From Lepidurus packardi (lineage: Eukaryota > Arthropoda > Branchiopoda > Notostraca > Triopsidae), in contig JAKZAN010000104.1 in NCBI GenBank assembly GCA_023053545.1, positions 1-64,000 on the forward strand: a DNA stretch of 64,000 bases, read 5' to 3'. The notes under the pieces were generated by a model. It had not been told where the DNA came from. It saw only the letters and a program-made list of their open reading frames with translations, and ran no database searches. Positions 1 to 64,000 of this stretch are shown here, piece by piece. Made by a program: the position numbers and the translations under genes. Each line of letters opens with the position of its first letter. Within the stretch, counting starts at the first letter, position 1.

Positions 1-214
1 CCCAACCCCAACCCCAACCCCAACCCCAACCCCAACCCCAACCCCAACCCCAACCCCAACCCCCAACCCCAACCCCAACCCCAACCCCAACCCCAACCCC
101 AACCCCAACCCCAACCCCAACCCCAACCCCAACCCCAACCCCAACCCCAACCCCAACCCCAACCCCAACCCCAACCCCAACCCCAACCCCAACCCCAACC
201 CCAACCCCAACCCC
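1..214. repeat. Macronuclear telomere, CCCCAA repeats
   Basis: About 35 tandem CCCCAA units run from the first base to about position 214, where the last unit degrades (CCCCTAACC). One unit near position 60 has five C. The C-rich strand reads 5' to 3' into the chromosome, as expected for the left end of a linear molecule, so the window begins at a true chromosome end. The C4A2 unit is that of Tetrahymena- and Paramecium-type ciliates, not the C4A4 unit of spirotrichs such as Oxytricha. Confidence 0.97.
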
Positions 215-490
215 TAACCATCACTGTCTCCTTTACTGGATTTTTTTATCTTCATTGGTGTAATTCCATTTCTGCGTATTTCTCTATTGCCTGTGGTCCT
301 ACTTGAAAGACCAGATATTTATGGAATCTATATAATTCTTGGGGGGGTTCTTTTGTAAGTATGTCGATAGTTAGTTTAGTATTAGAATCCAATGATGGGG
401 TCCTTATTTCCTCTGTTCTGCTTAAGCTTCATGACTCTACTTTACACTCCAGCCTACTCCTGGTCTTTCTAGCAAGATATCTACTTCACC
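215..490. other. Subtelomeric spacer
   Basis: About 275 bases of AT-rich sequence lie between the telomere and the first start codon. They contain a short G run near 341-347. I see no gene or further repeat. The 5' flank and promoter of the caspase-like gene must lie here, so that gene starts very close to the chromosome end. Confidence 0.6.
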
Positions 491-1279
491 ATGGAACAGC
501 AAGCCACACAGTATCTCCTTTTAATCACCAATGCAGGCCCCTCCGATCGGAGCACACCTAATCTCTCGAACCATAATCAACAACTAGTTAACACCATTAA
601 AGCATCAAGGAAAATACCGAACAACCAGATCCTAGGTCAACGTCTCCACGATGCATACTCAGTCGATGAGGCTCTCAAACACCAGTATAGATATGTCAAG
701 ACCCTTGACACAAGTAAATAGCCAATTCAGGAAAAAACACAGCTGATGAAGAGCATAGCCACAGAACTCAATAATTAGGAGTACAAAAACGTCATCATCT
801 ACTTCAGCGGGAACACTCACCCCCAAACAGGCAACTGGTACTTGTCCAACTCTACCAATCCAGGCGAGGGTATGCTAGCATACCAATAACTCATGAGACT
901 CTGGCGATCCCGCAAAAACTATACGCAACCACGCCATTTGCTAATGATTATCTAAGGTTCGAGTGGGTATGTCTGGGCACGCAAATGCTACAATGATGTT
1001 GCATTCACGGATGTGACTATAATGACCTGCGGCACTGTGGGCCAGAAATGTGCCGACACAGGTGTTGGGGGTTACTTCACCCATAACATTGCTTAAGCGT
1101 TGAAGATTAACAACGTTGCCAGTTTTGTCTTTGAGTAGAATATCGAGCAGAAGCAGAACATAACCCTTCTTGGTGTTCCAGTTCTAATGAATAAAGTCTA
1201 TGGTCTAAGTATTGGCTTCGAAAACTATGAGGATATCCGAAAATCTCATGACGACTTTAGCTACCTGGTTCGATAGTGA
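491..1279 (+). CDS. Caspase-like (C14-fold) protein, probably catalytically inactive
   Basis: A 262-residue protein, intronless, read through several in-frame TAA/TAG (Gln) to TGA. The order of elements fits a caspase/metacaspase-type domain. A first strand (YLLLITNAG) is followed by a strand ending in SGNTH at about residue 105, where the family has the catalytic SGHG. Next comes LLMIIQGSSG, where the family has a DxCxSG-type motif with the nucleophile, and then TCGTVGQ...GGYFTHN, matching the family block before its last helix. Both catalytic positions differ from the active consensus (no SGHG, no Cys in GSSG). I infer a non-peptidase member, a kind found in many protist genomes. Fold assignment is by motif order only. 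The start is the first in-frame ATG of the block. Confidence 0.55.
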
Positions 1280-1323
1280 TGCATTTATCTACCACTAGGC
1301 ACAGCGTAGAAGTTAGAGACAAA

Positions 1324-3157
1324 TCACTTGAAGCACTCCTTAACGAGTTGCTCCCCATTAACAACATTAGTCGTGCAGATCATGATTTCTCGATCGAGTT
1401 TCTGGCTCAGGAACCTCAGAGATTCTATTTCAGGGTAGGTGATACCGCCCAGTACGTACACTAATATTAGCTTCTTCTTCCCCCTTTTTGCATATTCTGA
1501 CTCTTTGAGTTCCGAGTAGTGAGTGGTGCCCTTGACTAAGTCAAACTTGTACTTGTAGTCTGTCCAGCTTCTGGGATACCTTGCGCCTTCCTCTACCATC
1601 CTCGCTCTAAAAATAGCAAATGAGATAAAATAAATAAGCTAAGGATATTTTTTACATCAGGGAGGCGTAGATGATGAAAATATAGTTGTAGTCTGTCGGG
1701 CTGGATAAATCCGCATCCGACTAGATCAGTCTGAACTCATTTTTTAGTTCCGACCAGTTGTTCTTAGAGACGTACTGCTGTATCAATCCTGCTTGTATCA
1801 TGCTACGGAACGCGAAGGAGTATTACAGACCGTAGTTACGGCATATGATTTCCTAGATGCTTTTGAGCTGCTTTTCCTTCAGTCCACCGTGGACTGCAGA
1901 GGCTAGACTGACCCATTTGAGTATGCTTTAGACTGGGTAAAACACTGTAAGTTCTTCAAGAGCCTAGAGGGACACGCTTCCAGTATTTATCATGGAGTTT
2001 TCCTGCGATACCCTCGTGTAGAAGCTAGTATTATGGATCTTCTGCGATACGTCCATGCCGATGTAGAGGTGGTTCTGGCAGAATACGTATTGCCTGAGGT
2101 TGCTCTTGACTTGTTCTTCGAGGGCAGTGATTTCGTTAAGACTTAATTCGCTCTTCTTCTTTTCCTTGGCCTCCTGTATTTATCCCTTGAGTCTCTTGCA
2201 GATGACTTCTGCGTCTTTGATGAAGAAGTTGATGTACTTATTGCGGAATTCCGAGTAGTACTTGTCCAGTGGGTTGCAAATCAGATAGGGTGCTTTTCCA
2301 TCCTTGGCCCCTCCGGATTCATTGACCAGTTCGCTTGGTACTGTGATCTGATTGAGTTTGATGGGATAGAAATTGTCGATCAGGCCTTCATAGGTGAAAG
2401 GCGTCAGCATCGGAGTCACCAGATCACACTCTCTGTCGAACAAGAATAGACTAATCTCGTACTAGCTTTCCTTCTTTTAGTACTTCTCCTCGTCCAACTC
2501 ATTAAGTTTCTCCCGCATGAGCTGGACAACAGTGTGGGCATTATCACCCTTTGCGAAAGTATATTTGAACATTCCGAGAGCACTCTGCAACTTCAGAATG
2601 GACTAGACAACCAGTTTGACTGCCATTTGGTCCTTCTCCACGTTCATTTTGTAGAAACAATTGTCGAACTCAAGACTAAGTAGATCCTTCTCCAGTGGAA
2701 TCAAGTCGAAATTCAGACTTTCAACTTTGATGCTGGAGAGGACACCCGCAGCCTCAAGGATATCTGCAGCCAAGAAGGTCTTCTTGGGGGACAAGAGAAG
2801 GAAGTACTATTTTTTGATGTTTCTGGATTTATTATCTAGGATCATGCGTGAGACTTTGCGGATGCTTTCATTATGTGGTCTGAGTAGGAAGACAACTACT
2901 GAGTTGGTTGAGACGTCCTGGACTGATTCTGCATCTTTATCATCGAACTAGAAGAGATAGGTTTCCCGGATGCTATTTTTATTTTTGAATGGCTCGAGGT
3001 CGTGGGCATAGATGAAGTTCAGAATGTCCAGGAGATTCTGGTCGATGTAGAGTGTTTTGTCTTAGATCGGGAACTAGAAGAACATGCGCTGGAGTTTAAC
3101 CTTGACGAACTCAAGTAGTTCGAGAGTGTCGAAGGCGGGTGGCTTCTGTGGATTCAT
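1324..3157 (-). CDS. VPS33: VPS33 family Sec1/Munc18 protein (HOPS/CORVET subunit)
   Basis: A 594-residue Sec1/Munc18-family protein, close to the length of VPS33 in other eukaryotes. Diagnostic blocks are LFDRECDLVTPMLTPFTYEG at about residues 235-255, the family signature for VPS33, and LVYVLGGITYPEIESLRFLS near the C terminus. VPS33 is the SNARE-binding subunit of the HOPS and CORVET tethers, which drive fusion at endosomes, lysosomes and phagosomes. One 49-nt intron (1607-1655, GT-AG) restores the frame near the 3' end: exon 1 is 3157-1656 and exon 2 is 1606-1324. Several in-frame TAA/TAG are read as Gln, and the stop is TGA. The gene is tail-to-tail with the caspase-like gene, with only about 45 bases between stops. 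Confidence 0.9.
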
Positions 3158-3581
3158 AATGGTTAAAACGAGATATCCAAAATACTATGGACAATGGTCG
3201 TCAGCAATAGGCTAAACCGAAATCATTATTGCTTTTTCAGATAAATGTATATCCCCACAGAGGGATGGGGTTGATGCTGCGATTTAGATAGTCGAAACAA
3301 CCTCTGATGATGAGAAATACGGAATACTATCCTAAACCAACTCTGGTTTTTTGTTTTTTTCGCAACTCAGTAGTCTAGTATCACGTATTCTTAGAATAGA
3401 AAAAACAAGACATAGGAGGAGGGGGACATAAAATATGTATAGGCATATGGGAGGGTAGTGCGAAGACATAAATTAATCAAATTTGTTACAGGTTACAATG
3501 AGAGAGATCTAAGGATGACAGAAAAAATGGCTAGCAAACTCAACAATCGTTCAGGAAAGCATGCACGCTCCCCTGAAAATC
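3158..3581. other. Intergenic spacer upstream of VPS33
   Basis: About 420 bases between the VPS33 start and the stop of the next minus-strand gene. AT-rich, with short T and G runs near 3350 and 3420. It should hold the VPS33 promoter. I see no further gene in it. Confidence 0.5.
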
Positions 3582-3977
3582 TCAGACCATCTTGGAGATT
3601 CGGTGTTTTCTTTCCTTGCGGCGAGGGGCTACTTACTAAACCCCGAACTACTGGTATATCTCGCCTTATTCTTGGATTAGATCATCAACATAAAGTATGT
3701 TTTGGCTGTTCTGGGTCGTGATGTTTTAGCCCTTGCTGGGAGACAGTCGGTCTGTTGCATGCTCATCGACTACCATCAGATCGTGATGAGAGTCATCTCG
3801 GCTGCTTTCGCCGAACATGATTCTGGTGCTTTTGATTTTCTTACCCCTCTTGCTGGATGGGGGTTGGACGAGAACGACAGTGGAGTTGAGACTATTAGGC
3901 TGGGAATCTGGGGGATGTTATTGGGAGAGGTTATGGAGTTTGAGGTTAAAAGTGGGTGTAGATTCGGAAGAACCCAT
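3582..3977 (-). CDS. Small hypothetical protein, polar and low-complexity
   Basis: A 131-codon reading frame from ATG to TGA with several internal TAA/TAG (Gln). The product is rich in Ser, Asn, Gln and basic residues and has a basic C-terminal tail (PRRKERKHRISKMV). It has no signal peptide or membrane segment and no recognised domain. It was kept because the residue composition looks protein-like, it shares the strand of its neighbours, and the opposite-strand frames here do not end in TGA sensibly. Under code 6, chance frames of this length are not rare, so it may be spurious. Confidence 0.4.
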
Positions 3978-4261
3978 GAGGAGTGGGAGCAGTATAGGGG
4001 TAGGGTGGTATTTTAATTATATTTTTTAATGTAGCTATAAACAGGCACAGGGACCCAGCTGGATGAACAGCAATCGCCCGTAGTCACACATTAAGCTCCC
4101 TTTAGTCCCCTCCATATATAATATGTTTAATTAGATGTATGGCAGAAGGCCCTAATAAAATTATAGTGAACCCATCCTTTTCGGATACGCAATTCCGTCG
4201 AAATCTTTTCTTAACATTTTCACAATATTATCAGTGTCCAATTAGTCTGGCGATACAAGGG

Positions 4262-6830
4262 TCAGTTGAAGCCGATCTTTTGGAAGAACCGCCTCACATG
4301 CTCACAATGCTTCTTCTATTTCTCACAACTACATTTCTCATGCAGTCGTAGAATCCTCTTATACGCTCGCAGCAACTCCTGGGGAGTCAGCTCACAATCA
4401 TCCTGTGCCAGGTTCTACCGCACCCGTATGAAGCTATACGGTTGCCTAAACATGTGTTTGACCTGTACATATCCTTGATGGTTCTTCGCCTTGATCTTCC
4501 GAAGGTGGTAGTACAACTCCGTGACCTCAACTAAGACTGCGTGTTCATGCGTGTCAGTTTTAGCGAGGTTTAATTGCAGAGAAGTCAAGTTTCTTTGGAG
4601 CTGTTTGGCACTCTTGACCACTCTATTGACCTTGATTTTCTTCTGATCTGCTGCCCATTGCAGTTGCTCAAAGTTGTGTGCCTGTTCTTCCCCGAAAAAT
4701 ATCTCTAGATCCTGTTCTGTGAACTCTATTTTATCAGGAACTACTGAAACTCTCTTTTAGAGAATCTATTTAAGGTCGGTTTCTCTTGGAATTGTAGCGG
4801 GGTACCTTGACGTATTCTCACTCGAAATGAGTTCAGACTTGGCCGAGCTGCCGGGTTCCTTATCATCTGTCTTCAGCCGTGATTAGTCTTGATGGAAATT
4901 TAAGGTCTTAACCATTCTCTTCGCATCAGTGTTCTTCGTAGCTGACATTCCTTATTGGGAATTATTAATGTTGGTTATCGAGTGTCGAGCCAAATTCTTA
5001 ATGCTCGCCTCATTTTTGTTGTTCGCCATTATGTTCTTTGGGGTCAGTGATGGTCTGCTGATTCTGATGCTTACTGCTTCTTGTGGCTTATCTGACTTAT
5101 TATTTTTCTGGAATTCTAAGTCGTCCAAGCGCATACGAGTACTGTTTCTGTTCTAACGACTGGATAGATTTTTCTTGGGGTCGATGGCGATCGATATAAC
5201 TTGGTTTGAGGATAGAGAAGGATTTGAACGTGGAGGCATGCCGGATAAATTATTGTTCTAGAATTGACCATTGAGGGGAGTACAGTAATCGGGTTCCTCG
5301 ACTTCTAAGATTTCCTCATTGGAAAAGCTTTCTGATTTCGAGGCCGCAATGCTCGTGAATCCTTTGACGATATCGTTTCTCGGACTAGAGTAATCCTCCT
5401 AAACCAGCCCAGCCAGCTGTGCTACGTTGAACATTTTGCTTTTGCTCTTGCTCTTCTGCCTTGAAGTTGGACACTGTTCCTCTTTAGCTGTAATATTCAC
5501 TTTCACATTCGCGGTGGCGGGAGGCTGCTTTTACTCGACATGGTTGGCATTGTTGGTTAGACTCTTCAGCACAGCATGACTCAGCTGTACAGACTTCCTC
5601 TCGATAATATCATCCTTCTATTTCAGTCTATATTTGGTGTCCACAATAGCTTCTGTAGCTTGTTTTAGTTGTTATTTCAGACTAAAGATCTCTTAGTGGA
5701 GCAAGTTCATCATAGTATCATTTGGACGTGGCTCGTTCTTGGGCGGTTTGAAGGCTATTTTATATGAGGATTCTCGAAAGTGTTTGTTTTCCTCCGCGAA
5801 GTCGTGGATGACTCCGTTGGTCATGGTGCCTTGGCAGACCATGGTCTTTTTCTGCTTCTTGTTGGACTTCAATGTCTAAATTAACTTCATCTTCATCTTT
5901 GAGAACATTGACATGCTTCTATCCAGAGCTATCTATTTTCTATTTTTGGAGCTCTACGTAAGAGCGTCATTCTATAAGTAGGCCGAAAGGAAATTGGTTA
6001 TATCTTTTTCCTCCTTCAGCTTGGTTTCAACGAGTTCCGTGTAGTCTTTGGTGTACTTAGAGTGTGTAGCCAACACCGAAAGAGACTACTTGAGGATGTT
6101 AGAAGCGCATGAATAAGTAGCACCCAACGTTTTCTCTTTGCTCTTACTCACCTCATTCATGAGCTAGTTGATCCTTTAGTCTTCTTCGGTGTGGTCTTTA
6201 TCGATGTACTTTTCCAAACCTTATAGAATGAAGCGACCCCGTTCGAGATCTCGGTACTTATTTTTGATATTTTCGAGATGAGTGTCGTGGTCTTATCCAG
6301 AAGGTAGGACAAATTAGAACTTATTCCGACTTCCAGTAGCAGTAGGAGATGCTTTCTAAGCTAAGCTTTTCCCGCTATTTTTGAGGAGGTATTTGATGAT
6401 AAACAGCATTTGGTAGAAGAGTTTGGCCATGAAAACACCAGCTTCTCCAACCTCGATTTATTAGAATGATTCGCAGAGTTCTAAAGAACACAGAAAAGTA
6501 AAACGATGAAGTAAGTAGAGTAAATTTACAGGTAATGGAAATTTCGTAGTAGTTAAAAATGATGTTGATGCTTTTCAGGAGTTCTAGAGGCTCGGTGTAG
6601 GACTCCAGCATAGACCGGATTTTGCTGTCAAGGTTATAGCAACCCTGGAGTCTCTCTATGGCTTTGTGGCGAAGTCTGTGGATAGGGTGATTAGATTGTT
6701 TAGAATGGGAGGTAATTATTGGGAATGGTTGATATCTTAAAAAAAGTAGGAGGGAAGCAAAGACATGGTTCTTACGTCTGCAGAGGATCAGCTTTATATT
6801 CGGGGGTGTTTGCGATCCCCCCAAACTCAT
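4262..6830 (-). CDS. Uncharacterised coiled-coil/disordered protein
   Basis: A protein of about 839 residues from ATG at 6830 to TGA at 4262. The N-terminal ~250 residues look folded and helical (blocks such as YTEPLELLKSINIIFNYYEI and FMAKLFYQMLFIIKYLLKN). The middle is polar and probably disordered, with many Ser/Asn/Lys. The C-terminal ~150 residues are helical and charged (SAKQLQRNLTSLQLNLAK; LLRAYKRILRLHEKC). A 49-nt intron is placed at about 6485-6533, with clear GTAAAT and TTTAG ends and an in-frame join. The first ~70 codons are less certain because a possible GTAAGA donor near 6775 might mark another intron. I do not recognise the family. Confidence 0.7.
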
Positions 6831-7005
6831 AGTCTTAGTCTTGGTTTTCCATTTTCTAGAATTTTACATAAACTTAACCAAATCACTTTTTTACTCTATC
6901 CGACTGTTATCTACGGATTTTCATTTCTAACTATTAGGCGAATAGATATTGTTCTATAAATGGCAGTTTCGCCTATCAGAAATACACACACTCAACTCTC
7001 TGATG

Positions 7006-9161
7006 TCAGGCTTTCTTGTTCCGTGAGGCTGCTCTCTCGAATTCCTCGTCTCCCAGGTGGATGTCTATGTTCCGTTATCTCTTCAACTTTGGAGGATCTG
7101 TCTTCACTGAGTTTCTCACGTTTTATAGGGCTCTCACAATTTTGGACTTCACGAAGTCGTTGGCAGACTGGCTTTTCCTCATCTAATCGATCAGATAGTC
7201 GATGATGTCGTCCTCTGCCTTGCAATGCAGTACAAAGAGTGTCTCCAGGAGTACACTATAGCTAAGGGAGTTATTTCCCTTAGTTTGAACCAGAACCTCA
7301 ACTATCTTGGGGCTCTTCATCCCCTCTTTAAGGTCCTTTCGGATCTCATCATTGTCGACATAGACCTTGGTGAGTATATTTAGAGTTTGCAAAGCTGAGA
7401 GCACAGCCTGTTTGTGGCGACCAAATGAGCCCACAATCCTGTCGACAATTGGTTTGGCTTTTTGAGAGAGCAAGGTGGTCTGGGCTTGGACGAGCCCATG
7501 CATAACAATGAGGAGTTGCAAGGTGACTGTAGTGGTAGGTTCAAGGAAGACATTCAAGAAAAGGGTTTGAGCGGTAGAAGTCATGGGGTGTGTTTCGGAG
7601 TCATCGACGAATCGGGAGAGAATGTCAGCATACTGTACAATTAAAATATAATATTGAGTGGACATTGAGGTACTTTGTTTCTATAGGTAGTCTTCTGTTT
7701 AGCTGCAAGTTTGATAAATAGTTGAATTAAGGGGTAACGTAGTGTTTTCTCCACTTCCGAGTAGCAGTACCCTTTGAAATACTTTCCTGAGACGTTCAAG
7801 CTTCCAATTATCAGGTCTAGGCAATGAGCCACTATCTCACCCAGTTCTTCGAAACTCTTGACCCTGGACTTGCTTGAAATTTTGAAGTCTTTCTAATCCT
7901 CGTATGCCTTAATGTTTGCTATCAGTATCTCATAGACTTCCTTCTAAGCCAGCCGCCCACATACTGCATTCTGCATCTATTGAGTATTGGAGACAAAAGT
8001 ATCGACATGTTTTGCGATTTTGAGAATCTCATTCAGCAAGCGATATGCAGATATGTCCTGCAGTCTCAACAGCGCGAACATATCATTAAGGTAGTCGTTT
8101 CCCCGTTCTCCTGCCATGTAGCTGAGGATTTCTCTGTATCCCTGCAGGATCATAAGTGTGTGGTTGCGCAGACCGGTTTATTCTAGAACATGTCCCAACA
8201 CACAGTCACGTAGATACTCGAGACGATATACCAGCTGAACTTTGCGCAAGACTTCTTCGTTCTTGAAGGGGACCACTTCGATGAACCTGACTTTCTTTGT
8301 TACCCACTCTCGATGTCTGGGTCGGGTTTTCGAGAAGTTCCGATCATCTAGAAAACAGGATGTGTTATTATGTGGTTTTGCGCAGGAAAGGTACATTCAA
8401 GGACGCCGAGCACGAACAGGTAATACTCGTCTGAAAGGAGTTCCTGGATGAGTTCAGGGTTGGCGTAACCCACTACCATTGCCATGAAGTCGAAGTAGGT
8501 TTGGAGAATCGAGATGTCTTCTGGGTTCTGAGATGCTTCTAGGTCAATGAAGAGTCGGCGGAGTTTGGGCAGGAGGTCTCGTTTGATCAGGAAGATTGAT
8601 GAGATTCGGTCGACCTTCTATATATCCGGAATATTGCGGAGTTCAAGCAAGATTTGGTGGAGGGTGGAAGGAGAAGGTTATGGTATTTTGAATTCGAGCA
8701 TGCAGGGGCCGGGGATTTTGGGCTTGATTTCCAAGGCTTCCGTCGTCAAGTATTGCTGGATCTTTTCCCAGATCGCCTGTGCACCGGCAGCGTCCCTGAA
8801 GCTCAGTGCCATTTCGACGTTTTCTTTGATGTGCCACCATTTTACGATGCTCATTTCTGTGAGTCGGGTTGTTAACAAACGATCGTTATATCATTGGGCT
8901 TACGATCTGCATCCTCCTCGTCCCTGGTGAAGAAGTAGATGTTGTCGGTCATAGTGACTTCATAGAAGGGATTGGGCTGTTCGGGGTTTTCGCTGATGAA
9001 GCGCAGTTTAAAAAGATTCTAAAGTAAAGGGTACGAGTGGGCACCTCCTCCTTGACAAACATGGGCATGCCTGTGGCTTGCTCAAGCCATTCCACGTCCT
9101 CTTCCGAGTGGCTGACGAGCTGGTAAAGTTTGGCTTGGAGCACGAACGGTCGTCTGGTCAT
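7006..9161 (-). CDS. PP4R3: Protein phosphatase 4 regulatory subunit 3 (SMEK/PP4R3)
   Basis: A 664-residue product after four introns: 9019-9044 (26 nt, tentative), 8857-8903 (47 nt), 8348-8394 (47 nt) and 7633-7673 (41 nt). The N terminus is a RanBP1/EVH1-like domain ending in MALSFRDAAGAQAIWEKIQQ, matching the family block (LSFQEKAGCDEIWEKICQ). The central DUF625/ARM-type region contains LEYDRNFSKTRPRHREW across the 8348-8394 intron and KVRFIEVVPFKNEEVLRKV. PP4R3 targets the PP4 catalytic subunit to substrates in DNA repair and centrosome control. The short basic tail lacks the long acidic C terminus of animal SMEKs. The intron joins are supported by family sequence continuing across them; only the 26-nt one rests mainly on frame. 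Confidence 0.9.
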
Positions 9162-9471
9162 TGGGTGTCTGCTTCTGTTGTACTTGCGTATTTGTGATTT
9201 TGAGTGTGATCAGTAATTATTATTATTTTGCTGGACCAAGCCTATCAATCTATTTGAGTGATCGTGCTATTCGCTGATCCATCAGAGAACCTTCTACGTC
9301 AAGAAGAAGTCCCCCTCTCAAAATCATAAGTTTTTATTTTAGCTACATATATCTGTATGAGTTGTATACCACCTGGCAGCGAGGTGGTCCTGGCGATGAT
9401 CTTACGCATATATATCTATCGATAATAGTTGAATCTGAGTTAAGATAAAGCACACAATCATTCAATGTCAA
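9162..9471. other. Intergenic spacer
   Basis: About 310 AT-rich bases between the PP4R3 start and the stop of the giant cysteine-rich gene. Probably the PP4R3 promoter together with the 3' end of the giant gene. I see no gene. Confidence 0.5.
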
Positions 9472-12400
9472 TCAAGGGTTGTAAGTTATACGCACCATGA
9501 GGCATTGCTCGAGTCCCAATGTTAAAGAGGTCCCTCGGATTCGGATGCCCCTGCTTTTGACCCTTGGTAGTCCGATCACATTCATCTCTGAGTCCAGTGA
9601 CACCATGGATCCGTAGAAGGGATTCGTCCACACATCATTTATTAGCAGATCCATTTCCACTTAACTGGGCAGGTTATAGCAACCTTCAGCGCACTTCTTG
9701 ATGTAGACATCGGTCAGTGTAACATCAGATGCAGACTTAAAGGTGAGCGACTCTTCGGTATTGTTCACAACTCCTTCGGCCCTGTAGTATCCATTCTCTG
9801 ATCGGTCCTGGATTGAAGGTCTTTTCGAAATGGTATCTTTGATATCGCAAATACTATTGAATGATCTCGATCTCTAGTCGATACTTTCAGTCACGATGCA
9901 CCTTTTAAGAACACTGATATATTTTGTGCCTGCTGCACAGCTCTCACAGACCTGACCCTCACGATTGAATTTAGGTTTCTGTGCAGGGCATTCAATACAG
10001 CGGGACGATGAATGGTCGTAAATCGGTGTTTCTTCAGGGCACTTGATGCATGTAGTTTTCACAGTGTATGTGTCAGTAGGACAAACATCCACACAAGTGT
10101 CTTCGAACATGAAAGAACCAGAAGTACAGTTTTATAAGCACTTTCCTTGGATGAGGTAGGCGCCATCGAAGCAACTCGTGCACACATCGAAGCTTTCACA
10201 CGTCAGACACCTAGGATTGCAGGTACTGCACTTTCCATGATGCATATATTGTCCAGGAAGACATTCGACGACGCACGTGTTATCGTTTTGGAGGAAAGTT
10301 CCATTTCGGCATTTTCTGCACTGGTTATTCTTGGGCCCGAAACATTACTCGCAGTTTTGGTGGCAGTCATCGCAAACAGAGTCGCAGCTATACTGACCCG
10401 AAAGACAGCTCTTCTGGCATGAAGTGCCGATCAGTTTGAATCCTGGGGAACAGGAAGTACACTTCTCTGGAGACTTCGAACACGTTAAACACGATCTATC
10501 ACAAGCTTTGCAAAGTTGATCATGGAAGAAAGTCCCAGAAGCGCAACTTGTACATTCGAGATTTGTAGGGCCTTGACAGGTTTCACACGATTAGTGACAT
10601 TTTTGGCAGATCGTCCCTTGAGGATAGGTTCCCTTCGCACACTACAAGATGCACTTCCCTTTGATCAGATTGTAAGGAGGTTGACACTTCGTACAGATAT
10701 TGTTCGCACACATCTGACAATTTTATTCGCACTTGGTACATTCTCCTTGGCTGATTTGATAGCCCACTGGACACTCCTGCAGACAGATTCCTGCGTGTAG
10801 CAGATATTTTTCATTGCAGGCTGTACATTTTTCGGGACTTTGGCAGGCAGCACACGTGTGTGGACACTTAACGCAATGATTGTGGATATTCCGGAAAGAT
10901 CCTCGAGGACAAACATTGGAACACTGGTTGTTCTGATCGAGAACGAACTAAGGACTACATTTTTGGCAGATGTTGCGGTGTTGACACTCGACGCAACCTT
11001 CAGAGCAACGTTGACAGGTGTTCTCCTTTCTAAAAGTGCCAGATAGGCATTGTTTCAGACATCTTCCTGAGTAAGGGTCTAACACAAACCCATTAGAGCA
11101 GGCCAAGCAAAGCTTATCATTGACACAGCGTTTACATCCACTTGAGCACTGCATACAGGTTTCATTGTTCCAATATCGTTCCTTATTGCAGAGTTCACAG
11201 GTACCGAACTCAGTCATTTCATAATTCTGACTACAATTCATACATTTCATGGGGCTCTCGCATGATATACAGTTTTTGCTGCATTTGGAACATATTTTCT
11301 GTTCGAGATCTTCAAATAGGCCAAGCCCACATTTGGACATGCATCGTCGATTGTCGAATAGGAAAAATCCAGGTTTGCAGGCAGAACATCTGCCGTTTGA
11401 GTCACAGGATGAGCATTCTTGGTCACACCCCACACATATGTTAGTTTCTGAGCGATAGAAGCCCATGGGGCACAGCTACACACATATTCCCGAAGACAGC
11501 GAATATCCTGGTTTACATTTATGGCAGATTTTATCATTAGAACAATCTATGCAGGATGAAGGACAGACTTGGCACGAGTTCTCAGCCAAATAGGTGCCAG
11601 TAAGGCAGGAAGTTCTGCACTCTTGCGCAACGGTAAGGACAAACCCAGATGCACAAGTAGTACAGAGCTGATTATCCGAGCATGTGAGGCAGTTCGAAGG
11701 GCATCTCACGCACTTACCTTCTTTGATGTAGGAGTCAAGGGGACATTCAGCAACACATGTGAACTGGTTATTCAAAGCATATCCCTTGATGCATGAAATT
11801 GAGTTAATGGCAGAGTCGCAAGCTGCAGAATTGGCTGGGCAGTCTACACAGTAGAGATTGAAGGAATATTGTCCAAGAGGGCACTGCTTGACGCATCTAT
11901 TATTGCGGTCTAAACTCCATCCAGGTTTACAGCTGGTGCAATAAGCAGGGTCATTGAAACATGTTCCACAGTTCTCGCTGCATTGGATGATGGAGTCGTC
12001 TATAACAGGCTAGCATTGTTTGTTTACCAAAGTAAAGGGAGGCAAACATTATTCACATGTTTGGGCATTCAGACACTTGGCACATCTGGGATCACAGATC
12101 TGACATTCCTGATTGACGGCATAGAATGCAGTGGGACAATTTTAGACGCAAATATTGCGATAAAGACTGAAGCCTTCCGTACAAGTAGTGCACTCATGTG
12201 CTGATTTTATGCATGATTTACAGTTAATAGAACACTTTTCGCAAACTCCGGAGTGCTAGTTGGGGTAGTACCCAGGCTTACAGGAAACTTCGCAGGATTG
12301 CTCGCTGAGGTAGAAACCAGTGTTGCAAGAAATACAGGTAGTTGGAGAGTTACGACAGTTGAGGCACTTTGGACTGCACTTAAGGCAAGTTGAATTGGCT

Positions 12401-15400
12401 GACTCAAGATAATTCCCGATTGAGCAAGAAGTGGTGCAGCGAGAGTTCTCCAGATATCGACCAGTAATGCAGGAACTGCAAAGATGTTCCGAAGTACAAC
12501 TACTGCATTTTTAGCTGCATCGAAGGCAGAATCCTTCATACGGATAAGATCCTATCGAACATGAGCTTTTGCATGTTGAGTCTTGATCCAAAACATAAGG
12601 AGTGATGCAGCTTACTGCAAGATTATGACTGTGGCAGGCACGAGCATTGTTTCCACATTTGATGCAAGCTCCACTGAGTTAGAAGAAACCTAGTGAGCAT
12701 TTTTCGACACAGGTACCATTTTGGTTTTTGAACCCAGATCGACATTAGAGGCAGGAGCTGAAGTGGGAGCATCTCTGACAGCCAGATCTACATCTCTCGC
12801 AGTTTCCGTTTCTGGGATAATAGCCATCGAGGCAAGTACGAGAGCAGATACCCTGGCTTCGTACGAAGGGGTCTTCGCAGAAGATGCATTGGTTTTGATC
12901 CCCACACAAAATACAGAATTACCCGCATAATTCTTTATTTCTGAGGTACTCGACGATCCACTTGGAAGAATCTAAAAGACACTCCGACCCAAAAGGAATG
13001 TATCCGATTTCGCATTTGCTGCAAGTCTGATTCTGCGTATTCCATTCTTGACAAACCACGGTTCTAAACTCTTCAATTATACCAACTAAGTCGGTACTCT
13101 CCACACATTTTCCATTGACATTTTGGAAACCTTAAGCACATTGAGAACAGCTCAGAAGATTTGTACAAGTCAGACAACTCTTTTGGCACTGACTGCATTC
13201 ACCTTCGAAACCGAAGCTACCAGAAGGGCAGGTTGTGATACAGCTAAAATTATATAGAAATTGGTTTCCGATGCAACGGAGGCAGCGGTTGCTCGACTGG
13301 CAGATAAGGCAGGAAGGATTACAACGTTCACAAGTCTGACCAGCAGGATCGAAGTAGTAAGATATCGGGCAAGATTCAGAACAGGTATTACCAAATTTAA
13401 TGAAGCCATCTCTACATTTCGTGCATCGCTGAGCATCGCACTATTGGCAACCTAGTTTACAAGGCTTACACTATCTTGTTTCAGTGTCTCGGTAAGTTCC
13501 ATTTTAACAATACTCTAGACATTGTTTCGTCGCTAGGGATAGATAAGAGCCAGTGTTGCAAACAATACATGTTTTGTTAGATTGGCAAGTCATACAGTTC
13601 TTCTGACAACTCTGGCAGGACGAACCGATTCTGAATGTACCGGGAGAACAGCTTTGAACACATCGCCCTTGCTGGAGCACGAATTGACTCGTGCAAGCAT
13701 GACAGCTTGAGGAAGAGTTGCAGCTAAGACAGTTGTCAGAGCATTTGACGCAGCTGGATGATTGATTAAAGTAACCTTTGGGGCATGTTGTGACGCATCG
13801 ATTTTTGTAAAGGAATGACATCGGACCGCATTGCAGGCAGTAGGTTTGAGATGAGCAGGAAACACAGTTATTGGCACAGCTGACGCATCGCCCTTGGAGA
13901 TCGTAGGTTGATAGAGGACATTTATCGATGCATGTGTTCTAGTGAAGAGTAAAGCCAGAAATACAGACCCTACAGCTCGAGAGGGAATCACAGTCTCGAC
14001 AGCCCATAACACATTGTTCGCAAGTTTGGTTGTTAGAGCGGTAGTGAGAGGAAGGGCAATCCTGTTTGCACATCTGATTGTACAGATAGAATCCCTGGAT
14101 ACACTTCGAGCAAGCCTGGGCCGAGGGACATTGTGAGCATCCAGGAGAGCATTTTCTGCATATCGATCCTGTATCTACATACTCATCAAGCTGGCAAGAA
14201 GTCACGCAAGAGGCATTCATAGCCAGAATCATTTTTGGCCTGCATTTAAGACAGAAACTCACATTCTGGCATTCCTCACAGTGAGCTTCGCAGTTCAAGC
14301 ATAATCCTGTTTATCCGACGTATTTTCCGACTCCGCAGCTACTAACGCAACGTCCATTCAAATTGAAGAAAGGGGTTCGACAATTCACGCATGTGTCTTT
14401 GGTACAGTCAGCACAACTCTCTTAGCATCGATGGCAACTCGAACCATCCTGGTAAGTTCCCTTAGGACACGAAGTGACACAACTCTGTTAATTCAAAAGC
14501 ATACTGGAATTGCAGGTTAGGCAGTTGCTTCGATTGCTACAGGTTCTGCAATTACGGTCACATTTTTCGCATTAGAATCCGTTTCTGTACTATCCATCTT
14601 TGCAGGTAGATATACAGAAGCGATCGGAGAGCAAGAAAGGGGATTCACATTTAATACAGTTGGCTACATCCAGACAGGTCTGACAGTTAGATGAACAGGA
14701 TACACAATTTTGGCCATTGCTGGATATGTACTGGTTCTGTTCACATCTGGTTACGATGGTCCCATTAGTCGAAATAAGGTATCCTTTCTTTGGAACCAAA
14801 CAAATATTAGCCGACTGGCAATCCGCGCATCCGTCGATGCACATCACACACCTGGAACCATTGGAAAAGTATCCAGTTGAGCAAGCTGAAACGCAGTTTG
14901 TTTAAAGCAGCAAATAAGGGGATTTGCAGGCAAGACAGCTCTGGTTATCGGTACACTCCGCGCAGGTAAGAGGACAGCTTTTATACTCACCATTAATCTT
15001 GTTCAAGTAGTACCCAGGAATGGTGTCATTCTTACATGAAGATGTCTCAGTCCAAAGATAGAGTCCTTCCTTGCAGCTTTTACAGGAAGAAGAAGAGCCA
15101 AAACATGTTTTGCAGTTCATAGAACATTCCTCACAGACACTGTTTTTTAAGAAGTAGCCTTGTTCACAGCCAGTTTCTAGGGCAATACAGCTATTTTTGC
15201 TCAGGATAAAGCCCTGATCACAGGTTTTGCATGATTTTCTAGAAGTGCAAGTGATGCATGGTCTTAGGCATTTCTGGCATGCATTTGTTTATAAGTATTC
15301 ATCAACGCTGCAAGCAGAAACACAAGAGCCTGTGGAGCTAAGGAAGAGTGGGGCTGTACAAGATGTGCAAACTGAAAACTGTGAGCAAGTCAAACACTGG

Positions 15401-18400
15401 GGGCTGCATCTGAAACAAGTCGCAGCATCGGGATACATTGCCACAGGGCATTCACGCACACAACTATTGTTAAGTAGATAAGACCCCGTGCGACAGGAGG
15501 TGCAATGATTTTCAGACGCCTTGCAGGTTAGGCAGGAAGAGCTGCAGGGTAGGCATATCCTGAGCTCACTTGGGTAATGACTAGGCAGGCACTATGTCAG
15601 ACAATCTTTACCAGATAAGAATCTGCCATTGTTACAGCTGAGGCAAGTATCGCCTGGAGCAAGGCATGTATTGCAGATGGGAGAACACTTCTTGCAGCTA
15701 CCTTCAGAGTTAAATTCCGAAACACCACATTTATCGCTGCAGCTGCCTTCAACAGTAAGGACGAGAGCCGGGTTACATATATTACAAATGTTGGAAGAGG
15801 TGCAAGATAGGCATCCTACTGAACAGGTTTCACATACCTTCTGAGCAGGATAGAATCCTTGGGAGCAACTAGTAGCACAGATACCTTTTCCTTTATCCAA
15901 AAGATAGCCGTCTCGACAAGTAAGGCAGTTATTTTCAGAAGGACCATAACATTGCTCACACTTATGGTAGCAGTTTTAGCATTTACCAAACTTATCATCT
16001 TTAAAGAACCCTGGCAGACAATGAGTCAGACACTTGCCCTACTGCAGGTAATGGAGCGAGGGACATCTGGTACATTATTGTTCGGAACCTCCGAAACATT
16101 ACTTGCAAGTAGCATGACAGGCAACACATTATTGGTTGGCATTATTGCCGTATTTGCCTAGTGGACAGTTAGCCTCACAACGTCCGTTCTCCAGGAAATA
16201 AGGTTTTACGCAGCTAAGGCATCGATCAGAGCTCATGCATCTGGTGCAAACATTGGGGCATGAGATACAGGCTCCATTATTAGAATACTCTCCATCAAGA
16301 CAGAATCCAACGCAATCCTTCTGCCTCAGAACTAGTCCTTGATTGCAGGTCAGACATCCTTGTATATCGCAGGTACCACACTGATCCTTGCACCTCTCGC
16401 ATCTTCCTGAAGGGCCATTGAAATATCCTCCGGGGCAGGCCTTATGACATCTATGGTCCAAATAGAACCAGCCTGGCTGGCAAGAGAGGCACTCGACTTC
16501 AGTTACTCCTTTACACGAAGCGCAACTAGAGAAACATTGTTTACAAGCTCCAAGGTGAGCAGCCCAGCCAGTCGGACACATTTCTATGCAGCTATTTTGG
16601 TGGAGGACCTTTCCGTTGGAGCAAGAAACGCATCTATCAAATTGGAGGCATTTCTGGCAGTTTTTCATACAACCTTGACAACTTTGGGTGGTTGTATCAA
16701 AGTAGAATTCATCAGGACACTATCCCAGGCAAGTTCCGTTAAGGAGCTTGAGGCCGGTCTGACATCCCAAGCACTATCTATTAGAAGTTCCAGAGCAACT
16801 ACTGCAGGTCGGATCACACCCTAAGCATCTGTCCCCTCTTACTACTTAATTCTTGTTGCAGGACTTTACACAAGTATTGCTACCTCTGAGAAGATAACCA
16901 CTGGCACAGGTTACACATTGGTTTGGCCCTCTTCCGGTACAAGATTGGCAGGTCTAATGGCACTTCATGCAGAATCCATTTTCGGGGTATTCCTGAATGG
17001 GACAGCTTTGGATACATTGTCCTTCACGTTGCACGAATCCCGATTTGCATGATGTACATCGTTCATAAGACTCGCAGGTGAGGCAAGAGTTAGGGCAGTT
17101 TTCACAAGTTCTTGATTTAGAATAAAAACCAAGCGGGCAGCTTTAGACACAGGATCTGTCGTACAGGAGCCTCTGAGTGTGGCATGTTTTACACTGATTA
17201 GGTTGCGGACCAAAGCATGTGGCACAGCTTAAGTGGCAGGAAACACACTAGTTATTCACCACAATCTCATTATCTGTACAGTTAGAGGTGCATGTCATTA
17301 ATTGCCGTGATAAGTATGGGAAGTTGCTATTTTGACTGCAACTAAGGCAGGCATTTTCATTAGAGCAGGTGCGGCAGACACTCGAACACCTTTTGCAGGT
17401 TGAATCTAATTTGTATTCTCCATCAGGACACACTTAGAAGCACTTTTTGGAGACTTCGGAAAGCATAAGGGCTGCTCGACAGCTCACACAGTTGTCATCA
17501 GTTAGCGCGCACTGGTTGCACTACTTCGAACACTTGCGACAGTAGAAACCCGAAACGAACTCATCGGAATTACAACCTGGTACTACCAAGAATGTTATGG
17601 AACTAATGTAGTAGCCTTTCTTCGGGACTCTGCAACTATAGAAATTGTCACATTCCAAACAAGAGTCTGGGCACTGCACACACTTTTTAGTTTGTACTTC
17701 CATAAAGGTCTCAACAGGACATTGCATAATACAATCACCTTCCCATAAGAATCCATTAGCACACTATAAGCAGACATTTGGATTCTGGGTGCATGTTTTG
17801 CACTTAGGATTGCATCTCAAACATCTTCCCGAAACTGCTGCTTATCCAGCCGCACAGGAATTCACACAACTCATGTTGGCGGCAAGAAGTGGGACGTTAG
17901 TTGCTGAGTTACAGGAGGTACACTGTGTGGCTTATCCTTGGCACGTCATACAGTTGGAACTGCAGGCTAGGCATAACCCATTGGCGACATAGAATCCGAG
18001 TGGACAGCTAGATACACACATAAATGCGGGTTTGTAGTAGTGTGGATAAGGAGAAGCAGGGTTGCAGCTTGTACATAAGGCTTGAGATCCTTCACACGTC
18101 CTGCATCGACTATCACATCTTTAACATCTTCCAGAACTGGAACCAAAGAACCCTTCACCACACTCGGTGACACATCTTCCTGTGGTGGATAAGAAGGTGG
18201 AGCTAGAATTGGTTAGTATGGGGCAGCTCGTACAGAATTCAGGTATTCCAGAACAAGTCCTGCAGTTAGGGCTGCACTTCAAGCAGTGGGTACCGTTGTT
18301 AAACTCAGAGGTAGTACAACTAGATACACACCTGTTCGTGGAAAGGCTGAGATAGGGACGGGGTGAGTTCTAACCACAGCTAAGACAATGAAGCTCACTG

Positions 18401-21400
18401 GCGCAGGTGAGACATTACTCATTGCATTGAAGACATTCTTTGTTCGTTAGTTCGAGGTAGGTTCCGACTGGACACAGTTCTACACAGGTCTTCTTGTTTC
18501 TCCATAAGTATTTTAGGGCAGACTCTACTTTGCAGGATGCGCAGAAAGATGGTTTATCGGCGCAAGTTAGACACTGGCTATCGCACACCATGATTACTAT
18601 TACTTTCTGGATGCAGTGAGTCCCATTCGATTCGGTATTCGGTTAACACTTATCGATGCACTGACCCTTCTCATTTACAAGGAGATTATTTCTGCATAGA
18701 GTGCCAAAATTAGCATTCAAGCAGGAGACAAACATCGAAGGACAGGAAACACAATGTGTCATGTTGGAGTACATTCCGGTTGGGCAAGCACTTATGCAAA
18801 GATTGGTAGCTGTGTTCATCATAAACTGGGGTTAGCAGCTAAAGCATCGTAGATGGTTAGCACAGCTTTCACAGCCCACGGGGCACTTCAGACAGGCTGT
18901 CAAGTTGGCATGGGTTCCTCGGGGACACTCGAGCACACACCTCTGGTCTGGAGTTATCATGTACCTTGAATCACAATGTTCGCATCTCAGATTGTCGAAG
19001 CAATTAACGCAACCATCTCCGCAAAAATACATCTTCAAATCGGTTATGGAGAAGTCTCGCACGCAGGTATTCTGCTGGAGATTGAACCCTTTTCTGCAGC
19101 TGATGCAGATATTCGGGGAGTTGATACAGCCCAGACATTGCGAGGAACAGTCCATGCAAACATAACCCCGAGCGAATTGGTTGATATGACATTTCTCCAG
19201 GCATTTGTTGTTAGACAAGTATGGGGTAACCGAGAACTGGGCACATGAGGAACATGTGGTTTCGTTTCTGAAGCATTGTTCGCAGTTATAGTTACAGATC
19301 CTGAACATTCCTGAAATCTCGAAGTAGCCTACGGGAGGTCTGTTGACGCATCTAAATTGGGATACTGTTTGTAGAAGTTTGAAAGGAGCGACACAAGCAG
19401 TGCAATTATTGGGAGTGCCTGAACATCTTTGGCAGCTTCTCCAGCATTTGACGATCCTGCCATTGAATAGTATTTCATCTTCCGCCAATGCCATCTAGCT
19501 CTGGCACATGTTGCTAGAAGCAGACAGCTGGAAACCCTGAGGACACGAAGTACAGAAGCTTGGATTTCCTTCGCAGGTCATACAGTTTTTGTCACAAATC
19601 TGGCATTTTCCATTAACGCTGAACTGTCCACCTGGACAGACAAACAAACATCTGGAGTCCATGCTCAAGACTTGTCCCGAAAAGCACTTGGTGCATACCG
19701 AATAAGAACTACAACGAAGACAGTTGGAACTGCACTGCATGTAGATCCTCAGTGTTATGTCATAGTAGATGTTTTCGGGGATGGTGTAGAAGCAAGAACC
19801 TTTGAAAAGAATACTGTCTTAAGGGCAACTGGTGCAGTTAAAACTGTGGATCGAACAGGTAAGACATAGGCTATCGCAGGACTGGCATGAGCCGAGACTG
19901 TTAGCGAATTCTTTGGGTGGGCAAGAACTAACGCACTGGAAGTTATTTGTCAAAAACGTATTGTCAATGCAGCTTGAACAGTTGGTGCCGATGAAAGAGC
20001 ACGTACGGCAAGGCTCCACACAAACCAACAGTTTGGTAATGCCTTATATCGTATATGCTGCACAAGTGTTAGACAGTGTGAGAGTCTGGCCTGTGTGGCA
20101 GGTTAAACAAAAAGTGGGGTTATTCTTGCATGTCTTACAGTTCTGGGAACATGCTGAACAGAACCAGTGTTCGGGATCCTGTGTGTTAGCGTAGAATCCG
20201 GTCTCGCAGTTCAGGGTGCAAGTCATGTTCGGAGCCAAGATTCTGTTAGGGATATTGCTTCTACAGATTTTGCATGTACTTTCAGTTTCTCCACAAACTC
20301 TGCAGTCAGGGTGGCATCCGCACTTGCACTCACGGGTGGCGGAATATACCACGAGATCGCTCGAACACCTGACTCGACACCTACGAGTAAAGTAGTCATG
20401 GTAAAGGGGTGCTGGACATTCGTCAACGCACACATCCATGTACTCGAACTGGTTAGTGCGACTGCAGTTATTCATGTCTCCGAATGCCCATAGTCTCTGA
20501 CCAGCTTCATTGTAAAGTCCCACGAAAGGGGCGTAGGGCTCTAGATAGAGATTAGTATACTTGAGATTAGGGATTTCTCGGCAGACAGGTAGACGAGTGC
20601 TCTTCCAGAGAGTCTCTCCGTTGGAGCCTATAATTGAGAGAGTACCATTATGTCTAGGGGAAAACTCCACCCCTCGTGCTCCAGGGAAGTTGCCTATTAC
20701 CCTCTTGACTACCTCATCGCGATATGTTGCCGATGTTCCGACCTGGTCGATCATGTTAAGTGTGGAAGTGTATCGATTATGTTCCAAGAAAATACTGAAG
20801 TGGTGCTGAAAGATGTTGACTAGATCGTACTTTCCGCTAAAGTATATGCCCGCAAGCGATAGTTTGGAGGTTTCAGGGACAAAGCCATAGATGAGTTGTT
20901 GGCCTAATACTTGCATCTGTTGGGTCTCGGGGTAATACAAACCGAGTGAATCGTCGCCAGTCATAAATGAAAGGCGCGGCTCCTCTGTGCATATCAGCAA
21001 AGTGTACGCATTCTTGGATGCTGTCGGGAGAAGATTGCTGACTGTTAATATGTCGTAGACGTTGTTTTTATTAGATGACGCATAGAGTCCCGATGCGTTA
21101 ATGAAGATTGATGCGAGGGTCTCCGATGGATCACAGAGAACATGGCGAGTCTTGAAGGGATTGAGGGCGAACAGAGACGACTTGAGGATGTAGTAGTAGT
21201 CGCCAGTGACGTTGCTCAGAGCCATCGTGGAATAAGAGAAATCGGGATGGAAGGCGATGCGATTATTGCCGAAGGAACTGACGAGATAATCTCCGGGATA
21301 AATTGTGTTCTGGTCGCAGTCAAGGGAGGAGAGGCGATAGAAGACAGACGCGTGAGCTGGGAGCACTAGGAGCAGTGCCACGAGCAACAAGAGGGTAGTA

Positions 21401-21426
21401 GGGATGCTTTTGGATGTATGATGCAT
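9472..21426 (-). CDS. Giant secreted cysteine-rich (furin-like) repeat protein
   Basis: A single intronless frame of 3,985 codons (ATG 21426, TGA 9472). I scanned it codon by codon and found no in-frame TGA; dozens of TAA/TAG are read as Gln. Residues 1-27 form a signal peptide (LLLLVALLLVLPAHA). Residues ~28-320 are a non-repetitive ectodomain with N-glycosylation sites. Residues ~320-3,860 are tandem cysteine-rich units of the CxxC...C..C...CxxCxxG type, as in furin-like/growth-factor-receptor repeats (e.g. CSSCDSNGRCSACKPGFFLF). The last ~100 residues are non-repetitive. I see no C-terminal membrane segment, so it is predicted to be secreted or matrix/pellicle-associated. Ciliates carry large families of such proteins with mostly unknown roles. 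Function is not assigned. Confidence 0.9.
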
Positions 21427-21869
21427 TTTGGAATATATGGAGATAGGATAGTGTATATGTGTTATTAAGAAATAGGGGAGTGTGTGTCTAAAGAGGGGAT
21501 GTCAAATATGTATGTGTGTATGGATGTGTGATTTGGAACTTTTTAGAAGCCAATCGAAATAAGTGTGAAAACCAGTGACGATTCTTGAGCTATATATATA
21601 TATATTTTATATTCCCTCTCCTAACACCAATATAATACACGCACATTAATTCTTAATACCTTTTATAAACCCTCTCAAAAAAGAATCAACACATAGATGT
21701 TTATCTGGTTCTACTCGGCAATCCATAAACACTATCAGGCAATAAATAATCACCAGAAATGTATGCCTCTGAGAGAATTCCTGATGGCTTTCTCCTTCCT
21801 CATCCATCACTCTACCGCCAACCTCGAAACACCTCCAACATAGTCACCTCATATATATAAATACATCAG
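21427..21869. other. Promoter-side spacer of the giant gene
   Basis: About 440 AT-rich bases upstream of the giant gene's ATG, with a TATATATATATATATTTT tract at about 21592-21610. It must contain the giant gene's promoter. I recognise no gene or repeat in it. Confidence 0.5.
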
Positions 21870-22135
21870 TCATAATGGCTTTAGTCTGCCATTTTGATGG
21901 CAAACATCAGATCAGCCATTTAATATTTGTCAGTCTGAGTCAAGTGGTCTACAGAGTAGATGAACTCAGAAACTAGCGCATCGATGTTATGACTGTTAGT
22001 GGATCGAATTGGACATTCTACGGATTCCAATATCAGGTACGAGAGCCGCTCAGCAAAGTATTGATGCTTGATGCTGATGCTTTTAAAGTTCAATACAAAC
22101 AGAATCAAATATGCACATCGATTCGAGTCACCCAT
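21870..22135 (-). CDS. Small hypothetical protein, member of a decayed local family
   Basis: An 88-codon frame from ATG to TGA with one internal TAA (Gln). The product is helical with no recognised domain; central block ERLSYLILESVECPIRSTNS. The frame ahead of the ATG stays open, and an overlapping frame (about 22140-22215) also encodes sequence resembling the adjacent degenerate copy (KLKFFYPIY against AKFFYLMNY). It may therefore be a broken 3' piece of a longer gene. DNA of the same type recurs at about 22440-22620 and 22700-23010, so it belongs to a local tandem family. Confidence 0.35.
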
Positions 22136-22139
22136 TCTG

Positions 22140-23060
22140 AATCTCTAAATCCTGCGACTCTGTGATGCAAGTATACCCATTTTTCCATTAGTAGATAGGG
22201 TAGAAGAACTTCAATTTGGTACTATTGGTAGAATGATAATATTGATGATAAAATGTAAAATATTTTTTTATATTTTTTTCTGAACAGCATTTAAAAACAA
22301 TCATTCCATAAGTTATGTTTTGACTCTGGCTCTACTCAGTGTAATATTAACACTACAAAATAGACCGCGACTCCCACAACCTCCCAGAGAACTTGTTTTG
22401 ACTTCCTGCTACAGATCTCGTCATGTTAGCAAACATCCGAGTGCAGCCATCATAACGACCTAATATATATCATCATGGCTCGAGTCAGACAAAGTATGAT
22501 GACAGAAGGAATATCATATCAAAATTTTTAATTTTAGCCAGGCTGAGTTAAGTAGCCTAGAGAGACTGAGTGGATATCATGTTGGTATGAGGACTTTTAG
22601 TCAGTATGTGTGGGCTATCTTAGAAAGGTATGGACAAGGATGTTACCCAGAATTTCATATGGGTAGATATGGGCATTTGATTCATAACAAAGTGGATCAA
22701 ATCAGATGTCGATCTGAGCCACTCATGCTGCTTCCCAAACTGGTAACTTTCTGATGTCTGAAATATCGATCGTCTTATCGTAGTTCATAAGGTAGAAGAA
22801 CTTAGCTGCGTCGATGCTATTGGACATTGACATTCACATAGCAGCAGTAGAGAGCCATGAGGGCTGACTCAAGAAGCTCAATTTCGAGTACCTTATCTGT
22901 CGAGTTCAGTAACTTGGTCTACAGATACTCTTCGCAGTTAGAAAATTCAATTAGAATCCATTGTTTGCCAGATCGTACATGTATAACTCATTCCTAAAGG
23001 ATAAACTAAAGATCTAGGGCTCAAGTAGATTTTTTATCTGTGTGGGCAAGCAACAAACAC
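22140..23060 (-). pseudogene. Decayed tandem copies of the small gene family
   Basis: Two degraded blocks on the minus strand. At about 22700-23010 three frames must be joined to read a protein-like chain: FRNELYMYDLANN, then a frame change, CEEYLQTKLLNSTDKVLEIE, another frame change near 22825, and IDAAKFFYLMNYDKTIDISD ending at a TGA near 22725. At about 22440-22620 the DNA resembles the 3' half of the 21870-22135 frame (shared stretches around CTACTT-ACTCAG and the GACT..AGCCAT segment) but is not open. No plausible GT-AG introns resolve the frame changes. I interpret these as pseudogene remnants. Confidence 0.5.
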
Positions 23061-23165
23061 AAACATGATTTGCTGTCCATCAAAAGGGTTTCTTAAGACT
23101 CGCCTATCGACCTATAATTCTCATTATAATAATAAAAAAAAAAAAAAAATATTTTTTACCTGAAC

Positions 23166-23693
23166 ATGTTCGGAAAAACTCTCCTCGTCGTTGCTCTTCT
23201 TCTCAGCGTCTGCCTCTCGAGAACCGATAAAGAGATCCTGCAGCTGACGTTGAATGGTTTGACAGGTGCGAACTTCATGCCCAATACCACCACCATCATC
23301 CCTTGCTACTCTGATACAAGTGCCCATCTGGCAGTATCCGCCATCGGCTCCTATCTTTTATATGCCAGACAAAGCAGCCAGGCAGATATCCAGTGCACGA
23401 GTTATGATGCAGCCAGGGCCTTCTTCGACAACCTTTCCGAGTCAGAACGCACTTGCCTTCTTAACAGCTACGAACTAAAAGTTCTTGCTAAGGATTACAA
23501 CATGGACTTGAATAACCAATACAATATCAGGAACACCTATCAGACATACTGCGTTAGCCACCCCTTGATTGTGCACAAGTGGCTCGTGGATCTGAGTGAT
23601 ACTTGGAACAACGCCAACTTCGGTCTGGCTGGGTTCAAGCTTGCCGTGGACTTACGCGACATATACCATTTCCCCACAGAGACTGTGGAGTGA
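23166..23693 (+). CDS. Small secreted protein, paralogue A
   Basis: A 175-residue protein, intronless, stop TGA. Signal peptide MFGKTLLVVALLLSVCLS. The mature part is helical with four to five Cys (PCYSD, IQCTSYD, ERTCLLNS, TYCVSH) that may pair, and a tail HKWLVDLSDTWNNANFGLAG. A poly-A run (about 23131-23146) sits just before the ATG. It pairs with the next gene, which shares the signal peptide, REILQL/KEILQL opening, Cys spacing and the HKW-D-DAW motif. I do not recognise the family; a secreted or vacuolar role is inferred only from the signal peptide. Confidence 0.8.
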   Translation: MFGKTLLVVALLLSVCLSRTDKEILQLTLNGLTGANFMPNTTTIIPCYSDTSAHLAVSAIGSYLLYARQSSQADIQCTSYDAARAFFDNLSESERTCLLNSYELKVLAKDYNMDLNNQYNIRNTYQTYCVSHPLIVHKWLVDLSDTWNNANFGLAGFKLAVDLRDIYHFPTETVE

Positions 23694-24039
23694 GTTGATC
23701 AGATTTTTATGTTGACGGCTCGGATGAGCGGTTTGATTGATATGGTAGATTTTGAATGGTAAAGTGGTACAGCTTTTTGTTTTGCGAGTGAGATCATGCG
23801 TGAAGGCTATTTTTCCTGTGTGGCTTGTTTTTGCAAATCTAAGCCTGTGACACCCAATAAATCTACTTGACCAATCAAAACAATAATAGGAGAAGAACGA
23901 AATCATACCACAACCTGCTCGGAACAGCGACTGCGTATCATCACCCTCAAGTCTGGTAGATTTTATATCCAAAGATGATGCCATTAAAAGCAGCCTTTGC
24001 TGTCCTGATTATATTGAATAATATCGTCACGAAACTGGT

Positions 24040-24612
24040 ATGCTTGGAAAAACTATCTTCTTCGCTGTCCTCCTCACTGTATGCCTGTCTCAAACAGACA
24101 GAGAAATACTCCAACTAGCCTTTAACGGCATCACAGACCAGAACAACATGCCAGCATCCACCAGATTCGTCTCCTGCTTCTCTGACGATAGCATCCCTAC
24201 TATTATTGATTTCCTCAGTCTTAGGATTAACAGGACTGCTAATGGCGGATTGAGTGAGATTTTGGCTCTACCCAACTTCACAAGAGACTTCATTGCTTAA
24301 CTTCCGAAACAGTAACGCGTTTGTGTGCTCAGCAGTCCTTAAATACAAACTCTTGTCAACATTTACAACTTGGACTTCAACGATTTCGACGGAACCACGC
24401 AGATTTATTTTAACTATATCGGCCTACACTACTTGACATTCCACAAATGGATGGTAGATGTTCGCGATGCCTGGAACGGAAAGTACCATTACTCGGCAGG
24501 GTACAAGTTCGCCACGTTTACGCACTACATGTTTAGCCCTCATATGAAAAGGCTATGGAAGGCGTAGAGGATCGTCCTGAGTGTGATGAGCAAGTTGTTT
24601 GGAAATTTATGA
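24040..24612 (+). CDS. Small secreted protein, paralogue B
   Basis: A 190-residue tandem paralogue of the gene at 23166. It starts MLGKTIFFAVLLTVCLSQTD (signal peptide) and contains three in-frame TAA (LPKQQRV..., SSPQIQT) and one TAG that must be Gln. The homology to paralogue A runs on both sides of them (RDFIAQLPKQQRVCVL against RAFFDNLSESERTCLL; FHKWMVDVRDAWNGKYHYSAG against VHKWLVDLSDTWNNANFGLAG). It is therefore useful evidence for the code. Paralogue A lacks such codons at the same sites. The stop is TGA at 24610. Function unknown. Confidence 0.8.
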
Positions 24613-25543
24613 GAGATCCCCGTCTTTTAAGAACAATTTAAAAAAGTATGGCAATGTCCTTTGCGAAGGATGGATAAAACTTGTAGTCCTGTATACAATA
24701 ATCTTGTGCAGTCTACACCTCAAGTATTGATTATAGATTGGTCCACGAAATTGGTCTAGGATGCAGTTGATTACAGTTAGTTTATTAGCGGTACTTGGCA
24801 CCGGATATATGAATCCATAAATATCATCTCTGTCTAACTAAGTTTGAGGTTTTTTAATATTTTCCCTTTCATTGTGTTATCTTCTTGAATTTTGTGTCCT
24901 CTGATGTCAACTATTGCGATTCCATCTTCTAAAAAAACCCATGAATAGGTGTTTCTGTTTGGTGGGAATATCAGATCTGGACTGAGTTCATGAGTATTCT
25001 ATGTAGCCTCAAGCCCCTTTTCAAAAAATATTCATGAATACCTTATTATAATGTATAGCGATGAAGTAAATAGATATTTTAGTCGTGTATTTGGGGAACA
25101 GGCCATGAGGCAGCATGTATGACAAATTGCGATATGTTGACGAACAGAACAAATATGATATGACTACCCCCCTCAACTTTATGATGAACCCAAACAGTAC
25201 GAGCCCTAGAAAGTATGAAGCATAATTCGTGACTTGAGAATATTATTGGATATTGCCAATATGTATTTGTTAGACGATGTGCTTTTATTATGGATAGCAA
25301 TATACATATTTAGGGCACAGCATGAATATGATTATTTTTTTGTATTTTGCTTAGCTCAATATCGCCTCTACCCTTAACGACATTCAACTATAGGTATAAT
25401 CAGATATTATGATTTGTTTATAAGCATGAATAGACAGGACAATCAATTGTTCGTTAAATTACAATATTAAAAAGAAGAAGGGTCAGACTTAAATCTAATT
25501 AATTTTATTCAGAAACACCAGATTTCCAATCAACAGTCAGACT
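24613..25543. other. Long AT-rich spacer
   Basis: About 930 bases between paralogue B and the next likely gene. No frame with convincing protein character, no repeat unit and no RNA gene that I recognise. Confidence 0.4.
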
Positions 25544-25870
25544 TCAATAGTCAGCCACCAGGAGCTGTACTTTCGGAATCGCCCGATATTCGTTGATATC
25601 TATCCAGTCAGGCTGAGTCTGGGAAGCAGTGTTTGGAATGGGAGTGGATAAGATGATTGATCTCTTTGATAAGGTGGGGGATGACAATAGAATAGGGGGA
25701 TGCGGAAGTACCGAGAACTGGCAGAGCAATTCTGTTGAAGCATGTAGGGCTTTGACATCCATGAGATATGGTATATACCCATTTACTGAGGATTCCCCTT
25801 GGCCATAGCCAACATATTTCAGTTGCGTCGATAATATCCATAGTATCCATGCGATGAGTAAAAAATACAA
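25544..25870 (-). CDS. Small secreted or membrane-anchored hypothetical protein
   Basis: A 108-residue frame from ATG to TGA with no internal TAA/TAG. It begins with a hydrophobic stretch (MYFLLIAWILWILSTQ) that could be a signal peptide or anchor, followed by a Pro/Ser/Ile-rich body without recognised domains. It lies alone in an AT-rich accessory stretch, facing away from the membrane-protein gene downstream. The strong hydrophobic start is the main support; it could be a chance frame. Confidence 0.4.
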   Translation of the reverse strand: MYFLLIAWILWILSTQLKYVGYGQGESSVNGYIPYLMDVKALHASTELLCQFSVLPHPPILLSSPTLSKRSIILSTPIPNTASQTQPDWIDINEYRAIPKVQLLVADY

Positions 25871-26047
25871 TTCTTTTCTGATTGAATTAATTCCTCTTTT
25901 TCACATAAACACACGTAGTTTGACATATATATAATCAATAATATCATCATCGATCTGATAAAATAGAAGTAACAATAAAAACTACATCATATTTTATTTA
26001 TATATAAAAATATATATAACTGTGCCTATCTTATTCAGGCTTCTTCC

Positions 26048-28324
26048 ATGAACACTTCTCTCGATACTCTTAAGGAAAACATTGATCCTTTTATTGCTAA
26101 CCCCACCTGGACTGTACACAATCGTACTAACTTCACTACCTTCAAGACTCTCTTCCTCTCTGTCCTTATTGTCGTGTTCTCGGTCTACTACAAGTGGGGC
26201 TATGTACAACACCTCTGGCTCGATATCGAGTCACTCAACCAGCGTAAAACCACCAAGTCCTCAGTCGACTACTTCATCCAGAATCTAGTCATAGGTTTCT
26301 AGTTTGTACGCAGACCCACCTACCCTGCCAGTGGCACCTTCGACCCTGCTTTACATTTTTTCGCCTATTATGCTGATTTCGAGTTCGTTCCTATCAATCG
26401 GAACATCACTCGCCTTCCTTCTTGCCCCCACGGGTTCCCTCAAGCAGCCGAAGTCTGTATAGTGATCGAGAATAGCGAGTATGGAGTTAGTTCGCCAATA
26501 CCCAGATTCGTCGTCGACCGTGCCTACTAAAACACTATCAGAATGCGGACTTATTGGAAACGTGCCAACCACACCACCCTTCTAGAGCAAATATAGCCCT
26601 AAATCATGAGTTGGTAAATAAACGATTTCCTCGCTTGCAGCCATGTGTTAAAGGTTAGAATTGTTGAAATTACTCTCTATAACAGCTTGTCAACCAACCA
26701 GCCCCCCGAAATCCGGAAGGATCTCCAGCCAACAGGCGGCAACAACTACTACTTGGTCTGTGCTCCTGGACGTGCCTTCAAACAGGATCTGGCGATCTAT
26801 GGCACTCTTAAGGTGGAGTCAGTCACTTACACGCGGTATGATTTCAGTGTCATCCTGGGTGCCGTCGTTTCACAAATCCAACTGTGCGTGACTGTGTTAG
26901 CATTATTGATGGTGAGCTTTACAGTGCTCAACATGCAAATCGAGACCGTTCGAAGAGTCTACTACCATGCGAGACTGGGCGAGATAAAAATAAGTATTTG
27001 GTTTATGATGAAGTACTACATTTACAAGCTGTTGCTATTGCTGAACCTTAAGGAGTACGTATAGGGACGAGACACCTTACAAAGTCAAAAACTGATGAAG
27101 GTGTTCGTGGACTGCGCCCAATAGATACTCTCAGTGGAGAATATAGTGGCGAGAATCGAGAAACTTAAAATAATGAATAAAGACGTCCCTTCTAAACATA
27201 AAAATAGGAGATTAGGTCCTCGTAAATTCTTTATTCCCCAAAGAAGAAACATCTCCTTTAGCGAGAGCCACAAAATCAGCAAGTAACCCAAAAGTCGCAA
27301 GGTCTTTTAGCTGATCAAGCATTTAGATTTCAGTCCTACTCCTATTCAGTTCTACTGTCGAAGATCCTATAACACTTCCTACACCAGCATCTTTATTGCT
27401 CTCCTTAGCATAAGTGCTATGATAGCATGCGCCATCCTCCTCAAGCTCTTCAACACGGAACCATATGTGTCCTTCTAGAATCATATCAAAAGCACTAATA
27501 CCTACACTAGTAAAGGAATTAATCTGAAGTTGTTTAGCTATAAGAGTGGGGGGTTTTCGAGTGAGACCCGCATACCCAATACGATTGGTGATAGGTACTA
27601 CCATGTGACATTCGAAGAAATAGATGGCCATGGCAATGTTATCGGTACTCCTTCCGTATTGCAGGAATAGGATTGCCATCCTGACTACTACCTCTACAAA
27701 GGTTGGCTCACGAACATCAGCAACTACTGTATTAACATGACACTCGAGCAATAGCCTCCCAGAATGATGCGAATCAGAATCAACAATCTCGTTCCTGGTG
27801 GCATTCCGTACGCAGCTTGGTTCATCGACCAGCCTTTGTACGAAATCAATCAGAGTGATCCTCTTGGAAGATATGTCCAGACTCCGCGTCCTCTTGACAT
27901 CTTTCCTGGCACTCGGATGACGTTCGTGACTTATGCAAGCCAAACCTTTACGGGGTAGTCTAGGGCTGGGTTCTACTGGATGGTCTAGCCCCATTTATAC
28001 CCTAACCAGATCTAGATCATTTTTGGTCTCGACAGCATCTTCATGCTGCAGAGTAGCAAAGAGATCGGTATTTTCGACTTCATAACCAACGTATTCAACA
28101 TCAATATGCTCATGATCATGATCGCAGCAGGACTGGCAGGGCCTCTGAATGCCAGATTCGCAGTCTAGAAGCTACGGTAGTAACATAATGATAACGAGTC
28201 GAAAAAGAGTCTGGACGTGACTGTGCTGCTGGGGAGACTGTAGTATCTGGAGGTAGACAATCCTCTGAGGGACAGCAGTCCTTTTTTCAAGAAGGACCTG
28301 ACTGATAGTAGTTTGATTGAGTGA
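26048..28324 (+). CDS. Multi-pass membrane protein, intact tandem copy
   Basis: A 758-residue intronless protein with many in-frame TAA/TAG (Gln), stop TGA. Four hydrophobic segments: TLFLSVLIVVFSVYYKWGY (~33-52), VSQIQLCVTVLALLMVSFTV (~275-296), TSIFIALLSISAMIACAILL (~445-465) and INMLMIMIAAGLAGPLNA (~683-702). Each half reads as membrane segment, large ectodomain, membrane segment, suggesting an internal duplication. The ectodomains share TRIPNTI..YYHVTFEEIDG-like strands. I do not recognise a named family. A broken second copy lies at 29834-32112, and every segment aligns in order, which confirms this model. Confidence 0.8.
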
Positions 28325-29833
28325 TTGCAGTACTAAAAATGGATATTGATATTTTTTTACTGAAAACATGTGTCATAAAAATAAAATAGCCAATATATAT
28401 AAAGTACGGGGAGTTTCTAAAAGGGACCGTTGGGCATCCCCTCGGTTTTCCTGCTATTGAGTATATTTTATTTTCGATATGGGAGTAGTGGGATAGCAGC
28501 TAAAACAAGGTAACATTGCTTATGATATTCAGTTTTAGATTATCCATTGTGCTTACTATTTGCTACTGATTACTGTTTTTGCTCTTACTGATCATATTGG
28601 AGCTCTACCAAGCAGACACAAATCGAATAGTGGGTTTTAAAAGGTTCACAGGCAGGGAGGCAAGCAAGGACAACCATACACATACTTTTTGGAACATTAC
28701 TGGGTAAAGTATTCACGATCTAATGCTGTCGGAACACTCATCCAAACCACCACACCACAATCATATGCTTCTCAGAGTTTATTCAGCCATATGAAATGCC
28801 TATTGTTTATATCTTCGATACGCTAATGTGCTATTGGCGTCCCTTGTCAGACCAAACCCGGGTACAACTTTGTTGTTTTTGGCGGGCCTTGGAGTTTGTT
28901 GATCAAATTGAGCTAAACTATATGATGCTGAAGCCCAGGTTGTGGGTGTGCTTTGCCGACCGTAACACTATCTGCATTATTTTGAATATGCAAGGCAAGC
29001 ATTCGTCAACATATCCAAATATACACACTTCTTCTATTATCGTTTATCTCTCCCTTAATCGGAAGAGAGTTGACAACATACATATATATATATTGGATAT
29101 ATATATATATAGTGTTCCTTAGTTTTCTGAAAAATACAGTCCTCACCTTTATTTTTGATAGGTGGTGTTTTTCTAAAATGACAATTCCCAATTCTAAGTG
29201 TTGATTGTACTGCACCCAGCAGTCGAATGCAACACTCGAAAAAATGCATACCCCTGTCTAACAATTCCGATGATATCGTTAGTTGGCATCGATATGAACA
29301 TTGGGTCCAGCCCAAGCTAAAATCATCGCGCAATCCAAGTTTGCGTGATCTCCTGAGGACCATCCAGACTGCCTACTCTTCCCCCCTGCCATTTCTAAAT
29401 ATTTTGCTAAATAATTGTTGATTTGGTAAAATGGTTTGGGTGTGTTTCCTGATGCCATAAGATTTGTTTGATATGTTTCTGTCGCATCCAGTTTTTGAAT
29501 TAAACTTAAGAATATATAAAAGAGTGTTTGGGTTATGGACGTTACATATTCTTTTCTTTCCTTTTTAAACAAACGTACATTTATGTTCTACATAGAAAAA
29601 CACCACGGCATGTTGCCCTTCTATTTCTGTTCTTAAATCCTCAGTTTCTAAAACAGACCAATGTTCTGTCCATACAACAAACATAACCCCCCTCCTAAAA
29701 CCTATACAAGAATAATGAGATATAATTTGTTTTTTCCATAAAAATAAAAACATAATACATTTCCACACTCATTTTAAAAATATATAAAGTTTTCTGAATC
29801 ACTCTCTCTCTCTTTTTACACAATTCTTCTATT
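28325..29833. other. Spacer between the two membrane-protein copies
   Basis: About 1.5 kb of AT-rich DNA with a TATATATA tract near 29083-29111. A minus-strand frame at 29006-29572 stays open for 188 codons under code 6, but it runs through the TA tract and has no recognisable features, so I do not call it a gene. No repeat flanking the duplicated genes was evident by eye. Confidence 0.4.
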
Positions 29834-32112
29834 ATGAGCCACTGCCTTGATACCGTCAAATAGGACATTGATATCTTCAGGACCAACCCTCCTTGGACCA
29901 TCACCCGTCGCAACAAGTTCACTACCTTCAAGACCCTCTTCCTCACTCTCCTTATCGTCGTATTCTCGGTCTACTACAAGTGGGGCTACATCCAACACCT
30001 CTGGATCGACGATGCTCTTCTCAACCAACGCAAGTCGACCAAGTCTGCTGTCGACTACTTCATCCAGAATATCGTCATTGGTTTTTAGTTTGTCCGTCTA
30101 CCGACCTATCCCGCTAATGGTGCTTTCGACCCCGCTACACATTGGTTTACTTACTATGCTGATTTTGAATACAAAAGTATCAATAGAAACCATCACCATG
30201 GCTCTCTTCATGTCCACACGGACTACCCTAAGGAAGCAGAAGTCTGCATCATCATCGAAGACAGTGAGTATGGTTTGGCCTCACCCATTCCCCGGTTTGT
30301 CATTGACGGTGCGTATGAGGACCTCTATAAGAATGAAGACTTACTGGAAGAATCCTAACTTTACCACCCTTCTAAGACAAATCGAACCCTAATTCATGAG
30401 TTGGTAGATCAAAGATGCTCTCCCTTTTAGCCATGTATTGAATGTCAAAATCGTTTAAGTTACCCTTTATAACAGTCCTATCTATTAACCAGCCACCTGA
30501 GGTCCGAAAAGCTTTACAGCCTTTAGGGGGGCAACAACTTCTAACGTAGTCAACGTCCCTAAACGTACCTTCAAACAAGACTTGGGAATCTACGGGACTC
30601 TGAAGGTTGAGTCAGTCACTTTCACACGATATGATTTCAGTGTCATTTTGGGAGCAGTGGTCTCCCAAATCCAGCTCTGTGTGACTATTCTTGCTCTTTT
30701 CGTAATCTGCTTCACGGCCCACGAGATGAACCTGAAGACAATCCGAAGAGGTCTACTATCATCCAAACTTAAACAACATATAAATCAGTACCTGGTTCAT
30801 GCTCAAATACTACATTTATAAGCTTCTGGTACGGCTATGCCTAAAGAAGTGCTTGAAGAACTTCTCTCTGTTCGTAGATCAACAGATAATGTGCATGGTC
30901 ATAGCCTGCAATGAAGAGGTTCTGTCGGTGGAAAACATCCTTTCGAGAATCTAGAAAATTAAGCAACGCAAAAAGACCATATCTGTAATGCATATAGAGT
31001 AAGTCGGTCTTAAAAATTCAATGTCACCCAGAAGGTTTGTATCCTTTACTGAGGCTCATAAGATTAGCAAGTAGCCGAGGAGTCACAAGGCGTTGGAATT
31101 GATAAAATACTTAGATTTCAACCCTGCCCGGATCGAGTTCCACTGTCAGAAATCTTATAGCTCCTCGTATACCAGCATCTTCATCACTCTTCTCGGAGCC
31201 GTAGCCATGGTCGCAGGCATTTATTTCCTGCAACTCTACAAAATGGACCCTTACATCGAATACCAAAACCATATTAGAGCCATCAATGGCTACAAAAGCC
31301 AGGGTCTTTATCTCAAGCTCTTCAGTTTCCGCACCGGTGTCTATAACGACCAAACACGCATACCTAACTCCATTGCCAAAAACTATTACAAGCTCACTTT
31401 CGAAGAAATCGATGGTAATGGTAATGTGATTGGTAGTCCATCAGTCCTGGAAGAGGGAGAACTGCCACATGTCAGACTACAGGTACAAAGGGTCGCTCAC
31501 AACCAGCACCAACTATTGTGTCAACATGACTATCGACCAGAATCCTGTGAGGATGATGCGAATCAGAATCAACAATAAGGTGCCTGGAGGTATTCCTTAT
31601 TCATCTTGGGCGATCGACCAGCCTTTGTTCGAAATCAACCAGAGTGATCCACAACGTCGGTATGTCCAGTCGTCCACGTCCTCTGGACATGTTTCCTAAT
31701 TCTCGAGGAAACTTTATAATCATTTCCAGCCAGACCATCAGTGGCTAGTCTTTGTCAGGTTTCTACTGGACTGCCGAAGCCCACCTGTTTCCTGAACAGA
31801 GGGAGATCGTCTTCGCAATGGAAAGCATCCTCTTGTTGCAGAAGAAAAAAGAAGTGAGTATATTCGACTTCATGACGAATGTCTTCAACATCAACATGAT
31901 TGTAGTTGTGGTAATCGCAGGAATCGCAGGTCCTATCAACGCCCAATATGCCCTTAAGAGATTGAAGGAGAAGTATGGCGGGAGACTGCCGAAGAAAGGA
32001 CCTGGACATGGTCGTGCTGCTGAACTGCCTCTAGCATCTGTAGGCACAGGAGTCTGACGAGAACGGGGTGTTCTACAAGAAAGCTCTGGCTGACAGTCTA
32101 CACCTGGAATGA
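29834..32112 (+). pseudogene. Frame-broken tandem copy of the membrane protein
   Basis: Collinear with the gene at 26048-28324 from start (MSHCLDTVKQDIDIF) to TGA at 32110. All four membrane segments are present: LFLTLLIVVFSVYYKWGY, VSQIQLCVTILALFVICFTA, SIFITLLGAVAMVAGIYFL and MIVVVVIAGIAGPINA. The frame changes at about 30322, 30470, 30525, 30750, 31450, 31680 and 32000, almost always by one extra base relative to the intact copy (e.g. GAGGTC for GAGTC near 30750). No GT-AG introns explain these. Between breaks the protein sequence is well kept, including in-frame TAG/TAA as Gln. I call it a pseudogene. Assembly indels or recoding are alternatives. Confidence 0.65.
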
Positions 32113-32769
32113 TGGTGAGACAAGTGTTGGAGGAAGAGAGACAGACTTTAATGATTCTTTATAATGTCCGAACAAACTCGCTATAGGATGATTAAATATA
32201 TCATTAAATGTATCCATATGGGGGGGGGCTCTTGATAGAGATGTAATAAAAATATATAAACTCATGGCTATATTATCATGATGGGGTTGGGGTTGGGGTT
32301 GGGGTTTGCATTTACGTCTAACTTTATATTTTGTCCTTACGAGTCGGTCTCTGTTTGCTACTCGTATGAAGTACCATAGATAGTACAATGATATTTTATT
32401 CAACATTGTACCCTTGCGATTTGGCTAATGATCCACGGGACTCTTCATACCTTCATTCCATGAAATCCTATTTATTTATCAGTCCTTTGCCAATCATTCC
32501 ACAAATATTAGATCGGTTTGTTTCATAGATGAGTTGCGGGGATCTCAACTGTTCATTTGTAGGCGAGAATACACAACCCTTCCCAAAAAGAAAAAGACCC
32601 TTAGCCGAGATACATCTTTTAATAGTCACTGTATGTAAAACATGATGAAGAGTCAGTATTCATTAAGGTATTACTCGATTTTCAGACCTGACCTATGTTT
32701 TTTTAATTTGATTTTTTGAACTTTAGCTAGAAACAATAAATACATACATTTTGTCACTTTCCCACTGTT
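32113..32769. other. Spacer with G run and internal telomere repeats
   Basis: About 660 bases between the broken membrane-protein copy and the SAS-4-like gene. It contains a G run of about nine at 32220-32228 and the GGGGTT block listed separately. No gene was recognised. Confidence 0.5.
32283..32306 (+). repeat. Interstitial telomere-type repeat (GGGGTT)4
   Basis: Four perfect GGGGTT units, the complement of the CCCCAA telomere at position 1 and in right-end orientation. They lie in non-coding DNA about 170 bases past the broken membrane-protein copy. This could be a relic of a chromosome end or a binding site for a telomere-repeat-binding factor. Confidence 0.9.
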
Positions 32770-35298
32770 ATGGCTGATAAACCTAAAAGAGAGTTTCTGA
32801 AGAGGGGTACCCGGCAGTTCCTCTCCAATGCTACAGTCCGTTCCCAAGCCAACAAACCCAAAATCCATGACTTCGCTCTCGATGACCCTGACTATGAACA
32901 ACCCATGGCTCCTCCTCCTCCCAAGAAAACAACTATCAACCGTTAATCACCAAGTCGTGCCCGTCCCTCTCCAGCACCTGCATTCTCATCCGCGAATACA
33001 GCATCAGACAAGTATGCCAACAAAAAGGAACCGGCTAACTACATGAAAAATGACTCGACTGCAGATGTAGTTCGAAAAATTGAGCAGTACAAAAATACAG
33101 TGAAGGAAGACGATGACATGGAGTTCGAAGTCAAAAGACCCAATAATAACAATCAGGGACAATCAAGTCGTAGGCCGCCTGCGAATGCATCTTCGAAGAG
33201 AGTAGAGGAGTACAATGTCGGGGAGGAGAGTACTAACAACCTGGACAAATACCTACGCAAGAAGAAGCCTGGAGTAACTCCTAGTGCTCCTAGTGGGGGT
33301 GCTGTCGATCCGAAGAAGAGCAGAGACAGTACAAAGAATACATCTAATCAGAAACTGAGTTATTAGTTCAATGATGAAGAAGACTACTCGGTCAGTTTGA
33401 GCAAGAAGAATAGCAAGGAGACTAAGAATGCCAACGATAACCAATACTCGGGAAGCAAGAAGTCATCGATCTCCCCTGCTATGAATCCTTACTCCGTCAA
33501 GAGACAACAACCGATGTCCGAGGAAATAATGCAAGAGCAGAGATATCCTCCGAAACCCACCACGAACTTGGGTAGAAAACCTCACCAGTACAGAGACAGC
33601 GATAGTGACAATGAATACCCGAGAAAGACCGATGAAATTGAAGTCAAAGACGATATTTATGAAGATGACGAGGAAGAAAATCCCCAGCAGGATCCCTTCG
33701 ATACGTTCGGCCAACACGGAAACTATGCCAACCAACTACATAAGCAAGCGAAGAAAGGCGACAACAAAAAAGACGAAGACCGATAGTCAGAGTACCACTT
33801 CAATGATGAAGAGGAATGGGAGGCACCCGTAACCCGCAAGAAAGAATAAAGGATCATCAAGGAGCTCAAATAGAACAAGGACAAACTCTATAGACAGATC
33901 TAGCAAGAAAAAGAAAGAGACTATCCAGTGGAAGAACCAAACCAGCCTTACCGATCCTCGATCGTGGAGAAGATGTTTATGGGCAACGACAAGAAGAAAG
34001 AACAAAAAGTAAATATCAAATCAGGGCCAAGTGCGCCTATTACTATCGATACGGTGCCGGAAGAAGTCAAGTTACAGATCATTCAGCAGGGGATGGCTGA
34101 CATGAAGACCAAACTGGAGGATAAAATCAAGGCATTAGGAGTGAAGAGTTCGGAAATAGAAAGGGTGAAACATAGTTATGAGGAGGCGAAAAGGGATCTA
34201 GAAAAGGAACGAAAGGAGTTTGAAAAGTAAATGGAAATCAAAAGACAGGAGTTCGAAGAAAATATGAAAGAGGAAAGAAACAAAATAGCAAAGGATAAGA
34301 AGGTGATCAAAGAGAGTCTCGAAAATAGGTATACTCGTAAGGAAAAGCAGGAAATAGAAGACTTGAGGAAGGAACTGGAGGAGGCACGCGAGGACAAGAA
34401 GAAGACAGAAGCCAAATGGAGGGCCGAAAACGTCAGGCTCAGAAAGCTCCTCGAATAGGAGACAGGCAAGAACAAAGAGCTGCAGGACTACATACGGACT
34501 ATTGAGATAGCCAAGGCCCAGGAAAAGACTCAAGTCGCACAGGCAACCACCCAACCAAGGCAGCCCCCAGCTAATAACGTGTACGCAGCTCCTAGAACCC
34601 AGGCCCCAATCGTACAACCAGTCCGACCCCCAATAGCCCCCGAGATCCCAACGACGGACAACACAATTTTACGAATGGTGCAGGACGACTTTAGTCTTTT
34701 CCGAGTTGATGAAGCAAATGTACAAACTTCGATCACAACCAGCACTATAAGTACTATCGAGCCCACAAGGATGACCCTGCAGAACTGGAATCAGAGAAGG
34801 CAGAGTCTGACCGTGTGAAAAGAACCTACACGAATGGGAAGGTGGAACACGAGTATTACAAGAAGTACATTAAAGAGGTTTTCCCTAATAAGTTTTCGAT
34901 TGTGCATCATGTGAATGGCGATGTGAAGCAAACCCTACCCGAAGGAGTAGTGGTGTATTATGATAGTCACACCGAGATCGTGGAGTATACCATCAACCCC
35001 AACAAAAAGGTAACCCATTCTATTTAATAGCTCACTCTATTATCATAAAAAATAGATATTTTACTTCAAAAAGGAGGACCAGGTGGAACTGATAGTGGAG
35101 GACGAAAGGGGAGGACGGTTCCATGAAGTATTCGACGGTAGGACCCTTAGCAGGACATACCCGGATGGCCGCAAATAAGTAGTCAAGACATAGTCGAACG
35201 AGCGGGACATCTATAAACCTGGAGGAGTGCATGTGAGTTACAATAACAACGGCAAACAGGTGAGTTACCCGAAATCTTTAAAAAATAACTTCATCTGA
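32770..35298 (+). CDS. SAS4: Centriole assembly protein, SAS-4/CPAP (CENPJ) family
   Basis: An 819-residue product. The N-terminal two thirds are polar and disordered, then a long charged coiled coil (~430-570), then a C-terminal TCP10/G-box beta domain with the alternating pattern typical of CPAP (RTYTNGKVEHEYY; FSIVHHVNGDVKQTLPEGVV; HEVFDGRTLSRTYPDGRK). CPAP/SAS-4 binds tubulin and STIL/Ana2 and sets centriole wall growth, so in a ciliate it should serve basal-body assembly. Two introns keep this domain in frame: 34720-34742 (23 nt) and 35010-35055 (46 nt). Both joins are phase 0 and restore family-like sequence. Numerous in-frame TAG/TAA are read as Gln. Stop TGA. Confidence 0.8.
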
Positions 35299-35501
35299 CG
35301 GCGCACACAATTAATAATAAATTAGCATATTCACCTGTTTTCTCCTATAAAATACTTATATAACATAGTTAGGGGGGGGTTATCAGATGATTCCTTGATT
35401 TTTTATGGTTTTTTTGAGCGACCCTTTGCTATCATTTTAAAATTACAACAAATACACTAAGGATCTCCTTCAAAATTCATTTTATCCACTCCTCAATCCC
35501 T

Positions 35502-38393
35502 ATGGAAGTCGAGAACAGCAACTGTAAAGTCGTCATCCCCAACAAGTCTGCAAATGACAAACGTGACTACAAAGCCATCCAGCTCCCCAACGCTATGCAG
35601 GTTCTTTTCATCAGTGACCCTGAATGTCAAAAGTCTGCTTGCGCCATCTCAGTCAAGGTCGGGTCCCTCAGTGACCCTGACAGCTCCCTCGGCCTCGCCC
35701 ACTTCCTCGAACATATGCTATTCATGGGATCAGCCAAATACCCGTCTCCCAATGAGTACTCCGAATTTATATCGCTCAACGCTGGTCTCGATAACGCGTA
35801 CACGGATGACCAAGAGACAAACTATTACTTTGAGATTGCGAATGCTAAATTCAGTGAGGGCGTTGACAGATTGGCTGCTTTCTTCAAGTCCACTATTCTG
35901 GATGCTGGCTGTGTCGAGAAGGAGAGGCAAGCTGTGCATGAGGAATATGTACTCTGGACCAACGACGACAACTGCAAGAGATGGGGAGTCGTCAGGCGCT
36001 TGGGAGCAGGAGAATACGGTAGATTCAACATCGGCAACCAAGACACACTCAACCACCCCGACGTGTTGACTGACCTGCGTCAGTTCTACGACAGATATTA
36101 CAGTGCTAATTTAATCAACTGCGTCCTCATCTCTCACTTACCTATTGAGGAGATGGAAAAAGCCTATGTCCCCGTACTCGAAGAAATCCCTAATAAGAAA
36201 GTTGTTGTGCCCGAGTTCCAGTATCCTTTTGATAAGAATCTCGGCAAGACTTGCAGAGTTCAATCTATTAAAGACGAAAACCATCTTGAGTTTAACTGGA
36301 TTGTACGCAATCTCAAGCCCCTCTACACCAAACACATTGGCTCCTATTTGACTCACGTATTGGGACACGAAGGTGAGAACTCACTCTTCAGTATCCTTAA
36401 AAAGAATGGTTGGGCAAGCGAGATCTCCAGCTACGACAGTGATATCGTCAAGGCCACCATTATTGGAATCGACATAACCCTGACAGAAGAAGGCGTGGAG
36501 AATATCGACTCCATTTATTCGACAGTGACAGCCTACGTGAAGAACTGTCTTAAACCTGATGCTCAGATCTACGAATAACTGAAATAGAGGAACAGACTGA
36601 GCTTTAGTTTCCAGGAGAAGACTGAGAACTATAGCTACTCAAGCAAACTCGCATCCCGAATGAACTACGTCGCCATCGATAACATTTTAGACTTTAAGAT
36701 CATCTTCGATGAATTCGATCCGAAACTCTTCCAAGAGGTGTTCGCCGAGCTTGATCCTTCCAGGCTCATCCTCTATATAAGTTCTAACGAACCTATAGAA
36801 GGCGCAGAAATGGAGCATTATCTCAAAACACCTTTCTTGTTGGAGCCTCTCCCTACCTTTACCGATCCTAAAATCAAGTTCCTTCCTCTGAATCCCAACC
36901 CTTATCTTCCCGTCGATATCACCGTACACCCTAAGAATGAAGCAGGTCCCATCCATCTTGCTGACAACTTGCTTTTTGCTCCTGACCCTCGGTTCAACGT
37001 CTGCAAAGGTTCAATCTCTCTCTCACTTTATAGTGGATTTGATGAGGTTTTCCATGAGCTGTTCGCGGCTTGGCTCGAAAATATGCTCAAAGAAAAACTA
37101 TACCCAGCTGAAGTCCTGAACGTAGATGTCGACATCTAATTCAGAAACAAGAGACTAAATGTGGGTTTCTTCGGTTTCAGCGACACCCTTCTCAAGATCG
37201 TGCAAGCTCTGCCCTCAATGATTAACTCATTGTTCGACAACGCTGAACAAGCCGAACAAATGTTCGATCTTGAGCTGTAGACTCTGACCCAGGAATACTC
37301 CAACTTCTACGTTAATCCCACTGATGATGTCCTTTACGATCATATCAGCAGAGTGTTGGTCGGCAAAGATACCTTGACAATCGAAGAAGTTATTACGGGC
37401 CTGGAAAACTACACCTTTGAAGATTTTGAAAATAAAGCAAAGCAGTACTGGAAGTCAGTGTATACCCAGTGGGTCTTCGTTGGTAATTTCACCCAGGACC
37501 AAATCATCCACTCCAAGCAGAGGTTCGAGAAGGAAGTCGGTATCGACAACTCCAAAAACTCCAAGCCTGTCCACGGTTGTCTTAAGCTGACACAAGACAT
37601 TTCTTGTGAGATTAGCATCGATTCGGAGGATATTACGACTTCAGGAACGATAGTATACTACCAGCATGGAAAGTCCAGTCTTAAAGATGAGATCCTCCTC
37701 CAGATCCTCAGACTTTATATCAAGGAACCCTTCTTCAACGAACTGCGAACGATCCGACAACTAGCATACTATCTGACGACTGTCCAACAGGATTACAGAG
37801 GAGTTGTGGGCTTATACTTTATCCTGATTTCGTCATCTGCCGACCCTGCGTCAATCAGCAAGCAGATCAAGGAATTCGTGGCAGACTTCTTCCTGAAGTT
37901 CAAGGCACTTACCGAAAAGCAGTTCACGGATCTTAAAGAGGGAGTGTTTGTGAAGATGTCTGAGCCTGATCAGAACTTATGTACCTACGCAAACTTCATC
38001 AAGAACGAAGTGTTCAGCAACACCTTCATGTTTGATAAGAAGGAGAAGCATGTCGTGAAGAGCATATTGGACCAAATCACTATTCAGGATTTGGAGTCAG
38101 TGATCGAGGGACTACTGAAAACATCACTCGACATTCTGGTGGTTGCGAAGTGCCACAACAAGGCATACGAAGAAAACAAGGAGAAGGAGGGCGTAGTCTC
38201 CAGATTGAAGGAGTTCAAGGTGATCAAGAACGAGTCTGACTACCACGCAGACTATGTGACAGAGTCGAAGGGAGTGATCGCAAACGGCAACAAATCGAAG
38301 AATTTGACTATGGTTGACGCTATGCACAAGAACTGGTCCAAAAACAGAACATCGGCCATCAACAAGAGCCTCTCTCAAAACAGAAATATGTGA
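35502..38393 (+). CDS. IDE: Insulin-degrading enzyme-type M16 zinc metallopeptidase
   Basis: A full-length 963-residue M16A peptidase, intronless. The inverted zinc motif HFLEH is at residues 67-71, with the third ligand Glu at about 148 (VHEEY). It is preceded by GSLSDPDSSLGLAHFLEHMLFMG and followed by the family blocks DNAYTDDQETNYYFE and FYDRYYSANLINCVL. The inactive C-terminal half follows, with the typical TIRQLAYYLTTVQQDYRGVVG segment that contributes to substrate binding. Such enzymes degrade amyloid-prone and signalling peptides in cytosol and other compartments. In-frame TAA/TAG (Gln) occur at about 36576, 36585, 37137 and 37278. Stop TGA. The start is the first ATG of the frame, 44 residues ahead of the first family-conserved strand. 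Confidence 0.95.
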
Positions 38394-38505
38394 TGCTTAA
38401 TCATTATTTGTAAGCAGCTGATGTGTTGAGATTATACGATATGAAACAAAGCTATTGGTAATATGCGATAAAGATTAGACTAGATGGATGGGGTGGTCGA
38501 TATAG

Positions 38506-39150
38506 TCAATTTATGGAGGACTCGTTGAGTCTGCGGAGCCTGTTGATTTATTCCTGCTTGTGCTGGACGTACCCTTCGAAGTTCAGCTTTTTAGAGGCGT
38601 TAGTGTCGTACTCGTTACTCTTCTTCGCAACTTACTAGTGGGACTGCCGGATTTCATCTCGCAGTTGCTACGCCTTCTGTGTTTCCCGCTTTATCTCCCC
38701 ATCAAGATAATTGAGGAGAGAGTCTAACAAGACTTATTCGTTGTTGATCTCAAGGAATTGTCCCTTCATCACTATTTTATCTGCTTCGAAGACAACTCTA
38801 GCATGTCTGCTGATGCTCAGCTCTGTCTTCTCCGCACACTCTCCATAGGAGGTTGGAATCTTTCTCTTCTCTTCTAGCACTTTTAGCTTCAATTCTTATC
38901 TCTCCAGCTATCTTGTTAACTAGGTCTTCTTTTTCATGAGCTGGTCGATTTCTTTCTCCAACTCGTTGACTTCTGGCCTCTTTTTGAACAACACTCTGTC
39001 TATGATATGGGGATTCTGATATTTGACTGCATTGTTATAAAGATCCGTCAGCGGACCTGCCAACCCGAGTGCTTCGACAGCAGGATCGTCGATTTGTGGT
39101 TTCTGGGGAGTTATCTCGATGGTCTCTTCGGAGCTAAGGGTATCCGACAT
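38506..39150 (-). CDS. Coiled-coil protein, uncharacterised
   Basis: A 214-residue protein, intronless, ATG 39150 to TGA 38506. A short acidic N terminus (SSEETIEITPQ) leads into long heptad-like helices: LEKEIDQLMKKKTQLTRQLE (~68-90) and ETQKAQQLRDEIRQSHQQVA (~155-180), with a middle block FEADKIVMKGQFLEINNEQV. Six in-frame TAA/TAG fall mostly at coiled-coil positions where Gln is natural. No named family recognised. It is tail-to-tail with the peptidase gene, about 110 bases between stops. Confidence 0.7.
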
Positions 39151-39384
39151 TTGGCTTAGGAGACTGCTGCTATCCTTGGCATTTTCAGGACTGTCTTATT
39201 AGTGTTTGTTTCTCATGTGACTAAACTAAAGTGAGTGAATGGATTAGCTGCTCTAATTATTATTATAATGGGGGTTGCTTGATAATCATGATTAAGACCT
39301 GCTTGAGATAAAATGCAATATGTAAAGTTTGTTCTTGGAATGGGGATCTTTGTTTATAACAGTCGTAGATGGACTAGACAGTAA

Positions 39385-40890
39385 TCACATAGCCTTCATC
39401 TTCTCGATCATCTTCCTGTAGAATTCCTTGAAGTCTATCACGCTGTTCTGGTTTTCATCGAAGTATTCGAAGATTTGTACTGCTTCCTATACCGTCAGGG
39501 TCTTGTCCACCTTCAGCAGCATCTTCGAAAACTCCTAGTACTCCAGACCCCCATCCCTATTCTTGTCGTAACTGTCGAAAACTGTCAGCAAGTCTAAATG
39601 CTTGTCTCTGATCTTTTTGACAATCTTCCCGATAACTTCACTTAGCTTTTCATTGAGCTCCAATCTCACTTCATCCCTCTTTACTAGATTTTTGTCCAAT
39701 TCCTGTATCCTTTCTTCAGGTTTCATAACTCCCGATTTTAGAAGGTATCTCTTAACCTCAGACAAGTCGAGGCTACCATTCTTATCCTTGTCGATGTGGA
39801 TGAAGAGATACGAAGTCTCACATTTATCCACTGAAGAATCAAGCTGGGATATAAATTCATGGAACTCTTACAACCCCCATCTGTGATTGTGAGCGACACT
39901 TTCAAAGAACTGCTAGACGTCGATGTTGTTGGAGCTTATGTGAAGTCGAAGCTGGTTGAGCAACTCCTTGGCTCTGTACTCCAGTCTTTTATTTTTATCG
40001 AGTTATCCTGCAAAAACACCTCCGAATATCTTGTGTTCGAACACTTCATCCAGCTGAACCTCTCTTATTCTCTGATCCTCAGACATCCCTGAACGAAGTC
40101 CTGTAGCTATGCTGATACTTTGAGATGGGCAAATTAGATGGGTGAGGTCATCACAAGGAGTGTGAGTTATTCTATGCTTTTGGCAGTCCATGGATGTGTT
40201 CCATATATCAGCTAAGATATTATTGAATTTTGATTAGAATTTAGATATTTACCTCGTAGCATACGCATCCGAGAGCCCAAATATCGCTCTTAGAAGTGTA
40301 TTTGACTTGGTTTAATTGCTGGGGGGACATGTAACTCGGGGAACCAACCATGGTCGTGTTCATCTGGTCCTTACTCTCCAGGATCTTGCTGAACCCGAAG
40401 TCAGCCAGCTTGAATACCCCATCATCTATCAGAATATTCTCGGGTTTTAGATCCCGATGAATCACCCCATACCTCACAAGTTCAAGGAATCCTCTACATA
40501 GCTGCTTCATAATATCTACCACTCGCTCCTCTGTGAACTACTTGACTTCCTCCATCATTTACCTGAGGCTCCCTCCTTTACATAGTTCCTGGATTATGTA
40601 GTAGCTATTTGCAGTCTCAATCACGTCAATTAGGCGAACGATATTGACGGAGCGTAAGGTCCTCATGACCTTGATCTCGAGGAAGAAACTGTTGCGAAGA
40701 TATTGGTTTCCCTATACTGAATTGGTTTAGGAATACGTCTGTTTTTTAGGAGGTGTTTGACAGCCACGTGCTGACCAGTAGTCTGATCCACCGCAGGATA
40801 AACAGTGCTGAAAGAGCCACTGCCGAGTTGTTGGGAAATATCGACCACGAAGTTGGCGATAACTTTCTTTTTGAGGGTATGAGGATGCAT
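39385..40890 (-). CDS. EF-hand protein kinase (CDPK-like)
   Basis: Kinase domain: QQLGSGSFSTVYPAV (P-loop, ~20-35), VAVK lysine, FLEIKVMRTLR (helix C), HRDLKPENILI at about 138, ADFGFSKI, SPSYMSPQQL and SDIWALGCVCYE. Calcium-binding EF-hands follow in the C-terminal third: DKDKNGSLDLSE, DKNRDGGLEYQE and DENQNSVIDFKE, preceded by a degenerate one. Kinase plus EF-hands is the calcium-dependent protein kinase layout of plants and alveolates. Introns: 40717-40736 (20 nt) and 40212-40252 (41 nt). The end of the kinase domain (REQERFSW) and the next block (DEVFEHKIF) are in different frames at about 40050, one base short, with no convincing intron. This is either a sequence error or a real lesion. 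Confidence 0.75.
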
Positions 40891-41165
40891 CTAATAAAAA
40901 AAAAAAATAGAGATAATTTTGGTTGGAATAAAAATTAGTATTTTCTATAGTTCTGGATAAAACTGATGACCTTGGGGAGGAACTAGAAAGACAGCTAGAC
41001 ATAGACTCAACAGTGATAAAAACAATAATTATTGGTAATGATTAGATATTCATAGTTGTGTCAAGACCGTTGGTATTCCCTTACCGCGAGTTCATGCTAA
41101 TATTTTGAAATACTCCAGCATTTATAACGTAGCCTCCCATCCAGCCAACATCCCAAGTCTCATCA

Positions 41166-41900
41166 TCAGAAATCAGTGTTGACTTTCCTGTATTTACTCC
41201 TAGTCTCCTTCACGAACCCCTTCACTTCGTCCAGGAAGCTTTAGTTACTCACTATCGACGCATCGCTGTTCTCAACCTGTCTGCTAACCATATATAGCTG
41301 TTCTTTCAGGGCTTTATATTTGGCGTCTTTGCGTACATATCGTGCCTTCAAAGACTCCAGCTCCTCGTACAACTCAGTATTGGCAGACACTAGACTAGGC
41401 GGAATCGAGGTGCTAGTCGCTGCGGCATAGCGAATAGGGCTGGACGTGTTGGAGCCAGACAGTGCAGTTTTAAGGTGCTGAACCTCTGCGTTTTTTCTCT
41501 CGATTTCGGCAATATAATTTTTATTGTACTCCACGACATTCTTGATACTGCTTTAGATTTCGCTTTTCGCGGCGATTAGCTCTCTGATTTGCTGGTCCTT
41601 CTTGCCCACGACCCTTTCCAAGTACGATATATGCTAGTCTTTCTTGCTATTCTGCTATTTCAGCCGGCAGTTCTCGAGCAGGACCTGGTCCAAGTATCTC
41701 CTCAGGTAGTGGAGAGTCACTTGGGGGTTCGAGTGCTCGAAAACTAGTTCCTACTGGGTCTGCGCAGAAGAGTCACTATTATTTTGGGATTCGCAGAGGA
41801 CAGCCCAGGGATCTATGGGCTGTTTGACGTTACGATGGTTTAGTTGTGCTGCAGACTTTAGAGGTGCGCTATTTGCAAGTGTTTGCTATGACCTGAGCAT
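41166..41900 (-). CDS. Coiled-coil protein, uncharacterised
   Basis: A 244-residue protein, intronless, ATG 41900 to TGA 41166. The N-terminal ~40 residues are polar. A long coiled coil runs from about 65 to 150 (LRRYLDQVLLENCRLKQQNS; KKDQQIRELIAAKSEIQSSI). A Ser/Thr-rich linker with SPIRYAAATSTSIPPS follows, then a second coil (ELYEELESLKARYVRKDAK) and a basic tail. A cytoskeletal or scaffold role is plausible but not shown. No family recognised. Confidence 0.7.
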
Positions 41901-42180
41901 GAGATATGGTTTTAGTGTGGTGTTTTTTGATGGCTTGGTGAAATGACGAAGAGAGCTGTAAAAGAATCGAGAAGAGAGAGATCTATATATGAAAAAAGAT
42001 TAGATTTATATTGATATATTTTGTAATATGTACATTGTCCTTATTTTAAATTAGTTAAAAGTTTGGAGTCCGTTTATTTCAAGGTGGGAACATTATATAT
42101 GTACCCAAATGGGATTGGTGATAGCCATGGAAAATAGAGAAAACACGACTATTACTCGGATGTCCAACACCATCATCACT

Positions 42181-43263
42181 TCAGAAGTACTCCCGCACTG
42201 CGATGTCCTTGAACGTGTTCAGATCCACATACCGATGTCTTTTGAAGGCCTACTAGAAACTAGCCTTCGGGATACTCTTCAGACACTCTTTGATATCCAG
42301 CCAGGCCTCGAAAAAGATCTTCTTCTTCTGAATCGCATAGTTGTTCCTCGACTTACGCCCTACTATCGGTTCTTTGTCCTCGGCATCTTCCTCCTTCCAC
42401 TTTCTCTCGCAGCATGGGCATACATCTCCCTATGGCCTATTAACCTTGTCCTATTGCATAATTGGGGTTCCCAAGACTTCTCTGTCTACATGGTGGCTGG
42501 CGGCACAGAATCTGAATGGAGAACCCACCCCACTACTTTTGGCAGGCTTTGGTGCGATTTTGACTGATTCCACCATTCTATTCTGATTTTCTATTTCCGC
42601 ATTGGGTTGAGCTGGTAGCGATTAGCATTCGATTTCTGCATTGTGATCTTTATTAATAGCAGGAGTCGTACAACTAAAGAATGAAGCCAAAGAAGAACTC
42701 TCGTTTTTTCTGGTGATTCTTCTTCGAGAACCGCGAGTCGGGACATCTTCTTCTTCCTCATGAGGGGATGACTTAAAAATCCGGATCTTTGGCTCATTCG
42801 TTGCTTCTATTCTAGTCTCCGAAATCCGCATCACCTCATAGTTTACTTTGTTACCTTCATCTGTCTCATCATCAAGAAATACATCTGCAGTCGGACATAC
42901 CTTGGGACCTCCTTGGTAAAAACTCAGATCTATAGGTTTCATAGGCAGGGCAATCTCATAGCAGTCAATGTCAGTAGTAACGAAGGAAAACGGCACGATC
43001 CTTTTGGGTCGATTATACTTAAATACGGGAGGAACCACAGTGATGAGTGACTTGGGCGAGGCAGTGGGGTGAGGAGTGATATTGAGTTGCTGGTCGATAG
43101 TGCGTTTGGAACAGTTGACATGGGACTTGATGAGGTTGACATGGATGTAGTCTCCACAGTTGAGGCACTTGACGTGGTTGCTAGGTATGAGGTTGGGGAT
43201 GGGTTTGTGCTAGAATTGGGAGGCACGGTCGACGCGGCCTGAGAAGTTCTGTTCGCTGTACAT
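42181..43263 (-). CDS. Zinc-finger protein, uncharacterised
   Basis: A 360-residue protein from ATG 43263 to TGA 42181. A CxxC...HxxC finger lies at about 34-52 (CLNCGDYIHVNLIKSHVNC), like C2HC-type fingers of cytoskeletal and RNA proteins. An acidic/basic disordered middle follows (SSPHEEEEDVPTRGSRRR). A second CxxC pair (CPCCEREKW, ~277) precedes a conserved-looking helical C terminus (IFFEAWLDIKECLKSI, FKRHRYVDLNTFKDIAV). The C-terminal third only appears once TAA at 42622 is read as Gln. The plus-strand frame over it (42109-42567) is its shadow. Family not identified. Confidence 0.7.
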
Positions 43264-44204
43264 GGTCTGAGTGAGAAATCTAGAAGTATATGATAATATT
43301 CTATTCTGGCAAAAAAAGACTAGAAGCAAAAAGAATTGAGCCCAGAAATAATTTGGAAGCTTAAAAGATGGGGGAAGATTAGCACATACGTTCGATTATG
43401 CTAAACAACTCATGGTCACCTGATATATCTCAGGCAGCCTATGATTGTCAAATATGACTACTCCTTCTTATCCTTCTATTCTTAAGGTTTGTGCCGCGAA
43501 CCGTGAACACCGACGCCTAAAGATATATTTCTACACAAATAGGGAAACTGCCCGCAGAGATTATTAGCAGACTACACTTTTCTTTTGAAAACAAAATCAT
43601 AAAAGAGTAAAGGTGGAGGCGAAGGATATTGACCATTTGTTATTTACAAATCCCACACACAGGGGTTGGGGTTGGGGTTCAGCTATGGGGTTTGAATTCA
43701 GATCGACGCTTGGCCACATCTCCAGGTATGGGGTTGGGGTTGGGCTTGCTCTTGGGGTAAAAGTTGGGAATGGGTCAATGTTTCTCTTAGCCTTGGGGTT
43801 TAATATGCATGCACAACCAAGATGCAGGATCATGCATGTTCATGCCCACTTTACCATTCATAGTTTGTAGATTAGAGGTCGGATCATATAGAATCACTGT
43901 GTGAGTGGTTCACGAGTATTTCTCGATAGTGATAGAGAATCCTTCCAAATGTTCAGATCAAGGGAGGTATGGGATCAGGCTGGAAATAGATTTTTCGGGT
44001 TTCTACTTCCCACTCTCAATAATATAACTGAAGAAAGAAATCCAAGATTTAAACAGTTTATCTGCTTATTCTACTCCTTGGGTTCATAGTATTCGACCCC
44101 CCATCAGTATTCTTCATAACCCTCGAAACTAAACATGTGAAGCACATCCTTAAAAAAGCTGTTTAAATATACGTGAAATCGAATAGCATACACTATCTTC
44201 ACTA
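43264..44204. other. Spacer carrying telomere-like repeats
   Basis: About 940 bases between the zinc-finger gene and eL18. It includes the G4T2 clusters at 43662-43747. A plus-strand frame, ATG 43685 to TGA 44140 (151 codons), passes through the repeats, which it reads as Gly-Val repeats. Its second half has mixed protein-like composition. I do not call it a gene because code 6 makes chance frames of this length common. Confidence 0.5.
43662..43747 (+). repeat. Interstitial telomere-type repeats, degenerate cluster
   Basis: (GGGGTT)3 at 43662-43679, a GGGGTTT at 43687, then (GGGGTT)2 followed by GGGCTT at 43730-43747, with further GGGGT and GGGTT pieces to about 43802. All are in the G-strand orientation, the same as the 32283 block. 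The partial decay suggests age, or a protein-binding array rather than recent telomere addition. Confidence 0.85.
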
Positions 44205-44741
44205 TCATCTTCTGCCTCTCGCACGTTCGAACTTCCTGCCCTCTGCTCTGACTCTGGGGGCGCTGTGAGATCCCTTCTGTCCGGGGAACAGACCGAAATG
44301 CCTCTTGGCTTCTCTGTCTCTGGGGCCTCTAAGCAGCAACACACCCTTGCCAGTGGGGGCCTTCTGGGCCAACTGGTCAAAGGTCATGCACTCGCCCTTG
44401 TTAGCGACAATGCGCTGTCTGGCAGAGTTGGTGAATCTCAGAGCGCAGACCTTGAGGCCCTGGGGGACGTTGAGGAGTCTGACATCATCAGTGACGGTGC
44501 CGACAAGAGCAACGATCTGGTTTTCTTTGATGTGCTTGGAGATGCGGGAGAGGGAGATAGGGTAGCGATTAAGGCAGGACTGGTTGAGTCTCTTGTGGAT
44601 GACGCGGTTAAAGGCGGAGTCAGTTCTGCGGGAGAGGAAGGCATAGAGCTTGATGAGGAGCTTGAGGTAAGCATTGGTGGACTTGGTTTTTCTAAGACCG
44701 CGGTTGGGGATGCGGCCGCCTCTGATGAGATCGATACCCAT
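44205..44741 (-). CDS. RPL18: 60S ribosomal protein eL18
   Basis: A 178-residue protein, intronless, stop TGA, with no in-frame TAA/TAG, as is usual for highly expressed genes. Matches eL18 over its length: [87 protein letters not shown] and the basic tail. It sits in the large ribosomal subunit. The opposite-strand frame is a shadow. Confidence 0.97.
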
Positions 44742-44889
44742 GTTGTTGTGACTATTTTGTGATCAAGAATAAATGTATTTTTTAATTATTATTAAAAATA
44801 ATATCGCCTCCCTCTTTTTGGAACACTGATTAACGTTTCTCCTAAATTACTCACATACTTCCCTGCGAACCCAATAATCTACCCCCATC

Positions 44890-45550
44890 ATGCAGCAGGT
44901 ACCCTCCCAGAATCTGTCCACGCGTGACGTCGCCAACTGCCTCAGCCAGTTCGACATCCTCCTCGCCTACTCTGACCCCCCAGTTGCTGCGTCTCGCCAA
45001 ACATACCACTATGCTCAAGTTCAAGCCTGCCTCCATCTTTTATAAGCAGAAAGACCCCTCCGATGCAGTATTTTTCCTGCTCGCTGGAATCGTAGACCTC
45101 TACCAATACTTTAATGGCACGGTCCCCTATACCTCTGTTTCGACCCTCTCCATCAAAGACCATATAGACCTCAAGAAAGCATCACTCAATTAAATAAAAC
45201 TGTACCAAAGACTCAAGTCTACGGTCGATAAAAAACACGTCGTCAATGACCAGAAGCAACTTATGTCTCGAATATAGAGTGGGTGTGTCTTCGGAGCTGA
45301 CAAGGAGGAAGGACGAGAGACGCGGAGGTTGGAGGCTAGAGCAGCCACCTAAGGGTTATGTCTAAGAATCCCTCAGCAGGTGTTCGAAGACATTAGGAAC
45401 GGGGTGGACGAGAAGCAAGTGGTTTAGGAAGAGTCGGATTTCGTGAAGATGATGAACGAGTAGATCCGGATGCTGGACGAGGAGAAGAAATAGCTGTTGT
45501 AGTTCATAGCTCGAAGCAAGGCCAAGCGAAGACCCAAACTATACAAGTGA
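44890..45550 (+). CDS. Cyclic-nucleotide-binding-domain-like protein, frame break at a C run
   Basis: The product reads RDVANCLSQFDILLAYSDP, then, one base out of frame, QLLRLAKHTTMLKFKPASIF and YKQKDPSDAVFFLLAGIVDLY. These are the opening strands of a cyclic-nucleotide-binding fold (hydrophobic start, F-K-xx-xxIFxQxDxxDxxFxLxxG). A later FGADKEEGRETRRLEARAAT sits where the phosphate-binding cassette should be but lacks its Glu/Arg pattern, so ligand binding is doubtful. The frame change falls at a six-C run (about 44975-44980); with five C the protein is continuous. About 219 residues in total, ending at TGA 45550, with several TAA/TAG as Gln. Confidence 0.6.
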
Positions 45551-45726
45551 ATAAAAAATGCAGGATCATGCTGATAATGATATCTGATAAACGTACACCC
45601 ATGCTAGTTATCTATTTCTTTGGCGTCAGACGGAGTATCTACATATTTTGAAAAATATATTTAAAAACCAAGCATAAAACAATAGAACTGCAGAGAAAAG
45701 AACCACTGTACTAGCAATCTGACCAA

Positions 45727-47966
45727 ATGATCGTCAACAGCCTTAAATAACGACCCAAAAGCAAGACACGCAGGAATTAACGTGCAGACAGAGCAGAAAG
45801 CAACCAGAAGGTCTCACTCTCCATCGCATCCAAACTGTCTCCCAAAGAGGAAGAAGTCACACATAGCAATGCTCCTCTTTTGGCCCCGCGCAGAGCTACC
45901 ACCGTAGAAAAAAAGACCAAGAAGAAGCCCACCAAGAAGAAGCAGAAAGAAGAGGAAAGACGCAGACTGGACGAAGAGGAAAATAGAATCGCAGAACAAG
46001 AAGAACTCAGGAGGCAAGAGCTTGAGTTGCAGCGAGTCTAGCAGCTCAAGAAACTGACTAAAGAGGAGACGGAGAGACTAGAGAAAGAGTTTCCTGAGTA
46101 TTATGAAAGGTGCAAGCAGCTAGAAAGCCTGACCATGCAGTCCCTCCGCAAAGAGTAGTAGCTGCGAGAATGGCAACGCTATGTGTCTGATGCCGAGATG
46201 ATCGACGTGGATAACGAAAAGGATATCTCGGGAATACTCTCAAACATGCAGGAAAACATACATCCAAGCTTCGACAACGAAGAACTAGCACGGTGGCTGG
46301 ACTTCCTCCAACGCATCCTGACAGTCCTGGCAGAAAAACGCGATGAAGCCCTGGCATCGAACGACCACGAGAAGATTTACTACTATAGCACCCACTCCTC
46401 AACTTTGCTGCAGAGTATCCGGGAGAAACTGGAGGAAACAGTCAGATATAACGTCGACGAGTTCGACAAGGTCCTGGGCATCAAGAACAAAGAACGTAAG
46501 CCATATACAAAATAACGACTTATCATCAATTTATAAGCACTTAGTCCGCGAAAAGATGTGTCCCACGCTGTCGCTGGAGAACTAAAGAACCATTGGCGAA
46601 ATAGTGTTTAAGAAGAGCGAGGAGAGGTTCAAGTATGAGGTCTACAGACCAATCCTCAATCTAGAGCATACCAAGTTCAGCATATGGTTCAATCTGATTA
46701 AAGTAGGGGTACAGACCCAAACTACTCGCATTTCCTCGTCAGAAAGTGGAAGGCAAGGAACGCGAGGAGGGTTCGAACGTGTAGATCGAGGTGCCCCGTC
46801 AATTTATCCAGAACTACTCGATTTTGACATGTCTGCGGACAATCAACAACTCTTACTCGAGTCCCAAATCTATTCTATTACCAATCGGGGAGACTATAGA
46901 GATCAGCGTCTATCCATTCTTCCCTTTGCCCAGAGTTAACGCCAAGTTCATGCTAAAAAAGATAACCGAAGTTTAAAAGGAGGAAACAGGCGTCAAGACC
47001 AAACCAATCCTGAAGAAGCTCAACTACGAACCTAAAGATCCCAATTAGAAGATAGCACTCAGAATTAGCTTGCCTAAGGCTAAGGACATGTACCTTGACA
47101 AGGATCTGACGGTGGCTACTTTTACGCAGGACCAGGGCTGGAACACTGCACACATTTCTGATGTGAAAGTCAACATCCGCGAGAACTGCATCTAGTTCAA
47201 TTCCAACCGAATGCTGCCGATGAGTCTCGCCCTGCCTGTAGATGTAGATGCTCCTTATAAATCTTTCTTCCTGAGGTGCGTGGCCAGCGAGGGAGCACTC
47301 CTTGATCTCGAAAGTAATCTCATTCATTTTGACATCTTCTTCCCTTTTATCCCACCTGTAGCCAAGAGATTTAGTTTCCAATTCGAAATCGGCAAGGACT
47401 ATGTCAAGCTAGTCTCGATTAACACAAATGCTCCCTGCCTCCAGAACATCATTAATGTACCCATGGGTTCGGCACAGCTCCTGTCAGCACTATCTGCCAG
47501 AGGCATACTAATTAAGCTGTCAGATGATCAGGTCCGGAAGGTTAATGGAGCTAAAAGCATCGACTCTGAGAACAAGCTCGTCGAAGATCTTGGCTTCACC
47601 ATAACGAGCTTTGCTTTCAAGACGAGTCCTTTGAACCGCTCTGCCCCTTCCACAGAAATCGTGGTACAATCGAAGGTACAGACGGACTTCGAAAGCAGAG
47701 ACATCCCAGACGACCAACACCCTTGGTATCATTTACAGTTCAACATGAACAAGTGCGGTCTTCTGGACAAGAAGCTGAAGTAGTTCCGAGAGGAGTACCT
47801 GGGGGGAACAGTAACACACATCAATATGGAGAGACTGGTGAAAGAGAGCGGGAAAGTGTTCAACGAGTAGTAAATGTCACACCGGGCCTAATGGGCCAAG
47901 GCATACCCAGTGTTCATCCAGAACGTGAAGAAGTTCGTGCGGCAGATCAGAATATTCTGCGTGTGA
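45727..47966 (+). CDS. Axonemal dynein-associated protein, DNAI7/CASC1-like
   Basis: A 716-residue product after two introns (46496-46544, 49 nt; 46703-46742, 40 nt). Architecture matches CASC1/IC97: a Lys-rich start (KKTKKKPTKKKQ), a long charged helix (EEERRRLDEEENRIAEQEEL), EQQLREWQRYVSDAEMID like the family's QL-EW-RY block, then a large beta-rich C-terminal half (IEVPRQFIQNY; LPIGETIEISVYPFF; SLPKAKDMYLDKDLTVATFT; DDQHPWYHLQFNMNKCG). The family includes an intermediate-chain-associated subunit of inner-arm dynein needed for ciliary beating. Both introns give continuous protein on joining. The assignment rests on layout and a few blocks, so it is probable, not certain. Confidence 0.65.
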
Positions 47967-48140
47967 GACTATAATGATCCGACCAATATAATCAAAGCAG
48001 GGACTGTATATGAAGCAGGTAATCATCCAAGTAATGTATTAAGTAAATGCATCATCAGGAGAATAATAGCTAACGGCTCTCAATAAAAAATAAATCTTAA
48101 TTTTAAGTTTTTAACTCCTTCTCCTTACACTTAGTTCACT

Positions 48141-49667
48141 ATGTCAACAGCAGAGAGAAGAGTGCAGGTATGCGCAGTGTGCGACTGCCATTCCCAGACA
48201 GTCGTCAACCTCAGCTGTGGCCACAGGATCTGCTTCAACTGCATCCAGCAAATAGAACTCTCAGCCAGCAAGTACCCTCCCCATATCTTATGCAATGTCC
48301 TACATCGCCCATTCTTTCTCCTTTTGACCTTTTTCATAAATATCTCTCGATCTGTTTACTAAAGCTGTCTAGTGTGCAACCAGGACGCCCCTCGCAAGAA
48401 TAGGACCGACATCAGTCCTCAGCACGAGTCCCAGTTCCAATTCTCCGAGCCCAAGACTCTCAAATAAAAAATCATGCATCGGGTTCGCGAACCGAGTACC
48501 TCCCACAAGATGAGCGAAGTCTCTCCCAACAAAAGCAATATCGCATCTCGACAGGATTCCCAGCGCAAGATATCGATGATGCTCCCTCCCCGCCATCAGA
48601 ACTCATCGCTCTCCCAGCAAAATAACAATACCAACCCAAACAAATCCACCGAAGAGGGACACATCCACTGTCGGGACCACGGCGAACCTCTGATCATGTT
48701 CGGAGAGAAGAACAAGGATTTCTACTGTGCACAGTGTCTCTACTACAAAAACCAGGGAGTCCGAAACGCACATATCATTCCTATCAAGTATGCCTTCGAA
48801 CAACTCGTCCGCGAAAATAAACTCAATCGTGAAGAGTCCCGTATCGATCTGGAACGCATCGATTCTGCTATCAAGACTTGTCACTCCAACAAGCAACTCT
48901 TCGAATCTGCGCGTATACAGTATGCCGAGCTAATCAAAAATGAGTTTGACTAGATACGCAAGATCATCAATCAGCGACAGAGGCAGGTTGAAGAAACCCT
49001 GTATTCGCTTCTGGACACGCGTGTCTCAGAGTATGAGAAAGTTGTTGATGACCTGTAATTCCTAAGGATGAGCATAAGGGAGTACCGCTAGTTTAACAAC
49101 AAAGAAAACACTAACCTCAACGCTACGGTCTACTTGTACTCTGCCTATAAAGTCCTTAAGAAGACTATGAAAACCCTGGATCTTAGCTATCCCGCCTATT
49201 CCTCAAATGATATGTTGCTCTGCGACTTTGACTCCCGCAAGGTCATATCTGCTCTCTCTGAGTATGGCAGGTTCCGTACCGATCTACCCCTCAAATCAGA
49301 ACCTAAGCAACAGCGTAGGATGGGATCGGCTTAGCGATCTAAGAAGAACTCCAGCCACCAGATGCAGTCCATTCAGTAGGAGCTAGAGGTGTCAATGTTT
49401 CCAGGCAAAGGTAATGATAATTTAACTGGTCGACACCTGAGCGACTCCGCCCAGATCCTCAAGGCAACTCCTCCAAAACCCAAGAGAACCCCTCAGAAAT
49501 AGACTAGCGCGAGCGCAGGCATCCCCAGTCATAAAGGGTCTTTGACAGAAAGCAAACCCGGCCGGAAACCACAATTTTCGTTGAGCACGAACCTGTATGA
49601 GGCTTCTGAAAAGAATCTATACGAGAGACTATTGAACGAGAAGTTCAACAGCAAGTTCAAAGTATGA
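48141..49667 (+). CDS. RING and B-box coiled-coil (TRIM-like) protein
   Basis: A 477-residue product with one 93-nt intron (48272-48364) in the RING. The exons join as CAVCDC...LSCGHRICFNCI...SNCLVCNQ, completing a C3HC4-type RING (residues 11-55). A B-box-like zinc region follows: HCRDHGEPLIMFGEKNKDFYCAQC. Then comes a predicted coiled coil (FEQLVRENKLNREESRIDLE to about residue 260) and a basic disordered tail rich in Ser and Gln. RING proteins of this layout act as E3 ubiquitin ligases, so that role is inferred. Many TAA/TAG (Gln) lie in the second half. No C-terminal NHL or SPRY domain is visible. Confidence 0.75.
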
Positions 49668-49782
49668 TGATTTGGGATGAGAGAGGCTACTTTTTGTGTG
49701 TGTGTTTTTTACTACATTGAAATCCATGAATAACATCAGTATTGTCTAAAACTGGAGAGCTAAACCCAGATAAACATAATGA

Positions 49783-51273
49783 TCAGGTAGAGGATTGCAT
49801 GACCTGTTTCTGCTCAGCCATGAATTTCTCAGTCTCCTTTAGAATTACCTCCCAGTATTCGTCGATGTGGTGCTTTGTGGTGTTGGTGTTAGCGATTACG
49901 ATCCTTATGATAGCATAGTGTTTGTATACCGGTGGGGTCATGAAACCCTACTCTGTGTCCTTGATTCTTGCTGCCAATTTTTTAGTCAGCTCATATTTGT
50001 CTTCTCCGCCCCTTAAGTTGAAACATACTAGACTGAAGGCCACAGGTGAGAACATCTCGAAGTACGGACAGGCCAGCACCAAAGTTTCAAGATACTTGGC
50101 TATCTGATGCCGAGAATCGATGCTGTCTGCTAGTTTCTTGACTCCGTAGTACTTGAATATGTAGTAGAACTTGATGGAGTTATTCTTCCTGTTGAGGCCG
50201 ACCTGCCAGTCCTTGTAATCAATGACTTCGCACTCGTCAGTGTACTTATTCTTGTAGAAACTGAAGTCGCTGGTCAGACTCAGTGAGCGAGTGAAGAACT
50301 ACTTATTAGCAACGTAGAGCAAAGAGCCACCCGTGCCCATAAAAAGAGGTTTGGAGAAATTGATAGAGATTGAGTCTGCGTGCTCGATGCCCTTCTGGGT
50401 ATCCCTAAAGGAAGGGTGGATCCAGGTGGAGCCCAAGTAGGCAGCATCAACGTTGAACCAGATTCCATATTTCTTGCAGATGTCAGCCATCTAGCTGATG
50501 GGATCCACGGCTCCAGAGAAAGTAGTACCGATAGATCCGCTACAGAAGAAAGGAATCAGACCTTCCTCGATGTCCTTTTTGACCATCTATTCGAATTTTA
50601 CCAAGTCCACTGCAAAGTTTTTGTTTTGAGGATCAAAGTTGCATGGAATTTTGCGACTGTGGTGGATATCCTTCAACATCAGTGCTCTGAGGGGTGCCAC
50701 ATGAGCGCTCTCCGGGACATAGGCCGCAAATCTTAAGTTGCGAGGGTCCAGAGGATCGATTTTCAGTTATTAAATCTTCTTCACTTTGGCTGCGTGGATG
50801 GTGAGGTACACTGCTTCGGACATCGACAACATGATCACACCTCCTCCTTAGTTTTTGAAAAGGAACTTTTCTGGAAGGCCAAGTGCTAGGGCAGACCAGT
50901 CCACAACAATGTTCTCGAGTTCGGTATGGCTGGGCGAGAGTGCATAGGAGAAACCGGGACACGTGAATGCATAGGCAACCAATTCAGCATAGAGACCTAC
51001 TTCGCAAATGGTTGTGGGATAGTAGGCGAAGAACTTCGGTGATTGCCAAAGCAAGACGCCGGGGAAGATCTTCTCTTCAGTATCTCGACAAAGCTCTTCA
51101 AATGGTGAGCCTTCCTGGGGAGGGAGGGTTGGTAGTTGTTTGCGGAGGAATCCAGGCTCTACTCCAGGGTTGACTCTTCTGGCCTCTGTCTTCTTGGCAC
51201 AGGAGAGTACAGTCTTGAGGATTTCGACTCCATGAGGGATAAGCTCTGAAAAGCTGAAGAAAGGGTTATCCAT
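49783..51273 (-). CDS. PLP-dependent aromatic amino acid decarboxylase-like enzyme
   Basis: A 496-residue protein, intronless, matching the group II decarboxylase family (DOPA/tryptophan/tyrosine decarboxylases): VNPGVEPGFLRKQLP, GVLLWQSPKFFAYYPTT, AYAFTCPGFSYALSPSHTEL, then WFNVDAAYLGS (cofactor-binding Asp, ~280). The PLP lysine is K308 in ISINFSKPLF. The family normally has NPHKW here, so the His that stacks on the cofactor and the Trp are replaced (Ser and Pro). Family members make amines such as dopamine, tyramine and tryptamine. The changed motif leaves activity and substrate uncertain. The frame was checked for absence of internal TGA. Confidence 0.85.
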
Positions 51274-51539
51274 TGTTAGGTTCAGGAATAATAAATATCC
51301 TTTAAGTTTAATATCTGATGATGCGTAGGTTTTTAATTATAGAAACAGACTCTATAGCCTTAATGAGTGAAATACTAAAAATAATGTACAAACATGTTAA
51401 GATATTAGGATTATACCAGAATCATCGATCATGAGTTTTAGGCAATTATTGCATATGGCCAAGGCAGAGATTAAATAAAAATAACTACTCCTGCAGAGGT
51501 CCAAACCTACCTACACAATCTTAAAACTACTCGAAACTC

Positions 51540-53315
51540 ATGAACGACTCTTCTAACAAGAAACTATCATCACCCTACGAGAGACTCAAACTCTATGTCG
51601 ATATGAATAGGTCCTTCGTCGAGGACAAGTTTCAGTAAATGTTCAGGGTAGAGCTACTCGAAGATGATCCCCTACTCAATGCTGCTAACATAAACAAGAT
51701 CGACAAACTCATCAATGAAGTACTCAACTTCGACCACTCTGCAGACCTCAAACCACTATTCGAGGCTCTTCCGAAACACGTCACTGCTTTCTGTGCTGAT
51801 AAAAAGGTTGAACTAAGTATAGACTCGGTGATGCAACTCATTTTCTACTGCTTGGACAAGGCATTTCCTGAAGAAGCCTCCACATTTAACAACCAGGAGT
51901 AGATCCTCGTAGATGATCCTACAACTATGCCGATATCTAGGAATAACTAACACAATCTAAGCAACGGCAAAACAAATAACAACACGAATAGCCTAATGAC
52001 TGCACATGTAGATCAGGACTTATCTGCATCAAGCCCCGTGGTCAGTGTGCCCAAGAAATCTATACTTGAACTGCTGCAGGCCAACATCAGCCAGTACGAA
52101 TCACTTCTGAAGTAGTAGAACCTCAGCAAGGATGAGAAATTCCTAATCTAGTCATCCCTAGCTAACCTGAAACTCCAGTAACACACGGCTTTAACAGATC
52201 AACGTAAACGCTCTGCAATTCACCGTCTATCCCTCCCTCTTGATATTTTGAATAAGCCCCAATCTCCTAGCAAGCTTTCACCGGAGCGATAAAAATAGAC
52301 AATGTAAAAGAGACTTAACCGGATCTTTAATTTCTACTGCGAGCAGCAACAGAATGTGGGAGCACATACTACATTCGACAGGATCAAGAACTAGAGGGAG
52401 TCGATGACGCTGGGCAAGTTTCTGATGTTCTGCAACTTCTACGGCGTGACTAACGAGAGGCTGGACAAACAACTGCTGATCGACAAGTTCCGCAAAATAG
52501 CAGAAGGCTTCCAACACATCTACTTTGATAAGTTCTACAAGCTGTTCCAGTTGCTGGAGGCTATAGACCCCGATATGCCTGCCAGGATTCGTATTGACGA
52601 TGATAAAACAACCAGGAGCAAGTTGAAAACTGTTAAACACCCTTTTTCGATCAGAGACCAATAGTACTTTAGATAAATTAAGCGTACTTTACCTCCCTTT
52701 AACAACGAGCTTACCGCCCATTCGGGACAGTGCTCCTACTCGCTCAGGTAGGAGCTCCAATCACGAAAGATGCTCAAGTCCCGCAACAATCATGATCAAG
52801 AACAGCCCCAAAGCATCTTATCTCGCTCCGGCCTTTTCTCTTTACAATAGAATCCTTTATCTAATCAGGTCACTTCTTCGCTCGCCAACCAATCTCGCGT
52901 CTACCTGCAGTCTAGCCATTCGAATTCTGGAGGCAATCAGATCCAGAATAACTCCTCTTTCGTGTCGAACTCGGGAATAAGAGCACAGTCGCCTCCTTTG
53001 GCACCCGCCTTCTCACAAGCAGCAGAGTTCCAACAACAGACCCAGTTGAACACTTTTAACATAAAGAAGTTGCAAGGAGGTCAGGAAATGCAACAGCAGA
53101 TTGATACTCTACAGAAGTTGATTGTGCGAGGGGACGATGAGGATAGCTAGTGGTTGAGAGATTTTAAAATCTAGAGGCAGTTTTTGTAGGATCGGGATGA
53201 CAAAAACCTTAATAGTAATCTAGGACGGCAAGGAGGAGGCACCAAGCGGAACAGGTACGAGGGAAGTGATGAGAAAAACAGAAGTGTTGGTGTGATCATC
53301 AACTCCAGACGCTGA
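51540..53315 (+). CDS. Uncharacterised ciliate protein with a helical domain
   Basis: A 591-residue intronless protein with over a dozen in-frame TAA/TAG (Gln). Residues 1-115 form a helical N-terminal region (SPYERLKLYVDMNRSFVEDK; SIDSVMQLIFYCLDKAFP). Residues ~255-350 carry the most conserved-looking domain: RLNRIFNFYCEQQQNVGAHT, ESMTLGKFLMFCNFYGVTNE and FDKFYKLFQLLEAIDPDM, reminiscent of helical EF-hand-like modules but without calcium loops. The rest is Asn/Gln/Ser-rich and probably disordered. No family name recognised. Confidence 0.75.
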
Positions 53316-53992
53316 GCTCAAAGTCGCAGAATGGAAGCCTGCAAACGAGTCTACTCCTTCTTTTCAGTACGATAAAAAATCAGTAACTAGGGTATAGACC
53401 ATCAGAAACTTTATTAAACTCCCACAAATGCAATTTCGCAATACGTTTATATCTTGTGATTGTGTATGTAGCCCCATTAGTCGGAATCCAGTGAAGGAGA
53501 GAACCCTCTTATTATAAGATTGTATTTATGGCTGAAGAAGTATATTTGACAGAACTAGCTAGAGTGTTCAATTAATGAAGGATTTGGAGGATTGCGAACG
53601 AGGATGGCGGGACCATTGCTGCAGTATGTACAATATAAGCTTAGCGAGCATGGATCATGACTTTTCAAGTCTCGGACTGTTGTTTGATGACAAAATAATG
53701 AGTTATCCCAGCATTGAAGTCCAGGCGATATAAAACAGGGACACTGACTATGAATAAATATTATATTCTCTAAGTGCCCAAATAAAACACATTTTTTAAT
53801 TTTATATTAGAAAGGAGTACTTACTACACTCCCTTCGTATTTTGAAATACTCTTTAGGCCTATCCCAAACCTACATATTTTTTTGAGTTTTTTTTATAAA
53901 TTGGTCTCATTCAAACACCCTCATCATCTATATAATGATTATCTCTCACTCAAACACTTATACATACATCCCTTTCCACCCACCTCATTCCA
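53316..53992. other. Spacer with possible small frames
   Basis: About 680 bases. A plus-strand frame, ATG 53575 to TGA 53886 (103 codons), begins with a protein-like polar stretch (MKDLEDCERGWRDHCC) but becomes AT-derived at its 3' end. A shorter frame begins at MAEEVYLTEL near 53529. Either could be a small gene or an exon; neither is convincing. Confidence 0.35.
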
Positions 53993-55110
53993 ATGGAACA
54001 TAATTAGGCCTATAAGAACCTGCTCGAAATGGGGATCTCACCTGTCATGGCACAAGCCTCAATCCTCAAAACCAAGTCCAATGATGTGTCCGCCCTACTC
54101 GATTGGATTGGCGAGCACGGGGATGAAGAGATCCAGCTCGGCGAGTGGATCTAGACACAGAAAAATGCACCCCAGCCCTCTGAAGGTGCCTCTGAAGATG
54201 GCGAAAGCATTAGTCATCTGGTGAATTCAGATCTTAACGTTTCCTTACAGTCAATGGGCCACTCTAAAAACGTTTCAGAGAAAGCAATTTTCATGACAGG
54301 CAACAATGATCTGAACAAGGCATTGAAGTGGATCGAAGATCACAAGTATGACCCTGACTTCGAAGAGGAGCTGAAGATGGTTGGGCAGCCGAAGTCAACT
54401 ATGACAGAAGAGGAGGCCAAGAAGAAGCTGGAGGAATTGCAGAAGAAGATCCGAGAAAACAGGAAAAAGAAAGAGGAAGAGGATGCTCTGGAGCGAGAAA
54501 AGAACCGTATGAAATCGGGAAAGGAACTTGTCGAAGCAAAGAAATTGGCCGAAGAGGCACAGAAGAAAAGACAGGTGGAGCTGGACAAGATTGAGAAGCA
54601 ACGGGATGAAGACTACAAACGGAAGCTGCTAATCCAGATGAAGAGGGAGAGGTGCGAAAAGTTGGGTATTCCATTCGATGAGAAGTCATGCTTCCAAGAA
54701 GAAGTGCAGGCTCCCAAAGTGTAGCTCTCGAAGACAGAACGCGTCACAATGCAAATCGAACAGGTAAAGGTCGGCAATTTCGCGTATCCCGACAAGGCCA
54801 AAACCCTATACGATACCGTCAACATCTACCTGAGTACCCCTTCTTTCTCATAACGACTAACAATTTTTTTAATTATTCTGCCTGGTCTGTAGACAATATC
54901 ATTAAAAACCCCACAGAACCCAAATTCAGGAAGATCAACGCTGGTAACAATGCCTACCAGACCAGAATAGCCTCAACCTTCGGAGGCCCTGAACTATTAA
55001 AGGCTATCGGGTTCAAGCCAGATGACACTTTCTTGGTGCTGGACAACCCAGATATCGAGGAGCTTAAGCTTGTCGTCAAGGCTCTGGAGAAGGAATCATC
55101 CTACCTGTGA
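53993..55110 (+). CDS. UBA-PUB domain protein
   Basis: A 352-residue product with one 59-nt intron (54834-54892). Two UBA-type ubiquitin-binding modules lie at the N terminus (LLEMGISPVMAQASILKTKS; LQSMGHSKNVSEKAIFMTGN). A long Lys/Glu coiled coil (~130-225) follows. The C terminus is a PUB/PUG domain: NIYLNNIIKNPTEPKFRKIN and NAYQTRIASTFGGPELLKAI, ending VLDNPDIEELKLVVKALE. PUB domains bind the p97/VCP (CDC48) tail, so the protein probably links ubiquitinated cargo to p97, like UBXN1/UBXN6 relatives. No UBX domain is visible. TAA/TAG codons (Gln) occur at 54005, 54152 and 54722. Confidence 0.85.
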
Positions 55111-55271
55111 TATCTGGTTAAAGGTGTAATCTGCATAGTATGATGTAGGATTTGGCTATGTTTTAGATGCATTAGACTTATATCAACCCCTCAAATAATT
55201 GCGAGTTCCCAATACTTTTTCTTCAAAGATTCAGCGACTATTAGTAAAGCTTCATTTATTTTTTATAGTTC

Positions 55272-56048
55272 TCAAGGATATTACTGCTTCACATGAGTCG
55301 AGTCCTCTTGTTTGATGTTGCCTTCTCCCTTCCCATCTGACTCTTTGTTCGGTTGCAGCCTCGCGAACTTCTTCTGGTAGTTCCGCTTCGTCCGTACCTT
55401 CGTGACTCCGCTGCTGTTCTGGTTCGTCTGGCTTACGTCCTAGTCTCCTTGCGAGATATTTGGCTTGGCCCCTAACATCTCTTTTCTGATTTCCTCCAAC
55501 TCCGCCTCCACTTCCCGTACTTCACTTACGGGAACTTGTGCTCTCTTTCTGTAGAACCTCTGTTTGATATATTTGGTGGGGGGAGTCACTCCTGAATGAG
55601 ACTTATATCTTGCGATTCTGCGACTCTCTTGATTAGCCCGTCTCATTTCAACCACTCGTCTTGCTGTCTGCAGAGGTATTTTAGGACCCTCCGCTCCAAC
55701 CTCACGAACTTTGCTATCTTGTACATAGAGCATCTCGCAGATGTCTCCTGATTTGAAAAAGTTAACCCGATCGATGGTCTGGAAGGTTTCAGTAATAGTA
55801 GGCAATTCGAGAAGTGTCGCAGTAGTCTTTATGTTGTTCAGGTCAATGTTGAAGGCGATTCGCTCTGCATCGCCGTCTCTCTGAAGGAATGGCTGAATAG
55901 TCATGAGAGGCTCAGCCTCGTTGCCCTTCGAATCGAAGTAATTATTGAGGATATTTGCCATCTCTTCGGGAAACCTGATGATGAACTGATTCTCCATGTT
56001 CGTCCAATCCTGAGGGTTTGTCTTTGACATCCTTTTTGTAGACAGCAA
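55272..56048 (-). CDS. TAF7: TFIID subunit TAF7
   Basis: A 258-residue protein, intronless, matching the TAFII55 N-terminal domain: MENQFIIRFPEEMANILNN, ERIAFNIDLNNIKTTATLLE, LPTITETFQTIDRVNFFKSG and DICEMLYV, the last four being the family signature. A basic, Gln-rich tail follows. TAF7 sits in TFIID and restrains TAF1 activity at RNA polymerase II promoters. The start could be Met 1 or Met 7 (MSKTNPQDW). One in-frame TAG and one TAA (Gln) near the end. Stop TGA. Confidence 0.9.
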
Positions 56049-56142
56049 CCAGTCTTACTATTAATTAGAGGGATATTATAAAGCGTAAAGCCTTTAAGGA
56101 ATGGTCAGGTCTTATAGTTTTAAATAAACACACAAACCATCG

Positions 56143-56715
56143 ATGGGACTATCATTTGCTAAGTTCTACGAGAAAGTCGTCGGCACCCGTGAACTCCGTG
56201 TACTCATGCTTGGTCTTGATGCTGCCGGCAAGACCACCATCCTCTATCGTATGAAGCTTGGAGAAATCGTTATGGCGATTCCAACTATCGGTTTCAATGT
56301 CGAGACCGTGAACCACAATCGTTCCTCGATCACAGTCTGGGACGTCGGCGGAGGCGATCGAATCAGGATGCTCTGGCGTCACTACTTTCAGAATACCCAT
56401 GCTATTATCTATGTTGTCGATAGTACAGATCGTGAAAGACTTGAAGAATCCAAGAGGTGCCTATACGATCATATCTTGTCACATGAGGACCTTAAAGATG
56501 TACCCATTCTGATCTTTGCGAATAAGATAGACATGTAAGGAGCTGTAAGTGTGGCCTAGATTACTTAATGCTTCTAGTTATGCAGCAAGATGGCACCTCG
56601 CCCATGGCTTATACAGGGTACTTGCGCACTGACTGGGGATGGAATAGCAGAGGGCTTTAAGTGGATATCAGAAATCACGTTTAAAAACATGAAACAACGG
56701 CCGGAAACAGTCTGA
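56143..56715 (+). CDS. ARF family small GTPase with altered switch II
   Basis: A 190-residue ARF with Gly2 for N-myristoylation. G1 is GLDAAGKTT (24-32), switch [12 protein letters not shown]3 [10 protein letters not shown] (66-75), G4 NKID and G5 [11 protein letters not shown] GTPases control vesicle coats and membrane traffic. At position 71, where nearly all ARFs carry the catalytic Gln (WDVGGQDKIR), this protein has Gly. Three in-frame TAA/TAG (56536, 56557, 56566) and a fourth at 56575 are read as Gln between G4 and G5, which makes this gene a clear demonstration of the code. Intronless; stop TGA. Confidence 0.95.
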
Positions 56716-56886
56716 CCCAGCAGGAAGAAGCTCAAAGAGACACATCCTGTTCCGTGATGATCGTATGCATTGCAACTTATATGCGAAGGAGGAGTTCAAT
56801 TGCTCTGAATTAGGAACTGAGTTCATAATAACCAACCTTTGAATTTTGTGTTTAATTCTCACGTATTAAGGATCGCTCCTTCATAT

Positions 56887-57486
56887 TCACTCAGAAATCA
56901 GGTGGTTGGGCAGTTCGTTGTTTCTCTTCTGCACAGCAGCTCTCACGTAAGTGAAGTAAGCGTCAGTCAGCAGATTCATCAGGGAGCCATTGCCAACGGT
57001 GTACCAGCCGGTGTTACCGTTCACGATTTCGCTCAGGCTGTAAGAGGTAGTGGTGTAGCCGGGGTCGTTGACCATGATGCTATCACCGCTGTAGGCATAA
57101 GCCAAGACCCAGTGGCCGCCATTGTGCACATTAACGATCACGACCTTTCCAGCATCAAGGTAAGACTTGATGTTAGCGTTCGAGATGAAGCCACCGAAGG
57201 TGATGCCGAGGGGGTTGACTGAAGCCCAGACGAAAAGGTCAGTGCTGACGTAGCCTCCGTGGCCATTGAGCCAAGTGTTAAGGGTGGAGGGGGTATAAGT
57301 AGCCTTGGTGCCGGAGAGAGCCATAGCAGTGGATGACATCAGACAGCCAGCAGAACAGATGGTCTGGGTAGGAGAAGTACCGAGACGCTCGGCACCCCAT
57401 CTGCTATCACACTGTTTGTAGAGAGGGTAGGTTCTTGCTGCGGAGAGAGCAATGAGAGAAAGGACCAAAAGTAGAATTTTGTTCAT
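56887..57486 (-). CDS. Secreted C39-like cysteine peptidase
   Basis: A 199-residue protein with signal peptide MNKILLLVLSLIALSAA. The mature part fits the peptidase C39-like family of papain-fold proteins: CDSRWG near the start, SAGCLMSSTAMALSG with candidate nucleophile C48, HNGGHWVLAYAY with H125, and VNDPG with D141, giving a Cys-His-Asp set in the right order. Secreted relatives are widespread in ciliates and bacteria. A phagosomal or extracellular role is inferred only from the signal peptide. Intronless, no in-frame TAA/TAG, stop TGA. Confidence 0.85.
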   Translation of the reverse strand: MNKILLLVLSLIALSAARTYPLYKQCDSRWGAERLGTSPTQTICSAGCLMSSTAMALSGTKATYTPSTLNTWLNGHGGYVSTDLFVWASVNPLGITFGGFISNANIKSYLDAGKVVIVNVHNGGHWVLAYAYSGDSIMVNDPGYTTTSYSLSEIVNGNTGWYTVGNGSLMNLLTDAYFTYVRAAVQKRNNELPNHLISE

Positions 57487-58223
57487 TGTTTTGAGTTGAT
57501 AATATTGGAATCAGTATAAATATCCACAGATTATGGATGGTCGGAATAACGAATGACTATTTATTCTGAAAAGAGGTTAGGATCGAGGGGGGGGGGGGGG
57601 GGGGTCTCATTAATACTATTAACCCCGATACCAATTTAATTGTTTGTGGATCCTAATTTTACATATGATGCCAATAGGAGATGCTGTTCCATGATAAACA
57701 ACGCTTTGTACTCACAGCTCTATTATGCTGAAACGCCCTGCACATATAATATTCGAAGGCAAGGATTCTGATTGGCTCGAAACTGTCACTAAATTTATTT
57801 AGACACTTTCAGGCAGGGTTGTCTTAGAAAATGGGAAAAACGAATCAGCCAATAGGTAAAGGTTTTGAAGAGTCCAGCATACTAAGCGTGGAACCAGTGA
57901 ATATTCTAGGTGGCATTCAATGGTGGTTTCACTTGATTCAGTTATATAAATGTCCCAGATCTACACTGTATCCTGCTTATTCTTTGAGCCAATACTCGCA
58001 GATATGACAGTACAGTGACTCAAACTGAGAAAAAGTGTCGAATTGGTTTTCCAACTTTTTTCAAATAAGACAAATAAATGACACGATGTTATTTTTACAA
58101 AAGCTTATCTATCAATATCTCTTATATACTCTCACTCTCTCTCTCGTTCTCTCCGTTTCGGGCCTACTCACTTTTTTCGGCCCTCTCAATAGATTCACCC
58201 ATGCCCCGATCCTCTTCACTTAC
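57487..58223. other. Spacer with an 18-G homopolymer
   Basis: About 740 bases. An uninterrupted run of 18 G lies at 57587-57604, about 100 bases upstream of the C39-like gene's start. Two short overlapping plus-strand frames follow: ATG 57725 (MLKRPAHIIF...) and ATG 57831 to TGA 58007 (58 codons, MGKTNQPIGKG). They look mildly protein-like but are too short to call. Confidence 0.45.
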
Positions 58224-58898
58224 TCAGCAGAACTGGATCGGAATAGTCTTGTTGTCTTCCAGCACCGGTGCCCCCATCTGCAGCTCCACCACGTTTCCGT
58301 CCAGCTGCTCCACCTCTACGTACGTGTTCAGGAAGATGTTCACGTCGTCGTAGTCTGGTGCAATCACATCGAAGAATATCGAGTCCTCCAGAGCTTCTAA
58401 TGTATGAACATTACACTCGGGAGTCACCAGATCGATGTCATTGACCTGTACGACGTCGGTTTTCTTAGTAGCCTTGACTCGGGGGAAAACCATTGAGCCC
58501 GATGTGCCTTGGGCGAGGTGGGCCACGTAGGTTTTGGGGATTTCGGCCTGGTATCGGCGGTCGGCTAGGCAGTAGAGATCTCGGATGAGTTTTCCTTTGA
58601 GAATTTTACAGATCACGTACATGTTGGGGTGGTCGTGAAGGCGCATCTTTTTACCCTGTGGGACGAAGAAGAGGGATACTCTTAGACCGTTTTCAAGATA
58701 GATAGAGCCCTCGGTGATTTCGGAAGGGAAGTGTTCAGGGAGGATAAAGTTAGAGAGGTTGACCTGTTCTACGAGGCTGAGGGTATTCTGGAATTAGGGA
58801 GACTCCATATGATTCTCAGGTTGCGTGAAGTAGGCATGTTTGAGGAGGATAGACTGTTCGATGAGTGTTTTCTGTAGGTTATTGAGGGTGAGGTTCAT
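58224..58898 (-). CDS. Thiol dioxygenase, ADO/plant cysteine oxidase family
   Basis: A 224-residue protein matching the PCO/ADO cupin family. FFVPQGKKMRLHDHPNMYVI holds the iron-binding His pair (H88, H90) in the family's IPLHDHP-M context, followed by KILKGKLIRDLYCLADRRY. Downstream blocks are LEALEDSIFFDVIAPDYD and the closing strand. These enzymes use Fe(II) and O2 to oxidise cysteamine or N-terminal cysteine and serve as oxygen sensors in plants and animals. One in-frame TAA (Gln) near residue 35. Intronless; stop TGA. Confidence 0.85.
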
Positions 58899-60101
58899 TG
58901 TTGATCGTTCTTGATTAGGGAGAGTAGAAGGTGTGTATAAAGTGTGTGAGTAGGTTGTTGTTTTAGTTGATTTAGAATAAATATAGATAGAGAATGGGGG
59001 AGAGAGTCATTAATATAGGGGGGTTGTTAGGGAGTAGTAGATTTGGAGATAATATCTATGGGACAACAATAAATTGGCTGAATATATATCTAACATAAAA
59101 AAGAGTATGCCTATTGTACATTGGAGAGTGCATTCGAAAAATGGGAGGGAGGGGTTAAACTGACAATAATATGATGTCATAAAACTGTGTTTGTTTCGTC
59201 TTATTTTCGGAATTAAATGTGTGTGTATATACACACCAATATCCATCTCTCCTGGTTTTTCCTTCGTCACTAACCTCTCACAAATCATCATTTGTTATGC
59301 CCACTCCTCCCCAATTAATACCCGCATTACACATACATGTTTTGTATGGGCGTCACTACCTCCTCTCCTTCCTTCCCTTTCTGAGTTTTCAGCTATCGTT
59401 TACTATCATTTCGGCTCCCACCTTCGTAGCCTCGCCGTATTATCAGTCCCAGCCCACTCGGCTCAACTTATTCCCATGCCATATAGGGATCTACTCGTGG
59501 CTGATCCGTGTGTTTAGTGTTTTTATTTCGCAATCTGACCCAAGTCAATAGCCAATAATCTCCATGGCTTTCCCCGAATTAAGGAATTTAAAAAGTATTC
59601 CCGTCGCTGATTAAGGAAAGCGTGTTGCCCTGGTGATGGGAGTGCATCACTAACGAGACTCCCCACCTCCAAGAGAGGGGGAAGAGTTTGGCGACCAACA
59701 CCACATGGGTATAATGGATCCTTATTTTTATAATAAAGAGAAAATCCAAACAATTAAATTCTGCGCTTGTTTTTTTTGAAAAAATGTGGCAGCCTTATGA
59801 AAACAGAAAACAAAGGTGTTTAAATGACGTCAAAATGAGAATCTTCTAAAGCTATGTGTTCTGCATCGACTCAGGCATGGCCTAGTCTCAGATCAAACGA
59901 CCCTCGCACATAACATCATCACTATTAATAGACAGTTACCCTGACTACCGAAACCTCAAATAGACACTTTTCCTTTAAACTACTAATACATTTTCTGCCT
60001 TTTCATTTTTACCCGTTCTACATTAATCATGGCATATCTAGCTTACTGTGTTATTTTGTTATCATTTTTAAGACCTATCTACATTAAGGTTTGTCTAGGC
60101 C
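58899..60101. other. Spacer, no gene recognised
   Basis: About 1.2 kb between the dioxygenase and PP2C genes, which diverge from it, so both promoters should lie here. CT-rich stretches occur near 59280-59420. A GGGAGT/ACTCCC hairpin-like pair near 59638-59666 does not form a tRNA. No convincing gene. Confidence 0.4.
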
Positions 60102-61619
60102 ATGGAGAGGAATAACAGCCGCAATTCCCTTCGCAGGAAGCAGTCCGCTCTTATGGGCGAGACGACCTTCCGTATATCCAAAATCAATATCAACACTATC
60201 GCCCAGGAAATACGTCCTCTACAGTCCCAAGCCAGTATCCGCAAGACTCTACAGCTTGAGGCTCTCAAAGAACTCACTACTAATACCAAAGAAACCATCC
60301 AGGCACTCATGCTCACTACACGCAATCAGAATACGACTGGACCCAGCATGCCTACTCTAACTTCCCGCCGTGCTTAGAGATCTCTTGAACTAATGAGACC
60401 TGTGAGTTGTAACCAGAAAATTAGTTTCCAGTCTGACTTGAATGATACAAATGATAAGACAACAACTCTGATGGGCAAGATCAAGAGCCAGACCAATCCT
60501 GCGGAGGAGACTTGCTTCTATCATAATGATTTCAAATAGTTCAAAATCGAGCCTGCGAAAATATCCAAGAAGTAGTACGGTGAGTTACGAGCTTATGCGG
60601 TAAACACTCATGCAGGAGCAGCCAGTGAGTCGAATGACGACCGATTGAGTGTGGTAACTAACCTTCTGCCGTATGAGACACCAGGAGTGCCTCCCATATC
60701 CTTTTTCGGAATCTATGATGGCCAAAACGGACATACTTGTGCTGAGTTCCTTCGGGACAATCTTCATGGCTTTGTGGTCAAAGACTAAAATTTCCCAACT
60801 AAACTCTAAAATGCCTTACGCAATGGCATTAAAAGGGCAGAGTACGAATTCGGGAGATTCGTGGATAAGAAGAAAGATCAGTCCGGCAGCAGTCTATTGG
60901 TCGTCATCATCCAGGGCAGTGTTTGTGTCACAGCTAATGTCGGTGACAGCAGAGCTATTGTCAGTAAAAACCTGGGGAAGACATTTCAACAACTTACAGT
61001 AGACCACGTCCCTCACGTCGATAACGAATTTCGAAGGATAATGAGGGCAGGCGGCAGCCTATTCCAGTGTAAAGGTACTGCAGAGGCAAAAGGGTATCCT
61101 TATCGGATCCTGCCTGGGAAGTTTAGTGTTTCGCGGGGAATCGGATACGTGGAGGTGAAGCATAACAGACCCAATCTCCTCATCGCAGAGCCTTAGATAA
61201 CGACAACACACTTGGATCAAGACACAGATTTCATCATGCTCGCAAGTACCAAACCCCTATTCCCGATATCCTTATGGCGCCTCTGTTTAAAATGAGGTGA
61301 GTGTTCTGAGTCATGCGAATTGACAAAATCTACACTCTCCAAAATGAAAACCTGTAACTTTATGCGTTGACTTTTAGGTGATGGGGTCTTCGATTACATG
61401 TCTAACACCGAGGTGGTCCGCACTATATGGGGCTACTCTATCGCCAGACGTAAACTAAGCATCCACTAGCAGGCAGGCGAGGCTATCAACGCAGTAATGG
61501 GGGAATCTCTGCTACGCCACTCTATAGATACTCTATCGTGTTTGCTTCTGTGTTTCCGCAACTTGGAGGATACACTGTTTGGAGAAGAAACTCTAAGGCT
61601 ACCGACTGGCGAGCCTTGA
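60102..61619 (+). CDS. PP2C-type (PPM) protein phosphatase
   Basis: A 461-residue product with one 132-nt intron (61246-61377), which rejoins LAS|DGVFDYMSN. PPM motifs in order: SNDDRLSVV; FFGIYDGQNGHTCAEFLRDN, the metal-binding DG motif with QNG in place of HGG; VCVTANVGDSRAI; DHVPHVDNEFRRIMRAGG; SRGIGYVEVK; DGVFDYMSNTEVV; and a final LSCLLLCFRN strand. PP2C enzymes are Mn/Mg-dependent Ser/Thr phosphatases. The late Asp-Asn metal motif is weakened (SIDT), as is the usual GD after SR, so activity may be reduced. The N-terminal ~170 residues are disordered. Many TAA/TAG (Gln); stop TGA. Confidence 0.85.
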
Positions 61620-61890
61620 TTCTAAAAACTCTAGTTTGATTTAGAAATACGGAACAGATATTTCGCAATTTAGATAGACTGTATTCTATCTTGATTCTTT
61701 GAGTTTGGAGACATTTAATGGATCCCTTCGCTTTTTTCACGTTTTTTTGAAGAATTATCTAATTTTTCAATTACTCAACCTAACAATAATCTTGATCAAA
61801 TTTCATATCTGCCTCGAGTAAGGCTGAAAACTCTGAATCAGAAAATGTGATACCTAAAAACATCATTCCCTGTGGTACACCATATCTTGA

Positions 61891-63587
61891 TCATTTGAAG
61901 TTCTCAGTTGGATACTACTGGAAGGCCCCTGCATTGTAGTCAATGCACAGAATCTAGCCCACTTGGATCTTACGTTTCGCAAAGAATATAATCCTGCCTT
62001 GCCCTTTGTAGTTGATCAGCATCGTCTGGGTGTTCTCTAGTTTTCTGGTTGCGTTGTTCACTCCGCAGAAGTACTTCGCGAGGTTTCCGAATTTCTCAGG
62101 ACAGATGTCAATGCTCGTGGCTGACCGCGTCGTTCTTATGAGGGAGAAGATAGAGTTGTTCTGTTCCTTCATCATACTTTATCGCATAGTGACAACTTAA
62201 CCCACGTATTCACAGAGGATCGTGCGTTCTGGGATCGCATCCAATGCACGTACGTAGAACCCTCTAACTTTATCCTCACATATCTCCAGAGGGCCGTAAT
62301 AACCGAGTTTAGACTGACGTTTAAAGGCCTAGAAGGTTTATTGATCACGTTCATTCAATCCTACGTTCCAATCCAACAACTTTGTGTCATTATATTTTTC
62401 GATGCCCTAGGGTATGTTGGGATAGATTTGTTAGTCAGTGAACAGCATTCGCTGGGTGGAGAGTGCGTAATAGATGCTGGACTCATGCTTGATAATGTGG
62501 GTCACGGAACTGGGAATATCGGGTACTCGTAACCCTAAGAACTTCAGCTTCCTTTTAGTTTCCACTTCCACAGGGCCAACCTCAGCTTGTGAAGTGGCAG
62601 GCTTGAATAGTTTGTATTTGGAGTGGAAATCAGGACCATAAGTCGTGCATTTCTTAATGTAGTCGATGAACTAGGAATGACCCTTCGGAGTTGACTGCCT
62701 CAGTTTTTTCTCACAATCGATACAATTCAGGGCTTAGGCTCTCTCGTTAAGGCAAGCCGGATGGAAATATTTGGCACAGTAACGACAAGCAAAGGGTTCA
62801 ACATTGACGATATCATAGATCTACATGCGCCGTGAGAAGGGAGGCCGTGTATACTCAAGTGAAGTTGTATGCAAGGGTCCTAGACACCTCTAACAGTTCT
62901 CAGGGACAACGGGCTGATTGTTTCGCTGCTTGTCTTCGAGTTGCTTCATGTCATGCTGACAGGCAGCACAGTACCACACCTCTTCCGCTACATTGCCTAA
63001 TCCCTACGTACTTATCCAAATTCAAAAACCTAAGATAATGATTAGTTTACCGCGCAATCAAAATGGTAGGCATCATCGCACCTATCGCACAACACTAATT
63101 CGTGCTCATTACGGTCTGCAATCTTGCACAACTCGCACGCCTTCTCCAGGATGTACTTCGTCAATGTTGCATACTTGATTTTGAAGGGCTGCAGAGTTTT
63201 GTTGCTATTGGCTGCTATACCCAGTAATTCACTATATTCAGTTTCCAGGGTTTTGGCTTTGCGGGTATGGAAACGAGGATTTCCGCATATCTTCCTCCGT
63301 CTGTAAACTTTCCTGACTCCACCAGAGAGGCAGTAGGATGTCTAATCGGGGACCACATTGAACTTAGAAGGACAGTATTATAAAGGTTCAGGTTTCGCTA
63401 TTTAGGTGGGTGGATCAGATGGTGGGATTCTAGGATGAGGGGGGAAAGAGCAATGAGGTAAGAGTAGTTACGTTGGCGAAAGTGGGGCTTCTATATCTTT
63501 GACACGCAGAGGTATTTGGATGATAGTTGAAGGTGTTTTCTGTTTGAAGAAGTCCCTTATTTTTCTTTGGCGCTGGTTCTGTTTCAT
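61891..63587 (-). CDS. TXR1: PHD-SET histone methyltransferase with PIP box (ATXR5/6/TXR1-like)
   Basis: A 535-residue product with introns at 63430-63471 (42 nt) and 63004-63050 (47 nt). Residues 7-14, QRKIRDFF, form a canonical PCNA-interacting PIP box. A PHD finger is completed across the second intron (CELCKIAD...LCDRCDDAYHFDCA|GL...VWYCAAC), and a second PHD-like zinc region follows (CRYCAKYFHPACL...CIDC). The SET domain reads GFYVRALDAIPERTILCEYV, then GNLAKYFCGVNN and KIQVGQILCIDYNAG. GVNN resembles the GINN of ATXR5/6-type H3K27 monomethyltransferases, which also carry PHD, SET and PIP. Tetrahymena TXR1 is the ciliate member, needed for replication elongation. Predicted nuclear, at replication forks. 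Stop TGA. Confidence 0.85.
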
Positions 63588-64000
63588 CGAGGCTGTATTT
63601 TTTAAAAAAAGGATATTGCTTTTTTTCTCTCTCTCTTAAAGGTTGATTATTAATGTACTAATTCAATATGATGCCACTAGGATTCTCAATACTCCCTCCA
63701 TAATCTGATACAGCCCAACCCTAATCAAGTCGAGTATCGAATATACTAAAGTAATTAAAATGAGCATCAGAATAATGAGCAGTCGCAGTGCTCACGAGTT
63801 TTTGGCTCTTATCCTTACCTCACTACATTTTTGAAGCTCGCAATCGCCAGTCCCTATCCTCCTTCTTCTTTGATCCCATCATTTTTTACAGAACTGATGC
63901 TCTACAATAATATTGCCTTTGGCTCTTCGATCACTTCCGTGGCATATACGATGACTGTAATCAGCCCATAGACTTTGTGCGGCTGGCAAGAAATCCCGAT
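63588..64000 (-). other. Right-edge region, possible partial gene
   Basis: The last ~410 bases hold the upstream flank of the PHD-SET gene. On the minus strand two frames enter from the right edge. One ends at TGA 63879 (SHRICHGSDRRAKGNIIVEH...), the other at TGA 63767 (YGLITVIVYATEVIEEPKA...). Either could be the 3' end of a gene that continues beyond the window. I cannot choose between them. Confidence 0.3.

Follow-up and report, generated by a model that had tools for sequence, protein, structure and literature searches.

The window analysed here, comprising the first 64,000 nucleotides of the 103,585-base contig C93 (JAKZAN010000104.1) of the Lepidurus packardi assembly GCA_023053545.1, contains a gene at positions 9472..21426 of the minus strand which encodes a protein of 3984 residues with 73 furin-like modules. 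The protein probably belongs to a co-sequenced peritrich ciliate and, judged from its sequence, would serve as a secreted structural coat or matrix fibre with a probability of about 55%.

Open reading frame and genetic code

The gene is a real ciliate gene with one uninterrupted frame that extends from ATG to TGA and is intronless as far as the sequence can tell. Its product has a mass of about 435 kDa and is predicted to be secreted. The only in-frame TGA is the terminal stop, whereas 67, 110, 58, 66, and 81 TGA codons occur in the remaining five frames of this segment. With a Poisson expectation of 76 TGA codons for this frame, the probability of finding none is about 7e-34. This agrees with the initial annotation, which had described a single 12-kb frame without an internal TGA; its coordinates were exact, but the strand was wrong or not given. 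The fragmentation expected under the standard code was also confirmed, with 54 in-frame TAA and TAG codons splitting the frame into 55 pieces, the first of 460 residues.

The frame is open under code 6, which had been proposed as the translation table, as well as under table 30, the peritrich nuclear code in which TAA and TAG are read as glutamate. Code 6 is probably the wrong choice and table 30 the appropriate one, as in most codon-meaning tests both codons behaved as glutamate and not as glutamine, which corresponds to the peritrich code; for the paralogue count, antisense and other shadow frames were separated out. The first test on the modules placed serine slightly above glutamate and glutamine well below. 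Pfam bit scores were mixed: glutamate was ahead by 2.4 for a decarboxylase, by 1.0 for Sec1, and by 0 to 1.4 for four M16 domains, whereas glutamine was ahead by 0.6 for both Furin-like_2 and Microtub_bd, by 0.4 for kinesin, and by 1.1 for E1-E2 ATPase.

A CCCCAA telomere repeat at positions 1..219 indicates that the window begins at a chromosome end. Those 18S genes that were detected in the assembly appear to be of animal type, and the ciliate was therefore probably co-sequenced with the animal; a ciliate 18S gene was not found in the assembly with two search patterns, and the assignment to the peritrichs rests on the code. Putative introns were seen by eye in the gene neighbouring the giant frame. 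The diplomonad Hexamita also reads TAA and TAG as sense codons. The CCCCAA telomere, the putative introns, and the preference for glutamate over glutamine speak against a diplomonad origin.

Furin-like modules and cysteine pairing

The modules occupy residues 369-3777 (10096..20322, minus strand) with the spacing C-x2-C-x3-C-x2-C-x5-C-x2-C-x10-C-x3-C-x10, followed by an irregular cysteine-rich end at residues 3778-3842 (9901..10095, minus strand) in which a number of C-x2-C pairs recur at intervals of about 13 residues. Cysteine accounts for 14.5% of the protein (576 residues), and 203 CxxC motifs are present. The furin-like type that had been ascribed to the repeats is borne out by the regular spacing and by the proposed profile search, in which Furin-like_2 (PF15913) exceeded its cut-off of 28 with 142.2 bits (141.6 under code 30); PF14843 missed its cut-off of 29.5, reaching 24.2 bits. 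With the whole protein, Pfam returned only furin-like and growth-factor-receptor families at E<=0.01. The 13 PDB sequences matched were 12 R-spondins and one EGFR. The PC6B consensus Cx2Cx3Cx2Cx5-7Cx2Cx10-15Cx3C was found 42 times, compared to 0.02 times on average in 200 shuffled sequences. An extent of more than 3,500 furin-like residues, as claimed, is borderline: it holds for the cysteine-rich stretch at about residues 350-3860, but not for the regular modules, which comprise 3,409 residues.

All eight cysteines are present in 51 of the 73 modules, parse units 1, 75, and 76 having been left out of this count. For 24 of the 31 lost cysteine slots the canonical partner is lost as well, as parsed, with the C2-C4 part resting on one ambiguous module. 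Random placement of the losses gave a mean of 1.6 and a maximum of 10 paired losses in 20,000 trials, and shifting the register by 1-7 slots gave 2-14. The reference disulfides of furin-like and R-spondin modules, taken to be C2-C4, C3-C5, C6-C7, and C8-C1' per module, would account for this pattern; the paired losses fit a furin/R-spondin disulfide ladder and support these bonds indirectly. In Rspo2, the Fu domains are described as a ladder of beta-hairpins with four disulphides each and an interdomain freedom of 50-60 degrees (PMC3905715). With its 73 modules, the chain would be unusually long for a disulfide ladder of the furin-like kind.

Among 49 modules compared, identity was 0.31 on average and 0.50 for the best pair. 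This low identity argues for ancient repeats and against an assembly artefact. Together with the lack of any tandem array in the gene's nucleotide sequence, it also rules out a recent tandem expansion. From their sequences, the modules can be regarded as old, selectively held repeats.

Terminal regions and membrane anchorage

The signal peptide comprises residues 1-26 (21349..21426, minus strand), with a hydropathy peak of 2.36, the core TLLLLVALLLVLP, and a cut predicted by eye after AHA. It is the only hydropathy window above 1.5 across the 3984 residues, and both the signal peptide and the absence of a membrane anchor, as previously claimed, were found within the frame. The subsequent cysteine-poor region (residues 27-349; 20380..21348, minus strand) corresponds to what had been described as a unique ectodomain of about 300 residues; it measures about 320, and searches for relatives returned nothing. 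An AlphaFold2 model of this region, made without relatives, had a mean pLDDT of 35 and was unusable. A weak likeness to bulb-lectin-like beta strands, seen by eye, was unsupported by any search and is not claimed.

The C-terminal region (residues 3843-3984; 9475..9900, minus strand) contains few cysteines and had no relative in the searches; hydropathy and inspection by eye revealed neither a hydrophobic nor a GPI-like tail. Its best match to hemoglobins (E 0.31) was taken as chance, as were NosD (E 0.029) and DUF5433 (E 0.051), both below cut-off. No fold was recognised for either end region, and neither matched the ends of the other furin-like proteins compared in the assembly.

Comparison with other furin-like proteins

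A query of four modules matched 16 other contigs of the assembly besides C93 and C6. The matches on C6, which by eye resemble an animal proprotein convertase, were excluded from the comparison set. Seven other proteins were read (on C202, C104, C194, C171, C166, C264, and C299); at least ten further contigs with matches lay outside the comparison (C253, C262, C259, C144, C219, C108, C152, C304, C176, and C84). By hydropathy, each of the seven is predicted to cross the membrane several times, and their tails are long. With TGA as sole stop codon, the stop-to-stop frames of the six whole proteins measure 1894-3429 aa, and the six in which the PC6B consensus was counted contain 3-12 matches each. 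While these proteins share furin-like modules and large size with the giant protein, the latter has no membrane stretch in its frame and, of the eight furin-like proteins read, it alone is unanchored.

The same cysteine spacing is known from the Fu1-Fu2 and EGFR-type repeats (PF15913, PF00757, PF14843), and the pattern of cysteine loss fits the same disulfides. In contrast to R-spondin with its two modules, the ciliate protein has 73. It also lacks the R-spondin layout of two Fu modules and a thrombospondin repeat; thrombospondin, kinase, or LRR domains were not matched in Pfam at E<=0.01. Likewise, no peptidase was matched in the whole protein at this threshold, unlike the proprotein convertase PC5/6B with its subtilisin catalytic domain.

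In Tetrahymena, MTA and MTB are reported to combine furin-like repeats with transmembrane exons, to be needed for efficient non-self recognition, and to act presumably at the cell surface, with predicted masses of 161 and 194 kD (PMC3608545). The giant protein resembles them as a ciliate protein with furin-like repeats but is larger and has no membrane helices after the repeats. The Giardia cyst protein HCNCp, one of the high-cysteine membrane proteins, is described as having 1609 aa, 13.9% cysteine, 77 CxxC motifs, four PC6B repeats, and a C-terminal transmembrane segment (PMC1762436). Both proteins have about 14% cysteine, many CxxC motifs, and a PC6B-type module consensus; the giant protein differs in length, in its numbers of CxxC motifs and consensus matches, and in having no transmembrane segment. 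Giardia VSPs carry a C-terminal transmembrane segment and, as reported, CRGKA tails (PMC1762436). Both are absent from the giant protein, which ends in MVRITYNP and scored 19.4 with the VSP profile PF03302 under code 30, below the cut-off of 31.4. Among the literature matches listed, no title or abstract described a comparable protein. Thus, the module is well known, and it is the size of the protein and the absence of a membrane anchor that are unusual.

Proposed function

The protein would be exported via the secretory pathway and incorporated into an extracellular coat or matrix. Stacked on one another, the beta-hairpins of its modules may form an unbroken, semi-flexible ladder that holds nearly 300 disulfides and has an estimated contour length in the order of 0.2 micrometre (about 3 nm per module), and the two end regions could serve as attachment or assembly points of the fibre. 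Pellicle, lorica, cyst wall, and adhesive matrix, as suggested initially, are all plausible roles. Natural sites in a peritrich would be the stalk sheath or its fibrillar matrix, the lorica, or the cyst wall, and the glycocalyx is a further candidate; the Vorticella stalk is described as having an extracellular sheath, a fibrillar matrix, and rod-like batonnets (PMC6189993). The stalk in particular is a tentative localization of low probability, and it is equally tentative that the protein is a main building fibre of a peritrich stalk or lorica, which would be a structural use of a receptor/ligand module.

The same anatomy is also compatible with extrusome cargo or with a soluble ligand in recognition. 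As a soluble representative of the furin-repeat family involved in ciliate cell recognition, the protein could bind membrane-bound members on its own cell or on a different one, and could thereby act in mating or contact recognition, either as ligand or as co-receptor. The matches on 16 other contigs, the membrane-spanning stretches and long tails of the seven relatives, and the role described for MTA and MTB (PMC3608545) favour this function, which is nevertheless doubtful given that the giant protein has no membrane domain in frame and ends unlike those of the other proteins compared. Storage in granules and release on demand, as mucocyst-type extrusome or cyst-wall cargo, is slightly less likely: a secreted, disulfide-rich protein without anchor would suit it, and the cysteine and CxxC content of HCNCp (PMC1762436) provides a parallel, but HCNCp has a C-terminal membrane span and Pfam yielded only furin-like and growth-factor-receptor families at E<=0.01.

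It is improbable that the protein is attached to the membrane after all, be it by a lipid anchor, a partner protein, a frameshift, or an exon joined by splicing. The seven other members are membrane-bound by hydropathy, and a few bases past the stop begins a short out-of-phase frame (about 45 residues) whose hydropathy peaks at 1.67, above the value of 1.5 used for most relatives. However, the next gene apparently starts only about 310 nt past the stop, the membrane regions of five paralogues had no match in the window and the next 10 kb at E<=1, and a GPI-like tail was not seen by eye. Least probable by far is an artefact in the form of a chance frame, a misassembled tandem array, or a pseudogene. 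No supporting point was found for it, and it is contradicted by the probability of zero TGA codons, the missing tandem array, the 31% average likeness of the modules, and the coordinated cysteine loss across them.

Implications

This locus illustrates that, under the standard code, the assembly of another organism can conceal a giant gene from a co-sequenced ciliate. The choice between glutamate and glutamine for the reassigned stop codons alters the predicted chemistry of such a product, as illustrated by the predicted pI of the giant protein (about 6.5 with glutamate versus 7.8 with glutamine). Little appears to be known at the gene level about the proteins that make up peritrich stalks and loricae, and this giant, anchor-free disulfide chain is a concrete candidate for a stalk or lorica protein that can be tested by proteomics.

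An uninterrupted frame of 3,984 codons

The giant gene is encoded on the minus strand as one apparently intronless frame of 3,984 codons, which runs from an ATG at 21426 to a TGA at 9472-9474 and coincides exactly with the frame proposed in the initial annotation (9472-21426). The proposed absence of in-frame TGA codons is borne out, as the five other frames of the same DNA contain 67, 110, 58, 66, and 81 of them; with the mean of these frames, the Poisson probability of finding none is ~7e-34. The frame includes 54 TAA or TAG codons, and the standard code breaks it, as foreseen, into 55 pieces, the first of which has 460 residues. An artefact origin was rejected on three grounds: mean identity between modules is 31% (best pair 50%, from a comparison of 49 modules), a search of the gene's DNA for a tandem array found none, and coding continues uninterrupted along the whole frame.

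Two adjacent plus-strand genes (~23163-23693 and 24040-24567), upstream of the giant gene and divergent from it, encode similar small secreted proteins of ~176 aa, which are 34% alike and matched no Pfam family above cut-off. A secreted Peptidase_C39-like protein (PF13529, E 4e-8) is encoded at 56887-57486 on the minus strand.

Genetic code and origin of the contig

The initial annotation correctly treated TAA and TAG as sense codons, but three lines of evidence favor Glu over the Gln of code 6. A first test of module positions in the giant protein, outside these three, gave 5.2 for Ser, 4.2 for Glu, 3.8 for Lys, and -8.3 for Gln. Over six furin-like proteins (78 codons), Glu fits best for both codons (10.9 vs -10.7 for Gln) in a test that is weak alone, as it got just 14 of 20 control codons right and took GAA and GAG for Gln; the five paralogues alone (29 codons) gave 0.3 for Glu and -3.4 for Gln. 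In 18 PDB-alignment columns from four conserved proteins, the BLOSUM sums were 39.0 for Glu, 20.6 for Asp, and 18.5 for Gln. The clearest code evidence comes from a plus-strand cluster of paralogous pieces (~25900-32050; 49-67% alike, several frames) that resembles a tandem gene family with introns. In true coding paralogues of the window, TAA/TAG face GAA/GAG in 13 cases and CAA/CAG in one, with each pair counted once and both codon groups about equally common (64 and 60). The corresponding counts were 1 and 3 in shadow frames, which served as control, and 4 and 5 in the remaining, mostly furin-like pairs, which supply 419 GAA/GAG and 885 CAA/CAG codons. Pfam bit scores as a test of Glu against Gln were mixed. 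For peritrichs, reassignment of UAR to glutamic acid has been reported (PMC11687900). Together, the code tests favor table 30, the peritrich nuclear code, and, judged from sequence, TAA and TAG very probably encode Glu in this ciliate.

The window opens with 36 copies of CCCCAA (1-219). The same repeat begins C202, C171, C166, and C264, four contigs with other furin-like proteins; at C104 the sequence starts as N, and C194 starts without the repeat. The CCCCAA-bearing starts represent ends of macronuclear chromosomes of a ciliate. An internal telomere-like repeat (TGGGGT x4) at 32282-32306 may mark a junction or an alternative end of the chromosome. The assembly (108.6 Mb, 344 contigs) contains 22 18S sites on C1, C16, C30, and C329, and the three that were read are animal-like by eye, apparently of two types. 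A search for an 18S pattern with a ciliate-like ending returned the same places and no new site. Because the 18S sites that were read look animal, the ciliate is probably a companion of the animal sample; it is likely to be a peritrich.

Architecture of the giant protein

The predicted signal peptide (residues 1-26) is supported by hydropathy and an A-x-A site and is followed by a Cys-poor N-terminal region (residues 27-349). Residues 369-3777 form 73 modules with a typical Cys spacing of 2-3-2-5-2-10-3-10, and all eight cysteines are present in 51 of them, a count that leaves out parse units 1, 75, and 76. An irregular Cys-rich end (residues 3778-3842) and a Cys-poor C-terminal region (residues 3843-3984) complete the protein, the mature form of which has a computed mass of ~435 kDa. 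The furin-like nature of the repeats is confirmed by a Pfam Furin-like_2 score of 142.2 bits and by PDB matches to 13 sequences (12 R-spondins and one EGFR). In agreement with the initial annotation, no membrane anchor is found in the frame, with no hydropathy window above 1.5 beyond the signal peptide. Residues 24-333 had no match elsewhere in the assembly (one candidate scored) and none in the PDB at E<=10, a Pfam search with residues 1-333 gave nothing at E<=10, and a search for relatives of the C-terminal region found none.

The module itself is already known (PF15913; PC6B consensus), and this consensus, a furin-like Cys-spacing pattern, has been applied to Giardia high-cysteine proteins (PMC1762436). 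It occurs 42 times in the giant protein, compared with 3-12 times in six other furin-like proteins of the assembly and 4 copies in the Giardia cyst protein HCNCp as printed (PMC1762436). What sets the predicted protein apart is the number of modules, the anchor-free frame, and two ends without a relative in the PDB, Pfam, and assembly searches.

Modules short of cysteines mostly lose them pairwise. Cys 8 is lost with Cys 1 of the following module in 7 events as parsed, or 9 if modules 3 and 8, both ambiguous, are reassigned manually, Cys 3 with Cys 5 in modules 13, 56, and 62, and Cys 6 with Cys 7 in modules 20 and 40. As parsed, the partner is also lost for 24 of 31 lost positions; random placement averaged 1.6 over 20,000 trials and never exceeded 10, and reading these losses 1 to 7 positions out of register gave 2 to 14. 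Four of the 7 misfits belong to modules 3/4 and 8/9, two to module 53 (parsed as Cys 3 and 4, with 2 and 4 possible by hand), and the last to the irregular junction 71/72, where manual inspection suggests a short deletion. Pair 2-4 has no independent case and rests on the ambiguous module 53. The pairs, in the numbering we assume, are those of the furin-like (Fu) domains of R-spondin. Such a domain consists of three beta-hairpins whose four disulfides form a ladder, and neighbouring domains have 50-60 degrees of freedom relative to each other (PMC3905715). The pattern of losses points to a constrained disulfide ladder, and since Fu ladders have this freedom between domains, the protein is probably a long chain that is still semi-flexible.

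Other furin-like proteins and possible function

A Furin-like_2 profile search of the assembly gave 21 matches on 8 contigs, and a four-module query (187 residues) at least 58 matches on at least 18 contigs, comprising that of the window (C93), the animal-like C6, and 16 others. Seven other proteins (C202, C104, C194, C171, C166, C264, and C299) were read as far as their end or close to it, that of C299 in its last part, in the frame of its match and with an unread stretch of ~0.6 kb between. All seven have several hydrophobic stretches of membrane-spanning length and long tails, and a related membrane region is common to C202, C194, and C171. C166:32922-41405 (L033, L034) encodes a different giant Cys-rich repeat protein of 2827 aa. 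Its repeats are mainly C-x3-CP by eye, it has no more than 11 CxxC, and membrane-spanning stretches lie close to its end. The furin-like membrane protein end at C299:12001-16000 (L059) carries a very long charged, repeat-like tail.

In contrast to these seven proteins, the giant protein has no membrane-spanning stretch, a comparison that takes in six of the 16 other contigs with matches; the remaining ten may include further unanchored members, or contigs that do not belong to the ciliate. A search of the window and the next 10 kb with the membrane regions of C202/C194/C171, C166, and C264 gave nothing at E<=1. However, a frame of ~45 residues in another phase (~9340-9470, minus strand), with a moderately hydrophobic stretch (hydropathy peak 1.67), lies just past the stop and counts against this contrast. 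Among the rival explanations, most weight goes to the giant protein acting as a soluble binding partner for the membrane-bound furin-like proteins, a reading favored by the furin-like repeats described in Tetrahymena mating-type proteins (PMC3608545).

As a structural component, which is the likelier reading, the giant protein would be exported via its signal peptide and oxidized in the ER into a ladder with close to 300 disulfides. Outside the cell, it would assemble into a fibre or coat in which the two end regions make the contacts. The stalk of Vorticella is described as having an extracellular sheath, a fibrillar matrix, and rod-like batonnets (PMC6189993). The giant protein may have a role in a peritrich stalk, lorica, or cyst wall.
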